From the NCBI GenBank assembly GCA_030248225.1, contig JASANE010001803.1, forward strand, positions 1 through 64,000: a DNA stretch of 64,000 bases, read 5' to 3'. The notes below the pieces were generated by a model. That model worked only from the letters and a program-made list of their open reading frames with translations, was not told the origin of the DNA and did not search any database. This document shows positions 1-64,000 of the stretch, piece by piece (position 1 is the first letter of the stretch; each line of letters opens with the position of its first letter). This stretch comes from Trileptium ribeirensis. Taxonomy: Eukaryota > Nematoda > Enoplea > Enoplida > Thoracostomopsidae. Made by a program: the position numbers and the translations under genes.

Positions 1-398
1 CTGCGTAGCTTCTTGGGTCTGACCAAGAATCAGGTATTAAAATTTAATATTCACGGTCCACCCTTGAGGTTACGATAGCCGGGGTCGTATGGGCATGGTG
101 TTAGGAAGTTGCGCCATGCAGCTGCGTCACCGGTTATTACAAAAGTACGACACTGAGAGTTGTAGTTAAAGTCCTTACATAAACTATTGGATCGATTTTA
201 TTGTGACGTCACTTTTGCATTAAATTTGTTAGCGAACACTGAATAATCTTAATTTAAATGATTAGGCATTAGGGAACAGCATTTCTGCAAATTTAGATCC
301 AAAATTCTGTTCTAACACAAAGACTAATTTTTAGCACTTGAATTTGATTTTGCCAATTTTCGGTTAGCGAAAAACTCAATGAAATTAAACGTTTTTTT

Positions 399-488
399 TC
401 GTAACAAGGGTTTACGATTCGATGTCGGTAATGACAAAATAGGATGATTGGTGTGTTCAGCTTAAGTTTACTCTCGCATTAGTACAAT
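399..488 (+). repeat. Dispersed repeat copy, related to 54464-54552
   Basis: This stretch can be aligned by eye, at roughly two thirds identity, with 54464-54552. Both contain the core AAAATAGGATG followed by GGTTAG-like and TCAGCTT-like blocks, and both lie just downstream of a TGACGTCA-type sequence and of GTT(A/C)GCGAAC words. It is an old interspersed repeat. No coding capacity was seen in either copy. Confidence 0.4.
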
Positions 489-751
489 ACCGATGCAAAA
501 CCAATAACTTATGCTAGGCAAGAAAAAAGTCACATCAACATTTTGGGTAGTAACCAATGTGATGTAGGTAACCTACGTTGGTATGGCTGTCAAGATTCAT
601 ATAATACATGCTAACGCTCCGAGGTCTAAGTGGAAGGGTAGCCGGAATCTGTCAGAAAGGTCACCTCAGGGGAGCGACTAGAGGACCTTGGGTATAGAGG
701 CCATCGGGGTAGGGGTTGCTGGAAATAGTTGATGACCCCCACCTCCCGAGA

Positions 752-835
752 ACACATTTTTGCCTATTTTACCCCCATTTTTGCTAATTTCCACCTTTTT
801 TACCAATTATTGCTAAAATTTTTTGCGCACGAGGA
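752..835 (-). repeat. Copy of a TTTTTGCC-rich dispersed repeat
   Basis: The strand reads as runs of TTTTTGCC and TTTTACC ending in TTTTTTGCGCACG. Its reverse complement matches the outer arm of the fold-back element at 19.1-19.6 kb and the single arm near 35.6 kb. It sits in an otherwise featureless, locally G-rich stretch (about 640-900) with no convincing gene. Confidence 0.4.
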
Positions 836-2253
836 GGGAGTGAATGCAGTGCAACGGGCGGGGGGCGGTTAGAGAGGGCAGGGTGGCACCTTCTGGGGCA
901 TGTCAGGGCCTCTGTGGGGAGGAGGGCGAAGCCCAGAAGGTAAATCTCCTGAACTCCAGATTTGGCATGTGTAATTCGTGAGTCTTTTTCACCTTACCGG
1001 ATTGCGGAGCTAAAGCACCATACTTAAATTTCAGCAAACCATATATAAAAATTTTAGCAGGAACTGTCAAGCCCGTGTATTTACAGCTGCCCAGCAATTT
1101 AATTAGTTGTACCGTCGCAAAACAGAGCTACAGAAAGTTGAAACATGCACCATAAGTAGCTACGAGATACATCTGATGTTGGTCAGGTGCTAAATATGGG
1201 TGCATAACCGGCGTCCGCGCAAGCTTTGCCTAACGTAATATATTTTAGGTTTCATTAATTTCGCAAAAGCTTCTTTAATTATAGGGGAATTTGCGCTACC
1301 TGAAATTTCATAATTTCATTTAAGGCGTTTGGAATTTTTATGAATGTAATGTTTATAACCTAAATTTTTGCGGATTAGATAGCTTGCGCCTAAACCACAC
1401 GTGCTCATAGTGAGAGAGGGGATCATACCCCCTGAAGCGACATACTCCTCTCCTTCCGTAAATAACCGGCTATCTCCTGGTACCTCATGCATGTATGTCT
1501 TAAAAATGGACGGTGAAAACCCACAGATTTGGCGTACAACAATTTGTAAATGGTGAGCAGACAAATAGTAATTGTGCCTGTAAAACGATTCATTAACCAG
1601 ATTTGTGAGTTACAACGCATTAAAGCTGATAATTGTGTGGTCTGAAAAATGAAAACAGAATTGAACAGAGCAACAACTACAATGACAACCAAGAAAGTTT
1701 ATTAATATTTCTAAGATCAATATTGCAAAAACCTACTTAAATCACTATTGAAATGGTGTACACAATACTAATTTCACTTACATGTTAGAGTACAGAATTG
1801 TGCATGAGAAACATATGATACGCTCAATGAAGTTGTGCCTTACACATCACCGTCCTGTGGGATTGTGGAGAAAAATAATAGACCCGAAATTAAATAATGC
1901 AACACTTCGAATATTTCAGTTTCAATTTTACATAGTGAGTAGATCAGGTTTTATAAAACTAGGCTCAAGAATACGTTTAAATTATATATCGAATATGCAT
2001 TGAATATCTTATCCTATTTTAAAGTTCACTTATCAATAGACCGTAACCAGAGCAACTAAGCTGCAAAGATGGCTGAAAAAGTATTAAGGGGTGGCTGAAA
2101 TTTGGTGATATATGAATAGCAAAATGTATTTGACAGTCTCCTTCGTCTCAGCGGAAGGGTTACAGCTGGAGCAGGAGATTACGCTTCTTCTTCTAACCCA
2201 TAAATATGGATCTGCTAACAATTTTATACATCGCGCGGGATACAACTGCATAC

Positions 2254-2382
2254 CTAATTGGCATCGGGACGAGCATTCTCTGAGTGATCCGTACCGTGGA
2301 GAGTCCACAACGCAACTGGTATCTGAGCACATATGACAGCTGCCTTGACCATCGCATTGGAAATACGTTTTTTGTTGTGATC
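2254..2382 (-). CDS. Exon: cysteine-rich module 4 of the secreted protein
   Basis: The exon follows TTTTGTTTTAG and ends before GTATGC (129 nt, phase 1-1). It encodes a module with the order YFQC, CHMC, C, C, C and a central RYG. It is most like the exon at 5014-5154 (YYQC, CTPC, RYN). No later exon was recognised to the left. Confidence 0.7.
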   Translation of the reverse strand, partial: DHNKKRISNAMVKAAVICAQIPVALWTLHGTDHSENARPDAN

Positions 2383-5300
2383 CTAAAACAAAAGCGCTGT
2401 TTTTACAGGCAGCCAAATATTAATTAGTTAAAATCATGAACATGGAAATAGTGTATTTCAATTGATCATTTATATGGAATAGTGTGAAAGCTTGAGATTG
2501 GTTAAAAATTATTCCTTTTATATACAGACAATATTTTCCCGTTGCTTTCAGACTGTGTTTTCAGCTTTCAGCAGATTGTGCACTAAACCATCGGTGCAAG
2601 TTCGTTCTTAACATTGGGAGTCCCAGCACAATTTTGGGACTCAATAGCTCTTTTGATACGGAAGTACAATAGATATGAAATGTTTATGAAAATATTGGGG
2701 GCCCAGCCCCCTTGCCCCCCCTCCCCAACCCGGGATTTGAGCTTATGCACTAAACGCTGTAACAGCATTGCACTTCCGGCTTAGAAATTGCTTACACTTA
2801 CTGCAAATTGCGAATCTAAATTACTTACTTATTGAGAATCCAAATTTTGGAATCCACAGAAACAACACCACTGCTCACTGGCAACGGTGCCGACATGATA
2901 CCCAAACAAGCTATAAGTAGCAGCTAGTAATTAATGAAATTATTATTTTAGCACTTTTGAATTGCGCGCTATAGTGTATCGTTGTAGGTTTAATATTAAC
3001 GTTATTAAAGTCACAATAAACGCGCTGAGATAGGATTTTTAATTATCATTATATATTATTAATTATTTTTTACTAATAATTTGTGGTAGTATACTCGCTG
3101 GGATTAGTATAACCCGAAAAACAAAACCAAAACCTATCATAAATCGTATTGTTGGGGCTCGTTTATGCCATGCAACCCGGAAACAGAATTAAAACTACGG
3201 ACAGAAGATGTGTTCCTTTTCGCATCGAATTCATGTGCAAGTAGTTCCAAATTGCTTGTAATCTAGTTCACAAGCGGCTTCACACGATAAGAAAACTACT
3301 TCCAAGACACAGCTAAATGGCTTTACATTTAACTTTACCTCCTGCGTATTTTGTTCAGGACCAAGACTCTGGCTGAGACTTTGTCGAAAAACCAGTTGCA
3401 ATCCGTTTGTTATAGCAGTTTGGCAAGCAGATATTCAACTTTTTCCCAACACCATTTCTATTTCTATTTCATTTCTATTTCTATTTATTTTCATCCGGCT
3501 CATTCCAAACAATCCTGTAGAGCAAAATCACCTTTTACAGGCTACCACTTAAAAAACAATAAAAAATTCATTTAGTTCACTCAAATATATACATGTCGAA
3601 CATTAGGTGCACTTCCTTCTATTGATTTTCATACGGCTCATTCCAAACAATCCTGTAGAGCAAAATCACCTTTTACAGGCTACCACTTAAAAAACAATAA
3701 AAAAATTCATTTAGTTCACTCAAATATATACATGTCGCACATTAGGTGCACTTCCTTCTATTGATTTTCATCCGGCTCGTTCCAAACAATCCTGTAGAGC
3801 AAAATCACCTTTTACAGGCTACCACTTAAAAAAAACAATAAAAAATTTGTTTAGTTCACTCAAATATATACATGTCACATATTAGGTGCACTTCCTTCTA
3901 TTGATTTTATTTTCATCCGGCTCATTGCAAACAATCCTGTATAGCAAAATCACCTTTTACAGGCTACCACTTTAAAAAACAATAAAAAATTGATTTAGTT
4001 CCCTCAAATATACACATGTCACATATTAGGTGCACTTCCTTCTATTGATTTTATTTTCATCCGGCTCATTGCAAACAATCCTGTATAGCAAAATCACCTT
4101 TTACAGGCTACCACTTTAAAAAACAATAAAAAAATTGATTTAGTTCCCTCAAATATACACATGTCGCACATAGGTGCACTTCCTTCTATTGATATGTCTT
4201 GTGTCGCGCTTTAGCTACGTTTGTTGCACATTGTGCACTTTTACTAAAATTTAGATAGAGAGGCAGTGGTCCTATATAAACATCATATTAAATTTAGGAC
4301 TCAACTACCAGAGATCCTTTGAAATGCAAAGATGCCAAAATTTTTGCTGCAGAGTAAAAACATTTTATGTGAAATTATAAGGAGGTGGCAGTAGCTTAAA
4401 ATTTCATTACATGCAACATCAACATATTCCAATTTGCGTATCTTAGTAACAACAGCACTTGGAAAACAAAAGGTGAAAATTAAAACAATAGGACAACCAT
4501 CTATCTTACAGGTACCTTAAGTTCTAGCTTTAAAGACATTTTGTGATCGCATATTAGGGGTATCTCATGTTTGGGACGTTTACTATATATTGGCGATCAA
4601 CTCCGTCTGTGCCTTTCATACTTGTATTATGTTTAGGGCCAATATAACCTTTAGGGGCGGAAGTGAAATGCATGCTATGCCGTTCTCGATATACTAAGCC
4701 TAAACCTTAGTCTTAGCCCAAGCTAAGGTCCCTATATGAGCCATGTACTAAGCCTAAGCCTAAGTTGGGGGGCTGCCGCCCCCCGAACCCCCCGCTCTAA
4801 GCTGTTCTTTTTTCTAACGATATAACATCCGGCTCCTAAAGGGGACATGAGCCATGTTTAGTATTATACATATTCTGCACATCAACGAAATTATTCATGC
4901 TCTTGCATGCAGCAACATACAACTAGTATATAAGCACATAGGTCACTGCTTTGTCAAATTATTATTTATATATAATAAAAAATTGTGCACTAAAAGTATC
5001 ATAACAACTTTACCACCGCATTTCTGGGTGCATTCGTTCATCGTATTGTAGCGACCGATATCGGCAACACACTGTCCTTCCCGACAAGGTGTACAACGAC
5101 CCTGTTCAAGACATTGGTAATACGTTCGACCTCCGCCTGAATTGGATCCTCCACCTGAGTATTACAAACAATTCCTTGTGGTAGCAATACTCTATGAATT
5201 AGTGGACCACGTTTAGAATGGTTAATTTTACCACGGTAGTATAAAGACTTTAGAAAAGCGTTTAATGATAAAAAGTGTGTTACAGTTGCTTCAAAAGAAA

Positions 5301-8300
5301 GTATAGCTGTCAAGCTATATCTTTAGCACCGTTATTTTTTTAACTTCATCCAGACTTTTGTTCTGTGCTTGTTGCAGTTTTACAAAGTTGCTTCAAAAGA
5401 AATTATAGCGCTTTTAAAGCTGTCAAGCTATATCTTTAGCACCGTCATGTTCTTGAACTTCAGCCAGACTTTTGTTTTGTACTTGTTGGAGTTTTACCCT
5501 GTTGCTTCAAAAGAAATTAGAGAACGTTGAAAGCTGCAAAACTATATCATTAGCATCATCATGTTTTTGAACTTCAGCCAGAATTTTGTTCTGTCCTTGT
5601 AGAAGTTTTACCCAGTTTCTTCAAAAGAAATTATAGCGCTTTTAAAGCTGTCAAGCTATATCTTTAGCACCGTTATTTTTTTGAAGTTCAGCCAGACTTT
5701 TGTTCTGTGCTTGTTGCAGTTTTACAAACTTGCTTCTAAAGAAATTATAGCGCTTTTAAGGCTGTCAAGCTATATCTTTAGCACCGTCATGTTCTTGAAC
5801 TTCAGCCAGACTTTTGTTTTGTACTTGTTGGAGTTTTACCCTGTTGCTTCAAAAGAAATTAGAGAACGTTGAAAGCTGCAAAGCTATATCATTAGCATCA
5901 TCATGTTTTTGAACTTCAGCCAGAATTTTGTTCTGTCCTTGTAGAAGTTTTACCCAGTTTCTTCAAAAGAAATTATAGCGCTTTTAAAGCTGTCAAGCTA
6001 TATCTTTAGCACCGTTATTTTTTTGAAGTTCAGCCAGACTTTTGTTCTGTGCTTGTTGCAGTTTTACAAACTTGCTTCAAAAGAAATTATAGCGCTTTTA
6101 AGGCTGTCAAGCTATATCTTTAGCACCGTCATGTTCTTGAACTTCAGCCAGACTTTTGTTTTGTACTTGTTGGAGTTTTACCCTGTTGCTTCAAAAGAAA
6201 TTAGAGAACGTTTAAAGCTGCAAAGCTATATCATTAGCATCATCATGTTTTTGAACTTCAGCCAGAATTTTGTTCTGTCCTTGTAGAAGTTTTACCCAGT
6301 TTCTTCAAAAGAAATTATAGCGCTTTTAAAGCTGTCAAGCTATATCTTTACCACCGTTATTTTTTTGAACTTCAGCCAGACTTTTGTTCTGTACTTGTTG
6401 AAGTTTTACCCAGTTGCTTCAAAAGAAATTAGAGCACGTTTAAAGCTGCAAAGCTATATCATTAGCACCGTCATGTTTTTGAACTTCAGCCAGAATTTTG
6501 TTCTGTACTTGTTGAAGTTTTACCCAGTTGCTTCAAAAGAAATTCGAGCACATTTAAAGCTGCAAAGCTATACCATTAGCACCATCATGTTTTTGAACTT
6601 AGCCCAAATTTTGTTCTGTACATGTTGAAGTTTTACCCAGTTGCTTCAAAAGAAATTAGAGCACGTTTAAAGCTGCAAAGCTATATCATTAGCAACGTCA
6701 TGTTTTTGAACTTCAGCCAGAATTTTGTTCTGTGCTTGTAGAAGTTTTAACCAGTTGCTTCAAAAGAAATTAGAGCACATTTAAAGCTGCAAAGCTATAT
6801 CATTAGCACCATCATGTTTTTGAACTTAGCCCAAATTTTGTTCTGTACTTGTTGAAGTTTTACCCAGTTGCTTCAAAAGAAATTAGAGCACGTTTAAAGC
6901 TGCAAAGCTATATCATTACAATCGTCATGTTTTTGACCTTCAGAAAGAATTTTGTCCTGTACTTGTAGAAGCTTCCGTAACTGGTTCAAAAAACGTTAGA
7001 GCACACTTAAAGATGCAAAGCTAAATCATTAGCATCGTCATGTTTTTGACCTTCAGCTAAAATAATGTTCTGTTCCCTTAGGAGTTTTTCCTAAGTTTAC
7101 TCCAACACAAGTTGAATGCTGATGTAAAAAAATTAGACCCAACTTAACGGTCCTACATATTCCCATATTATTTAACCATTATACCTCAAAGCATGCAATT
7201 CTAAAGGCCATAATTGTGTTTCATCTATATCAGTTTACCACGAGCATTACAAAATTCGGCGCTGTTTGGGCTGGGAGGGGAAAATCAGCAAATGGTCAAA
7301 CGCCGCTGAAATTGGTACCAATCGACTCAGCTCGTCGAGCTGAGTTCAAAAATACTGCATACGACCATTTTCCGAAAAAAATTTTTTTCATTTTTTTCTA
7401 TTACCCAATGGTCCCCCCCACCTGTGAAATGTCACCTGAAATTTTTGAAAAAAAAATTTTGCAAAATAGACATGATGCACCTAGATTGATCCAGCATTAC
7501 AGGAAAAACTGAATGGTACCATTCATATCGATATATCTGGCCTCCCTCTGAAGTTATCCGCAAGAACAGTTAACCAGTTCGGAAGTAACCCTGTGGGAAC
7601 GCTCGATTTATTCGATTGATGATTTATTTTCCATTTTTTTATATTTCACAGCATAATATTAGGCTATGGCAGCACGTGGCAGACCTCAAATACTAGATTT
7701 AACATTTCGCCCCTTAATACCATACTTCCTGAACCTGATTTTAACAATTTGCGCATGACCTATAATCAAATGGTGCGTAGAACAAGTACATATGAAGATA
7801 CTATTGTTGTGCTTGCCCAATGGAGACTTATCGCTAACAACCAACAATGTACATGTGGCGACGCGATGTATTGGGTTGCGCGTAATGACCTCGCGCGCCT
7901 AGATAAGTACGAATGGCGCTGTAAAAATTGCCGAACCAAATTATCTATTCGAAGCGGGTCACTTTTACCGGTCACCGGATCACATTGGAAACGACACTCG
8001 TGATCATTTTAGGCTACATCAACAACTTGCCGGCCGTCAAACTTCATTCGCTTGCAAACAGGGGTCGCCACAGATACCATTACGAACTGGTACAACTACT
8101 GTAGGGATGTCGCTGTGGCTTACGACCGTGATCATTGGCAAAACAGCATGTTGGGCGGCCCCGGTATCGACGTAGAAGTTGACGAGTCGAAGTTTTTTCT
8201 ACAAAAATACAACCGCGGCATGCCACATCATCAGCATGGTTGGGTGGTGGGCATGATTGAACGACAAACGGGCAAGTGTCTACTTTTCCACGTCCTCAAT

Positions 8301-11300
8301 CGCACCATCAACACAATCATGCCTCTAATATTTCAACATATCCGACCGGGAACCCGCATCATCACCGACAGCTTCGAGACGTAGATCCAAAGACTGCGCC
8401 GCCTATCTAGCCCCCAGCAATATAGTCACGCCACGGTCAACCACTATAACCGCCAATTCCTTAATCCCGACAATCCCGACGCCCATACGCAAAACATTGA
8501 TGGTCTCTGGGGAAATTCGATAACCTTCATTCGGCGAAGCCAAGGTGTTCCTCATAGCCTATTCCAGCGAACCCTTATTGAATTTCAATGGGGACGACAA
8601 TTCGCTGGAAATATTGTTGGTGCACTCATTTCCCAAATCGGAAACATGTATCGCCTCTAGAGGTCATTTCCATTGTCTGTACTACGTTTTCTTATAGAGT
8701 TCTAGATTAAGCCTAACAAAATAAATCTAAGTCTTAGACTAAGCATAAGCCTTAGACTAAGCCTAAGCCTAAGCCTTAGACTAAGCCTAAGCCTAAGTCT
8801 TAGACTAAGCCTAAGCCTTAGACTAAGCCTAAGCCTAAGCGTTACACTAAGCCTAAGCCTAACTCTAAGCCTTAGACTAGGCTTAAGCCTTAGACTAAGC
8901 CTAAGACTAAGCCGCTACGCTGGCTAACTGCCACGGTTTTGAGTGCTCAGTACTGGTGCTTCCTCGTATGCGTTTGCCGGTGCAGTATTTCCGGATACCC
9001 TAACCTAAGCTTCAAGCTTACCCTAAAACTGAGCCCAGTCTAAACCTAATTTCCAGACATCAAAATATCCATTTTTCGCTTGTATTCCCCATATCGGGAG
9101 CCATATCTTGTTGTAACGTTCAGTAATCGTCACACCCCATGCATTGTCGTATAGCCTATTCTAGTTTCTAAATCATATTCAAATTTGAGCCCAATTTATC
9201 AATCCAATCCAAAGTTATATCCAAAAAGGTCAAAAAACTAAAATCCATATATCTAAAAAATCCGGCCCTGAAATTGGATCCCTCTCCTGAACCCCCTTGA
9301 AGAGCTAGAGCCCTGAAACATTTTCCATTGAAAAGAGCAGGAAAAACTGGTCCATGGCGGGTTAGGGGGTTTGACGATCTTAAGCAGAGCTTTAAAAAAA
9401 TTTCCCAAAAAAGCCTATATGCCCCAAAAAATCCGATTAAAAAGAACAATAATTTAGCATCATCAGGAGGTTATACCTGAAAAGGGGCTATCCTGATCTC
9501 GAAGAGATCTCTTTTGGAGGTAAGAGATGATTGGGGGTCCAGAGACTATGGGGGCTATACTGAAAAGGTGGTGGGACCCTTCTCTGATTTTCCCCCTCAG
9601 CCCAATCAGGGCCCAAAATTCTGTATTTCCATTTACCAGCAATATCAAAACTTACATTTATGCAGGTTTCACAGAATAGTGAGTGCAAAAAGTGGGCAGT
9701 TTTGTCATTAACAGCCGTTTTTGTTAACTAGGCCTCTGTGAGAATCACAGACGAATTTAAATGTCGGATATCTGTTAAACATTGATTAATATTTGCTTTA
9801 AATATTTCAAAAATTAAACTACTACATTGACAGTCGCTACACTAATTATACAGAATTGATTTGGTGGTGCTATAGCAAACAGAAGAGGGTTGTCGTTGAT
9901 TAATGAATAAACAAACTTACAACGCAACACAAAATTTGAGTCTGACACAAAATACACATACGGTGTCATGCATAATGTCGACAGAGAAAATATAAAACTT
10001 TGAGATGAAGCATTCATGCCGTGAATAAATTGCAATTTAAACAACAACATGTCGATGACCGTATGTCACTGTAATACTAGTTTTCTGAGGGGTTAGACAT
10101 TAGCTATAATATCGTAACTATATACTTCACTTTCAAATATCAAACTGACGAGGGGCCAATATCCAGCTGGAGAAGGGCAACAATATCAAACTGGACGGAG
10201 GCACCAAAATATCAAACTGGATGGGCATCAATATCAAATTGGTGGGGGACACAAATATCAAACTGAAGAGGCCATCAATATCAAACTGGAGGAGGGCGCC
10301 AATATTAAACTGGAGCGGCGCGTAATATCAAACTGGAAGGGGGCACCAATATTGAACTGGTGTGTGACACCAATATCAAACTGGAGGGGGGACCAATCAT
10401 TGGCGCAAATCTGCTATGGACTTTGGGGGGGTCAAAGTAAATGCCAGACTATTCATAATAGAAATTATTCCAGCGTTCTCCTGTCACTTGATGAGAAGTC
10501 CAATATGTCTGAATTTTTTTGCAAGCTGTTTGAAAAGTTAAATTTTTTGGCTTTCCATTAACTGTGATAATCTCCTGATCATAAAAATCATCAGTTGGCT
10601 GGTGCGGTTCTGTATATTGCGGAGAAATCGAAGCTGGTTCATCTGCTCCTGATGTGGAGTGAGTTTCTGTAGTTATATCGGTTTCAGCACTAGTAGATGG
10701 TTGTTGATGTTGCTTCTCTAAATCGTGGCGAGGCCGCTTTTCTGCTCCAGTCGATTTTGTTAAAATTCTAGCTGATGAAGTAGAATGTTCGCTTGAATCC
10801 GAGGTTTCAGTTTCTATTTTCCGTTTAAAATATATATCAAGAGTGGACATTATATCCTGATAATATATAACTTCCAATCTCACACTGATATATTTCTGAA
10901 ATGAAAACAAATCGTTAAGCAAATTTTAGGAACGATAACAGATCAAGTATAGATTCTCTCAACATACGATTAGGGACCAGAATAGATCGTGGTTTTCGAC
11001 GTCTTTCTTAGAAGTTGAATTGTAGGTTTTCATCACTCTTTCGTTATAAAGTGTTCTGTGCTCTAAAACGACAGCAAAAGACGAGATTTCGGAAATTTGG
11101 CGCAATTTTTTGGGGGGGTCCGGACCCCCCCGACCCCCCCGGGATTTGCGCCTATGGGACCAATATCAAGTTGGAGGGAGGAACCAACGTCAAACATGGG
11201 GGACCAATATCACACTGGAGTGGGGCACCAATATCAAATTCGAGGAGGCACCAATACAATTATCAGGTTGCTGCAACAGATTTTTGTTTCTAATGGCTAG

Positions 11301-14300
11301 CTGTTAGAAACTTTTGTATGTCACAGCCAGCTGTAACATATAAAAATCTCTTAAAGCCAACCATTAAATATTTGAAATTCTAATGGATTGCTATTAGAGA
11401 CTTTTGTATTTTATAACTGGCTGTAAGAGACAAATGTTTCTAACAGCTAGCTATTAGAGACAATAATATCTTATGGCTAGCTGCAAGAGATTTTAATCAC
11501 TAACAGCTAGCTGTTAGAGATTTCTGTATCTATTGGCTATCTATATAAGACTAAAGTCTCTTACAGCTATCCGTTAGAGATTTAAATATCAAACAAGCAG
11601 TCATTAAAGACAAAAATCTCTAGCAGTAGTTTCCAAGAAACTAAAATATCACATGACCGTCCATCAGAGATTTTAGTTTCTTGCAAACGGCTGTGAAAGA
11701 CAAAACTGCACACTTTTTGCACTCACTATTTTGTGAAACCTGCATTATAATATTGAATAGACAAACTGTAAGTCTCGTTTAATTTTAGGAGGCACTTGTT
11801 TCATGTTTATGTCTAGTAAAAACCTGCTGCATTGCATCATATTTTTAAATGCATGACATTACCTCCGACAGCACTATTGCATAGGCTCTCCATCCGTGTG
11901 CAGTCAGTACCCGTATTCCAATAGGTACGTCCTGGTCTACATTCAAACTGAGGGCATGATCGACATGTTGCAGTTGACGCATCACAGTAAAATAGAGCAC
12001 GACCACCACCGCCGTTGTTTCCGGAACCTAAAATTATTTGGGCCAATGGGTTATTTGCACAGTCTAGTTTAAGCATTATTACTGATATAAACTCTACTTA
12101 CAAAATGAATGTAATCGACTAGAGCTTGTTGTTGTTATTTAGTCACATTGGGACTCTCTCAGAAGGCTGCAAAAACCTTCTAAACATTTTAGTTTACGTT
12201 AATTGGTTGTATTTCATATAGAATGTTAAAGTATTTCACAGAATCAGTGAACACATATCAAATTACGTCAGTGCCGCGGCTAGGGCCCACTGTACCAGTT
12301 AAGCGAGAGGGTAGCCTCCGACTAGAAATGGCCTCATTCCGTTCTGCATTGATGGCAGAATCGTATTATACTGTACATTGGCCTAGTTCAAATTACTAGC
12401 AATAAGTGACTCATTCAGGTACTATTTTGCAAGTCTAACTTTCTAAATATAAGTATATGAATAAGTACAATGCAAAAAGTAAACCAACAGCAAATAATTT
12501 TGTTTATTGGTCGATTTAGTGCTCGTGCTGTGTTTGCTCGAATAAGTATTACAAATCATGCGTAATTTACACTGCTATTCTTGAAGAGTCTCATTGACAA
12601 TCTTTGATGGGCCTCCCAGACATGGTTTCAATAGACCTCACTGATATGCTTTTAGGGGCGCCTCATTTAGACTAATCGAGAGCCTAAGCTACACACATTA
12701 GAAACGCCATTATTGTGATGTTTCTCCGCAGCATTTTTAATGATATGCTTCAAAATTGTTCTTGTATTCCGAAAGTGTTCCTTCTGTCACATTACATATA
12801 TACATTAAAAATGTATTGTATAGATGATATTGTTGCTCGCATACTCGTACCTTGGTGCTGCGTCTTTGAATTTGTATAGTTATTACAAATGTCATTAAGG
12901 TCTTACTATGCATCAGTATATAACAATGGCACTAAATACTGCCTGTATATTTCTGTACCAAAACATATAAAATTCGTTATATGTAGTTCAATTGGTCAAA
13001 AACTTTGTATTACTTTGAAACAATAAAAACGCTGTGTAAATGTAAACCTATGTGCTAAAAAGTTTGCCCAACTTAAAAATTTTAACTACGAAAAAGTTTT
13101 CCCCATCGAAAATTTGCTCCCTCAAAAGTTTGCCCTTATGAAAATTTGTTCCCTCAAAAGTTTGCCATCTTGAAAATTTGCTCCCTCAAAAGTTTACCGT
13201 CAAGAAAATTTGTTCCCTCAAAAGTTTGCCTTCATGAAAATTTGTTCCTTCATAAGTTTGCCGTCATAAAAATTTGCTACCTATAGAGTTTGCTTCATGA
13301 AAATCTACTCCCTCAAAAGTTTGCCTTCATGAGAATTTGTTTCCTCAAATCTTGCCTTCATGAAATTTGCTCCCACAAAAATTTACCCTTATGAAAATTT
13401 GGTCCCTCGAAAGTTTGCCCTCTGGAAAATTTTGTGCTAGTTATTATTAACTTGATCACCATATTTTCAACACTTACGAACAATTTTATGCGCCCACCTT
13501 AATAGATGTACGTATGGTTATGTAATAAGACCTAGCAACATGTGATTTCATAAATAATAAAGAAGAAACTATTTCAGCAGTCAACTTCCTCCTGATAAAA
13601 TTTTATAAGAAGGGTTTTTACTCAAAAAAGGTTCTCAATTAAAAGTTTGACATATTCTTATGAACCAGTGCGGAATCCCTAAGCCGATGATAGTGAGAAA
13701 TGATTTAAGTTGAGTGCAAGCTCTTTAAAATCCCACATGGATCTGCTAAATTTCCTCCAACTCCAACAAGCTATTCTTGATTATTAAAAAATAAAGCAAA
13801 TTTTGGGCTCAAGTAAATAAAGAAAGTAGCCGCTTCCAACAATTTTTACAACCACCCAGGTCGACGCAGTGAAAAAAAACTGCAGCAACAGGCACTGTCG
13901 CAAAAAATTATTTTAATGTTTACATTTTATAACGAAAATCGCTAATCCACGAACAAAATTTTAACACAATTATATTCATTTATATAGTATACGATAAACA
14001 TTGTAAATCGCAATCGGGATGGGTCATGTCCAGGACGTGTTGGGATCGGGCAAGGCTGCCTAATATTTGATTTAGGCTAGCCGCACTTAATGATGGACTG
14101 TGCGAGCATCGTTGAAAGGGCATATAATCGAAGCAGCAGCACCAGTAAAAGATGTGGTTGCGATGTAAATGACGTCCTTATCGGTCAGCCGGGGCAGTGT
14201 CAATATAATCCTGGCTGGAAACTTACGCAGCCAAATTTCTTGCAATAATTGTAATTTTTCGATTCCCTGTTATCGGGTTATTATCGGGTCTGAATTTATC

Positions 14301-16722
14301 GAGTCAAGTCTGGTCGGGTTGATATTTTTGCGGTCTCTAACATGGATACTATAGTGAGAAACTTTTTACTACCCTGTTAAAGAACCGGCACCGTATTTGT
14401 TTTAATATCGCTATGATCTTACCAGAAGATTCTCCCGTTTCCTTCTCATCGCTGCATGGTGTGGCAGTATTGCAATCAGACATTGAGCGCCAGTACTGAA
14501 CATTTCGAGGACAGATTGCTTGGGATTGCTGAACCGGGGTACACGTTTTGCATCGACCAACTTCACGATCACAATAGTACAGCGTTGACTGTGAACAAAC
14601 TAAAAACAGTATATAATAATTTTTAAAGTCATTAGGGCACGTGTATGTAGTACTGTAGCTAATTATAGCCGGAGTAACGTAAACATGACTGATTACTCAG
14701 CAAGGTATATACATGCTATTTTTTTTAGTTTTATTACGTAGCTTTAAGCGTGTAGTATACAAATAAGTAACAAGGTAGATGTTTAATAGCTCTGTTGAGT
14801 ACTTTGCTAAGATTCAGTTTCATGCTGGCAAAAGACGATAAGCACAAAAATTTCGAACCGATTCCCTAACTTTCTGTCTTTAATGATGGTAGTATTTTTG
14901 ATTTGAAGAACAAGATTTTTAGGAAACAGCAGTAGTTTTAAGGCCTAAACTCATGTTATTTATCGTATATCTATTTATACAACATTTAAAAAGTAGCACG
15001 GTTTTAATCTAACATCGGGATCTTTCACCAGCACTGTGAAGGTCTACGAGTTCTCTCGTATGCGCACACATAAAACACTAAAATTGGACTTAGAGTTGCT
15101 TTGAAAATTCGAACCGAGGCATTTATATTCTACATTTTCAGTTATACTGTTATATTATAACACAATTATACATTGAATAAGGTCGTAATAATTGTAATAT
15201 ATAGTATATATATTATTATAGAATATATCTATATATTCTATGTTACCATAAGTAGGTACGCGGCCTGTGAACTACGCTTGTTGCAGCTCCACATGCTAAA
15301 ACAAGCGTGTCGTTTAAGAGATGAAACCCTTGCCTTATTATGTAAGGCTAAACTTACCGAACTTATAAGGCCAACGTTGTCTACAGGATAATATAGGTCC
15401 AGCAGATGTGGTGTTCGTTGAATGACAAGGAAATCGTGCTCACTTGTATATCTTTACTGACAAGTCTTTTTAACGTATGTTTTACTGCAAAGTAATTGCT
15501 TGCATATAACAGTGAACATTGTGGCATTGTCCTCGCGATGTATTACATTACGACTTGTGTACTTCTAATAAGACGTTGCCGAATAGCCCATAACCAGTCA
15601 ATTTAATCAAACAAGCGCAGTAAGTTTACTGTGTGAAACCGCAGACACCATTAGTTTTTCTATATTTTGGAAACTTCTACGCAAGCTTTTAGTAGTTATT
15701 AATGATGCGTATAATCGACTCCAACTGGTAAAGTATTCCGACGCACACTGCATAGCGCTATAGTAACACTTTGGGAGGTTGTAACCCTTATGGCACGGCC
15801 CAGTCTTATCACCACGGTTCCACTATTATACATAGATTAGGACAGAAATTTACACAAAGAAAGTTGTAATGCATCTTGACTTGACCCAAATGACCAAAAA
15901 ATAATGATCATAATTGTGCGGCTTCGGAGAAAAATCTCTCAAGCAGATTTGTCGAGCTTTTGGTAGGTATAGCCTGAAATGGATCAGGCTATTTAAGCAA
16001 GGATTGGTCCTGTCGGGCATTATAGTATGAGAAAGTAAAATTTAACAGATCTTAAACAAGGAAACGACTATATGGTGAACTTTATGATTTATTAACGGCA
16101 CAAAGCCAATGAGTATTTAGGTATAAGCTATAGGATTTTACAGTGTTGTGCATGTTAAACACGTGCCTTCACACATCGAAAAAACATTTAAGATCATAAA
16201 GCTAGCAGAAACTTATCCTAAAACATAACCCAGTCTCGACTCCATATACTTGTTGGAAGATTGTTCATAAAAGTCTTCACGGCCATGTAGAGGGTCCTGT
16301 CTATAGCACGTTGTCATAATGCAACTCTTTCAATAAATAAACGCTCGGGACTGCTGCACAGAGAAAAGAATATGCACTTTAAAACTGAAGAGGTATTCAT
16401 ATAACTTTTGAGTGTGTACCTGGGTGCTGGTCGTGGGACCCAGTAATTTTGAAAATTTGCTGACCTTACTAATTCGAAAGCACCCAATAATATTATAGGC
16501 GCTTTCAGGACCCAGTAATTTAGTTTTAGCATCTGTAAAGTCTATGCTGTAATAATGCACAAAAGTAATAGAACTCAGAGTAGAATCACGATTAGACCCA
16601 GGAAATTAGCGTCGCTGCTATTTAACGTAAACATGTCAACGATCTTTTAATGTAGAAAAAATTAAAAATAACTTACCACAGCTAAGGCAAGTAAGCGCCG
16701 AAATTATAAATTGTAGAAACAT
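2254..16722 (-). CDS. Secreted cysteine-rich multi-module protein (5 exons seen)
   Basis: A split gene can be built on the minus strand from five exons: 16722-16677, 14599-14423, 12027-11863, 5154-5014 and 2382-2254. The first encodes a start methionine and a hydrophobic signal peptide. Each of the other four encodes one module of the form aromatic-x-C-(6-8)-C-x2-C...C...C, with Gly/Ser-rich linkers. Every internal exon is a multiple of three (177, 165, 141, 129 nt), starts after AG, ends before GT, and has phase 1 on both sides, so modules can be duplicated or skipped without frame loss. The 3' end and stop were not found and lie left of 2254 or outside the window, and further exons may be hidden. 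I do not recognise the family; a secreted or extracellular-matrix protein is inferred from the signal peptide and cysteines. The introns contain transposons and satellites. Confidence 0.7.
3480..4195. repeat. Tandem repeat, five ~138-145 bp units
   Basis: The phrase GGCTCATTCCAAACAATCC (or close variants) recurs at 3497, 3635, 3774, 3919 and 4063, and each copy is followed by the same A-rich and TTAGTTC blocks and by AGGTGCACTTCCTTCTATTG. The last two units share TTGCAAAC and an extra TTTAT, so they form a younger pair. The array lies in an intron of the cysteine-module gene. Short frames in it are by-products of the repeat. Confidence 0.9.
4693..4765. repeat. Short TTAGGC-type telomere-like patch
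   Basis: Several TAAGCCTAA and CCTTAG words occur within about 70 bases, followed by a G/C-rich block (GGGGGGCTGCCGCCCCCC). This is a small degenerate version of the larger array at 8705-8925. Confidence 0.5.
5014..5154 (-). CDS. Exon: cysteine-rich module 3 of the secreted protein
   Basis: The acceptor is AATACTCAG and the donor GTAAAG. The exon is 141 nt, phase 1-1. It encodes a Gly/Ser-rich linker (GGSNSGGGR) followed by YYQC, C, CTPC, C and two further cysteines. The linker resembles that of the exon at 11863-12027. A longer frame on the same strand (5038-5313) is out of phase with this exon and is not the real product. Confidence 0.75.
5272..7080. repeat. 114-bp satellite with 342-bp higher-order unit
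   Basis: About sixteen copies of a 114-115 bp monomer are marked by GAACTTCAGCCAGA, TTGTTCTGTACTTG and TTGCTTCAAAAGAAATTA. In the left part, blocks 342 bp apart (for example starting 5681 and 6023) are almost identical, which shows a three-monomer higher-order repeat. The right part is more uniform, then decays towards 7080. As 114 is a multiple of three, stretches stay open and would encode a hydrophobic 38-residue repeat. I treat this as a consequence of the period, not as a gene. Confidence 0.9.
7665..8660 (+). pseudogene. Merlin/IS1016-type (ISXO2-like) transposase relic
   Basis: The coding region is broken but recognisable. From the left come a start with MAARGRPQ, a zinc-ribbon-like stretch (CTCGD... 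WRCKNCR, 7850-7935), and the catalytic core VEVDESKFFLQKYNRG (about 8172-8220). The second acidic site is TRIITDSFET (near 8360) and the third is HTQNIDGLWGN (near 8500). Known Merlin and ISXO2-like DDE enzymes have Glu at the third position; here it is Asp. Breaks: a frame change near 7710, a TGA at 8001-8003, further frame changes between 7995 and 8050, and a TAG at 8382-8384. Family transposases cut and paste the element using terminal inverted repeats, which I could not find. It lies in an intron of the minus-strand cysteine-module gene and is inactive as it stands. Confidence 0.75.
8705..8925. repeat. Interstitial telomere-like array (GCCTAA)n / TTAGGC
   Basis: About 220 bases are built of TAAGCC, CTAAGC and TTAGACTAAGCC words. 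The hexamer TTAGGC (complement GCCTAA) is the telomere repeat of many nematodes. The array is degenerate, with a recurrent 18-base block of two perfect hexamers plus CCTTAGA, so it is an internal relic and not a chromosome end. It begins right after the Merlin relic. Confidence 0.75.
8930..9657. other. No gene seen
   Basis: Intronic DNA between the telomere-like array and the inverted-repeat element. It contains a few more CCTAA words near 9000-9050 and ordinary AT-rich sequence. The short frames lack protein character. Confidence 0.5.
10130..10405 (+). repeat. Minisatellite, ~27-bp unit AATATCAAACTGGA(GG)n
   Basis: About ten units of the form CACCAATATCAAACTGGAGGGGG follow each other, with variation in the G-run. 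A second block with the same unit lies at 11155-11260. Both are inside the inverted-repeat transposon. Confidence 0.85.
10449..10922 (-). CDS. Unidentified ORF inside the inverted-repeat transposon
   Basis: An open frame of up to 157 codons; an internal methionine about 25 codons in, giving MSTLDIYFKRK, is the more likely start. The N-terminal LDIYFKRK followed by a long Ser/Thr/Glu-rich low-complexity stretch resembles, from memory, the N-termini of some hAT/ZMYM-type transposases. No zinc-finger or catalytic motif is visible. The C-terminal part (QTACKKIQTYWTSHQ) looks like folded protein. It may be the remaining 5' part of a transposase gene or a captured host exon. Confidence 0.3.
   Translation of the reverse strand: MLNDLFSFQKYISVRLEVIYYQDIMSTLDIYFKRKIETETSDSSEHSTSSARILTKSTGAEKRPRHDLEKQHQQPSTSAETDITTETHSTSGADEPASISPQYTEPHQPTDDFYDQEIITVNGKPKNLTFQTACKKIQTYWTSHQVTGERWNNFYYE
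11155..11260 (+). repeat. Second block of the ~27-bp AATATCAA minisatellite
   Basis: Four units (ACCAATATCAAGTTGGAGG and variants) follow a GGGGGGGTCCGGACCCCCCCGACC block with strong self-complementarity at 11108-11140. Same unit as at 10130-10405. Confidence 0.75.
11280..11710. repeat. Imperfect ~45-50 bp units with a TAACAGCTAGCTGTTA core
   Basis: Around nine spaced units contain palindromic AGCTAGCT or GGCTAGCTG cores followed by TTAGAGA and AAAATCTC words. Many units are inverted relative to neighbours, so the block could fold on itself. It forms the right sub-terminal part of the inverted-repeat transposon. Confidence 0.65.
11863..12027 (-). CDS. Exon: cysteine-rich module 2 of the secreted protein
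   Basis: The acceptor is AATAATTTTAG and the donor GTAATG; 165 nt, phase 1-1. It encodes SGNNGGGGR, then LFYCD, a second Cys, CRSC, C, an aromatic YW, and two more cysteines. It matches the module at 14423-14599 in cysteine order and in the LFYCD/LYYCD start. Confidence 0.75.
13050..13440 (+). repeat. Minisatellite, ~32-bp unit GAAAATTTG(C/T)TCCCTCAAAAGTTTGCC
   Basis: About eleven units with substitutions and small deletions. It is intronic to the cysteine-module gene. No reading frame survives through it. Confidence 0.85.
14423..14599 (-). CDS. Exon: cysteine-rich module 1 of the secreted protein
   Basis: The acceptor is CTGTTTTTAG and the donor GTAAGA; 177 nt, phase 1-1. It encodes LYYCD, then C, CKTC, C, an aromatic QYW, and two cysteines, then an acidic tail (DEKETGESS). 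It joins in phase to the signal-peptide exon upstream. Confidence 0.75.
14600..16676. other. First intron of the cysteine-module gene; no gene seen
   Basis: AT-rich intron. The short frames on both strands lack protein character, and no repeat block or RNA gene was recognised. Confidence 0.5.
16677..16722 (-). CDS. First exon: signal peptide of the secreted protein
   Basis: ATG (16722-16720) opens a 15-codon exon, MFLQFIISALTCLSC, ending in phase 1 before a consensus GTAAGT donor. The hydrophobic core followed by small residues is a typical signal peptide. The phase matches the next exon at 14599. The promoter is not identified. Confidence 0.65.
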
Positions 16723-19079
16723 TATAGATATAAGTAAGTGCCCAGCAGTATCAATAAAATCTACCCTGCAATCTATAATGTACATGAAATTATTACAGTT
16801 TGGGATCTCTTAGATGTTTTCCGTTGCCAAACACTGACATCCGACTTCTGAATTTACGAACTACAAATTTCTGAAGCTAAGCCTTGTTTAATTTCAACTA
16901 AAACATCTGTTTCTTTTCCTTATTTACGTTATAGAACGAGCATATATAATAATGAAATATAAGTAGCAAAACGGTTGGCTGTTGAACGATTCACGTAATT
17001 TCCATGAAGTTGCTGTTAGTGAACACGACTCAGATTCTGCGTGGTTATGATTTTACAGTTTTTCTGTAAGGGCATACGTTCGCGAGAACACAAAACAAGT
17101 GAGATAAATCTCTTAAAGCAGAAATCTGTTAAAAATCTGTTTCCGATTATATGTATCACTTATATAGCATTATATACATGTGAGGTAAAATTTCTAATTT
17201 GTGATATTTTGCAATTCTTGAACAGTTTGTGTTGTGTCATTTTAGTCTAATTACTATTTGACAACGTAGGGCAGTTTAATGTCAAATTTGGCTTTAAAAA
17301 ATTCAGGAAATCCCTGTTTTTCCAGTAATACATGTTTTGTTTATCCATATTTGTGATACGAAAAGCTATTGTTCATTTAATCGCAACTAAAAGTTAATTC
17401 ATTACAATCCTGCAATCCATATGTATCGCTGAAACCAACCCCTTAAAATTGCACTGCATACGTAACAGAGGAATTACACAAGTGGAAAGTTCTGTGTTAA
17501 CCCAATAAACTGAATAGTAAGGTTTATGTATAATTTTCTGTCACATCCAGCACTTGTCTCTGCATCCAAAAGCGAAACCTGCGTGATATCCACCAACTGA
17601 ATGAAATTTGTCATTCGTAACCGAAGAGTATAATATAAAAAAGTTAAGTGCTGTGTCTTCAACACAGCCAAAATTTTCAGTAAAATATTGATTGTTCTTT
17701 CTGCAAATATCTATAATTATTAGGTTAAACTAATGTTTATAGCTAATAGTAGATTTTTTCGTAACCATATTTGATAGCAGCCATAACATTTGTGACATTA
17801 TTGCATTCTGAGAACAAACCGACTGTCCATTCTTATCAACCATTCATTAAATGATATTTTGACAAGAGTATGTGCTCAATGTTCACAAGAAAACTATTGG
17901 TCGTTTCTTGTTGCCTAAAATAGCCTAGAAATGTAATGATTTTACATATTTAAACAGCGCTGCATAACTGAACGGAATCTAAAGTCATGTACTTTTAAAA
18001 TACGAGTGGCATTGCAGTAATATATGGTTTATGCAAAACCCTGCACACTTACTAAAAATTTAAAAACTCTTATATTAAGACATAACTACATCTTTCAGTT
18101 TAAATGATTGGTAACACGGTGATAACCTGTAAACGAATGGATATGTAGTACCACCTGCACCACTACATAATGTGCAGAACGACTTATTTGCGTAACGAAT
18201 GTTGAGATATCACCAATGCTGACGTTTTATATAAAGTACATAAAATTGAATATTTGCATGAGTATGTATTTGGTTTATAAACAAAATTTTATTGCAAAGA
18301 ACCGAATTAGGATTGTGTCACTCACTACACATTGCAAGATTAGTAAATTTAAAAATGTGCTAAAGTACATTAAAACGAAAATGTATTGTAAATGCCATCT
18401 TATAAGAATACCATAACCTTATTTTTTAACGCATCGAATAGAAAGTAACAATTTTAGGTATAATTGTTGAAATATTTTGGTGCTTTTCAAATATTTCATA
18501 CTACCTAAAACGATTTCGGCTTTGTTACAAATCCATAAAAAGTACAAGACGGCGCAATTGCACGTACCAAAGTAAACCACTACACGCCAAGGAGTATGCT
18601 ATTTAGCACGAAGTTTATTGCAGGCCTGCATCATTTATTAAAATGAATTTGCCCCATGCTGCGCAGAAATCGTTGTGATTGTGATATTAGGTTGGATTTA
18701 AAGGGAAAAATATTAATGAGAATGCAACAGCTGTTATATAATATGTCAATACACCGGTGGAACTATTAGAAATATCTTTAAATTTTTTTATTTTTGGTCA
18801 AGAATTTGGTAGGTGTTAGGCTTCGAAAAGGTTTATTCAAACGGCTACCGTGTTTGAAGATGGACTGTGCGGTTATCGAGATGATAATAGGTGGTGTGTC
18901 AGGATCGACTGATAAGCATAAATGGTTACCATATGCAGTGTTTACATTTAAAAAACGCTAACAACAATGCCTTCATCTTTGTAAAGCAATGTTTGCGCTA
19001 TAGGTGTCGATAGGGGTGGGGATAGACGGATCCGACCCATTCACACTCAGGCCCAATAATCTGCACCCCTTGCATCTCT
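16723..19079. other. No gene seen
   Basis: AT-rich DNA upstream of the cysteine-module gene. Short open frames on both strands show no recognisable domain. No tRNA or rRNA signature was noticed. Confidence 0.45.
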
Positions 19080-19600
19080 GCACCCCACTCACTCCGTGGG
19101 AGGCGCGCAGAAAATTTTAGCAAAAATAGGGTAAAGGTTGATAAAAATTAGGGTAAAGTTGACAAAACCAAGGCAAATTATGAAAAAATTATGGCAATTT
19201 CGCAAAAATTGGGAAGAATTTTCGCAAAATTGAAAGAACTTAGGGTTCTTAAAAATTTGATAAATTTACTCCCCTGGCCTACTCCCCACCGAGTATCTAA
19301 CCCTTCCTCCCTAGGCGGACGGCCCTTCAATGCCTATGGTTTATCCCATACTATGGACATGGTCGGAAATCTCAGGAGGATAGCAGGTGCTTCGGGGAGA
19401 GGACGTCAGGGCGAGGGGGTGGATAAATTGTTCAAATTGTTTGGGACTAACAATTTTTGCCAACTTTCACCCAATTTTTGGAAATTTTCCACCGATTTTT
19501 GCAAACCCCAGTTGTTCTTAAATTCGCTCAATTTTTGGTCATTTTGCCACGTTTTTGTCTATTTTTGCCAGTTTTCCGTGCGCCTACGGCTCTGGGGCGG
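19080..19600. repeat. Fold-back repeat with GGCGC-ended arms
   Basis: The left arm (GGCGCGCAGAAAATTTTAGCAAAAATAGGG-like, about 19095-19280) and the reverse complement of the right arm (about 19430-19595, ending GTGCGCC) are imperfect inverted copies rich in CAAAAATTG words. Single arms of the same family occur near 752-835 and 35600-35760. The centre is G/C-rich. The open frame across it is an effect of the repeat. Confidence 0.55.
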
Positions 19601-22600
19601 GGTGACACGGGAAAACGAAGCCTTAGGGGGATCAGCTGCCTATCATGGAGTTCGGCGACGCCCCGAGAGGTGATCCGAACCTAAGGGAGATAATTCCTCT
19701 CCCCTATGAGCATGTATATATGGTTTATGCCTTTGAATGTTTATGACTTTATACCTTAGCCCGAAATTTTGTAAAATGGCAAATGGTTATGGCCTAAATA
19801 TTTTATATTTATTTATTATTTATATATTTATATATTTATTTTATATTTACCCTCCCCAACTTTCTCTTCAAAATATACCATATTAATAAAGTCTTAATGA
19901 TGGCCTAATAATTATAAATATGGATTAACTCAAGTGTAGTTGTAACACATTACGTATAATATACGGACGCAATTATTGGTCTTAGCGATAGCGATATCAT
20001 AGCTGTGTATTGCCCGAGAGAACCTGCGCGCTGCCAATCAGTTTTCTGGCGCGTTTTGGTGTTACTTACAGTAAATGTTTGAAATGAATTTAAGTGAGTT
20101 GTTAACTCAGAGTATACCCAATATTATTAATGAGAATTATCTTATATTAAGTCGTTTCGAGATGTTTAAACATGCTCACAGGGGTAAGGGTTTACCTCCA
20201 CAGCTTCAACCTCGCCCACCCCCCTCCCGATGGCACCCCTCCGCCGCCGACCGACCCAGCTACCCCCTTATATTTCGGACCTCGATCCATGTATTGATAT
20301 ATCCGTTCGAAGAACTGCGCGTATACAAGTGCGCATCGACAAAAAGGCGTGCTTTCGGCTTGCTTGCTAATTGTTCAGGCTGGCAGAGTATGACTAAACT
20401 TTGGCCGTAAATTTATTACAACTCAGCGCAATTTTCAATGTTCTTTTGCAGTGATACACATTGTGAATGTGAAATTATCAAAATAGTGAAATGCTATTTT
20501 AGCAACTATTAAACGTGTGCTGTGACAACTGCGTAAGAATTCAAGAAAATTGCTACATTTCAATTTAACTCTAGGCCTAAAGTTAATTGCTTAAACTCGG
20601 CAACTCGTTTCCATTCTATGCCTATTTCAGTTTAGAACGAATAAAATCTCAGAATTCCAATTCTAAATTTTCTGCACGGCTTATTGCGGGGTACAATGAG
20701 CAATTTAAAGATATATACGGCTATATTTCCACTTAGCTTGTTCATGGACTTATTTTCTGCCCAGTACAGCATCGCCGTGTTATGTTGTAGATCCTATTTT
20801 TTAGTTTTGTGCGGGTCAAGGAGCTAAATGTTCGACAGCTCGGTGTTAGCTCGACTTTAATCAAATAGAAAAATATATACAGCATATAGAATTGTCTGAC
20901 TCTAAATAAGGGAACATAAATTTTTGGTGTCTTTTCATTATTACTGAAAAATTATGTTTAGTTTTAGTGTCTATATTAACCTGCCATTATTAAATACAAT
21001 TTTAATTCGTGATATCAGCCAATTCGACTGGGTTGTTTAGAATCATGAATTTTTGCAATAATATTTCCATTCTTCCTTTTCAATAGTCGACAGTTTTATT
21101 TCTAAATTTTTGTTTAGGGATGGTTTTGGATCTTAAACGATGTATGCTTTTCGACAAAATCTCAAACTTTCAAAATTTTTATTTCCGTTTAAATGTCATT
21201 AAACGTGGTCTGTAAGACAAACTGAATCGTGCTGAAATGATTCAAATTAAGCAATACCTTCAAGCGTTACAGAGTGAACCTAATTACGCCACTTATAACA
21301 ATATATATTCTAAAATTTTAGTGCAAACAGTAACATTGAAACGAAAATCAGCAAGATCTTTCACAAATAAACACAAGGATAGGCAGGATTAGTATATAGG
21401 AAATCTATTTCTAAAAATTTAGTTCCCACAGCCTTCCTAAAATTTGCATGGCGAATGTCACTCGTAAGATATATATTATTCATATATGAACATAAAGTTT
21501 TTAAATCTGACCATAATCCCTCAGGTCACTATTTTTTGATTTACAAACAATTCGGTCGCCATTGAACTGCACAGCGAGGGGAAATAGAACCACACAACTC
21601 ATTTTATTAATTATTGACAGTTTAAGCAACACGAGAACAAACATATGTTTCATACTTACAAAAAAAGTGAACGCCTCCAAACAAAAATAAAAATTGATTA
21701 AGATTAACTCCTTTGAGGTTCCAAACGTAAGCTTCCTCAGATGGCTCTCCTAACTGGGACAAAGAGTGGTGATAAGCTTTTCTGTTCCCACAGGTTCAGG
21801 GCGCATGCCTTCACCTACTTACCCCTAACAAAATTTTGAGCTTCTTTTGATTCAATGCCCTATAGTAAACTATTTATTTGTATTAACAGCGGGACACTGC
21901 TGATGCAAAAGTTCGACAATGTTTTTTCGTAAAAACCTATCCCGAAGCTGAAAATTTGACAAATTACAAAGAGATATTGTATGAAAATCGGTTTTAACCT
22001 CAATAAAATAGGTAATTCGAGATGTGATTTATTACTATTTTAGCGTTTTGTTAAGACAAAAAATATAAAATTTGAATACATACTTTATCCACTAGTCTGG
22101 GATGCTACGTGTTCTTACATCTGGTGACTAAGGTTCCTTGTGTTCCTACCTCTGGCAAAACTTTTAACTGGCGGAGAAAACCTCGTCAAAATCATAGAAA
22201 CATAACGATACATCATCAGCACATGGCTTCTCTTAGGTAGTATATTTTGAATAGGCCATTATTTCCTCTTCTAATGAACCAAAACCTTGAAAGTTTATTG
22301 TTTACGAAAAAGAACTTTGAATGAACTGTATTGTTTTAAATGCCAATGCCATTTTTTACGTCGGAGGATCTAGCGCTTGGTGAATGGACGGACACGATTC
22401 AAGTACCATTGCTATTGTTGTAGTTTAAGCCTCGAAAATGTATAGGACCATTTTCGCCTTCAAAATATACCTAATTTGTTCATTAAATTTGATTCTTTTG
22501 TAGCCGAATGAAGAAATTAGAGCGTATTACATCGTCCCATATTAGCAAGATATGCCCCATGCAGGCTAAAAACAATGAAATCAGTTAATATTTTATGTTT

Positions 22601-25185
22601 TCAAACCCACCGGTGGCCTCCATTAAGAAGTAAAATCGTTTTGTCAGATTTTTAAATTTTCTGTTTTTGGAGCATTTTTAAACGTCGTAGCTCAAAATCG
22701 ACTGCGTTGATAAAAAATTTATGTTAACCAAGTTGCAGCTCGCCATAATCAAATTCTGTTGTTAGATGCTTCCATAATTCCAACAAAGGCTTCAAGAGAT
22801 TCCTAATAGCCAGAATGACAAGAAGTGAATCGGCTTCAGTTTTGTTGCATTTTTTGCTTTTAAAAAATGACAATTGAGCCTAACTTTAGTCAATATGAAA
22901 AATTGAACATCAACACGAGTCTAAAAATGTAAAAATCCGTGCTCCGATTTTGAGACTATAGATTTTTGTGCAGTTATCAGTTGTAGTAAAAACTACGCTT
23001 GCTTCGATTTTTTGCGGCAAATGAAGGCAAATTTTTGAACGTTTTTAACCATCCATCTTCACGTTTTACCAAATTGCTATTTTATATCGTGTGATTAAAT
23101 TGTTTTTAGTTTCCAATGTATTATATTGCGTATCTATCCTACACTGATTGATATGGACAGGTAATAATTGTTCAAACCACAGTATGAAAACGATATTACT
23201 GTTCAAAAATATTTTTCTGATTTAGCAATTTTATGGTGTTTGTATACGCCATTAATGATAGAAGCAAACCGGATCTGGTAGATAAAATTCACAACTCCGA
23301 ACTGGCATCCAATATTTTTTAAATTATTGACAACAGAATATAATTTAAGAGCTTAAATGTCATCTATACATCCGAATGTATCGTTTCCCAACTGTCATAA
23401 AATCAACCAATCCCATTCACTAACTTCAAATTATCAGGCCGTGGTTATTGACGGTATCCTCACGCATAAGTCAAATTGGCAAAGTTTTTTTGAACGACCT
23501 GCGTTGCACTTGTGATTAAGCCACCCTGGATGGAGTGATGGAGTGCAAGCAAAATGCTGCCGTTTTTTTCAAATTTCTTTACTAGATATTTTATCCTTAA
23601 AATACAGGAAATGGTAAAAATGACCAAGGACTAACTTGATCAAAAAGCACCGGTAGGTCATATTCTACCATTTTTCTTTTATTTGCATGATCTTATTTTT
23701 GTAAGGCTTTTATTTCCGAACATGAATAACAGTGTTTGATTTAGTATGTCTTCGAACTTTTCGCGCCATTTAATAACAACTGATCCCATTTTCGAACAAT
23801 TAATTTCTATTTTCGAACAATTAATATTTTCGTATTAGACAAAAATAATGATCTAAAATTTGTCATAAAAGTAAAAATAATAAAGCTACGTCAGTTGAAA
23901 TCATGGAAGTATAGTAGTGTGGCTAAATTTTAAGACATTACAGCAAATAACCCTTATTTCATGCATTTATATAAAACTTCTGTAGCAACAATAATTGATA
24001 CAACTTTTATTAAACGAGTAAAATTCCAGGAAAAGCAACAAAATTAAATAATTATCACGCAGGCGGCATTAAATCTACAATTATAGCTCTAAACAAACAT
24101 CGGTAGAACCAAAAAATAAAAAAATTCTTATAAATTCTTTATAAAATCTATTATTATAGTTCTAAACAAACATCGGTAGAACCAAAAAATACAAGTCTGA
24201 TAAAAAATTCTTTATTATAGCGAAAAATATAGAAACGAAAAATTACTACTAAGGGCTGGTTGCTTCTGTATAAAATTCAGTCTTCAAATGAGTCAACTGC
24301 AACTGCCGCACTTAATAAAAATGTTATATCCTCAACTACGAACAACCAATAATTGCTTTTTAGTGTTGTATTAAATTGTTCCCACGCAATGCATAATGTA
24401 AACGTTTTGCAGAAACCAGTTGCAATATTTGCAGAAGGATTCAAGTTTAAGACCTTTATATTATTGGTAAAATTTAAAACGGTGTCAATGTATATATATA
24501 TATGATATAAAGGTATTTATCAATCTAGTTTACATATTGTACTGATAACAGTGGGAATATTCGTATAATATAGACGCGGACTATGTTTTTGAAATATCTA
24601 ACCTTTTGCCTCCGGAATTGTTTGCATTTCAGGTGCTGATGAACTATTATAGGTCACACGACGTATTGAAGCCGGAATTCTGAGGTCAGAGCCACTTTCA
24701 GTTGCTATTGACCTGTTACTTCGATAATTAAGGCTCCTCATAGATCGAGAAAAGCATAACAAGTAACAAATCTGCAGACCAAAACGAGTTTAGTACAACC
24801 AAGTTGGCTTGATAAATTTTAGCAGAAGAGCAAGACTATACTGATCATGTACTTTGAGTTATATGATACTGTGCTCGTTTTTCGGCTTACTCCCACCTTT
24901 AAACATTTCAGTAGGGTATCCTACAAGGGCCTTATAATATCGGCAACCCAACCCTAAAATTCGGGTTCTTTTCAGTTAATCCACCACTCTTTTTCGAGTC
25001 AGTTCTGCCAGTTGCTCTAGAAAATACCGACTTTGGTCGCTTTTATGCCAACTTTTTCGGGTTCCCAATAGCCCTCTCGATACCCAAAATTTTAAAAATT
25101 TTTCTCGATATATGTATAATTTTATATATCATCCTGTTGAACGTAATGGTGATAAAATCAGTTGAATGGATCCATGTGTTAACTA
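19601..25185. other. Long AT-rich stretch, no gene seen
   Basis: It contains an AT microsatellite at 19800-19860 (TATTTATTTA words), a TATATA run near 24490, and a local direct duplication (CTAAACAAACATCGGTAGAACC near 24090 and 24160). A 111-codon frame near 20.1-20.4 kb has proline/serine bias but no domain. I see nothing else I can support. Confidence 0.45.
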
Positions 25186-26280
25186 TTTATGCTTAGGCAA
25201 AGGCTTAGGCTTAGCCTTACGTTTAGGATTTCACTTAAATGGAAAAACACCTTAGCTCGAGCACCGATTCAGCTGATTTTAGGCCATTCGACTCAGCACA
25301 TCCATGCTGTTCGAATGATAATTAAGGCTATACAATTAGCGAGAAAAATTTTTTTCCAAAATTTTAGATTGCAAGCGGAGACCATTAGGATCCCAATTGC
25401 AATAAAATTTAATACAACAGTGGTCGAAATGGATATTTTTCGAACCTAGTTGAGTTGAACCGAACGTGATTAAAATTATTGCTGTATATTCAAAATTGAC
25501 CAGGTTTGGGCTGAGAAAGGTTAATTGAATCGACACAAGGTTTCTTGAGGGTAGCAGCTATCTGGTCGCCAACAATAAATGAGAATTAAAGCATGAGCAG
25601 CAATCACCAGTGGTTTCGATTTTTGCTCAAAGCTGATTGGTTAATATCGATCTGATAACTGTGTATTACCGAAGAAATCTGGCAGGAAAGGAGTAGTGGA
25701 TAGCCATAAACAGTGTGGTGGGTATCGCCCTAAATCCTTGTATAGGTAAGTTGAAGAACGACTACATCATTGGATAGCAAAAAGTACATGAGCGAGTACG
25801 ACCGAATGTCGGACTATTCTACAAATTTTTCTTAACGCACTCTTGGTGCAACGCTTGGAAAAAATTATTGGCTGTTGTCTGACAGTTGTAGGCAAAGGGC
25901 AAAGGTTTTGCTTAAACGCATGTGCCGTAACACACTAAAACTCACCTCGAAACTATTTTGTAGATTATAATTTTGCAATTTCTGCCTTGGAAACATGTCT
26001 AAAGAATGAAATTCCCAAGTGATTGCTTGATTATCGTAAGTTTGGTATTATTGTCGAAAAGACAAGCTTCGACGTAGAAGTGGGGACATAGCTTTTCCAG
26101 TGAATACATTCATTCCATAGTAAATGAAACAGCATTATATAGTTGTTAATTTTATAGTATATATACACTAGAGGTGAGAAGTTAGGTCCGAAGTCCGAAG
26201 GCGAAACAGGCCCGGCACGGCCGATGAGCTGGACAGGGCTTCGGGCCTGGAATTAAAGCTTCGGGCCGGGCCGCCATTTG
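25186..26280. other. Small TTAGGC-like patch and a GGCCCGG-rich repeat; no gene
   Basis: Positions 25192-25222 contain AGGCTTAGGCTTAGCC words like the telomere repeat. Positions 26190-26280 contain CTTCGGGCC and GGCCCGGC blocks, a short interspersed G/C-rich repeat. No convincing coding sequence. Confidence 0.4.
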
Positions 26281-26289
26281 CGAAAAAGC

Positions 26290-29250
26290 CCGAAGCGTAA
26301 TGTTGACACGATAATAGCGAAAACAGTCACACTGGTTAGTTACATGTGCAGCCAGGATAGACGGAGCAATTGCAAGTGCGACTTGTTGCGCTTAGCGACT
26401 GTTTCGGGGTTACATACTGAGCTTTTTGAATCTCATTTGATGTCCCAGAATAATAATAATGCACTAACGAGGCATTAATGGCAACACAGCACCTATTTTG
26501 CCACACTCAAAACCGTAGAATCTTTATCTATCCCTCCAATTATAAAAACTTATGAAATTTATCAAATACAATAATTACGACTTTTAAAAAGCTTTTTAGC
26601 GTGATCTTTGACGTTTTCGGCTCCAAGTGCATGCACTATCTGATACATTTTTACCGCATTCAGCCCTAAGAAAGCTGGCCAAAGCAAAGCCTAAGAGCAT
26701 AAGCTCTAGACAGGTTATGCCGTCGTCTATATGCCAAGCCTAATGCGTAAGGTATTTATTCGCCTTATACTTAACCTACTTCGACTAAAACTTAGTCGGT
26801 TGCTGCATCGCCGAAACTGGCCGGCTTTTATCTGGGAATGAATGTTTTAAACTGGGAATGAATTTTTTGAGGATATAACGTTACACAAGTATACTTTGCG
26901 TGAGCCCGAAAATCTATAGACCCATTCAAAAAATATCTTTTTGAATTGTTTTTACTGAATGAAAATTCATTCCCAGTCCAGCGTCTCAAAAATATCGAGG
27001 ACATACTCAGTACTCAATAAAGATTTAGAAAAAAAGCGAAGTTACATGTCTCTACGAGAGGATTGCGTGCCTGCTGCGTCTTGCAGGAGTGATAACCTGA
27101 AGAGTTTGGGGGCCCTGAATGAAAAAACAAAAAGTCTCCAGTTCGTGTTGGTTTTATCAGAAATTGGGCACAAAATCACTAGCGCAGCGCAAACATCAAA
27201 GCTAGGTGCGCAACTACATCCAAGGGTGGACGAATAAAAATTGCAATATTGGATCAACCCAATTTTGTGAGCACCACAGACGAGCAAATATAACTTTTGA
27301 CTAAATTTAATAATATTCTCAATTTCAGCTCACTACAGTAGCTCCGTTTCAACATTTATTCAATGTGCTTACTCCTAACAAAGGTTCTCCACAATTAGGC
27401 GTTATTTTAAGAAACATCGTTCGTTAAACTCGCTTCGTTTGAAAAACAAACAAGAATGCACACTGCACAAATGTCTGCATATTATATATACACATGAATC
27501 ATTAACATGGTTGTGTACAGAACGTTTGTCATGTAAATTGTTGTTCTCTGTGAAGATTCTTTAGTGTGGTATCAGTAGCCATGAACTGTGCATGCATAAT
27601 GCCCGAGCTCGAAGCCAAGGTATCCGGTTCGACTAAGGACATGTTCACTATGCGTCCGATCCGAATCCTACGTGTGGTTTATATAGAGTGTGCAAACTGC
27701 ATCCAATCTGATCCAATCTGAAATAGCATGCAAAAATTTTTCGAACAAAATACACACGCATACGGCTGGTATAGAGCTTAGTCGCTTCCGATCCGACTGG
27801 ATGCAATGTGAGCAGAATTCGGATCAGATCAGTATTAATGTGAACACGCGTTTAGCGCCGCGCAGTTTCCTCGACGCTGTGCAAATTGCTCATTAGTGTG
27901 GATACGTGAAATGGTTAATCAAATTCTTGGAAGCTGTTACATAATCCTTTACTTCGTAATTATCACATTTGCCGCCACTGTGCCGTCCATAAAAAGAACA
28001 AGTGTTTTGTCTGAAAGCAGTGTTTTGCGCTCACAGTCAGTCATCTGTTTCAATGATTCCAAAGGTATTTTTGTTTTTAATTATTACTGTTACCGTCGCG
28101 TTGAATAAAATGTATCAAAAATATGCTTAGAAATAATTTAACAAAATGAATCTTCCAGCAAAATTTTCTTTTATTGAGAAACGCAGTGTTCATATAGTTA
28201 TGGCGCGCAGCTATTACAAAATCTGTCTAAATCATGCGCCTTAGCGAAAGTATAGTGTCAAACTTTGATCAAAATGTTTTCACTTTTTAAAGTCGTACGT
28301 AGACTTTCAGTATTTGGTATGACTAGAGCATTTGTTAGTTTAATGCTGCCTTTCTATGTACTGCTAACAGTACTTTTCTATTTTAGTTGTGTATTTTGAT
28401 AAGGAAGATTATTTAAGATCTAGTTTATTTAGATGAATGTATTCATGTTAACGTTCTAATATGTCTGTATTGCGATTGATAGTTTCCGGCGGATTTTTTT
28501 AGACATTGGATGCGAGTGTAGCGCAGCTTAAGATAAATGTTTCTGGGTCTAGGTAAAAACTGCTGTGCCAGGAAAAATAGAGCTAGAACAATTTACAATT
28601 AGATATTAGAATTTAAACTAGAACTTAATTTCAATTTATTAGAACTGTAATTTCAATTTTGGTAATTGTATATTGTTCCATCTATGTTGGTATGTATATA
28701 TTCATTGTACACACCCATGCAAATAAGATGTAATTGCCTGTCTCAAGTTATGGAAAAGAATACGACATTTTTATTAGTTCATAGCTTCAATATAAAATTG
28801 CTTTTATTAAAAAATAACAATAACAGTTCAATACAATAACAGACGGAAACAATAAATGTTCAATATTTAGAATTCGGTAAGAAAATGTTTGCACATTTAT
28901 TTTATGAAACTATTGAAATATTTTGTAGTTCTCTCAGCTTTTAGAATTGAGTGTGTATAATTTGTCCCTCTCATTCGATATTGCATATCTGTTTCTTTCA
29001 TTTTTTTCAGCGTTTCAATCTTTCCATTATTCTGATGTGTTCGTTGAAAGGAATTACAAAAATGTCAAGGTGCTTCAAGTGAAAATATTATTATTAATGA
29101 GTTGTTTTTCGTTCTGAAAGAATAAAATGGTTATCATGCTTTGGTGGCTGTGTTTTACGCAGATGATATATCACATCATTCCTGTTATCTCTGGAGATAG
29201 TGAAATAGTGCGTCATGGAGTATATACTAAGTTAAGTGGGGATTCTAAAA
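26290..29250. other. No gene seen
   Basis: Mixed AT-rich DNA. GCCTAA-like words occur near 26690-26750. Near 27690-27830 there are repeated GATCC(G/A)AATC/CAATCTGATCC words. The 5' long terminal repeat of the retroelement that starts at 29262 should lie at the right end of this stretch, but I could not place its left border. Confidence 0.35.
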
Positions 29251-29261
29251 TACTCCCACAT

Positions 29262-29280
29262 TGGTGAACCCGACGTGATC
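29262..29280 (+). other. Primer-binding-site-like sequence of a gypsy-type retroelement
   Basis: TGGTGAACCCGACGTGATC follows the dinucleotide CA (CTCCCACAT). From memory, TGGTGACCCCGACGTGATC-type sequences lie directly after the 5' LTR in many invertebrate Ty3/gypsy elements. The position upstream of gag and pol fits. The tRNA partner was not checked. Confidence 0.5.
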
Positions 29281-29761
29281 GAAATCACAGCAACAAATAT
29301 TGATCATGACGTAGTAGCGACGCTCGGCGCAACTTTTGACAGCGACGTGATGACAATTGCAATGAACAATTTTCGAGAACGAGAACGACACGCAAGACCT
29401 GTCGAAACAACAGAATGACAACGAATGTCGACGCTTTTGCTGGCGATGCTTTTTTCCATGGGCGTGTCATGGACGCTGGTCGAATTGGCGGTTTTGGTGG
29501 TCCGATTTTTTTTCGCAACCGGAGATGTGGACAATTGGAAACATCGACCAAAGAAAAAGATTAGTCCGGTCGAGCGACGCCGAGAAAACAATATGACACT
29601 AAAATTGACTATTTTTGCATTCAATTGGTTTTAATATTGAAAGGCAGCGGGAAATTACACTTAGGTTTTTGTCAGTGTCACTTGGGCTTAGCGAAAGCAG
29701 GCTCAAAGTTTGCGAATTTTTGCTCAGAAACATAAGGTGCGAAATAAAATACTGAATTTGT

Positions 29762-30262
29762 GTGGTGAGCACATGTCGATGCTTCGACTTTTGTTGTTGT
29801 TTGCGGGAGGTGTCCGAACAAAATCATGGTCCAGTTTCCACGTGTTTAGGAAATTCACCGTCCGTTCTGACGCAGGTTACTGCCGCGACCGACAACATTG
29901 GCCTTAGCATTTTTTCTGGCCAACCAAGCACTTTTTTGGCACACGCTGTTCGTGTTAGCAGTTGCGCTCAAGTAGACCTGGTGCTTGCGAAGCTCAAGGA
30001 AAGCCGAAAAATAGCATCCGCTACGCACAATATTTTTGCTTATCGAATACTAAGTAGTGGGAATGCGTTTCAGACCGACTTCGCGGACGATGATGAACAC
30101 GATGCGCGGCAGCGTCTGCTCAAAATCCGGCATGATTCAAGGGCGCAAAATGTAATTGTAGTAGTGACCAGATGGTACGGCGGCGTCCATTTGGGTTCAG
30201 CGCGTTTTAAGCAAATTACAGCAAACAGCGACGCGTATTATGTAGGATTGCAAATTTATTAG
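29762..30262 (+). CDS. IMPACT/UPF0029-domain coding segment
   Basis: From about 29915 to 30230 the frame encodes a clear IMPACT (UPF0029) domain: a STFLAHA start, KLKESRKIASATHNIFAYRI, a DDDEHDA acidic segment in place of the usual DDGE-type site, and VVVTRWYGGVHLG followed by RFKQI. In animals, IMPACT proteins bind GCN1 and restrain the eIF2-alpha kinase GCN2; the usual protein also has an N-terminal RWD domain, absent here. There is no ATG in frame, so this is either an exon (a possible acceptor is CACGTGTTTAG near 29850) or a captured, decaying fragment. It lies between the primer-binding-site-like sequence and gag, so it may have been carried by the retroelement. Confidence 0.7.
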   Translation: MVSTCRCFDFCCCLREVSEQNHGPVSTCLGNSPSVLTQVTAATDNIGLSIFSGQPSTFLAHAVRVSSCAQVDLVLAKLKESRKIASATHNIFAYRILSSGNAFQTDFADDDEHDARQRLLKIRHDSRAQNVIVVVTRWYGGVHLGSARFKQITANSDAYYVGLQIY

Positions 30263-30594
30263 ATGCAAAAAGACCAGTAGATTACGACAGTCGAGCGGAA
30301 ACAAACAACGTTTGAAACAGTTTCGAAATTTTCAAAACATACAACTTCCACAGCTGACCTTAAACCTAAGTCAAGCCAAAAACAAAGACTGTTGGAAACT
30401 ACCGCTAATAAAACACTTTCCGCTCCGAATAGCATGAGGCCTGCGATAAGTAATTACACATTGAATTCAAGCACAATTGATTCAATGCAGTATCGTCAGC
30501 TACTGATTCATAACGCGAATTCAAAAATTTTCGTTCACCTCGGTCGAGAACTATCAAAACCCAACAATTACTACAACACTCTGTCTTGAAAGTT

Positions 30595-30933
30595 ATGCGT
30601 TTTTATTACTTGATTACGATTATGTTGTTAGCAACTATATCGTTTATTTTAAAAGCATGCGATGCACACACTACATATCCTTCCAACACAATAAAATGTG
30701 CGGTGAAGGTGCTTGCACCAGAAGTAGTAGCCGGTATGTTCCCATACTCACACATTTTTTCAACACACATGTCAACGCATGGTTACTGTAATCCACAGTT
30801 GACGTTACAAGACGCGAGTCATGTATCTTCGTTAAGAAGTTTACTAATAATCGCTGAAATTGAGCCCAATCCAGGCCCTCCAGTGGTCCCAAATTTGGAA
30901 GATATAAATAGGAACACCGTATTAAAGCAATAG
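30595..30933 (+). CDS. Signal-peptide ORF ending in a 2A-like motif
   Basis: The ATG at 30595 starts a 112-codon frame. Residues 1-24 form a signal-peptide-like hydrophobic stretch (MRFYYLITIMLLATISF). Near the end, EIEPNPGP is encoded at 30856-30879. It is preceded by hydrophobic LLIIA and matches the D/E-(V/I)-E-x-N-P-G-P signature of 2A-like translational-skipping sequences. The frame stops at a TAG 18 codons later, just before gag-like sequence. In an intact ancestor the 2A would separate this upstream product from Gag. The function of the upstream part is not recognised. Confidence 0.55.
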   Translation: MRFYYLITIMLLATISFILKACDAHTTYPSNTIKCAVKVLAPEVVAGMFPYSHIFSTHMSTHGYCNPQLTLQDASHVSSLRSLLIIAEIEPNPGPPVVPNLEDINRNTVLKQ

Positions 30934-30949
30934 AGATGATTAATAAGAA

Positions 30950-31950
30950 CGATTTAGACTTTACAATGCCGGAAACTATGCGGCTGATAGTGGAGGCATT
31001 GAACCGCTATCCAACAGCTGTTATCAAAATGGCCATCCAGTTACCACAAAACCCAATACTGTTCCAGATTTAATAGCTAGTCAGATAACAAATGATCATT
31101 TGCCAAAACTACCGGATTTTTACGAAAAAGACACAGAAGTCTGGTTCAGCCAAATTGAGCCACTTTTGGAGGAAAATCTGAAAATATTCAGCGAAATAGT
31201 CTTCTTCGTGCCTTGCCTACAAACGGCTTGAATGATTGTGGAATAAAAACCACTGATAATTATAAGGCCATAAAAGACTGCATTCTAAAATTCTACGGTT
31301 TGAGTCAGGAAAAATTACTCTAAAATCTGTTGGCTGAACAAACCTTAGTAGACCGTAAACCATCTGTTGCCCTCAGGCAGTTAGAGCGTTTTGCTCCAAA
31401 TAACCCCGATCTAGTAAAATTGCTATTTTTGAACATCCTGCCTTAAAACGTTCGAACAGCATTGGCAGTGGTTGAGGACACTGAAATCGAAAAAATTGTC
31501 GATCTAGCAGACCTAATTTTTGAACAGGTTTTGTCCTCAACGTCTGTCGCTGCCGTTAACTCTTCACAATCCGCCAACGCCGATAAGAACGCTGATCAGA
31601 TATATCAATTAACTCGCTGCGTAACGCAGCCGACAGAAAGCATGAAACACCTGCAAAACCGAGACCACGATTCATATCGCCGACCATTTTATAAAAATCG
31701 TGGCTATCGTGACCGTTCGAGTTCACGAAATGGTCACCGGTCTGTTTCGCCTCGCCGTAAGTATCAACCCAATGGCAGTTGTCGTTGGTATCATTTTAAC
31801 TTTGGTGAAAAGGCGAATCGTTGTAACGAGCCATGTTCATGGGCAAATAACTCTGATCGGCCATCGGGAAAACGAAAGTCCCCGCCACCGGGGCGGAGTA
31901 AACGTAATTCATGTAGCCGCAAACCCTGTCGACAATTTTTTAGTCGATAG
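30950..31950 (+). pseudogene. Ty3/gypsy gag relic with zinc-knuckle-like region
   Basis: A capsid-like segment with LPKLPDFYEKD and VWFSQIEPLLEE (about 31098-31170) is typical of invertebrate gypsy Gag. Further Gag-like helices (LVDRKPSVALRQLE near 31350) and an acidic DTEIEKIVDLAD block near 31480 follow. The C-terminal part (31680-31920) is Arg/Ser-rich and holds a degenerate zinc-knuckle, CRWYHFNFGEKANRC. The reading frame is interrupted by several stops and shifts (for example near 31060, 31230, 31320 and 31445). Family role: Gag packages the element RNA. Protease follows in another frame. Confidence 0.65.
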
Positions 31951-33230
31951 CGGTGCATCAAAAAGTTTTTTGCCCCGTAGTTTCGCACTAAAAACGTCGC
32001 AAACGTGTACTCAAAATTTTGCGGCTGCTAATGGCACTCCAGTTTCAACCTTACGGTAATAAAACCATAACGTTTTGTATCATAGATTTGTCTGGTCCTT
32101 TTACTTAGACTTTTATTATTGCTGATGTGACACAACCCATATTGGGTTATGATTTTCTGAACGCGCACAGTTTGATTCTCGATTTTCATTCACATCGACA
32201 GCGGTGCATCAAAAACTTTTTTGCCCCGTAGTTTCGCAATAAAAACTTCGCAAACGTGTACTCAAAATTTTGCAGCTGCTAATGACACTCCAGTTTCCAC
32301 CTACGGTAATAAAACCGTAACATTTTGTATCATAGATTTGTCTGGTCCTTTTACTTGGACTTTTATTATTGCTGATGTGACTCAACCCATATTGGGTTAT
32401 GATTTTCTGAACGCGCACAGTTTCATTCTCGATTTTCATTCACATCGATTGCGGTGCATCAAAAAGTTTTTTGTCCCGTAGTTTCGCACTAAAAACGTCG
32501 CAAACGTGTACTCAAAATTTTGCGGCTGCTAATGGCACTCCAGTTTCAATCTTACGGTAATAAAACCATAACGTTTTGTATCATAGATTTGTCTGGTCCT
32601 TTTACTTGGACTTTTATTATTGCTGATGTGACACAACCCATATTGGGTTATGATTTTCTGAACGCGCACAGTTTGATTCTCGATTTTCATTCACATCGAT
32701 AGCGGTGCATCAAAAAGTTTTTTGCCCCGTAGTTTCGCAATAAAAACTTCGCAAACGTGTACTTAAAATTTTGCGGCTGCTAATGACACTCCAGTTTCAA
32801 CCTACGGTAATAAAACCGTAACATTTTGTATCATAGATTTGTCTGGTCCTTTTACTTGGACTTTTATTATTGCTGATGTGACTCAACCCATATTGGGTTA
32901 TGATTTTCTGAACGCGCACAGTTTGATTCTCGATTTTCATTCACATCGATAGCGGTGCATCAAAAAGTTTTTTGCCCCGTAGTTTCGCAATAAAAACTTC
33001 GCAAACGTGTACTCAAAATTTTGCGGCTGCTAATGGCACTCCAGTTTCAACCTACGGTAATAAAACCATAACGTTTTGTATCATAGATTTGTCTGGTCCT
33101 TTTACCTGGACTTTTATTGTCGCTGATGTGACTCAACCCATATTGGGTTATGATTTTCTGAACGCGCACAGTTTGATTCTTGATTTTCATTCACATCAGT
33201 TGCGCAGAAGAACAGATATTTCTCCGAGAC
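31938..33230 (+). repeat. Retropepsin coding region in five tandem copies
   Basis: The first copy carries the aspartic-protease site FLVDSGASKSF (31938 on). The same ~250-bp block restarts at 31949, 32200, 32450, 32701 and 32951, with alternate spacings of 251 and 250 bases. Copies 1 and 3 share one set of variants (CTTACGG, CCATAACG, ACACAACCC); copies 2 and 4 share another (CCTACGG, CCGTAACA, ACTCAACCC). The fifth is mixed and continues into normal downstream pol. A 501-bp dimer was thus duplicated. Later copies lack the first Asp codon in frame because the joints fall inside the active-site codons. Confidence 0.9.
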
Positions 33231-33319
33231 ATTCACTACACACTTCCAAACCGAACGCTCTACCACAACATTCGCAACAACACAATCCTGTTAATTGTTT
33301 AGCGCAAATCTCTTCGTAG

Positions 33320-34400
33320 CCTAAGCAAGTTCAGCAGTTACTACAATCATATAGCGAACTGTTTGGTAATTTTACTGGCCAAGATAAGGTGAAGCATTCG
33401 GTAGAGCATCATATTGTCACAAAAGGACCGCCAGTTTTTGCACGTCCTCGTAGGCTTTTTGGTGAAAAACTCGAAATAGCCAAAGCCAATGTTTTGCAGC
33501 TCCAAAAACAGGGGATAGTATATCGGGGTGAATCTCCTTTACACATGGTGCCAAAAAGGATCTCAAGAATCCTTGGCGTCCCTGTGGAGATTATCGAGCT
33601 TTAAATCAAATTACTGTTCCTGATCATTACCCAATGCCTAACTTAGTCGATATTACAAATAATCTGGAACATTGCATTATATTTTCAAAGCTTGATTTAG
33701 TTACCGCTTATCATCAAATTTCAATCCCAATTTGTGACCAACTAAAAATGGAAATTACAACGCCTTTTGGACTTTTCATATATCGTCGAATGCCTTTTGG
33801 TTTACGAAATGCAGCACAGACATTCCAACGTCTGGTAGATTCAATTTTACAAGATCTACCTTTCGCAAAAGCGTATATTGACGATATACTAAGTGCCAGT
33901 TCCAACGAAAATGAGCATTTACAACATTTGAAAGCTGTTTTAGACAAACTTAGGGAAAATGGTCTTCGCCTCAAGGCAAGTAAATGTCAATTTTTTCTTA
34001 CAAAAACAACATTTATTGGTCTGCAACTAAGTGACGAAGGTTTTAGGCCAATTTCTGACAAAATTCAGGCAATTTTCGACTTCGACTTCCCAACAACCGT
34101 AAAAGGCCTTCAACGATTTTGAGAATGGCAGGATTTTATCATCGTTTTGTCCCGCTTTTTTCAGTAATTGCCGCTCCTTTAACAGATTTAACACGAAATG
34201 TCAGTGATATATCAAAAACAGCCATCGCGTGGAATACAAAAGCCAGTAACGCATTTAACAATTTAAAAAATGCACTATTAAATAGCATCATATTAGCATT
34301 TCCGGACAAAAACGCTACAATCGAGCTCATAACCGATGCATCAGGGGTTGGGTCCGGAGCTGTTTTATACCAGATTGTTAATGGTCAACGACGGACGTAG
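33320..34400 (+). pseudogene. Ty3/gypsy reverse transcriptase and start of RNase H
   Basis: In order: VEHHIVTKGPPVFARPRRL (33400 on), SPLHMVPK, a shifted WRPCGDYRALN (near 33565), FSKLDLVTAYHQI (33680), MPFGLRNAAQTFQRL (33790) and the catalytic AYIDDIL (near 33872). FYHRFVPLFSVIAAPL follows in the connection (34125). The RNase H start is ELITDASGVGSGAVLYQ (34322). Frameshifts fall near 33555 and 34112. After about 34400 similarity ends; the rest of RNase H, the integrase and the 3' LTR are absent, so the element is truncated. Confidence 0.85.
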
Positions 34401-35570
34401 ATTTACTACTATTCAAAATGCGTCTGTTGATTTTGTATATTTTGCGCTTCCTTTGGATTACAACCGGGAATATGCTATGGCGGGTGTTTCGAAAATGCCG
34501 CAGGCCAAGGTGCACTTGAATGGAGATAGTACGAACAGGTACATTCCTTCATGTTCTAGTACCTTTACTACATCTCTATTTGGGCTGCATCAGCCAATAC
34601 TTTCCGCTAATCCTAACCCAACGTGCAGCGAGAGTTTGGGTACTTATCCCGATGGATGAGATTGGAATGCTTGTAAGGACTGGGGTCAGTCGGCTCGCAA
34701 TAACTGTGGATGTGCAACCAAATGGTTCTTTTTTGTCCACGATGCACGTCTATTACTTCGTTCATTAAGTCCATTAATAAAAAAGAAATTACTTACTTGT
34801 TGTACACGTTTAAAGTCTGTATTGTGTGTGCAGTTGTTAAGTAAAGTACATTAGAAAATAGTTTGGTCACCTTGTAAACCATTAATGTCTGGATCAACTG
34901 ATGTGAGCGCAAATTTCCGGCACTTCTGGTATGTACCTAACCCTTTGGAAACAATAGTACACACACTCCGTTTATGGAACGAAGTGTAGCGCTACGAACT
35001 TCAGGTCATACTTAAGTTTTTTATAAGTAATTGTGGTTTGAAAGACTAGAGTCACGAACACAAATTATACGCAAAAACTATAGCAATCCCGCATATATAA
35101 TGAATTGCACATATGCAAATTGTACCTATAGGATGTGATTCCTAAAGTTTTCAATAGAATAGTGTCAGAATTCTGAGTAGATTTTGCTTTCTGTTGCAGT
35201 TTGTGATTGGTCTTGGCACGATAAAATGTTCAAGTGGCCTAAATTCAGCAGATTTTGAAGTCTAATTGGCATTCATATCATTTATCCAGCATTGATTTGC
35301 TATGATATAGCGCCAAAAACTTATCCAAATCAGATCACTACGATCACTAAAATAGTACATTATATTTTAATTTACTATGACAAAAGAAGCATTTTTTCAA
35401 TGCATTACTGCACTTACTCAATGCGGATATACAAAAGGCCTCGGCTGTTAGCGCATTTATGCAATACAAATACGGTAGCGCAGAGTAATATGTGATTTAC
35501 ACTTATTCCTTAAGCATCCGAGGCCGCCAGGTAGCTAAGGTCGTTACAGGACTAATTCATAAGTGGCGAT
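34401..35570. other. No gene seen
   Basis: Sequence after the retroelement breakpoint. Two overlapping frames at 34336-34768 carry no recognisable motif. The remainder is AT-rich. Confidence 0.4.
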
Positions 35571-35574
35571 TGGG

Positions 35575-35770
35575 GAATATTGGAGGTTGTGTCCCCCGGC
35601 CGACGCGCGCCCGAGGAGCAGAAAAATTTTCGGGAAAAATGGCAAAAATAGGGTGAAAAGTGGCAAAAATTGATAAAACTACGAGAAATTAGAAAAAAAT
35701 TTATCGAAAATTCGCATAATTTGGGAAAAATTTTGAGTTCCTAAAAATTTGAGATATTTACACCCTCTCT
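35575..35770 (+). repeat. Single-arm copy of the fold-back repeat family
   Basis: It starts near CCGACGCGCGCCCGAGGAGCAG and runs through GGCAAAAATAGGGTGAAAAGTGGCAAAAATT to TTCCTAAAAATTTGAGATATTTAC. It matches the left arm of 19080-19280, including the final CTTAAAAATTTGATAAATTTAC-like block. Confidence 0.55.
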
Positions 35771-36284
35771 AAGCCGACATGCCTTGGACAACTATAGCTT
35801 AGTTCTAAGATATAAAGTTTTTTTCGAGGTTACTTGTCATAAATTAAGTATTTGTTACACTGTAATAGCAACTACAACGTAAAAAGCAATGCAATTTCAT
35901 ACTAATTGTGTAGTAAATGACTGCTAAGCTAGCAAAGACAACATGACTGCTAAGCTAGAACACTTTAAGTGCCAAGACATAGTATAAAAGAATCTGCCTT
36001 GTACGTTAGTTTAACCACGAGCGCACCTCTGTTTTCATCGAAGCTACATAAACGTTAGTATCGGATCAAAATGCACGAGCAGCGCAGAAAATTACTGTGT
36101 GCTTCAAGTGGTGAAGCGGTCAAGTTCTATTCTACTGGTACCTACAAGTAGTCATTTTTGAAAACAGCGCCTTATTTACTACAACAGCAGAAATTGGGCC
36201 TAATTTTAGCAGTATTTTGTCTTCAAAAATCACACTAAAGCTTGCGATTGAGATTGATGTATTCGATATAATGCAAATTGGAGT

Positions 36285-36610
36285 CTGATTTTTGTATTGA
36301 ATTTCTGGAAATTACATTACCTGGAATAAACGAAATGACCGATCGCTCAAAAGAAGCAAATATACGTTACATAATTCATTTACAAAGTACAGTTTGACCC
36401 ACATTTCGCACATAACCTATTATGACGACATTTTGTCCCATAAACTAGTGAAATGTATAAATGTCCGTATGTGTGAATGCGTGAAATTTAGAATTCTACG
36501 TGTTCTAGAGAAACAGCTTACAGAGTGAGTATTGATATTATCCAAACGCTTTATATCTAATTTTCGTGTGTTGGAGCTAAACCAAACCGTACAAGAGTCC
36601 AAACAACTGT
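36285..36610 (+). repeat. Target-site repeat, uninterrupted copy 1
   Basis: It contains ACATTTTGTCCCATAAAC, GTATGTGTGAATGCGTG, ATTCTACGTGTTCTAGAGAAACAGC and TTACAGAGTGAG. A second copy (36850-37058 continued at 51073-51190) is split by the Maverick, and a third (51185-51440) lies to its right, all in the same orientation. In this copy the place that corresponds to the Maverick insertion has one ACGTG in place of two AACGTC words. Confidence 0.7.
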
Positions 36611-37058
36611 TGTTAGCAACTATGTTGGATTGCAAGGCAATGGCGAACACACTATATACGTGACACTGTAATTGTTGTGGTTTGTACGTATTACGTCTGA
36701 GATGAGAAGTTGAGCTCCAATGGAGCCAAGCTGGCATCGATTTTTTCAAGCCGAGCCGAGCGTGAGCCGTCAACCTCCGAACCAGCAAACCGACCTGCTA
36801 ACATAGTACAACACAATATCAAAAGAGTAGTATATAATGCTACAGGTGGAAGCTGAATTTTACATTGAATTTCTGAAAATCAAACTGCCCGGAATACTGA
36901 AACGATTCTCCCAAAGCGTCCATGAAATCAGCATTACAAAAAAATTAATCACAAAGTACCGTTTGAACCACATTTCGCGCTTGCCCTTTAATTGTGACAA
37001 CATTTTGCCATACCCGTAAGTGTAAATGATATTTATGTGCAATTTCTAACTCAACGTC

Positions 37059-37110
37059 AGTAGATAGAAAATACGGGTTTTGCCCCCCCATATGTGGTGG
37101 TGAGTGGGGT
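37059..37110 (+). repeat. Left terminal inverted repeat of the Maverick
   Basis: 52 bases starting AGTAGATAGAAAATACGGGT, with a run of seven C, ending GTGAGTGGGGT. It pairs with 51016-51072. Beyond the GTGAGTGGGGT block the two ends diverge, so the visible repeat is short for a Maverick. Confidence 0.9.
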
Positions 37111-38027
37111 AGACTGATGGTCTTCGAAATTGAATTTCTAAGCACAACTCCTACTGACAATTGTATGGGTGTATATGTAAAATATATGGACGGTGTATAA
37201 TATATATATACGTGACAATTTCAAACGCAGTAGCCGACAAATATTTAACCTTAATTAATATAGTATGAGTTTAGATAGATGCGTCCAAGTCGAGATGTGT
37301 TCATATCGTTTCATCAGTATCCAATGTTGCTAGGTAACAAGACAGTTACATATTATGTGTTCCAGCATAACTGAACCATTTTAATGCATAATTTAGAAGC
37401 AGTCTGTTCGTAGTTATGTTTAAATGATAATTTCCAAAATAGCAGATTAATGGCATTAATATAATCTACACTAATCAGTGGTAAAAACGTACAAGGGTTA
37501 GTTGTAGCTGGAAAAACTACATCTGTCTTTAATTTTCCACTGTTTAGAATATAAACAAAAAACGCTATATCATCAGTATGCTTTATGAGGTGGTTTAACA
37601 AAATATACCTCAGAGATAATCACTTATTTAAATTTCTAATCGTTAGATGGATTCACTCTCTCCAGCACAATGTATTTTGCTGTGTAAGGTATAGTATAAT
37701 TTGTTATGCTGATATCTCAACCACACCACGATACAAAACATGCCAAGGAATCAATTCATTTATAGGTTTTATTTCAATCCGCTTTATAAGCTCCATTTCG
37801 GTTGATACTTTTGTATGATTACTTACATTTGACAATTATGAATGCCATACAAGATATATACCATACAAGACATACATATACACTTACACGTAGGTCCTTT
37901 AGCACTCTTCCAATATCTCCACATTCATATTACTTGATAATACTTACAGTTGCTATACAATTATTTACATATTACTGTACATGTATTTATATTAATTACA
38001 TTTATTTACATTAACTATAATATTACT

Positions 38028-38538
38028 TTAATAATTGTTAATTAGTTCAATAAATTTGGTTCCGTCGTGGTTCATGCGTTCCACCTTGAAGCGTCGATGC
38101 TAAAAAATAATATACAATTACTAAGAAGTAGCTGACTTTTAAGTTAACATTTAGCAAATACAATTATAATTCGGTTATAATATATACTACCAAATATGGA
38201 ATTATTTAACAAATAAATTATACCTACCCTTCGCACCTCCTTGTGAATTCGCGATCGAGTTCTGCTCGAGAGGAGACCACGAATCCTGTCTCTACCAGGT
38301 TCCCCTTATCGATCAGAACGACACGTTGTTCGAAGGTGTTGTAATAACCACGAACACCCACAGGAACGTGGAAAGTCGCGAAGAAGACTCTTCGTGTATA
38401 ACCTCCAAAACGACTGGTTATTGTTATAGCATATTCCATAACAGCTATAACAGTGAACACTGAGTTTAGAAACCAGCTCCGGTTTCCTTCAGAAGGCTGC
38501 CTATGACCCTCCACAAAATGGTTGGACAACCCAATCAT
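38028..38538 (-). CDS. Maverick minus-strand gene, possibly with one intron
   Basis: The ATG at 38538-38536 opens a 104-codon frame with protein-like composition (GGYTRRVFFATFHVPVGVRGYYNTF, not a family I know). It stops at 38224, right at a good donor, GTAGGT (38227 leftwards). A candidate acceptor TATTTTTTAG lies 5' of 38099, after which HRRFKVERMNHDG... runs to a TAA at 38028. The second exon fits the exon-1 end only in the neighbouring frame, so either a one-base shift exists near 38240 or the splice is not real. Function unknown. Confidence 0.4.
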
Positions 38539-38989
38539 TTGTGCAAAGCGAGTGCAGAAAAACCAAAAAATTGCAAATCGATCCGTAACGATATCAAAGC
38601 AGCAAAAATGTAAACTCAGCGTTGAATACTGTTTAATGATAATGAAACCCCACCGTTATCCTAATATTAATTACCCCATCTGGCTATTTTTATACATGGA
38701 ATTCGTGGTTAACTGGGATTTTTACCTTATTTTTTACAAAAATGGTAATGTCCTCCCTATACGATACACTATTATAAGATTTACCTTAACATTATCTTGT
38801 GTATTTAAGTTAACTACATTTTGGAATTTTATCAAGTGTAACTTTTTTTAATCCCTATTTTTTCAATCTAGAACATTTAAATTTGGTATATAAGCTGATA
38901 AACTTCGGGTTATTCATTAATAACATTTTAACTAACAGTTTAATTTACCACTATTAATAAATATATGTATTCATCCATAGCTAATTTAT

Positions 38990-39815
38990 TTTATTAAAAT
39001 TTGTATAGGTTATATAGCTAATAGTTTATAATTTAATCGTTAATAACTTTTAACTAGTAGTGGAAATGTTAGCAAAATTGGTAACTATACGTTTTCTGTT
39101 ATACTGTGTTCATTATTGATATCTAAATAAAGCAAAATTACATAGCTATTAAGTTATGGTTGCATAGTTAATAATTGTTATAGTTCAATAATTTTTAACC
39201 AATAGTCATAAAGTAATAAAAATTCATACCTATAGGTTTCTGCTACGCTGGTTTCATTTCTTTTGTTTTAAATAAGATAGGTGACATAGCTAATAAGTTA
39301 TAATTACATAGCTGATAATTTATAAGTTAATAACTTTTTAAATAACAGTCACAAAGTAGTAAATATTTATACTTATAGGTTTTCTGATATTCTGATTTCA
39401 TTTCTACTATTTAAATAAAGTTAAGTTACATAGCTAATAAGTTTTAATTACATAGCTAATAATTTGTCAACTAATGGTCATAAAGTAAAAAAAATCATAA
39501 TTATGGGTTTTCTGATACACTGATTTCATTTTTGCTATTTAAATAAAGTTAAGTTACATAGCTAATAAGCTACCTAATAATTTATACTTAAATAACTTTT
39601 CAACTAATAGTCATAAAGTAGTAAAAATTTATATCTTTAGGTTTTGTGATACGCTGATTTCATTTTTGCTCGTTAAATAAAGTTAAGTTACGTAGCTAAT
39701 AAGCTATAATTACATAGTTAGTAATTTATACATTAATAACTTTTAAACTAATGGTTGAAAGGTTGCAAAAGTTCGCACCGCTGGTTTATTATACTGTGAT
39801 GTTTCCATTTCAATG
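38990..39815 (+). repeat. AT-rich tandem array upstream of the polymerase gene
   Basis: About six imperfect units of 115-135 bases carry TACATAGCTAATAAGTTATAATTAC, TAATAACTTTT, AATAGTCATAAAGTAGTAAAAATT and TAGGTTTTCTGAT(A)CTGATTTCATTT words. It ends about 90 bases before the polymerase start. Its role is not known; a replication or promoter role is only a possibility. Confidence 0.8.
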
Positions 39816-39891
39816 AGTTTTGAACCATCTGCTATATTTTAATCAAACATAATGTTTGATCATAACCCTTTTTAAGAACTATTTTAGAATC

Positions 39892-39901
39892 TCTTAAAAA
39901 G
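39892..39901 (+). promoter_or_regulatory. Maverick gene box TCTTAAAAAG before polymerase
   Basis: Ends one base before the polymerase ATG (39903). It belongs to the recurrent TCTTAAAAAGG family described with the other Maverick genes. Confidence 0.5.
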
Positions 39902-39902
39902 A

Positions 39903-42900
39903 ATGGCACTTCAATGTAATAAATGTAACAAGAGTTTCACTAGACGTGATCATCTTATACGTCATATTCACACAATTCACACTATGCAAGTAAATTTGTA
40001 TGAGCAGTGTGGTAAAGTGTTTTCACGACACGGCGCACTTATTACACACCAAAAGAAACATTGTAAAGCGCGTCAACATGATACCACCGCAACCATTGTG
40101 GAAGCTCAGGCATCCACCTCAACGAATATGGAACCCCAACCATCAACGTCAACAACAACTCATGTTGATCATCTTGACCAGTTACAACAGATGGCGCAGG
40201 AGATCGTCGATCAACACCAACGATCGTCCATTATCGAGCAATGTGATTCCATCACGCTGCGACAATGGATCAAGGCGTTGAAAGGGTATCTCCTCAGTTA
40301 CTATCTGCTTCCCAAACAGCATATCAGCGATTTATCCGTTTTCCTGGCGCCATCGCGTCAGATGCTGGTGCGATTGATCTACACCCATCTCAGTCGTGGT
40401 GTCAAACTTTGGATATCCGTCAAATGTGTGCTGCGCAAACTAGACGGCACACAGATATCAGCGCACTTCAACACCAAATCCCGCGCAATCTTGCGCGTAG
40501 ACAATATCTACATCGAGCTCACCGACTTCTTCAACGAGTTGGCGAAGAAACTGGACGACTTCCAGCGACTAGGATCCGGATGGGTGCTTCAAGAGGTTGA
40601 GCATGCAGATGTGCACATCAGCAAATATCAAACCCTGGATGCATCATCCTATGTCGAGCTACCAACATCAATCCGCAATAAATATGCGGTCCTAAACATT
40701 CAAAACAGTGACACTAAATGCTTTATATGGTCGGTATTGGCGGCATTGCATCCAATGAATCGTAATCAACATGCTGAGAGGGTATCTAACTACGAACCAT
40801 ATATTAACGAACTTGATATGAGCGGTATTGAATACACTGTTAAACTAAAGGACATACCCCGATTCGAGAGGCGAAAAAACATTGCTTTTAATGTTTATGG
40901 ATTGAAAGATGGTGTAATTTACCCTCTGTATATATCGAAATCCTTTCATTCACAATACATCCATCTGCTCCTGTATAAAGAACATTACTGTCTGGTTCGC
41001 AGTCTGGATTCGCCACTACATAACCAGCGTCGAGATAAGAGCAAAAAGTATTTTTGCGATAAATGCCTCGTCCCATGCTACAGTAAAGCTAAACGGGATG
41101 AGCATTTACAACGCTGTCGATATGATCAACCATCCCGAATCCAAACACCTCCATCCAATTCAACGCTTCAATTCACAAACATTCAACGAATGCAACGATC
41201 TCCATATGTTGTATATGCGGATTTCCAGTACATTCTCGAAAAGGTCGTCACTTGTGAACCATCAGCATCAACACCAAATGTGGTTATGGGCTTATTGACT
41301 GTTTTGGTTGTTGCAACGATAAAGTCCAAATTGGCGAACCTCATATATATCGCGGAGACGATACCGTTACACATTTTCTTAATAATGTAATTGAATTATC
41401 GGAACAATTTCAAAAGTGTCCAACTAAACCTCTCAATCTAACAAATAATGAACAATGTGAATTCGATAATACTTTAGAATGTTATATAAGTAATAATTCC
41501 ATGGATCCTGACGATAAAGCTAGGGACCACTGTCATTTTTGTGGTCGATATCGAGGCGCTGCTCACGCACAATGTAATATTGGGTATAGACTCAATCGCG
41601 ACGTAACTGTATTATTTCATAATTTACGTCGATACGACGGACACCTCATAATGCAAGAACTAGGTATAATATGCAAGCAAAAGGGATTAGAAATTGAATG
41701 CATCGCGAAAGGTATGGAGGATTATATGACATTCTCCATCAAACGCAAAGCAAAGAAACAGTTCAATGACGAAGAAGATGACGACGACACTTGCTGGGAT
41801 GAAAACGTCGATGGTATTGATTTCATCCTCGGTAACGATGATACAGCTGAAGATGAAGTTGGATGGAAAATTCGATTCATAGACACCATACAATTTCTTC
41901 CATCATCTCTTCAAACGCTGGTCGACAATTTAAAAAAGACTGGAGTTAATCAATTCCAAGCAATGAAGCGTATTTTCGGAAAGAAACACGATTTAATGCT
42001 GCGTAAGGGTGTTTACCCTTACGAATATATGGACTCCATCGATCGCTTCAACGAAACAATTCTTCCTCCCCAAAAAGACTTTTACTCTAGTCTTAGTGAA
42101 AGCAATATCAGCGATCAAGATTGTCAACAAGCACAAACAGTTTGGCGAGAAATGAATGTTCACACCCTTGGTCAATATCACGATCTTTACCTCAAAACCG
42201 ATATTCTACTGCTCCGTGACGTGTTCGTGAATTTCAGAGTATTTTGTCTCGAAAAATTCCGACTAGATCCGGCTCACTACATCACCCTCCCCAGCTTCGC
42301 ATGGGACGCTTGTCGGAAGACAGGCGTCAAGCTTGATCTCATATCCGATACGGATATGTACAGTTTCTTCGAAGATGGAATTCGCGGTGGTGTATCTGTA
42401 ATCTCCCATCGGTATGCATAAGCAAACAACCCATACGTTGACGGTTACAAGGCTGAAGAACTCATCAACTATATAATGTACCTCGACGCAAACAATTTAT
42501 ATGGGTGGTCGATGGTACAAAAAATCCCCTGTAATAAGTTCAAGTGGCTTTCCCAAACCCAAATCAATTCAATCGATTGGTATTCGATCAACCGAAATGG
42601 TGATACTGGATATATTTTGGAAGTCGATTTGCGCTATCCATATCACCTCCACAATAGTCACAATGATTACCCTGTAGCTCCAGAACGTTTAAAGATAAGT
42701 GATACAATGTTGACCGCATATTGCACCTCGATCAAACAAGATCGTTCTGCACCAGTTGAAAAACTGGTTCCCAACTTAAACGATAAACAATATTATAAAG
42801 TGCATATCCGCAACCTACAACAATATCTTTCCCTCGGTTTAGAACTTCACAAGGTCCATCGTGCTATATCCTTCAAACAATCTAAATGGATGGAACCTTA

Positions 42901-43575
42901 TATAATGTTTAATACCGAGATGATAAAGAAGGCAAATAGTGACTTTCAGAAAGACTTGTATAAGCTTCTGAACAATGCTGTATTTGGCAAAACCATTTAG
43001 AATGTGCGAGCTTATATAAATAATAAACTTATAACCAACTAATGGAAATTTGAAAAGTTGGTGGCGAACCCCCGATACTCCATGTCATCAATATTCAACG
43101 AGAACCTGGTTGCGGTTAAAATGCACCGCAAAACTGTTAAACTGTGTAAACCCATTTATGTTGGGTGTACGGTTTTGGAACTATCAAAGTCGCCATCGAG
43201 GAATTTGTTGGATTGCGATCGAAGATGTACAGTATAAAGTGTGGTGGAGTTGAAAAGAAACGGGCAAAGGGGATAAAGAAGGGTGTTGTGAAGAAAGACA
43301 TTCGTCACCGAGACTATTACAACATTTTGTTCAGTGTTAGTAACATGAAACATAAAATGAATATGATTCGCAATGATAAACACGTGTTGAATACAGTGAC
43401 ACTTAATAAGACGAGCTTATCTGCATATGATGATAAGATATATATATTGGATGATGGAATCAGTTCTTATGCTTACGTACATTATAAAGTGTATGGTGTT
43501 AGCGATGAAGATTTTACTAAATTGTTGAGTGATATTTCTGATGATGATCTTATGCATATTGATATTGATGTTTAA
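39903..43575 (+). pseudogene. Protein-primed family B DNA polymerase of the Maverick
   Basis: Replicates the element by protein priming in this family. An N-terminal C2H2 finger (C5, C8, H21, H26) is followed by a second, degenerate one. The exonuclease region has VVYADFQ (D440; the usual Glu is Gln442), FHNLRRYDGHL (near 41614) and YHDLYLKTD (near 42176). Palm motif A is YLDANNLYGW (42479) and motif B KLLNNAVFGK (near 42963). The thumb-side GLRSKMYS (43210) and the C-terminus to 43575 are present. Breaks: frameshift near 41290; in-frame TAA 42419, TAG 42998 and TAA 43040; and a join near 43188 that removes the segment carrying motif C (YxDTD-type). Catalysis would be lost. Confidence 0.92.
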
Positions 43576-43580
43576 TAAAG

Positions 43581-43590
43581 TCTTAAAAAC
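43581..43590 (+). promoter_or_regulatory. Maverick gene box TCTTAAAAAC before integrase
   Basis: Lies three bases before an ATG at 43593, which is out of frame by one with the integrase body, suggesting a small indel at the integrase start. Confidence 0.45.
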
Positions 43591-43592
43591 AA

Positions 43593-44661
43593 ATGTGTTT
43601 ATTGATAGGGTTTAAGAATAGATTCTAAACTTAAAGATATATACTACAACCCTACAAGTATTGCAGGTTTTTCAACTGCTCCTAAACTTTATAGAGAAGC
43701 TAAACAACGAGGTTATAAAGTAAAACTCGGGGAAGTACAAGATTGGTTACGTGGTCAGGAAACATATACTTTACATAAACCTAGAAAATTAAGATTTAAG
43801 CGTAGACGTACTGTTATTAAATGTTTAAATGATTTATTTCAGGCCGATTTAGCTGATATGAACTTGTCATCATATAATGATGGTATAAAATATTTACTTG
43901 TTGTTATTGACTGCTTTTCTAAATATGCTTGGGTTATACCTGTTAAGAACAAGACAGCTTATACTACTCTAAATACATTAAAATCTGTCTTTGAGCAAGT
44001 TAAACCTCAAAATTTTCAAACAGATAATGGTAAAGAGGTTGTAAATAACCTGTTATATGATTATTTCAAGGAAAATGGTATAACCGTTTATACTGCTAAG
44101 CATAAGGAAACAAAAGCAAGTATTGCCGAACGTTTTATACGTACTTTGAATTCAAAAATTTATAAATATTTAACAGCAAACAATTCCCGTAGATATATTG
44201 ATAATCTTCAATCATTTGTACAAAGTTATAACAATACAGAAAACAGTTATGGTTTTACACCTTCAAAGGTTGATAATGAGGATGAAATTCGGGAAAAGTT
44301 ATTTCCAGCGCAAGATGTGGATGTTCGATATAAATTTCAACTAGGCGATATTGTACGTGTTTGCATTGAACGGCTTCCTTTTGAACGTGCATTTAACCAG
44401 TTGTGGTCACGTGAAGTGTTTACAATAAGTAAACAACTACCATTCAATCCTCCAGTTTAAGAGCTTGAAGGTGCAAATAAGGAAACTATATTGGGAAGAT
44501 TTTATAAGCAAGAGCTGCAAAACGTTAAAGTAGTGGATGATTCATATAAAATTGAGAAAATTATACGCAAACGCAAGACCAAAAGGGGTATAGAGTACCT
44601 TGTAAAGTGGTTTGGATACCCTAAATCAATGAATTCGTGGGTACATGAAAAGGATTTATAA
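43593..44661 (+). pseudogene. Maverick integrase (DDE) with C-terminal chromodomain
   Basis: The retroviral-type integrase inserts the element. The frame is open from 43609; the likely ATG at 43593 is one base out of frame. An N-terminal KLYREAKQRGYKV region leads into the core: Asp at 43846 (ADLADM), Asp at 44023 (TDNGKE) and Glu at 44128 (IAERF), with 34 residues between the last two. A TAA at 44458 interrupts the frame in the linker. The same frame then encodes a chromodomain (IEKIIRKRK, YLVKWFGYP, NSWV) to the final TAA at 44659. The core residues are intact, so the single nonsense codon and the start are the visible defects. Chromodomains are common on Maverick and chromovirus integrases and guide site choice. 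Confidence 0.92.
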
Positions 44662-44669
44662 CCGCTGTA

Positions 44670-44935
44670 GGGGTACAACATACGGCTACATAGTAGTAAA
44701 TGTAAGGATATATGGGTACAATACGTACCCGTATGGTGCAGAATATAGATACACAATGGTAAATGTAGGGGGATATATGGGTACAATAGGTACCCGTAGG
44801 GGTACAGAATAGGGGTACAACAGGAGTATACAGTGGTAAATGTAGGGGATATAAGGGTATAATACGTACCCGTAGGGGTACAGAATAGGGTTACACAGGG
44901 TACAAAATAGGGGAACACAGGGGTAAAATATGTTG
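44670..44935 (+). repeat. GGGTACA-rich minisatellite after integrase
   Basis: About four 60-70 bp units contain GGGGATATATGGGTACAATA and CGTACCCGTAGGGGTACAGAATA. The block contains GTACCC/GGGTAC palindromes. It sits between the integrase stop and the ATPase box, with no coding sense. Confidence 0.75.
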
Positions 44936-44945
44936 GTGCCAAAGT

Positions 44946-44956
44946 TCTTAAAAAGG
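44946..44956 (+). promoter_or_regulatory. Maverick gene box TCTTAAAAAGG before ATPase
   Basis: Perfect match to the shared box, 104 bases before the ATPase ATG, the longest spacing in the set. Confidence 0.5.
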
Positions 44957-45060
44957 TTTAATCATGTAATCCATGATAATTATGGATCATGTATGTAACA
45001 AGTGTGAACAATCATACTTGTCATCAACATTTACATAGACATAAGAAAACTTGTTGAGCT

Positions 45061-45702
45061 ATGTCATCATTTGAAAGCTGTGATAATATACTTTTACCTT
45101 TAGAATTACCGTTCACATGTGTTGTAACTGGTCAAACAGGTATTGGAAAAACGCAGTGGATTTATAGATTACTTAAACACATGTACTTTGATGAAAAGGT
45201 GGGGAAAATTTTATACTGTTACAGTATTTTTCAAGATATCTACGGTACAATGTTGAGAGAAATACCCAACTTTGAACTACATGAAGTACCCTCTGAATTT
45301 CCCACAGACACAGGACACGTTTTATGTGTATTGGACGATTTAATGATTGAGGCCTCAAATTATAAAAAGCTTGCAGTAGCATTTTCCCGTATGCGTCATA
45401 ATAAGTTAAGCACAATTTATGTTATACAGAATTTATATCATGAAGGTAAATACATGCGAACAATAACTAGGAACGTACAGTATATGGTTCTATTTCCCAA
45501 TTTCCGTGATCAGTCAATGATAAATACCCTGGGAAGGCAAATGTGGCCTTCAAAACCAGACTTTCTTTGAAGCGCATTTGAGCAAGCAACAAAGGAACCA
45601 TATGGTTATCTATTTCTTGATCTGAAACCAGCTATAGAGAGTGTGCTCAGGGTGAGACAATGTATTTTTCCTGATGACAGTCAGATGTTTGTTTATTCTT
45701 AA
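45061..45702 (+). pseudogene. Maverick FtsK/HerA-type packaging ATPase
   Basis: This ATPase pumps DNA into capsids in related viruses. Walker A is GQTGIGKT starting at residue 24 and Walker B is VLCVLDDL (D92, D93). The conserved C-terminal part (EPYGYLFLDL) follows an in-frame TGA at 45568-45570 and ends at TAA 45700-45702. Apart from the TGA the gene looks complete at about 213 residues. The stop overlaps the box of the next gene, showing tight packing. Confidence 0.88.
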
Positions 45703-45707
45703 AAAGG
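45697..45707 (+). promoter_or_regulatory. Maverick gene box TCTTAAAAAGG before small gene 1
   Basis: Perfect box overlapping the ATPase stop, 22 bases before the ATG at 45730. It continues TTTAAT as at 44957. Confidence 0.5.
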
Positions 45708-45729
45708 TTTAATTTTAGATTTATTAAAT

Positions 45730-45918
45730 ATGTCTCGAACGGTTGAACGTAATCCAGCGGCACTACAGTTTCTGGAGAGATCATCAGCTAAAGTTACATC
45801 TGTTGTAATTAAAGTTGCACCTCAGTCTTTACTGAACACATTTGCAGAAATTGCATATAATATGATACAAAACACCAAAACCAAGAGGAAAGTTCTTAAA
45901 AGTATAGCAAGCATTTGA
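45730..45918 (+). CDS. Small unknown Maverick gene 1 (62 aa)
   Basis: An intact frame preceded by a box, starting MSRTVERNPAALQFL and ending in a basic tail (KTKRKVLKSIASI). It is helical by composition, with an amphipathic centre. No family recognised. Its position between ATPase and the capsid cluster suggests a virion or assembly role; this is inference only. Confidence 0.55.
   Translation: MSRTVERNPAALQFLERSSAKVTSVVIKVAPQSLLNTFAEIAYNMIQNTKTKRKVLKSIASI
45894..45902 (+). promoter_or_regulatory. Maverick gene box TCTTAAAAG before small gene 2
   Basis: A shorter form of the box inside the end of small gene 1, 39 bases before an ATG at 45942. Confidence 0.35.
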
Positions 45919-45941
45919 TTAATTATTTTAATAAACATTAT

Positions 45942-46335
45942 GGCGCGTAAGATGGCTTGGTACCGGTTAGTTGGTTGGATATAATTAAGCGTGGTGGATT
46001 ACAAGATAAAGAACCGATAAGAAATGAAGTGACTGTATATGAAACTGGAGAAAAACCAGATTTGTCGCTTATGTTTCCTAAAAATTTACGATCTAAAGCT
46101 AATTTTAATGTTAAACAATATTAAAGATTTAAAACTAAATGATAATAATAATGTAATTTATCCGGATAAGACTGTGGGTTCCAATATTTTTGATTTAATA
46201 AAGTATTTTGTCTCGGATGTCAACTTTTCACCCCCACGACGTTTAGATTCAGATAAGTTTGATACACTTCTTAGAGGAGTTCCTTTGTCAGCTTTTAGAA
46301 GAGGCAGGAAAACTAAAGTGGCTGAGCAGAAATCT
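45942..46335 (+). pseudogene. Small unknown Maverick gene 2, broken
   Basis: The ATG at 45942 gives MARKMAWYRLVGWI then a stop. A protein-like reading continues in other frames: IIKRGGLQDKEPIRNE... to KQY (stop near 46120), then DKTVGSNIFDLIKYFVSD and RLDSDKFDTLLRGVPLSAF up to about 46290. The last part resembles, from memory, a short conserved protein of many Mavericks with an SNI-DL-(x)n-P...F...L...VP pattern. At least two frame changes make it inactive. Function unknown. Confidence 0.5.
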
Positions 46336-46394
46336 AAATGGAGAACTTTATGGGGTAAACCAACCAATCATATTCATGTGGGGTATTTACTAAT

Positions 46395-46404
46395 ATATAA
46401 AAGG
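46395..46404 (+). promoter_or_regulatory. Variant box ATATAAAAGG before NADAR gene
   Basis: It reads ATATAAAAGGTTCAC, close to TCTTAAAAAGGTTTAA elsewhere but with a more classical TATA core, 31 bases before the ATG at 46436. Confidence 0.35.
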
Positions 46405-46435
46405 TTCACAAACATGGATATCATCATTATTGAAA

Positions 46436-46948
46436 ATGGATTATACAAAGTATTGTGTTAGCACTGACGGGAAACCACTTGTTTTGTTCCGATCTGGATG
46501 GAGTTTATTTAGTAATTTTAATATTGCTAAAATAACTATTAACGGAGTAACCTACAACTGCGTTGAACAATGGTATCAAAGCGAAAAGGTTCGTTACTTC
46601 AACGATGAAATCACATATCATCATATTATGAACTCTTACAAACCTTCAATACACAAGCGACTTGGACAACAAATATCAAATTTCGATATTGCGGAATGAA
46701 TTGCACACGACCGCGCTGTAAACTTTATGAAAGCGTGGATGAAAGCGAAATTTCATCAACTACCTCACCTACGAGCTGCAGTAATGGGAACCGAAAATGC
46801 GATAATAGCGAAAGGGTCGGAATGAGACTTCTACTGGGTAATTGGAAAAAGCGTGTTCGATGTAAAAAGTCGAGACATGAGCGAATGGAAGGGACTAAAC
46901 AAGTTGGGTGGGTTATGGATGGAGATTCGAGACGAAAAAAAACGATAA
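46436..46948 (+). pseudogene. NADAR-domain gene (YbiA-like) in the Maverick
   Basis: The NADAR family hydrolyses the N-glycosidic bond of NAD-derived or ADP-ribosylated substrates; some members reverse ADP-ribosylation. Visible features are WSLFSNF near residues 20-26, NGVTYNCVEQWYQSEK with the acidic residue expected at the active site, then KRLGQQISNFDIAE. After an in-frame TGA at 46697-46699 the same frame continues with IAHDRAVNFMKAWMKAKF. A second TGA at 46823-46825 is followed by DFYWVIGKS and NKLGGLWMEIRD, ending at TAA 46946. The whole domain length (about 170 codons) is present. The first TGA sits where family members usually have Trp. The overlapping frame 46696-46950 is a shadow. 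Confidence 0.8.
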
Positions 46949-46953
46949 CAAAT

Positions 46954-47409
46954 ATGACAATAACATCAGACATTGGATGCAACGTTGATTTGTTATATTT
47001 ATCTTGTGTACTTGATAATTTTGACTTTGATATTTTACGATTTAATGGTGGAATATGGAAATTCAAACAGAGGGGAACGATTTTACTGTTTTTCAATGGA
47101 AAGCTAGTAGTAGTGGGGGTGAGTTCAGAGGATGAAGCAAAACAAATTTTGCGCATAGTTAACGAAAAATTAAACAAGCTGGGATATTCATGCATTCGAA
47201 AATTTGACGTACAACTTAAAAATGTTGCTGGAATGTTGAAATGTGGATTTAACTTAAATTTACCTTTCATCTATGAAAGTCTGAGATCCAAATACACTGT
47301 AATGTATGAAACTGAATTACATAATAGTATGAAACTTAAGATTGAGAAGGGTGTGGGTTTGATTTATGTGAGTTGGGAATGTAGTTACAACCTGGTTGTA
47401 AGTGTATAA
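46954..47409 (+). CDS. TATA-binding-protein-like gene in the Maverick
   Basis: The ATG at 46954, six bases after the NADAR stop, opens 151 codons. The order matches the TBP saddle. N-terminal lobe: IGCNVDL, then RF, then TILLFFNGKLVVVG, SSEDEA and a helix NEKLNKLGY. Second lobe: FDVQLKNVAG, then F(N)LNL, YETEL, an IEKGVG strand and LIYVS. Eukaryotic TBP cores have about 180 residues; here the end is short. Just after LIYVS the neighbouring frame resembles the expected GKVVLTG strand better, so a one-base shift near 47370 is likely. TBPs bind and bend the TATA box; viral TBP-like proteins are known in African swine fever virus and mimivirus. It may recognise the boxes found before Maverick genes (inference). 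Confidence 0.75.
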   Translation: MTITSDIGCNVDLLYLSCVLDNFDFDILRFNGGIWKFKQRGTILLFFNGKLVVVGVSSEDEAKQILRIVNEKLNKLGYSCIRKFDVQLKNVAGMLKCGFNLNLPFIYESLRSKYTVMYETELHNSMKLKIEKGVGLIYVSWECSYNLVVSV

Positions 47410-47445
47410 ATGATTTCTATTTGTCTTGTAATACTGTATATAATA

Positions 47446-47455
47446 TCCTTAAAAG
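47446..47455 (+). promoter_or_regulatory. Maverick gene box TCCTTAAAAG before minor capsid
   Basis: 27 bases before the ATG at 47482. It continues ACTTTAAT. Confidence 0.4.
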
Positions 47456-47481
47456 ACTTTAATAAAATGTAATCAACAATC

Positions 47482-48101
47482 ATGGAAGTTGTAGTTGTTT
47501 GCAATCTGAAGAACCGGTTGTTGAGTTTCCGACAGCATTTTGCGCTACAAAAGTTAAAGTACTGGATGTTCAACTTCCCACCAAATACAAAAATATTGAG
47601 GGTGGTATTGTTGAATATTTCACAAATAAATCTTGGAAACGATATACAGTTGGGAAAGACTACTACAATATTAACAATTTGTTATCTTACCTAAACACAT
47701 TTAGTTAAGACATTGAGTTTACAGTTGACCCCATCTGTGATCGTGTCAGTGTATATATCTTATGGGTGACAGAGATTAAGATATTTCCGGAAATACAACA
47801 ATTATTTGGAATCAACGCTTTACACCTGAAAAACGGTAAACATGTTGGTAACAAATGTGTCAACATGCAACATAACAAACCCACGTTTATAATGAGTTCT
47901 TTTGTGAAAGAACGAATAGTAAACGGAAGACATAAACCACTACTACACGTAATTTCATCTAATGTGAAAAATACAATGAGCCTAGAGTAAAACAGTTGCA
48001 TGTTAAAGTTTTCCCGATTTGATGTGCTTGATCCAGAAGTTCAAACTGTTGAGTTTTTTCCAAATACAAAGATGATATTAAGATTATGGTTTAGTTCTTA
48101 A
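47482..48101 (+). pseudogene. Maverick minor capsid (penton-like) protein
   Basis: The ATG at 47482 starts a short frame that passes to the next one within about 20 codons. The main frame (open from about 47484) reads VLDVQLPTKYKNIEGGIVEY, KSWKRYTVGKDYYNI and NLLSYLNTF, and ends in TVEFFPNTKMILRLWFSS. In the Maverick penton family, LP...W.VGL.E.-type strands come first and an F..G.v.v.L.F end is usual. Two TAA codons interrupt it at 47706 and 47988, and the last TAA (48099) overlaps the next box. It would form capsid vertices as a single jelly roll. Placement immediately before the major capsid gene supports the call. Confidence 0.6.
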
Positions 48102-48106
48102 AAAGG
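48096..48106 (+). promoter_or_regulatory. Maverick gene box TCTTAAAAAGG before basic peptide
   Basis: Perfect box overlapping the minor capsid stop, 16 bases before the ATG at 48123. Confidence 0.5.
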
Positions 48107-48122
48107 ATAAATAGTTTCAAAA

Positions 48123-48260
48123 ATGTTACCTCTATGTTTCAATTCGAGAAAGCTTCTAAAAGCTATGCCAATCATTAAGAAGAAGAAAAGTCTTAAAAAG
48201 CATCGTAAACAAGCAAAGAAAAAGAAAAATGTCAATCGTATGCGGAGTCGAAAAACCTAA
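48123..48260 (+). CDS. Small basic peptide (45 aa) overlapping the capsid start
   Basis: An intact frame with about 20 Lys/Arg in 45 residues, including IIKKKKSLKKHRKQAKKKKN. The stop (48258-48260) lies 32 bases inside the major capsid gene in another frame. Such a peptide could condense DNA in the virion like adenovirus core peptides, or act as a nuclear signal; this is inference. The Lys-rich coding also carries the next gene's box. Confidence 0.5.
   Translation: MLPLCFNSRKLLKAMPIIKKKKSLKKHRKQAKKKKNVNRMRSRKT
48191..48200 (+). promoter_or_regulatory. Maverick gene box TCTTAAAAAG before major capsid
   Basis: Lies within the basic-peptide frame, 28 bases before the capsid ATG at 48229. Confidence 0.45.
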
Positions 48261-49515
48261 TTGGCAGGGTGATAAGTACCCTGTTCAAGACTCAATCATG
48301 TCAACACAAATGATTGAAGTCGCTTGTGAAAGAACTTTACCGAGCACTGATACAGATGACTCGTTTCGTTATAAAATTGGTGAAAGTGCATTTGATTTGA
48401 TTGATTTATCTGAAATATTTGTATATATTAAATTTCAAATAGTGAAAGGTGATGGTAAGGAGATTAAAGATACAACTCTCAAATTTGCACCATGCAATAT
48501 GTTCGGGTATGGACTCTTTTTATCGGTTGAGATGAAAATAAATGGAGAACCGATAACCTACAACCAAAAACACTACCCCTGGATGACATACATATTGTAT
48601 ATGTTACATATTAGTGAGGAACAAAGAAAACAATATTTAGCAGGATGTCTTTACAAACCTGATCAGACATATATGTTTGATGATCTAAAAGATAATGTAG
48701 GTTCCATTTATAGAAACGCGTTGACTACGGTGTCTCAAAAATGTGAGCTTTATTTTCCACTAATTATCGATGTACATTTAACTCCTAAATATCTACCACC
48801 AAAAACAAGGTTTGAATTTAAATTTACGCGAAATACACCATCTCTAATACTGCTGCATTAACCAGCTAATAAATTTCAAATTCGTATCAATGATTTCAAA
48901 GTCGATATACCTAAAGCACGATTAACAAAAGAAGCTCTTGAAATTCAAAATAGAATTGGAGCAGTTATACTTCCTGCAATAAGATATAAATTATATACAT
49001 TGTCTGTAAATAAAGGTTTACAAAACGTAGATTGTACAATTTTTGCTGGTGTGTTACCTCGAAGAATATATATTTGGGGAATAACACAGGAAGCGTACAC
49101 AGGTGCAGCAAAATTAAACTTGTTTAAGCTAAGTCTACCAGATATGAATAGCTTTACAGTATTTATCAATGATGACAGATACCCTTATAATATCTCTTTA
49201 CCGTGTAAAGCTGGGAATGATATGAGACTGTTTTATAATACATTATACGCGTTAAATGGTAGAACTGAAAATTTGGAACTAACTGAAGTTGGGTTTAGAT
49301 ACGGTGTAGGATATCAAATATTTTGTATTGATTTAAGTAAAGATCACAGTAGTGATTGTAATTATATTTCAAACCCATCAGATGGACAGGTAAGACTATC
49401 AATAGATTTTGTAGATGAATTGAAACATGCAATTGTGATATTTGCAATGGGAGAGTTTACCTCTGAACTACATATTAACGAAAAAAGGGAAGTATTTTGG
49501 AATAGAATGTCTTAA
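48229..49515 (+). pseudogene. Maverick major capsid protein (double jelly roll)
   Basis: The ATG at 48229 starts a frame of 428 sense positions interrupted once by TAA at 48859-48861. Residue order fits the F54H12.2-like Maverick capsid family: a DS-IMST-IE start, FDLIDLSEIFVYIKF, FGYGLFLSVEMKINGEPI, YPWMTYILYMLHIS, LPPKTRFEFKFTR (before the stop), then FQIRINDF and IPKARLT. The second part continues with LPRRIYIWGITQEAYTGA, SFTVFINDDRYP, YQIFCIDLS and VRLSIDF. Two jelly rolls build hexons of an icosahedral virion. Length is normal for the family. The single nonsense codon falls at the join of the two halves. Confidence 0.9.
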
Positions 49516-49519
49516 AAGG
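49510..49519 (+). promoter_or_regulatory. Maverick gene box TCTTAAAAGG before membrane protein
   Basis: Overlaps the major capsid stop codon, 24 bases before the ATG at 49544. Confidence 0.5.
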
Positions 49520-49543
49520 TTTGAAGATACTTTTGTACCAAGC

Positions 49544-49882
49544 ATGGATAAAAAACCTTTTATTGCGTTATATTCTACATTACTTATAACAATTGTTGGG
49601 GAGACGGTTATATTACTCTTAAGTGTAAAGCGTACCGATATATGTAAAATCCAAAATTGTACGAGAACTGTGTGTTTCGAAGACTGGACAAACGGTTCAA
49701 GTGAAAAGTGGAACCCATCAAACGGTTACAATATTATATGGATTAATAAAACATCTTCAAACCTTCATTTTAACGTTCTATTGAAACCACCGCAAGGTCT
49801 TAAATGGAGGGCACAGATGGTTTATCTATTTGATATGATTCCCTTGGCAGGGATGAAATGTTTTACTAAAAAATCATTATAA
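49544..49882 (+). CDS. Small Maverick membrane or secreted protein (112 aa)
   Basis: The ATG at 49544 follows a box; a longer reading from 49442 only overlaps the capsid gene. Residues 5-27 form one hydrophobic segment (IALYSTLLITIVGETVILLL), after which come four or five cysteines and N-glycosylation sequons (NCT, NGS, NKT). It is likely a signal-anchor protein with the C-terminal part outside. Family not recognised; it is far shorter than the fusion proteins known from nematode Mavericks. Intact. Confidence 0.5.
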   Translation: MDKKPFIALYSTLLITIVGETVILLLSVKRTDICKIQNCTRTVCFEDWTNGSSEKWNPSNGYNIIWINKTSSNLHFNVLLKPPQGLKWRAQMVYLFDMIPLAGMKCFTKKSL

Positions 49883-49894
49883 AAATGTACAACA

Positions 49895-50611
49895 TTAATA
49901 CCTTTCACTGTAAGATTTCAATTTTTCATGAATACAGTTATACAGTTTTTCAGTGTATTTGATGTTCAACATTTTACAACCATCAGCAATGTCCTGTTTA
50001 CAGCAGCGGGATGAACACATACATCCACCATCTCGCGCGTGTTGTCGCTGCCCAGGATCTTCGTAGTAACACGCGTCGCATTCATCTGTGTACCGTTTGT
50101 TGAGTTTTTGAATCACCCTTTCCACGTGATCATCCATTTGTTTCGCTTGTTGGAACTGGATACGTTCAGAAATTCGATCCCAAACCAACCTTTGAACCTG
50201 CATTATATCAATGCAGATAATCGTCTTGAGCACGCTCCATAATTCGTTTTCGATGATAAGGTGTGGATCTTCACATTGATCGAAATCGATTCGCTCGTAG
50301 ACCATGTCCGCCAGTCTCTGAGCATCGGATGATTGTTCGAGATCATTAGTGAGTTGATCTTCAACGTTGTCGTTAATACCAACGGACTGAATATCGGTGG
50401 TGAATGCGTTGACGTTGTCTTTAGTGAGATAACTATCGAATTGATCACTAGTGTTAAATACATCGAGAAGGCTATTGAACCAGTCATCATTGAATTTGGT
50501 GAGGTCCTCGACGTTGTCCCGGAATAGTGTTGGTGAAAATGTTGCTGAAGGAAGCTCCATTTCAGTAAACAAATCCATATCAATAAACAAATCTAACGAC
50601 TGAGAAGTCAT
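49895..50611 (-). CDS. Intact 238-aa unknown Maverick gene, minus strand
   Basis: The ATG at 50611 is preceded (on this strand) by ACTTATATATGAAC, a TATA-like sequence, not by the TCTTAAAAAGG box. The N-terminal 100 residues are strongly acidic with bulky hydrophobics (LFIDMDLFTEMELP, NDDWFNSLLDVF), like an activation domain. The middle is helical (NELWSVLKTIICID, RLVWDRISERIQF). The C-terminal 60 residues have eight cysteines (CDACYY, CMCSSRCC, C, C), a possible metal-binding cluster. No family recognised. It is convergent with the capsid cluster, ending 13 bases from the membrane-protein stop, and has no stop or shift although most neighbours do. Confidence 0.7.
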   Translation of the reverse strand: MTSQSLDLFIDMDLFTEMELPSATFSPTLFRDNVEDLTKFNDDWFNSLLDVFNTSDQFDSYLTKDNVNAFTTDIQSVGINDNVEDQLTNDLEQSSDAQRLADMVYERIDFDQCEDPHLIIENELWSVLKTIICIDIMQVQRLVWDRISERIQFQQAKQMDDHVERVIQKLNKRYTDECDACYYEDPGQRQHARDGGCMCSSRCCKQDIADGCKMLNIKYTEKLYNCIHEKLKSYSERY

Positions 50612-50664
50612 AACTGATGAAAACGCGATGAAGTTAGTTCATATATAAGTTGGAATCATCTGTT

Positions 50665-50875
50665 CACCATATGTCACCCCACATAAAAACCCTATATATA
50701 TAACCCCACCTATATATTATATACCTCCACAAAGTACCACACATATATATTATATGCCCCCACACATATATTATATACCCCCACACAAGCATTATATACC
50801 CCAATATGAATCCCATATATATATTACATACCCCCACAAAGAACCCCACATATATACCCCACACAAAAAATTACA
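50665..50875. repeat. ATATATTATATACCCCCACA simple repeat
   Basis: Seven or eight units of 25-30 bases, (CCCCACAC)ATATATTATATACC with variation, directly upstream of the minus-strand unknown gene and near the right Maverick end. The frames across it are artefacts. Confidence 0.85.
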
Positions 50876-51015
50876 TACTTAATATTAGAATTTTTAGTAA
50901 GAATAATTTTTTTGATAAGCTTATCTGAGTGTCACCCATGGTCGTAATTGCTGCTCAAAAATAATGTGTTGTAGAAACCTCGCCACCACTTGTTCATGTG
51001 GGGGCGCATATATCC

Positions 51016-51072
51016 ACCCCACTCACTATTACATATGTGGGGGGGGGGCAAAACCCGTATTTTCTATCTACT
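51016..51072 (-). repeat. Right terminal inverted repeat of the Maverick
   Basis: Its reverse complement starts AGTAGATAGAAAATACGGGT, with a run of ten C (seven at the left end), and ends GTGAGTGGGGT. The AACGTC that follows (51073-51078) is the target duplication. Confidence 0.9.
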
Positions 51073-51184
51073 AACGTCTTTCTAGATAAAGAGCCTACAG
51101 AGTGAGGTATGATTATAATATATCAACTTTATGCTTAATTTCCGTGTGTTTGGGCCCAATCATACCGTATATGCGACACTGAAC

Positions 51185-51440
51185 AAAATGACCACATATC
51201 AAGACAACTAGCATGCAGACTTTTACATTCCCACAGTCCCGCAGTTCCTCACAAAATACAGTTTGAGCCATATTGCGCACATAACATATTGTGAGGACAT
51301 TTTGTCCCATAAACTTATGAAATGTATAAATTCCCATATGTGTAAATGCGTACAATTTCGAATTCAGCGCGTTTCAGACAAACAGCCTACAGAGCGAGTT
51401 TTAATATTATCCATAAGCTTTATAGACGTGCAGGCGTTTA
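51185..51440 (+). repeat. Target-site repeat, uninterrupted copy 3
   Basis: It contains GCGCACATAACATATTGTGAGGACATTTTGTCCCATAAACTT and ATTCAGCGCGTTTCAGACAAACAGCCTACAGAGCGAG, colinear with 36400-36540. It marks the sequence into which the Maverick inserted in the neighbouring copy. Confidence 0.65.
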
Positions 51441-52890
51441 GATTCCCACAGTCCTTGTACTGTACGAAAAACATTTTGACTGGACGAATTTATCATAAAA
51501 TTGCGCTCCAACCTCTGATGCCTCGATCGTAAAATATTGACCGACAACAGATTTTGCATTGCTGTGGAAACAATATTGTTGCAATACGTGTACTCCATTT
51601 GAAACCAATATTTGAGTTGTCACACTGTGAAAAAAGTGCATGAGTCCATATCAGTGTCATCAGTACTGCCTGTTTCTTGGGCTGGTGTATAGAACACCTC
51701 TCAACGGTTATAAACACTTAATCCATAATAAAATATCACATCAATTTGACTTTACTTTTAGAAATCATATAGCTATATTGTACAATATCAATCATATAAT
51801 AATTTACATATGAAAATGCACCAAAACACACACATCAGTCCCACAATCGAACCGTTGCAAACATAAACTATACATTACACCATAAAAGAAATATGGAATA
51901 ATTTCATGAAAAGCAGAACAGTAACTGTTAATATTGATTCCAGGTCAATACTGTAGTTGCTTAAATTACAAAATCATTCGAAATTAGAAGTTAAAACTTT
52001 GATTAAAACCACTTATACCGCTGAAAACACAAAACTGTTATACGCCACACCGTTATCGAAATACGTAGCACCTCCACGAAAATAAGCAAACCGGTAATAG
52101 TTATTCAGTGTCAATTACCTTTGTTGCTTAAATTAAAAAAGGTATTTTAAAATAAAGATAAAATCATTAAGAGACTTAATTCTTATCTCTGCATGTACAA
52201 ACAGTCAATAATTATTATAGAAATACATGCTTGTGATTGAGTTTACATACTGATAAATTGCACAAACCGAACAAAATGGTGTGTCAGTACCCGCAAAAGA
52301 GTTTTTCACGCTAGCTCTGACATGTTTTCGAAATAAACCACAGTATATTTTGCTCAGGATTTTCGGCGTACGTAAGTAGATTGTTGACGATGGTGAAGCG
52401 CTCTAGCCACAAGATTTATAAAAACTCACTAGCTGATACCCTTGACCCGACATCACAGCAGAGCACCTAGCCGCTTCCAACCATTTAACCGGATTTTTGG
52501 CATCGAAAACACAATAAAGAATAAGAATTTGTGAACAAAGCCACTACTTTAAAATTATCAGGAATAAATAAGATCCTAAAAATCTGAGAAGAGACTATTT
52601 TACCATTAATAGGAGTTAAAAATGGCTAAACCTAGAGATCAAGCCCACTGGAATTTTTTACGATATCATCTTTTTTTGCAACGAAAATACTGTAAAAAGG
52701 AACAACATCTACACAAAGCAATATTGGCAAAAATTTTAGGTATTACCAGAAAATTTGAAAATACAAGCCTGAATTACCAATTTTTGAATGTAAAAACTAT
52801 TTTGCTCCATAAGTGAAAGGTCTGATTTGTTTTTCCAAAGATACTTTCGGCCGGAAGTTTATAAATAAATTTGGGCCAGATTTTCAATAA
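51441..52890. other. No gene seen
   Basis: AT-rich DNA right of the Maverick. A 64-codon frame at 52622 and several overlapping minus-strand frames at 51407-51717 show no domain. Confidence 0.4.
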
Positions 52891-52894
52891 GTGT

Positions 52895-53715
52895 TCCCAT
52901 GTCCATCTAAATCCAATAAGAAGCATGGCAAAAATGCTCGTCAAAATACAACAAGCTGTTCCCGAAATATAGCCAATTTTGTGGTTTTTCAGAGGTGGAG
53001 CGACCGACTGCGTACCGACGATGCACCACCATTGAAAATATGCTTCGATGCTTTCAGCGTGTTATTCAGGCTAAAATAAGCAAAACAAACATAGTTGATC
53101 ACTGCCCATCAAGCTGTTCCCGAAATATAACCAATTTTAGGTTTTTTTGTCCTCATAGCAACGCCGTTCCTGAAATATGGCCAATATTGAGGTTCTTAGT
53201 TTTTTAGAAGGGTGACCCCTGCGTACCGCAGGTGCACCAACATTGGAAATGTACTCTGGTGCCTTTCAGCGTGTCGCTAGGGCTTAAATAAGCAAAACAA
53301 AAATGATCAAATTCCATCAAGTCGTTCCTGAAATATTTTTTGAGTTTTTAAGTCTTGGGGGCAACCCCCTGCGTAACGGTATTACATCCCATTGAAAATG
53401 TTCTCCAATGGCTTCACCTTGTTCCTCAGGCTAAAAGAATCAAAACAAAAATTTTAGTCAAAATCCATCCACTTATTGAAAACTTACTGCCGAAAAACAT
53501 CTAAAATTACATTATTTTGAAATTCAAGGAGGCCGGTTTGAGGGGGGTAGCTAAAAGTTATGTTTCTGCATTATCATTTCCATTTGCTACCATATGTAAA
53601 AGCCCATCCAAATCTATGGACCGGTTCAAAAGTTATGGTCACAAGTATTTGACGTACCCAAAACTTGGGACACACCGACAAACACACAGACAGACAGACA
53701 TACGGCAATCAGTAT
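52895..53715 (+). repeat. Diverged repeats (GTTCCCGAAATAT...) ending in a CAGACAGACAGA tract
   Basis: The phrase AAG(C/T)(T/C)GTTCC(C/T)GAAATAT recurs near 52962, 53110 and 53320 (and partly at 53165). CTGCGTACCG(A/C), CACCA(A/C)CATTG and TCAG(C/G)... (G)CTAAAATAAGCAAAACAAA blocks lie between. The right end (53590-53705) reads CCATCCAAATCTATGGACCGG, AAAAGTTATGGTCACAAG, then ACACACAGACAGACAGACATACGG, a motif common to invertebrate interspersed repeats. The 54150-54560 stretch holds the partner of the 399-488 repeat. Confidence 0.55.
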
Positions 53716-54645
53716 AAGAAAAACAGAAGCCGACAAAGAATAATACATGGCAATCAGAAAATAGAAGATGTCGCCTGGTTAGAGAAACAATTTGATACTC
53801 TGTGTCACCATCAACCATTTCTGTTATCTGCTAAGGATGGGTCAAGAGACATGTGAGCGATGTATTGAAGGCGTATACTCTTATTCAAGAAAATTATATC
53901 ACCATTACATGACCAAATGTTTAGCTAGTTATTAGACTAGTTTTTTTCTGATGTAGATACGCATCACTTGAAATCAATGAAATAAATTTTTGTGGGCAGA
54001 CTTTGTATACGCAGGAGGCATTGCCAAAATTTCCAGAGACTATGATACTTACTGGCTCTACTAATAGTAACACTAACCAAAGCTTCCGACTACGCTGTTA
54101 GATAGAACCACACACAACTAAACTTAAAATGAACCCGCTGACCGTCCTATTTTGTTTTTTTCTAAACATTTTGTTCACCAGACAATTTCTGGTCGGTTAG
54201 AAAATGATAATTTCTGTTCGCGAATACCAAATTTGTTCGTGAACTGAATTTTGTCGGCTTTGAATTAACACGGGTTTTGTTCGTGAACACTAATTGACAA
54301 ATGATAGGATATTCCCGTTTATGACGTCATTTGTTCGCGAACAGAGCCGAACCCTATTTCAACGCTATCAAATGTTACTGTACTGTCATAACCCGAATAC
54401 AAATCTCTAAGTCTGCGCTAGAAATGAATCGAATCGGATTGTTCCGGAAAATTCCGGAAAATTGTTCCGTAACAATAGATGTGGATTCCACATCGGGAAG
54501 TGCAAAATAGGATGGTTAGCAGGGTCAGCTTTAGTTTAGTCGCGCATAATATTAATTTAGGGATATGAAATAATACACTATTAATTTAAATATTTTAACC
54601 TATTTTATTTCAATTAATGCATTCAAATTATGCTCCAATGTATTT

Positions 54646-54785
54646 TTATCTGCGTCCCCGCCGGTTAACTTGAGTCCAATTACCATCATCACCATTTTGT
54701 CGTTGCTGGTGTGCCGCTGGTTGGACGTCTTGCGGAACTGGACCATTCTGGGCATCTCGTTCATTTGATTCCAGTTGTGGCGACA
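54646..54785 (-). CDS. Terminal exon of the minus-strand host gene
   Basis: 140 nt, entered in phase 1 after GTGTTGCAG. It encodes a hydrophilic 46-residue tail ending NRRGRR. AATAAA lies about 40 bases past the stop. A longer frame over the same strand (54600-54932) is out of phase. Confidence 0.55.
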
Positions 54786-57700
54786 CTGCAACACGACACC
54801 AACTTCATGTAACACAAAACGAAGCAACGCTGTTACAACGATACAATCAGAAATTATTGTAAAACGGATTTGGTGGATTTTTTGAATAACAAGATCGACG
54901 TGTAGGTAGTAAATTATTAACGTTCTGTCCATATGTGACTCCTCGCACGCAAAGCGGACGGATCAAATTTTTGCAATTCAGAGCGAAATTACAAATATTT
55001 TAGAGAATTATTGGAGAAAATTTAAAAAACAATTGAGGAAAAAATTTTGGAAGGCCGGGAAAATTCTTCGGTTACTATCTCCGGCCTGCCCTTAATACAG
55101 GAACAATCAACCCCAACCCAAACCCCCGGATCTTGGTCATCTACGGTTTAGTCTTATACACCTTAGCAAACATTAATTCAACAAATGAGCACTGAAAGTA
55201 AACGTCACATCAAAGGCAGACATTGACACAAGATTTTGCAAAATAAGCAAAACGTTACGGTCCATCAAGCCATAAGGTATGTCGTTTACTAACCCTCCTT
55301 CTACTAAAATATACGTAAAATGCATAAATTAAAAAAATTTCGTTGCTTTTTTAAAATAAAAGTTTTACTAAAATTTAGCTATTAGATAGCTTAACGTTAA
55401 ATATTACTATTATTGCAAAATATCTTAAATATATTAAAAGATTTGGATGTTTTCTATTGGATAAGTTTAAGTGTTAGCATATTTATGTATGCGTATTTGT
55501 CTTATTTTTTTTAAATCACCTTTAGTGGTATATTATAGTAGTATTTCGCAAGCGAGAGTAAAACGGAGCGAGCGTGGTTTCACTTTGAGGCTATCATTTT
55601 GCTTAATAACCTGTAACAGGCTGTGTTTAATGCATATACTACTATAAAACCTTTTTAACCGTGACCCCATTGAAAATCCTAAAACCTCATCGATCCTAAC
55701 GCCATCGGAAACAACTCAGAACGCATCAAGCGTTTGTGCTGGTGTCTAGATAACCAATGATCGTATTCAGCATACCTGATAACCTGCATAGATAATTCTT
55801 GTTATCCTGTCCGTAATACGTGACAAAACAACTGAAGCAGATTACACTCTGGAAATAAGGTTCATTGACTCTAAACCCTTTGAAAACCCATGGAAAGGCA
55901 TGAAATATGCACGCTGGACTCTAAATAACCACACCATTGTATTCAGCATACCGAAGAAACTCCATATAGATGATATGACTCATATAACCAAATCATTATA
56001 TTTCGCCTTCAGAAATACCTACATATATATAGATCATTGTTGATGACCTGCACGCAATGTATTGTATTCAGCATACAGAAAAACCTCTATATAGACAATT
56101 TTTGATGTCATGTACCAAAATACTGAAGACCGACTATTTTCCAGAAATCAGGTTTATTGACCCTAAACCTGATGGAAACGTCTGAAAAGGCATACGATAC
56201 TTGTGCTGGACTCTATATAATCAAACCATCGTATTAAGCCTACCAGAAAACGTATATAGATAATTCTTGATGATCTCTACGCAATACGGAACTAAACAAC
56301 TGAAGACAGACTATATTCTGGAAATCGTGTTCATTGACCCTAAAACAATTGAAAATCTATGAAAAGACATGAAATATGCGCGCTGGACTCTATATAACCA
56401 AATTATTACATTCCGCCTTCAGAAATACCTACATATATATAGACCATTCTTGATGCTCTGCACGCAATGCATCATCAGACAAATGAAAGCGCACTACATT
56501 TTGGATATGGGGTTCGTCTACCGTAAAACCCTTGAAACCCTGTGTAAAGATATAAAGTCAAGATGGGCTCTATGTAGCAAAACCATCATATCCAGCCCGG
56601 CACTCGTTGTCATGTAAAAACTAGCAATAACACGGCGAAATATTCTCGATGAGCTGATCCTGTATAGTTGCCTGGAGATATGGGCTATGATACTCTGGTA
56701 CCGGTATGGCTAGATTTGGCAAATAACCCTTAAAACGTGTTTTTAAACATCCGGAAGATGGTGTCCGAGCTGTTCAGTAAAGGGAACGTAGTAGTCGTCA
56801 CTTTTGCTATGGAACAAAACTTTTGTCAAAATCCGTCCATATGCAGATGAGTGATGAATGAACCCGACACACAAAAAAGAAATTTTCTTATTAAAGTGGT
56901 AATACGATAACCGATTTGACTATATTTTACACAATATATACGATATTGCTTGTACGCGTTACATGTAAACAACAGCAAAACATAAGTTACTGCGGCGACA
57001 TGGCCGCCAGGTGACATTTTGGTCCAAAATCTCTAAAATTTTACTCTTGGCTTTTCCTTATCTATGTTCGAAATAGCTCATCCTATTTGACTAATTGTAT
57101 GTCCTGTCGATGTGAACTTTGGGATACAGATAGCCGCGCAGATTATTAAAATAACGAAATACGGGATCAATCGCCAAATACGTTTAATCAATATATTTTT
57201 AAGGAAAGATATTTCAACTTTGATTATCATCAATAACAGGACAATATCTAGTCCAATTTACTTGTGATTTGGAAGTCCCAAGTGTGGCACCATAGTGGCA
57301 CTGTCCGCGTGTCACTTCGAGACAAGGAAAACCCCTTATTTATTATAATCCTGGTGCTATCAAATGTTGAAATATATAGTTTTCAATTCACCAGAAACTG
57401 TATGTTGTGTGGAAGATAGCATATCTATGGTAAGGATTAATCCGAGGTAGGATGTTGTCTTTTCCGAAGAACACACACACATTTTCCGTTCTAATATCAT
57501 GTTTTGTTACAGCATGTTGACTAGTTATGTAAAACAGAAGTTAAGTTCTTGAACCAACCTGTTTCATTGAAGTGTTTAAGATAATTTAAGGTTAACGTAG
57601 AACAATATTTAATTAAAAATTGGCTTTGACATAAGTAAAAAATTCAACGTTATGCAGCTTGCATAATCTTTTATTTGCAATGAATTCCTTATTAGCATGT

Positions 57701-60171
57701 CAGAATAAGTGTTGCAACTTGATTTTGCATCTACAATAACCAAAAAATTTATGAGGATTTTTTGAGAACAGTATGGCACTCCTCAAAATCATCATGTAAA
57801 CGCGTCCGGCATGATAAGACTATTTAGCCCCTACCTCAGTCCAGTTTTGAGGGGGTTACCCCTCTCCACTCTTTCAAAGGGGTCATGGTATCGTTGATGA
57901 AGGTTTTGCCGATACCACCAAAGTTTTGAGGGAGAAGTCGAACCAAAATTTAATTTTTAAGGCCAAATCGTCATCACTTTTGTTATCGAACGAAAAAATT
58001 TGTCGACATCCATCATCGACCTAATACGAAAATGAGTGGTGACACCGACAGCAAAAAATTTCCAGAATCTTCCCCTTACCGCTCTTAGGTGAAAACTCTG
58101 ACTGCTTTGTTCGCTCCTTCAATAAAAAATTTAGCACAAACTCAGATCAGTGATGTTGTCCCAGAAAAGTAATCTCTGAATAGCCGTTATACAGACAGCG
58201 TGAGTTCTTACATCATATTGTGTAAGGATTTACGAACATGAAATCGCAAAGAATCGCACCCTTCAAGTTGCTCGTGTGACTCGAATCTCTGAAAACCTAC
58301 CACGCACATTGGTTTTGCTTTGTTCTGATGCGCTGCCACGTGGTCCTCCTGGTCATATCACTTTCTGACAGCGGGCCACATTCTTGCCCGATGTATTGAC
58401 CTTGATAACGACCTCCATACCGTACACAAAATCACGTGAAATTTCTATGGAAAGGGCAACTATACCCAAATAACCGTTGTCCATTTTTGTCGAAACCGCG
58501 TTCACAAAAATGGTATATGCAGTATATCAGCAGAATTTTCTCTGGCACCAGAAACCCAAAGGCACACTCACATTGTCTAAAATTTACAAACTTTTCAAGT
58601 TCGTGTTGGTACAAAATAGGTCACGTTTCCAAATACAAATCCACTGATTCTCAAGCATTTTTGCTGGTAATATTGCGCATTCCCTTTTATTGTTAGTATA
58701 CACCAGATTACTGTATTATACATATACTATTTTTCGCCTAAATTTACGCATCACTGTTGACATAATACTGCTTTGCATGCGTGAAGGTAATGTTTGTGAA
58801 AAACGTGAAATTTAACAAAACAAATATTTAGATTTCCTGCAACCACAAAAGTGAACGACATTACATATTTTGAACTGGTTCATGAAAACAAAATAAATCA
58901 AAAACTAAGGTGAAAAAAGGGTAAAGAATTGGGGCACTCGAGAAACATATCAGTACAGAAACACAAACGTATGATAGTGGACAAACTTGAAATGAAACTC
59001 GGTGCGAAGGGCCAGTGAGAACTAAAATGATCGGTAATAGCTACAAGAGATACCATAAATAATTACCGCTTGGGTCGTGCTCAGGAACACGTTGCGTTGT
59101 TGGCTTCCATTGAGCAGGCTGATTAAATTGAGCTCCTTTGCATCTTCGAGGAGAGCCGCTTCCTTTATTACGTTGTTGTTTAGGCGGACGTCGCCGCTTT
59201 CCACTACGTATTGGTGCTAACGGAAGAGCGGGCGCCCGGTGATATGTTTCTCGAAACCTGAAACAATTAGACCACGTTTTTACATCTTAAAGGATAGAGC
59301 ATTACAACAAACACAATAGCTACACTTTTTAGTACAAATGCTGTCATTGTGTTTAAGTCATGAAATATTTTAAACCTAATTCTTAGCACAGAAAATTAAA
59401 ATAACCCATCGAAGATCGACACTACGTACAGTTACATGAACTCATCGCGAGTCGAGCTGAGTTAAAGAGAAACCTACATTACAAAATCAAACCGACTATA
59501 TTTATTTGGGTCAGGGAGATCTCTTTAACTGAGATATATCGTTTACTTACCAGACCAAATGTTTGACACCCGACTCAAAATATTTTGATAATAAACTAAC
59601 GATAACAGCCAACACTAAGAAGATGAAGAGTTTTGATACCACATTAAATTAATAATTCTACCGCGAATCAAAAATTGTCTTAGTGTTAATCTTCAGCCCT
59701 GAAATGTATAAGGTTACAAGTAATATCTATTTTAAACCTAAATCAACAAATAATATATATGTAAACACACGAATTTAATAAAATAATCCTTTACTAGCAT
59801 AGCGTTCAATTATAACACTTTAAGTACCAGCAAAATGAAAACTAACCATTTCTCGTAGTCGTGCCAAACCGGTGGTAGATTATACGTATCGATACAGTAT
59901 TCGTAATAATTTTCCCACGTAAAGTCAGCTTCCGCATCGTCAGCGTTATCTGGCGGCAGTTGGGCAGCTTGTGTAGCAGCTGTTGGTGGCTGATATCGCT
60001 GCGGTGGGTGGTAACGACCGTCATCGCGTTCATGGCCGTGGCTGGCGATACCGCCTACCGCGTTATGCTTGTTTTGTTGCTGCGTTTGTTGTCGTTGCTG
60101 ATCTACCTTTTCTTTAGCTCGTTCTGGTGGTGAAGCGTAGACTTGCTTGGCTGCTGGAGGTTTGTCAGCTT
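54646..60171 (-). CDS. Host gene, last three exons, unknown function
   Basis: Exons 60171-59847, 59257-59067 and 54785-54646 join in phase. The first carries a Pro/Gln-rich stretch (PPQRYQPPTAATQ) then an acidic, aromatic segment, FTWENYYEYCIDTYNLPPV. Exon two carries RETYHRAPALPLAPI and a basic patch, GKRRRPPKQQRNKG. Exon three is hydrophilic (SPQLESNERDAQNG, QVNRRGRR) and ends in TAA at 54648-54646, with AATAAA at 54609-54604 downstream. Acceptors are GATTCTTCAG, TTGTTTCAG and GTGTTGCAG; donors are GTTAGT and GTAATT. Upstream exons were not found. The composition suggests an intracellular RNA- or chromatin-associated protein; no domain was recognised. The last intron (4.3 kb) contains a tandem repeat. 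Confidence 0.6.
55650..56625 (+). repeat. Diverged ~170-180 bp tandem repeats
   Basis: Blocks with TTCATTGACCCTAAACC, (G)AAAAGGCATGAAATATG, CGCTGGACTCTATATAACCA, ATTGTATTCAGCATACC and CTATATAGA(T/C)AATTCTTGATGA recur four to five times. It lies in the last intron of the host gene. The long frame at 56369-56617 is part of it. Confidence 0.7.
56630..59066. other. Intron with interspersed-repeat fragments; no gene seen
   Basis: Two fragments (about 56790-56880 and 57960-58060) share (C)GTC(A)TCACTTTTG(C/T)TAT, GAAC(A/G)AAA, TTTGTC and (G)AGTG(A/G)TGA...CGACA words with each other, like the repeat near 53.6 kb. An 86-codon frame at 58436 has no recognised domain. Confidence 0.4.
59067..59257 (-). 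CDS. Middle exon of the minus-strand host gene
   Basis: 191 nt between TTGTTTCAG and GTAATT, phase 2 in and phase 1 out. It is basic and proline-rich (RSGKRRRPPKQQRNK). The frame that starts at a TAG-flanked ATG on the same strand is not in phase with the neighbours. Confidence 0.6.
59847..60171 (-). CDS. Upstream exon of the minus-strand host gene
   Basis: 325 nt after GATTCTTCAG and before GTTAGT, phase 1 in and phase 2 out. It encodes KPPAAKQVYASPPERAKEK, a Gln-rich block, HERDDGRYHPPQRYQ and an acidic-aromatic end, DFTWENYYEYC. Spliced to the middle exon it reads YEKW-FRETYH. Confidence 0.65.
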
Positions 60172-61159
60172 CTGAAGAATCATTAGTTATCAAAAATCAA
60201 CAATATCACATAAAAGATATACAAAAATTCTCCGATTAAAAGGATTCCGTTAACCTGATATCAATACACATTGATATTCCTTTTTATACATAAAAGTGTA
60301 AAACCTGAACATTTTCAACAAGACAGAACAATATAACCGAGAAATATTTAAAACACCTTCAAAATACTTATAATTTTTATTGGATGCGATTAATAATACC
60401 GTCCGTATAATCGTTTATATATACACACAAATGTACAACTTCAAAAAGCAAAACGTTAGGGCCATTCTATGTGACATGTACTATAAATCTACTTTAACAC
60501 ACACGTATGCGTGCAAACGATACCTTCGAAGTCTCCAAAAAGGCTTTATCAAATTATTTTCATGCTTATGCCAGGAACTACTACAAACTCGACCCCAATT
60601 TCCACCTAGCAGGTGCATATTAGATTAAATTTAATCGCACGCTGTCTGAAATTCGCTTCATAGTACCAAGAGGTAATAGGACATTCTGGCTTATGATCAG
60701 TTGATATGTCTACATAAACATTTAACGTTGGATTTACTCTAGGTTATAACAACCATTAATTGTTCCGCTGCTATATAACAATTGAGTTAACTATGTAAAT
60801 GCTACAGCAAAACTTCATGATTTGTCAGTGTTTGAACAAATTACAAAGAGGCATAGGCTAGGATATAAAGGATGATCTAAATTGTCTTACTGAATGTATA
60901 GTGGTTTTGTAACGATTTTGCTGGACGTAGCCAAGAAATTCGGGTAGCTAGCTTTCTGTGTTTAATTTCTGCCACGATTGACCGGTTTACAGCTGTTAAT
61001 TTTTTGTATCTGCTCTGAATTAATACGACAAGATTATCTGCAGCGTTGCAAACCTCTTTGGGAAACTAGCACCACGGTTAAAATAATCCGCAGAGTACTA
61101 CATCGTTCATAGAATAATGCATACAGCGACTGGAAAATTTGCGTTACAAACGATGCGTC
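60172..61159. other. No gene seen
   Basis: AT-rich intergenic or intronic DNA upstream of the last recognised exon. An 82-codon frame at 60380 shows no domain. Confidence 0.4.
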
Positions 61160-62985
61160 GTCCCCGAATTCTTAGGCATAAACAAATTTTAAGATTTCAT
61201 TCGAACATCCAGCAGATACACTTACACATATCCGTTAATGTAGGCCTAATGCTTAAGGCACAAAACCCTTACACTCAAATTGGATATATTTACATTCTAT
61301 GCCCTAGGCGCTCGTAAACTTCTTTAATCCAACTATTCCCTTTAAACTCCCTACACTTAGCTAAACCTTAAAATTACTCCTGTAAGCTATACAAAAATTT
61401 CATAACACAAATGTTCCATCACGCACACTAAATACATTAAATGCGCATCATATACAAACGCAAACACATCAGAGAAAGTGCTACACACATATACTACGGT
61501 CATATCATAAATTCAAAAACATATTATGTGTAGATAGATACACATGCATAAACCTGGGTATACAACGTTTCGTAGCAACAATGCAGACCGTAACACACAA
61601 TAAATGTATTGCATAGATGGAAGACAACAAACATTTATTCATACAAACATAAATAAGGAAAACAAATTAGATCATGTGAAGTGAAATTAAGGGCTTCTTC
61701 CCGTCGTGTTTGGGGTTCACGACTTAATACGTACCCCAGCTTCACATGAGAGAATTTGTTTCCCAAGGCAATACATCGTTACATTACTCCGTCCGTCACA
61801 CAAAAATGTGTCCCCAAATTCTCCTAACTGTGTTATCCATATTGTACGTAACAATCATTCAAATGAAACGATTCATTCAATCGACAATAAATCAATCAAG
61901 ACATTCATTATTCGGCAATTATAACAGTCAGAGTCTTATAGTCTACAGTATATCACGTTGAAACTAATCAACCATAATACTGTCAACCACCACTGCCATG
62001 TTGCACCATACTAATCCGAGATCACACCAATCATTCCATATAAAAATTTACACCTTCCGAATAGATATACCGGGACCACACGATACGTACGCAGAAATTG
62101 AATAAACACCGCGAATATGAGATTATCGGAATATGATGTGGTGTAGATACTGGCCGATTTACTGGGACCGGAGGAAAAGTAATCTATTTGGCCAAAATCA
62201 CGTTTGAAAATATTTGATTGTTCAGCGCAGTATACAATCGCCATTCACAGACAACCCTCGTCGTATAAACAATGCAACAGCGTCAATATCTGTTCGTATT
62301 TGGGGATCATAATCGGTATGCCACAAAGAATACGAGTAACGATGTATTGCCTTGAGAAACAAATTCCCTTATGTGAAGCTGGGAAACGTATTAATTCGTG
62401 TACCCAAACACGACGGGCCGAAGCCCGTAACTTCACTTCACATGATCTAATTCGTTTCCGTTATCTACGTTTGTTTGTATGAATAAATGTTTGTTGATTA
62501 CCGTCTGTGCAATATTATGTGTTACGTCTACATTGTTGTTATGGAATGTTGTATACCAAGGTTTGTGCAAGTGTATCTATCTGCACGACATGTGTGATGT
62601 GTACACATAATATGTTTTTGAATTTATGATAGGACCGTAATATATGTATGCATCACTTTCTATGATCTGTCTACGTTTGTATATGATGCGAATTTAATGT
62701 ATTTAGTTTGCGTAATGGAACCTTTGTGTGATGAAAATTTTGTATAGCTTGCAGGAGCAATTTTAAGACTTAGGTAAGTGTAGGGGGTTTCAAGGGCGTA
62801 GTATAAATAAAAGAATTCCTGGGCGCCCAACGCATAGAATATAAATATATCGAATTTGAGTGTAAGGGTTGGGAGCCTTAAACATTAGTCCTGCATTAGC
62901 GGATATATGAATGTGTATCTGCTGAATTTTCGAATAAAATCTTAAAATTTGTTTACACTTAAAAACTCGGGAAAAATCATAAAAA
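61160..62985. mobile_element. Long inverted-repeat element with ~650-bp arms
   Basis: The left arm (61160 to about 61830) and the reverse complement of the right arm (about 62305 to 62985) run in parallel. Both start CCCGA-TT-TTA-G-TAAACAAATTTTAAGATTT, then share CCTTACACTCAAATT(G/C)GATATATTTA, CAAGCTATACAAAA-like, TTCAAAAACATATTATGTG, and GATCATGTGAAGTGAA followed by GTCGTGTTTGGG. They also share CCCAGCTTCACAT and AAGGCAATACATCGTTAC. The loop (about 470 bases) has no transposase. Divergence between arms is moderate. It looks like a fold-back or MITE-type DNA element; no flanking duplication could be fixed. Confidence 0.7.
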
Positions 62986-63640
62986 CTTGTTCTCTAACGA
63001 CTAAAATTGACTTAAGTTAAAGAGGGAATTTTACAGGAGTGGAGCCAGAGTAAAACTTGGAAAACTTTATACATAATTTGGAACACTTAGAGAAATCAAT
63101 AGGGAGAACATTAAGAGTAATACTTATAGCTCGGGTATTTAAGCGGTTGCGCAGCTTGATAAGGATCACAGTCGGCCTCAGAAGCTGAGCAGTAAAGGTG
63201 AGTACGGTTCAGCCGTTTATTTGTTTAATTCATGTAGTGTTTATAATTTGTTGTGTTGTGTGAAATAAAATATGTGCATTATAAGTGCTGACAAAGTAAA
63301 GTCTTAGGAAGTGCATTATAAGTGGTGACAAAGTAAAGCCTTAGGAAAAAGCTATCAAAGCTGCTTTGGAAATCTCATTGGAGAATTCTGTGTGAAAATT
63401 GTCGTAGTTTGTGAGTAATCGACTGTGGGACTAAATATCCCTAGGACCAGCTAGGCTACATTTCGGTCCGCAAGCCTGGATAGAAAACAAGCCTATGAAA
63501 ACCCAAAATCCCTTGAATGTTTTGAGTGTTAAAAATAATCGCTTTGTTATAATTTCGAGATAGACCAATGTGGTCAATATTTGTGGAATTCAATTTTTGG
63601 TAAACATGAGTTTTTGTCAATATGGTTTGAATGTGGCGCG
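62986..63640. other. Possible leader or LTR region before a gag-like frame
   Basis: It contains GGTATTTAAGCGG (TATA-like, 63136) followed by CAGTCGGCCTCAGAAGC and a duplicated GTGCATTATAAGTG(C/G)TGACAAAGTAAAG(T/C)CTTAGGAA unit at 63274 and 63313. The second repeat of a putative LTR is not in the window, so this stays unproven. Confidence 0.3.
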
Positions 63641-63644
63641 TCAT

Positions 63645-64000
63645 ATCCGATCCACAATTTTTGATACTGATGACGTCTCCTTTATTACGGAAACTTTGGA
63701 GATGATTTCGAGGAATGCATAAGAATTTTCGAACGCATTTCTTTTGCAAACCAGCAAATTAAAGAGGAAATGGCTCGTATTTTACCGGCCTGTTTACGGA
63801 GGGTAGCTCCTCGGAAATGTGAATGTATCACTCGCGAAACAATAGGGATATAATTGCCTTAGAAAATATTATGTCCGGATTAAACAAAACGATTCGTGCT
63901 AACTGCATTGCCAGGATCATTTCAAGCGGCTATACGTGATGCGCGTAAGCAAGAGTATATTGAAAATTTTATAGGTTCAACTGAGAAAGAGTCGTTGGCA
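63645..64000 (+). CDS. Gag-like coding stretch, runs off the right edge
   Basis: One frame reads NFGDDFEECIRIFERISFANQQIKEEMARILPACLRRVAPRKCEC (broken here for length: NFGDDFEECIRIFE, then EEMARILPACLRR). Its W/F-x...F...a..., LP..L pattern recalls retrotransposon Gag. A shifted frame near 63905 continues LPGSFQAAIRDARKQEY and IGSTEKESLA up to the edge. At least one frame change occurs between. No ATG was fixed. Confidence 0.3.

Follow-up and report, generated by a model that had tools for sequence, protein, structure and literature searches.

A TATA-binding protein homologue in a Maverick lineage of a nematode genome and a candidate promoter word that follows its clade

The TATA-binding protein (TBP) is among the most conserved proteins of eukaryotes and, to our knowledge, few TBPs found in nature have an altered DNA code. 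The locus considered here, which lies in a stretch of 64,000 nucleotides from the nematode Trileptium ribeirensis (the whole of the DNA analysed, hereafter the window), raises the question of whether a small virus-like element can own such a protein and, if so, which genes that protein would serve. A preliminary description of the window had pointed to an open reading frame (ORF) resembling TBP, had placed it inside a Maverick element, between a NADAR gene and the minor capsid gene, and had proposed that the element carried its own promoter-recognition factor.

A search for inverted repeats of 40 or more bases found none, and a search for shorter ones yielded the terminal repeats of the element. 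Because both repeats are flanked by the same six-base target duplication, AACGTC (37053-37058 and 51073-51078), the element can be delimited to about 14.0 kb (Table 1). Its plus-strand genes run in the order DNA polymerase B (polB), integrase, ATPase, presumed protease, NADAR, TBP, minor capsid (penton) and major capsid (MCP); the presumed protease, penton and MCP ORFs have no Pfam match, and their order is as expected for a Maverick. The matches of PF03175 to pieces of polB are of E=1.2e-7 and 3.6e-5, and no RNA polymerase gene was recognised among the element ORFs scanned with Pfam. The copy in the window is decayed: polB is spread over at least four frames, the end of TBP lobe 2 is lost, and NADAR, penton and MCP are interrupted by stops, so that the TBP gene here is the decayed form of one that other copies keep open. 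Open TBP and MCP frames are present at other places in the genome, the MCP of near relatives occupying open frames of 451 aa. Between the left end of the element and polB lies a tandem repeat with a unit of ~130-144 bases (39074-39748). A tandem array of a directional word around TAGGGGTACAA occupies 44753-44925, in the gap between integrase and ATPase, and similar arrays are found in five of the loci compared below (L009, L011, L012, L017 and L025). At the right end, a minus-strand ORF (49895-50638) with no Pfam match recurs in 8 of 20 such loci.

Table 1. Coordinates of the Maverick element, its genes and the motif sites in the window
Feature	Position	Strand	Basis and remarks
Maverick element, about 14.0 kb	37059..51072	+	inverted repeats near both ends and 6-bp duplication
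Left terminal inverted repeat	37059..37113	.	inverted-repeat search
Protein-primed-type DNA polymerase B region	39888..43575	+	at least 4 separate frames; PF03175 in 2/4 pieces scanned
Integrase (rve)	43609..44460	+	PF00665 E=4.9e-13
CTTAAAAAG site before ATPase	44947..44955	+	motif scan
Packaging ATPase	45058..45570	+	PF04665 Pox_A32 E=1.6e-5
CTTAAAAAG site, gap between ATPase and presumed protease	45698..45706	+	motif scan
CTTAAAAG site before presumed protease	45895..45902	+	motif scan
Conserved ORF, presumed protease by position only	46033..46461	+	recurs in other loci; no Pfam match
Canonical TATATAAA, 42 nt before NADAR ATG	46394..46401	+	sequence
NADAR gene, stop-interrupted	46436..46949	+	PF08719 E=1.6e-10 on 46394-46699
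TBP homologue	46954..47409	+	PF00352, PDB TBPs, AlphaFold/Foldseek, alignment A1; lobe 1 complete, lobe 2 short after ~residue 138
CTTAAAAG site before penton region	47448..47455	+	motif scan; at same place in 17/17 main-clade loci
Minor capsid (penton) region, two frames, named by position	47466..47990	+	conserved in 16/20 loci; no trusted Pfam match
CTTAAAAAG site before basic ORF and MCP	48097..48105	+	motif scan
Major capsid (MCP) region, two frames, named by position	48160..49515	+	conserved in 19/20 loci; short basic ORF upstream
CTTAAAAAG site before MCP	48192..48200	+	motif scan; within 160 nt upstream in 16/17 main-clade loci
CTTAAAAG site, end of MCP region, before ORF 49439-49882	49511..49518	+	motif scan
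Right terminal inverted repeat	51013..51072	.	inverted-repeat search

The 456 bases of the candidate gene encode a 151-residue protein (P0001) that is a genuine TBP homologue. The segments quoted in the preliminary description, from IGCNVDL to YETEL, all occur in this translation and in the order claimed. The profile search that it had proposed is significant, with PF00352 matching P0001 in two stretches at E=4.9e-15 (55.6 bits, cut-off 22.9), a score far beyond chance. NCBIfam TBP models match from 8e-13, yet under their curated cut-offs, solved (PDB) TBPs are found by sequence search from E=9.7e-14, and PF00352 matches relatives from other loci at E=6.7e-32 (L015) and E=9.6e-30 (L024). The proposal that the ORF follows both lobes of TBP agrees with the two matched stretches, but it must be narrowed for the window copy, whose second lobe is incomplete: in alignment A1 it diverges after ~residue 138, and the 14 other sequences continue to a full second lobe. 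Judged by sequence, the Maverick TBP is a bare TBP core of roughly 165-180 residues. As for its neighbours, NADAR is found directly upstream as described, and the minor capsid gene downstream is recognised by position, without a Pfam match.

Structure prediction, also proposed as a check, recovers the TBP fold. An AlphaFold2 model of P0001, based on an alignment of 50 proteins from a profile A1 search of a protein collection, has a mean pLDDT of 87.6, with residues 142-151 below 50 and lobe 2 incomplete. Compared with the PDB by Foldseek, this model gave 44 matches at E<=0.001 with TM-scores of 0.76-0.87 by query length, and all 44 are TBP chains or entries, judged by titles and sequence search; its best viral structure matches include nucleocytovirus TBPs. 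A full-length relative, P0002, is modelled with a pLDDT of 91.2 and a TM-score of 0.82-0.88 to human TBP. The intact Maverick protein is thus predicted to be a two-lobed TBP saddle.

The gene is not confined to the window. The genome searched (687 Mb, 20,229 contigs) gave at least 150 listed matches to the TBP family profile, scored from 975 candidates, where one gene may give two rows, one per lobe. With P0001 as query, the best 150 of 676 candidates, the window copy included, all have E<=2.2e-42, and 107 of these 150 are free of stops within the match. Twenty loci were fetched from the TBP family matches, spread over scores and frame lengths; since they were picked by their TBP match, its presence is given by the selection. 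The TBP gene lies between NADAR and the capsid genes, NADAR being matched in 19 of the 20 loci, MCP in 19 and penton in 16, so that the same gene recurs at the same place in other elements, an outcome that the preliminary description had named as support. NADAR, whose domain is linked to ADP-ribose, is in this sense a regular neighbour of TBP, although it is interrupted in the window copy. One locus (L018) starts at a contig end, no penton match was found in three loci of what is called below the sister clade, and L012 has polB, NADAR and TBP and no capsid match within its stretch. In a search that started from MCP, 70 of the first 101 rows (best of at least 150) have a listed TBP match 0.6-2.3 kb upstream. 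The remaining 31 have no TBP match among the matches listed, so some elements may lack TBP.

Purifying selection on the Maverick TBP is indicated by sequence comparison: dN/dS is 0.10-0.26 in eight TBP pairs with dS of 0.12-0.26, pairs that share loci and are not independent. Outside these pairs, dN/dS is 0.54 for L015/L016 (nine changes) and 0.12 for L017/L018 (three changes), and L026/L028, which are nearly identical, differ by two changes, both non-synonymous. The best explanation of these data is that the ORF in the window is a decayed copy of a TBP gene which a Maverick lineage carries as a standard part of its gene complement.

The host has a canonical TBP gene of its own (L029), separate from the elements and split by introns, which falls with cellular TBPs in a tree containing 17 Maverick rows of 21 copies (L009, L014, L016 and L018 left out). 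The Maverick rows form a main clade of 14 rows (support 100/95) and a sister clade made of L024, L026, L028 and the database proteins P0002 and P0003 (support 100/100). The two clades may derive from one capture; their grouping has a support of 90/85 and encloses four database proteins on long branches. P0002 and P0003 were among 149 proteins found with profile A1 in the protein collection (best 120 of 149 listed); they come from ENA records and may even stem from the same species as the window. Against the same collection, P0001 alone and the first MCP piece gave no matches at the thresholds used, and no relative turned up in IMG/VR when it was scanned with P0001, alignment A1, P0002 and the ATPase sequence.

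A recurrent CTTAAAAAG was first seen by reading the upstream regions of the loci. Over 21 sequences (201,672 bases), CTTAAAA(R)G occurs 125 times in sense and 6 times in antisense, against an expectation of 9.0 under a first-order Markov model, the highest of 40 draws giving 16. The 17 main-clade loci (the 21 sequences minus L012 and three sister loci) hold 123 sense and 5 antisense sites, five of the sense sites belonging to one tandem array in L025. At 91 of the 123 sense sites, an ORF of 30 or more codons opens with its ATG within 45 nt, compared with 1469 of 5100 random positions, and the distance from motif to ATG is mostly 32-40 nt. When no word was preset, CTTAAAA ranked first among the 7-mers of the 60 nt upstream of 150 ORF starts (52 vs 7.5 expected). 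The three sister loci have CTTAAAA(R)G once in sense and once in antisense; they carry CATRAAAAG instead, with 29 sense and 0 antisense sites, 22 of them with an ATG within 45 nt, and their top 7-mers are ACATGAA and CATGAAA (13 of 31 starts each, 1.6 expected). CATRAAAAG is found 6 times in sense and once in antisense in the main loci, and the 48 kb of window flanks hold CTTAAAA(R)G 0 times on the plus and 2 times on the minus strand, and CATRAAAAG 2 and 0 times. Both clade words correspond to a TATA box (TATAAAARG) with its first bases altered. Strand bias alone was set aside as a way of ranking words, as it places tandem-repeat words on top rather than promoter words, namely TAGGGGTA for the main loci and, for one locus of the sister clade, AATATCAA; TAGGGGTA occurs 83 times in sense and twice in antisense, in 12 of 17 main loci.

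The split between the words was then confronted with 16 further loci, fetched after the words were fixed and assigned by best TBP match to the main (13) or sister (3) clade. CTTAAAA(R)G is present in sense in 12 of the 13 main loci (29 sites, 0 antisense) and in none of the three sister loci, and CATRAAAAG in none of the main and all three sister loci (7 sites, 0 antisense). Fifteen of the 16 therefore obey the split, and L042 has neither word. These loci are partly close kin of the discovery set, 11 of 16 being 78-98% identical in TBP to a discovery locus, two of the three sister loci among them at 96-98%. Five are more distant, namely L031 (46%), L033, L039 and L043 (54-56%) and L042 (67%), and four of the five carry the word. 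L042 and L012 belong to a TBP lineage that lacks both promoter words; at the TBP end, where other copies have the motif, the leucine codon of L012 is TTA. The link between clade and motif, as read from these sequences, rests on two clades and few sister loci.

Not all genes carry the motif alike. Counted within 160 nt upstream of the matched start, in loci with enough upstream sequence and L012 left aside, CTTAAAA(R)G precedes penton in 17/17, MCP in 16/17, ATPase in 11/15 and integrase in 7/11 loci; the counts are 5/16 for NADAR, 4/17 for TBP and 1/16 for the presumed protease, which in other loci has the motif further upstream than 160 nt. NADAR is preceded by a canonical TATATAAR in 11 of 16 main loci; for the six remaining genes, taken as one set, the count is 1 of 93. 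For the main clade, this distribution suggests that NADAR-TBP could be started by the host TBP and the structural genes by the element TBP. The division between early and late genes is not clean, since NADAR has CTTAAAA(R)G in 5/16 loci, and no such division is seen in the sister loci, where CATRAAAAG precedes integrase in 3/3, ATPase in 3/3, protease in 2/2, NADAR in 3/3, MCP in 3/3 and TBP in 0/2. At the start of polB, the window has a divergent pair of CTTAAAAAG sites, at 39876 (-) and 39893 (+), the leftward gene being not clearly recognised. The stretch from the motif to the matched ATPase start seems, by eye, to encode a C2H2-like finger, for example in L020 and L015, perhaps as an N-terminal extension of the ATPase.

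The residues through which TBP would grip such boxes were compared in 21 TBP rows (16 main, 5 sister), taking as given the yeast TBP numbering of the kinking residues and the lobe presumed to contact each base step. The first kinking phenylalanine is F in 21/21 rows; the second is F in 16/16 main and W in 5/5 sister rows; the third is H in 12, Y in 3 and N in 1 of the 16 main rows and F in 5/5 sister rows; and the fourth is F in 5/5 sister rows and in 10 main rows, the other 6 having Y. The proline after the third phenylalanine is N in main rows and is kept in 4/5 sister rows. The two clades thus differ in the C-lobe residues responsible for the kink at the first TATA step, and those for the downstream half of the box are largely kept. 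The TATA box is reported to be kinked between bases 1-2 and 7-8 (PMC10005294), and the proline that follows the third phenylalanine reportedly makes T the preferred base at position 1 (PMC12529657). The main clade, in which the third phenylalanine and the proline are lost, has CT at positions 1-2, and the sister word has CA. A one-residue rule based on the proline was dropped because sister TBPs keep the proline and yet their word begins with C. Of the TFIIB stirrup glutamates (YE.E), both are kept in 16/16 main rows, whereas sister rows keep the first in 2/5 and the second in 5/5. A genome-wide search for TFIIB (PF00382) gave a single match, so TFIIB is not a gene that the elements have in many copies, and the host TFIIB would be the natural partner of the element TBP.

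These observations probably reflect an early viral TBP by which host RNA polymerase II (Pol II) is brought to late genes with a variant TATA box, much as in the vTBP system of herpesviruses. NADAR, with TBP directly behind it, would be expressed early from its canonical TATA box by the host TBP; the element TBP would then bind the variant box (CTTAAAARG for the main clade, CATRAAAAG for its sister), which lies some 35 nt upstream of the ATG in penton, MCP, ATPase, integrase and further genes. Its conserved YE.E stirrup would recruit host TFIIB and Pol II, and the element would in this way have a private class of late promoters poorly served by the host TBP. We infer the reading of the motif by TBP, the early/late order and this recruitment from sequence. 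The earlier proposal of a promoter-recognition factor encoded by the element itself is strengthened by a directional TATA-like motif whose sequence tracks the TBP clade. Several findings speak against the model, namely the TBP-bearing L042 without either word, the low counts before TBP itself and the presumed protease, the overlap of many sites with coding frames (see below), and, in the sister clade, the kept proline beside a word in C and the frequent loss of the first stirrup glutamate. A stronger proposition, that of a complete self-specified promoter code in which two clades of one genome use mutually exclusive words and the DNA change falls at the base step gripped by the altered lobe, is held only tentatively, at a little short of an even chance; if true, a small virus-like element would have re-targeted the specificity of TBP in nature, and more than once.

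Other readings of the same data have to be weighed. The homologue could be a competitor that ties up TFIIB, TFIIA or TAFs of the host, or sits on its TATA boxes, and thereby shuts down host transcription, CTTAAAARG being read by another factor of the element or the host. Altered C-lobe kinking residues could indeed mean weak or changed DNA binding, and TRF2, a TBP relative minus an intercalating phenylalanine, does not bind TATA boxes according to PMC10005294; but a motif that is TATA-like in sequence and distance and changes with the TBP clade, together with the kept downstream-half residues, makes this role unlikely. The motif could also merely follow from an LK/HK peptide that is conserved where genes end, or act in the RNA as a junction signal for processing or termination. 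It does sit at gene junctions, and 78 of the 123 main-clade sites coincide with leucine-lysine codons in frame with an ORF of 40 or more codons; yet 33 fall in no such ORF and 12 in another frame, and a different but still TATA-like word stands before the same genes in the sister clade. Moreover, where the motif meets the end of TBP, the leucine is encoded by CTT in 16/16 motif-bearing copies listed, although CTT makes up 18% of leucine codons, so that the DNA word itself seems constrained. An origin in peptide or RNA is, on these grounds, quite unlikely.

That the ORF is a chance resemblance, or a captured host-TBP pseudogene functionless in the element, might be suspected from the decay of the window copy. 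This reading is contradicted by the profile and fold matches to TBP, by the at least 150 relatives in the genome and the many stop-free copies among the best P0001 matches, by the dN/dS values and by the grouping of the host TBP elsewhere in the tree, and we regard it as extremely improbable. Under the preferred reading, in which the element TBP serves late promoters, a 14-kb virus-like element appears to carry a TBP and its own DNA word, in two versions and with at least 150 relatives in one genome. Such a system allows a direct test of how TBP specificity evolves and suggests how Mavericks time capsid production.

The element resembles known Mavericks/Polintons in its polB, rve integrase, ATPase, capsid region, inverted repeats and 6-bp duplication, and it differs from them in the added NADAR-TBP pair and in a promoter word linked to the TBP clade. 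Literature searches joining both terms, in which subscription papers were mostly outside the scope, found no report of TBP in Maverick/Polinton elements, and TBP or TATA terms are absent from PMC11071308, PMC11071296 and PMC10120064; the novelty of the finding is limited to these searches. With cellular TBP and TBP-related factors, the Maverick TBPs share the two-lobed saddle, E188 and most kinking residues, whereas the C-lobe residues are changed and the host gene is separate and intron-split. Laboratory TBP mutants accept TGTAAA or TCTAAA, substitutions in the second repeat altering the TATA box that is accepted (PMC10005294); these mutants were engineered, while in the Mavericks the TBP is natural and its change appears to have gone along with a change of its DNA word. 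The TBP fold is also found in DNA viruses, such as nucleocytoviruses (Heterosigma akashiwo virus, Ectocarpus virus) and mirusviruses; these are far larger, and the top viral structure matches have only 9-19% identity. TBP is reported from 59% of mirusvirus genomes (PMC10132985) and is more sporadic in viral elements of an alga (PMC10675990). The closest functional likeness is to the vTBPs of beta- and gammaherpesviruses, KSHV ORF24 and its homologues, which reportedly combine a TBP-like protein of viral origin, late genes with a variant TATA box (TATTWAA for ORF24; PMC12529657) and host Pol II (PMC12529657; PMC7498053), lateness being a proposal for the Maverick genes. ORF24 is described there as a large, multi-domain protein that acts with five other viral factors and binds the Pol II CTD itself, whereas the Maverick TBP is a bare TBP core with CTTAAAARG and CATRAAAAG as its putative boxes. 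The Maverick protein is thus not of the ORF24 type and, by analogy, may work like the herpesvirus vTBP system without being a member of it, as a small-element parallel to the viral-TBP strategy of herpesviruses.
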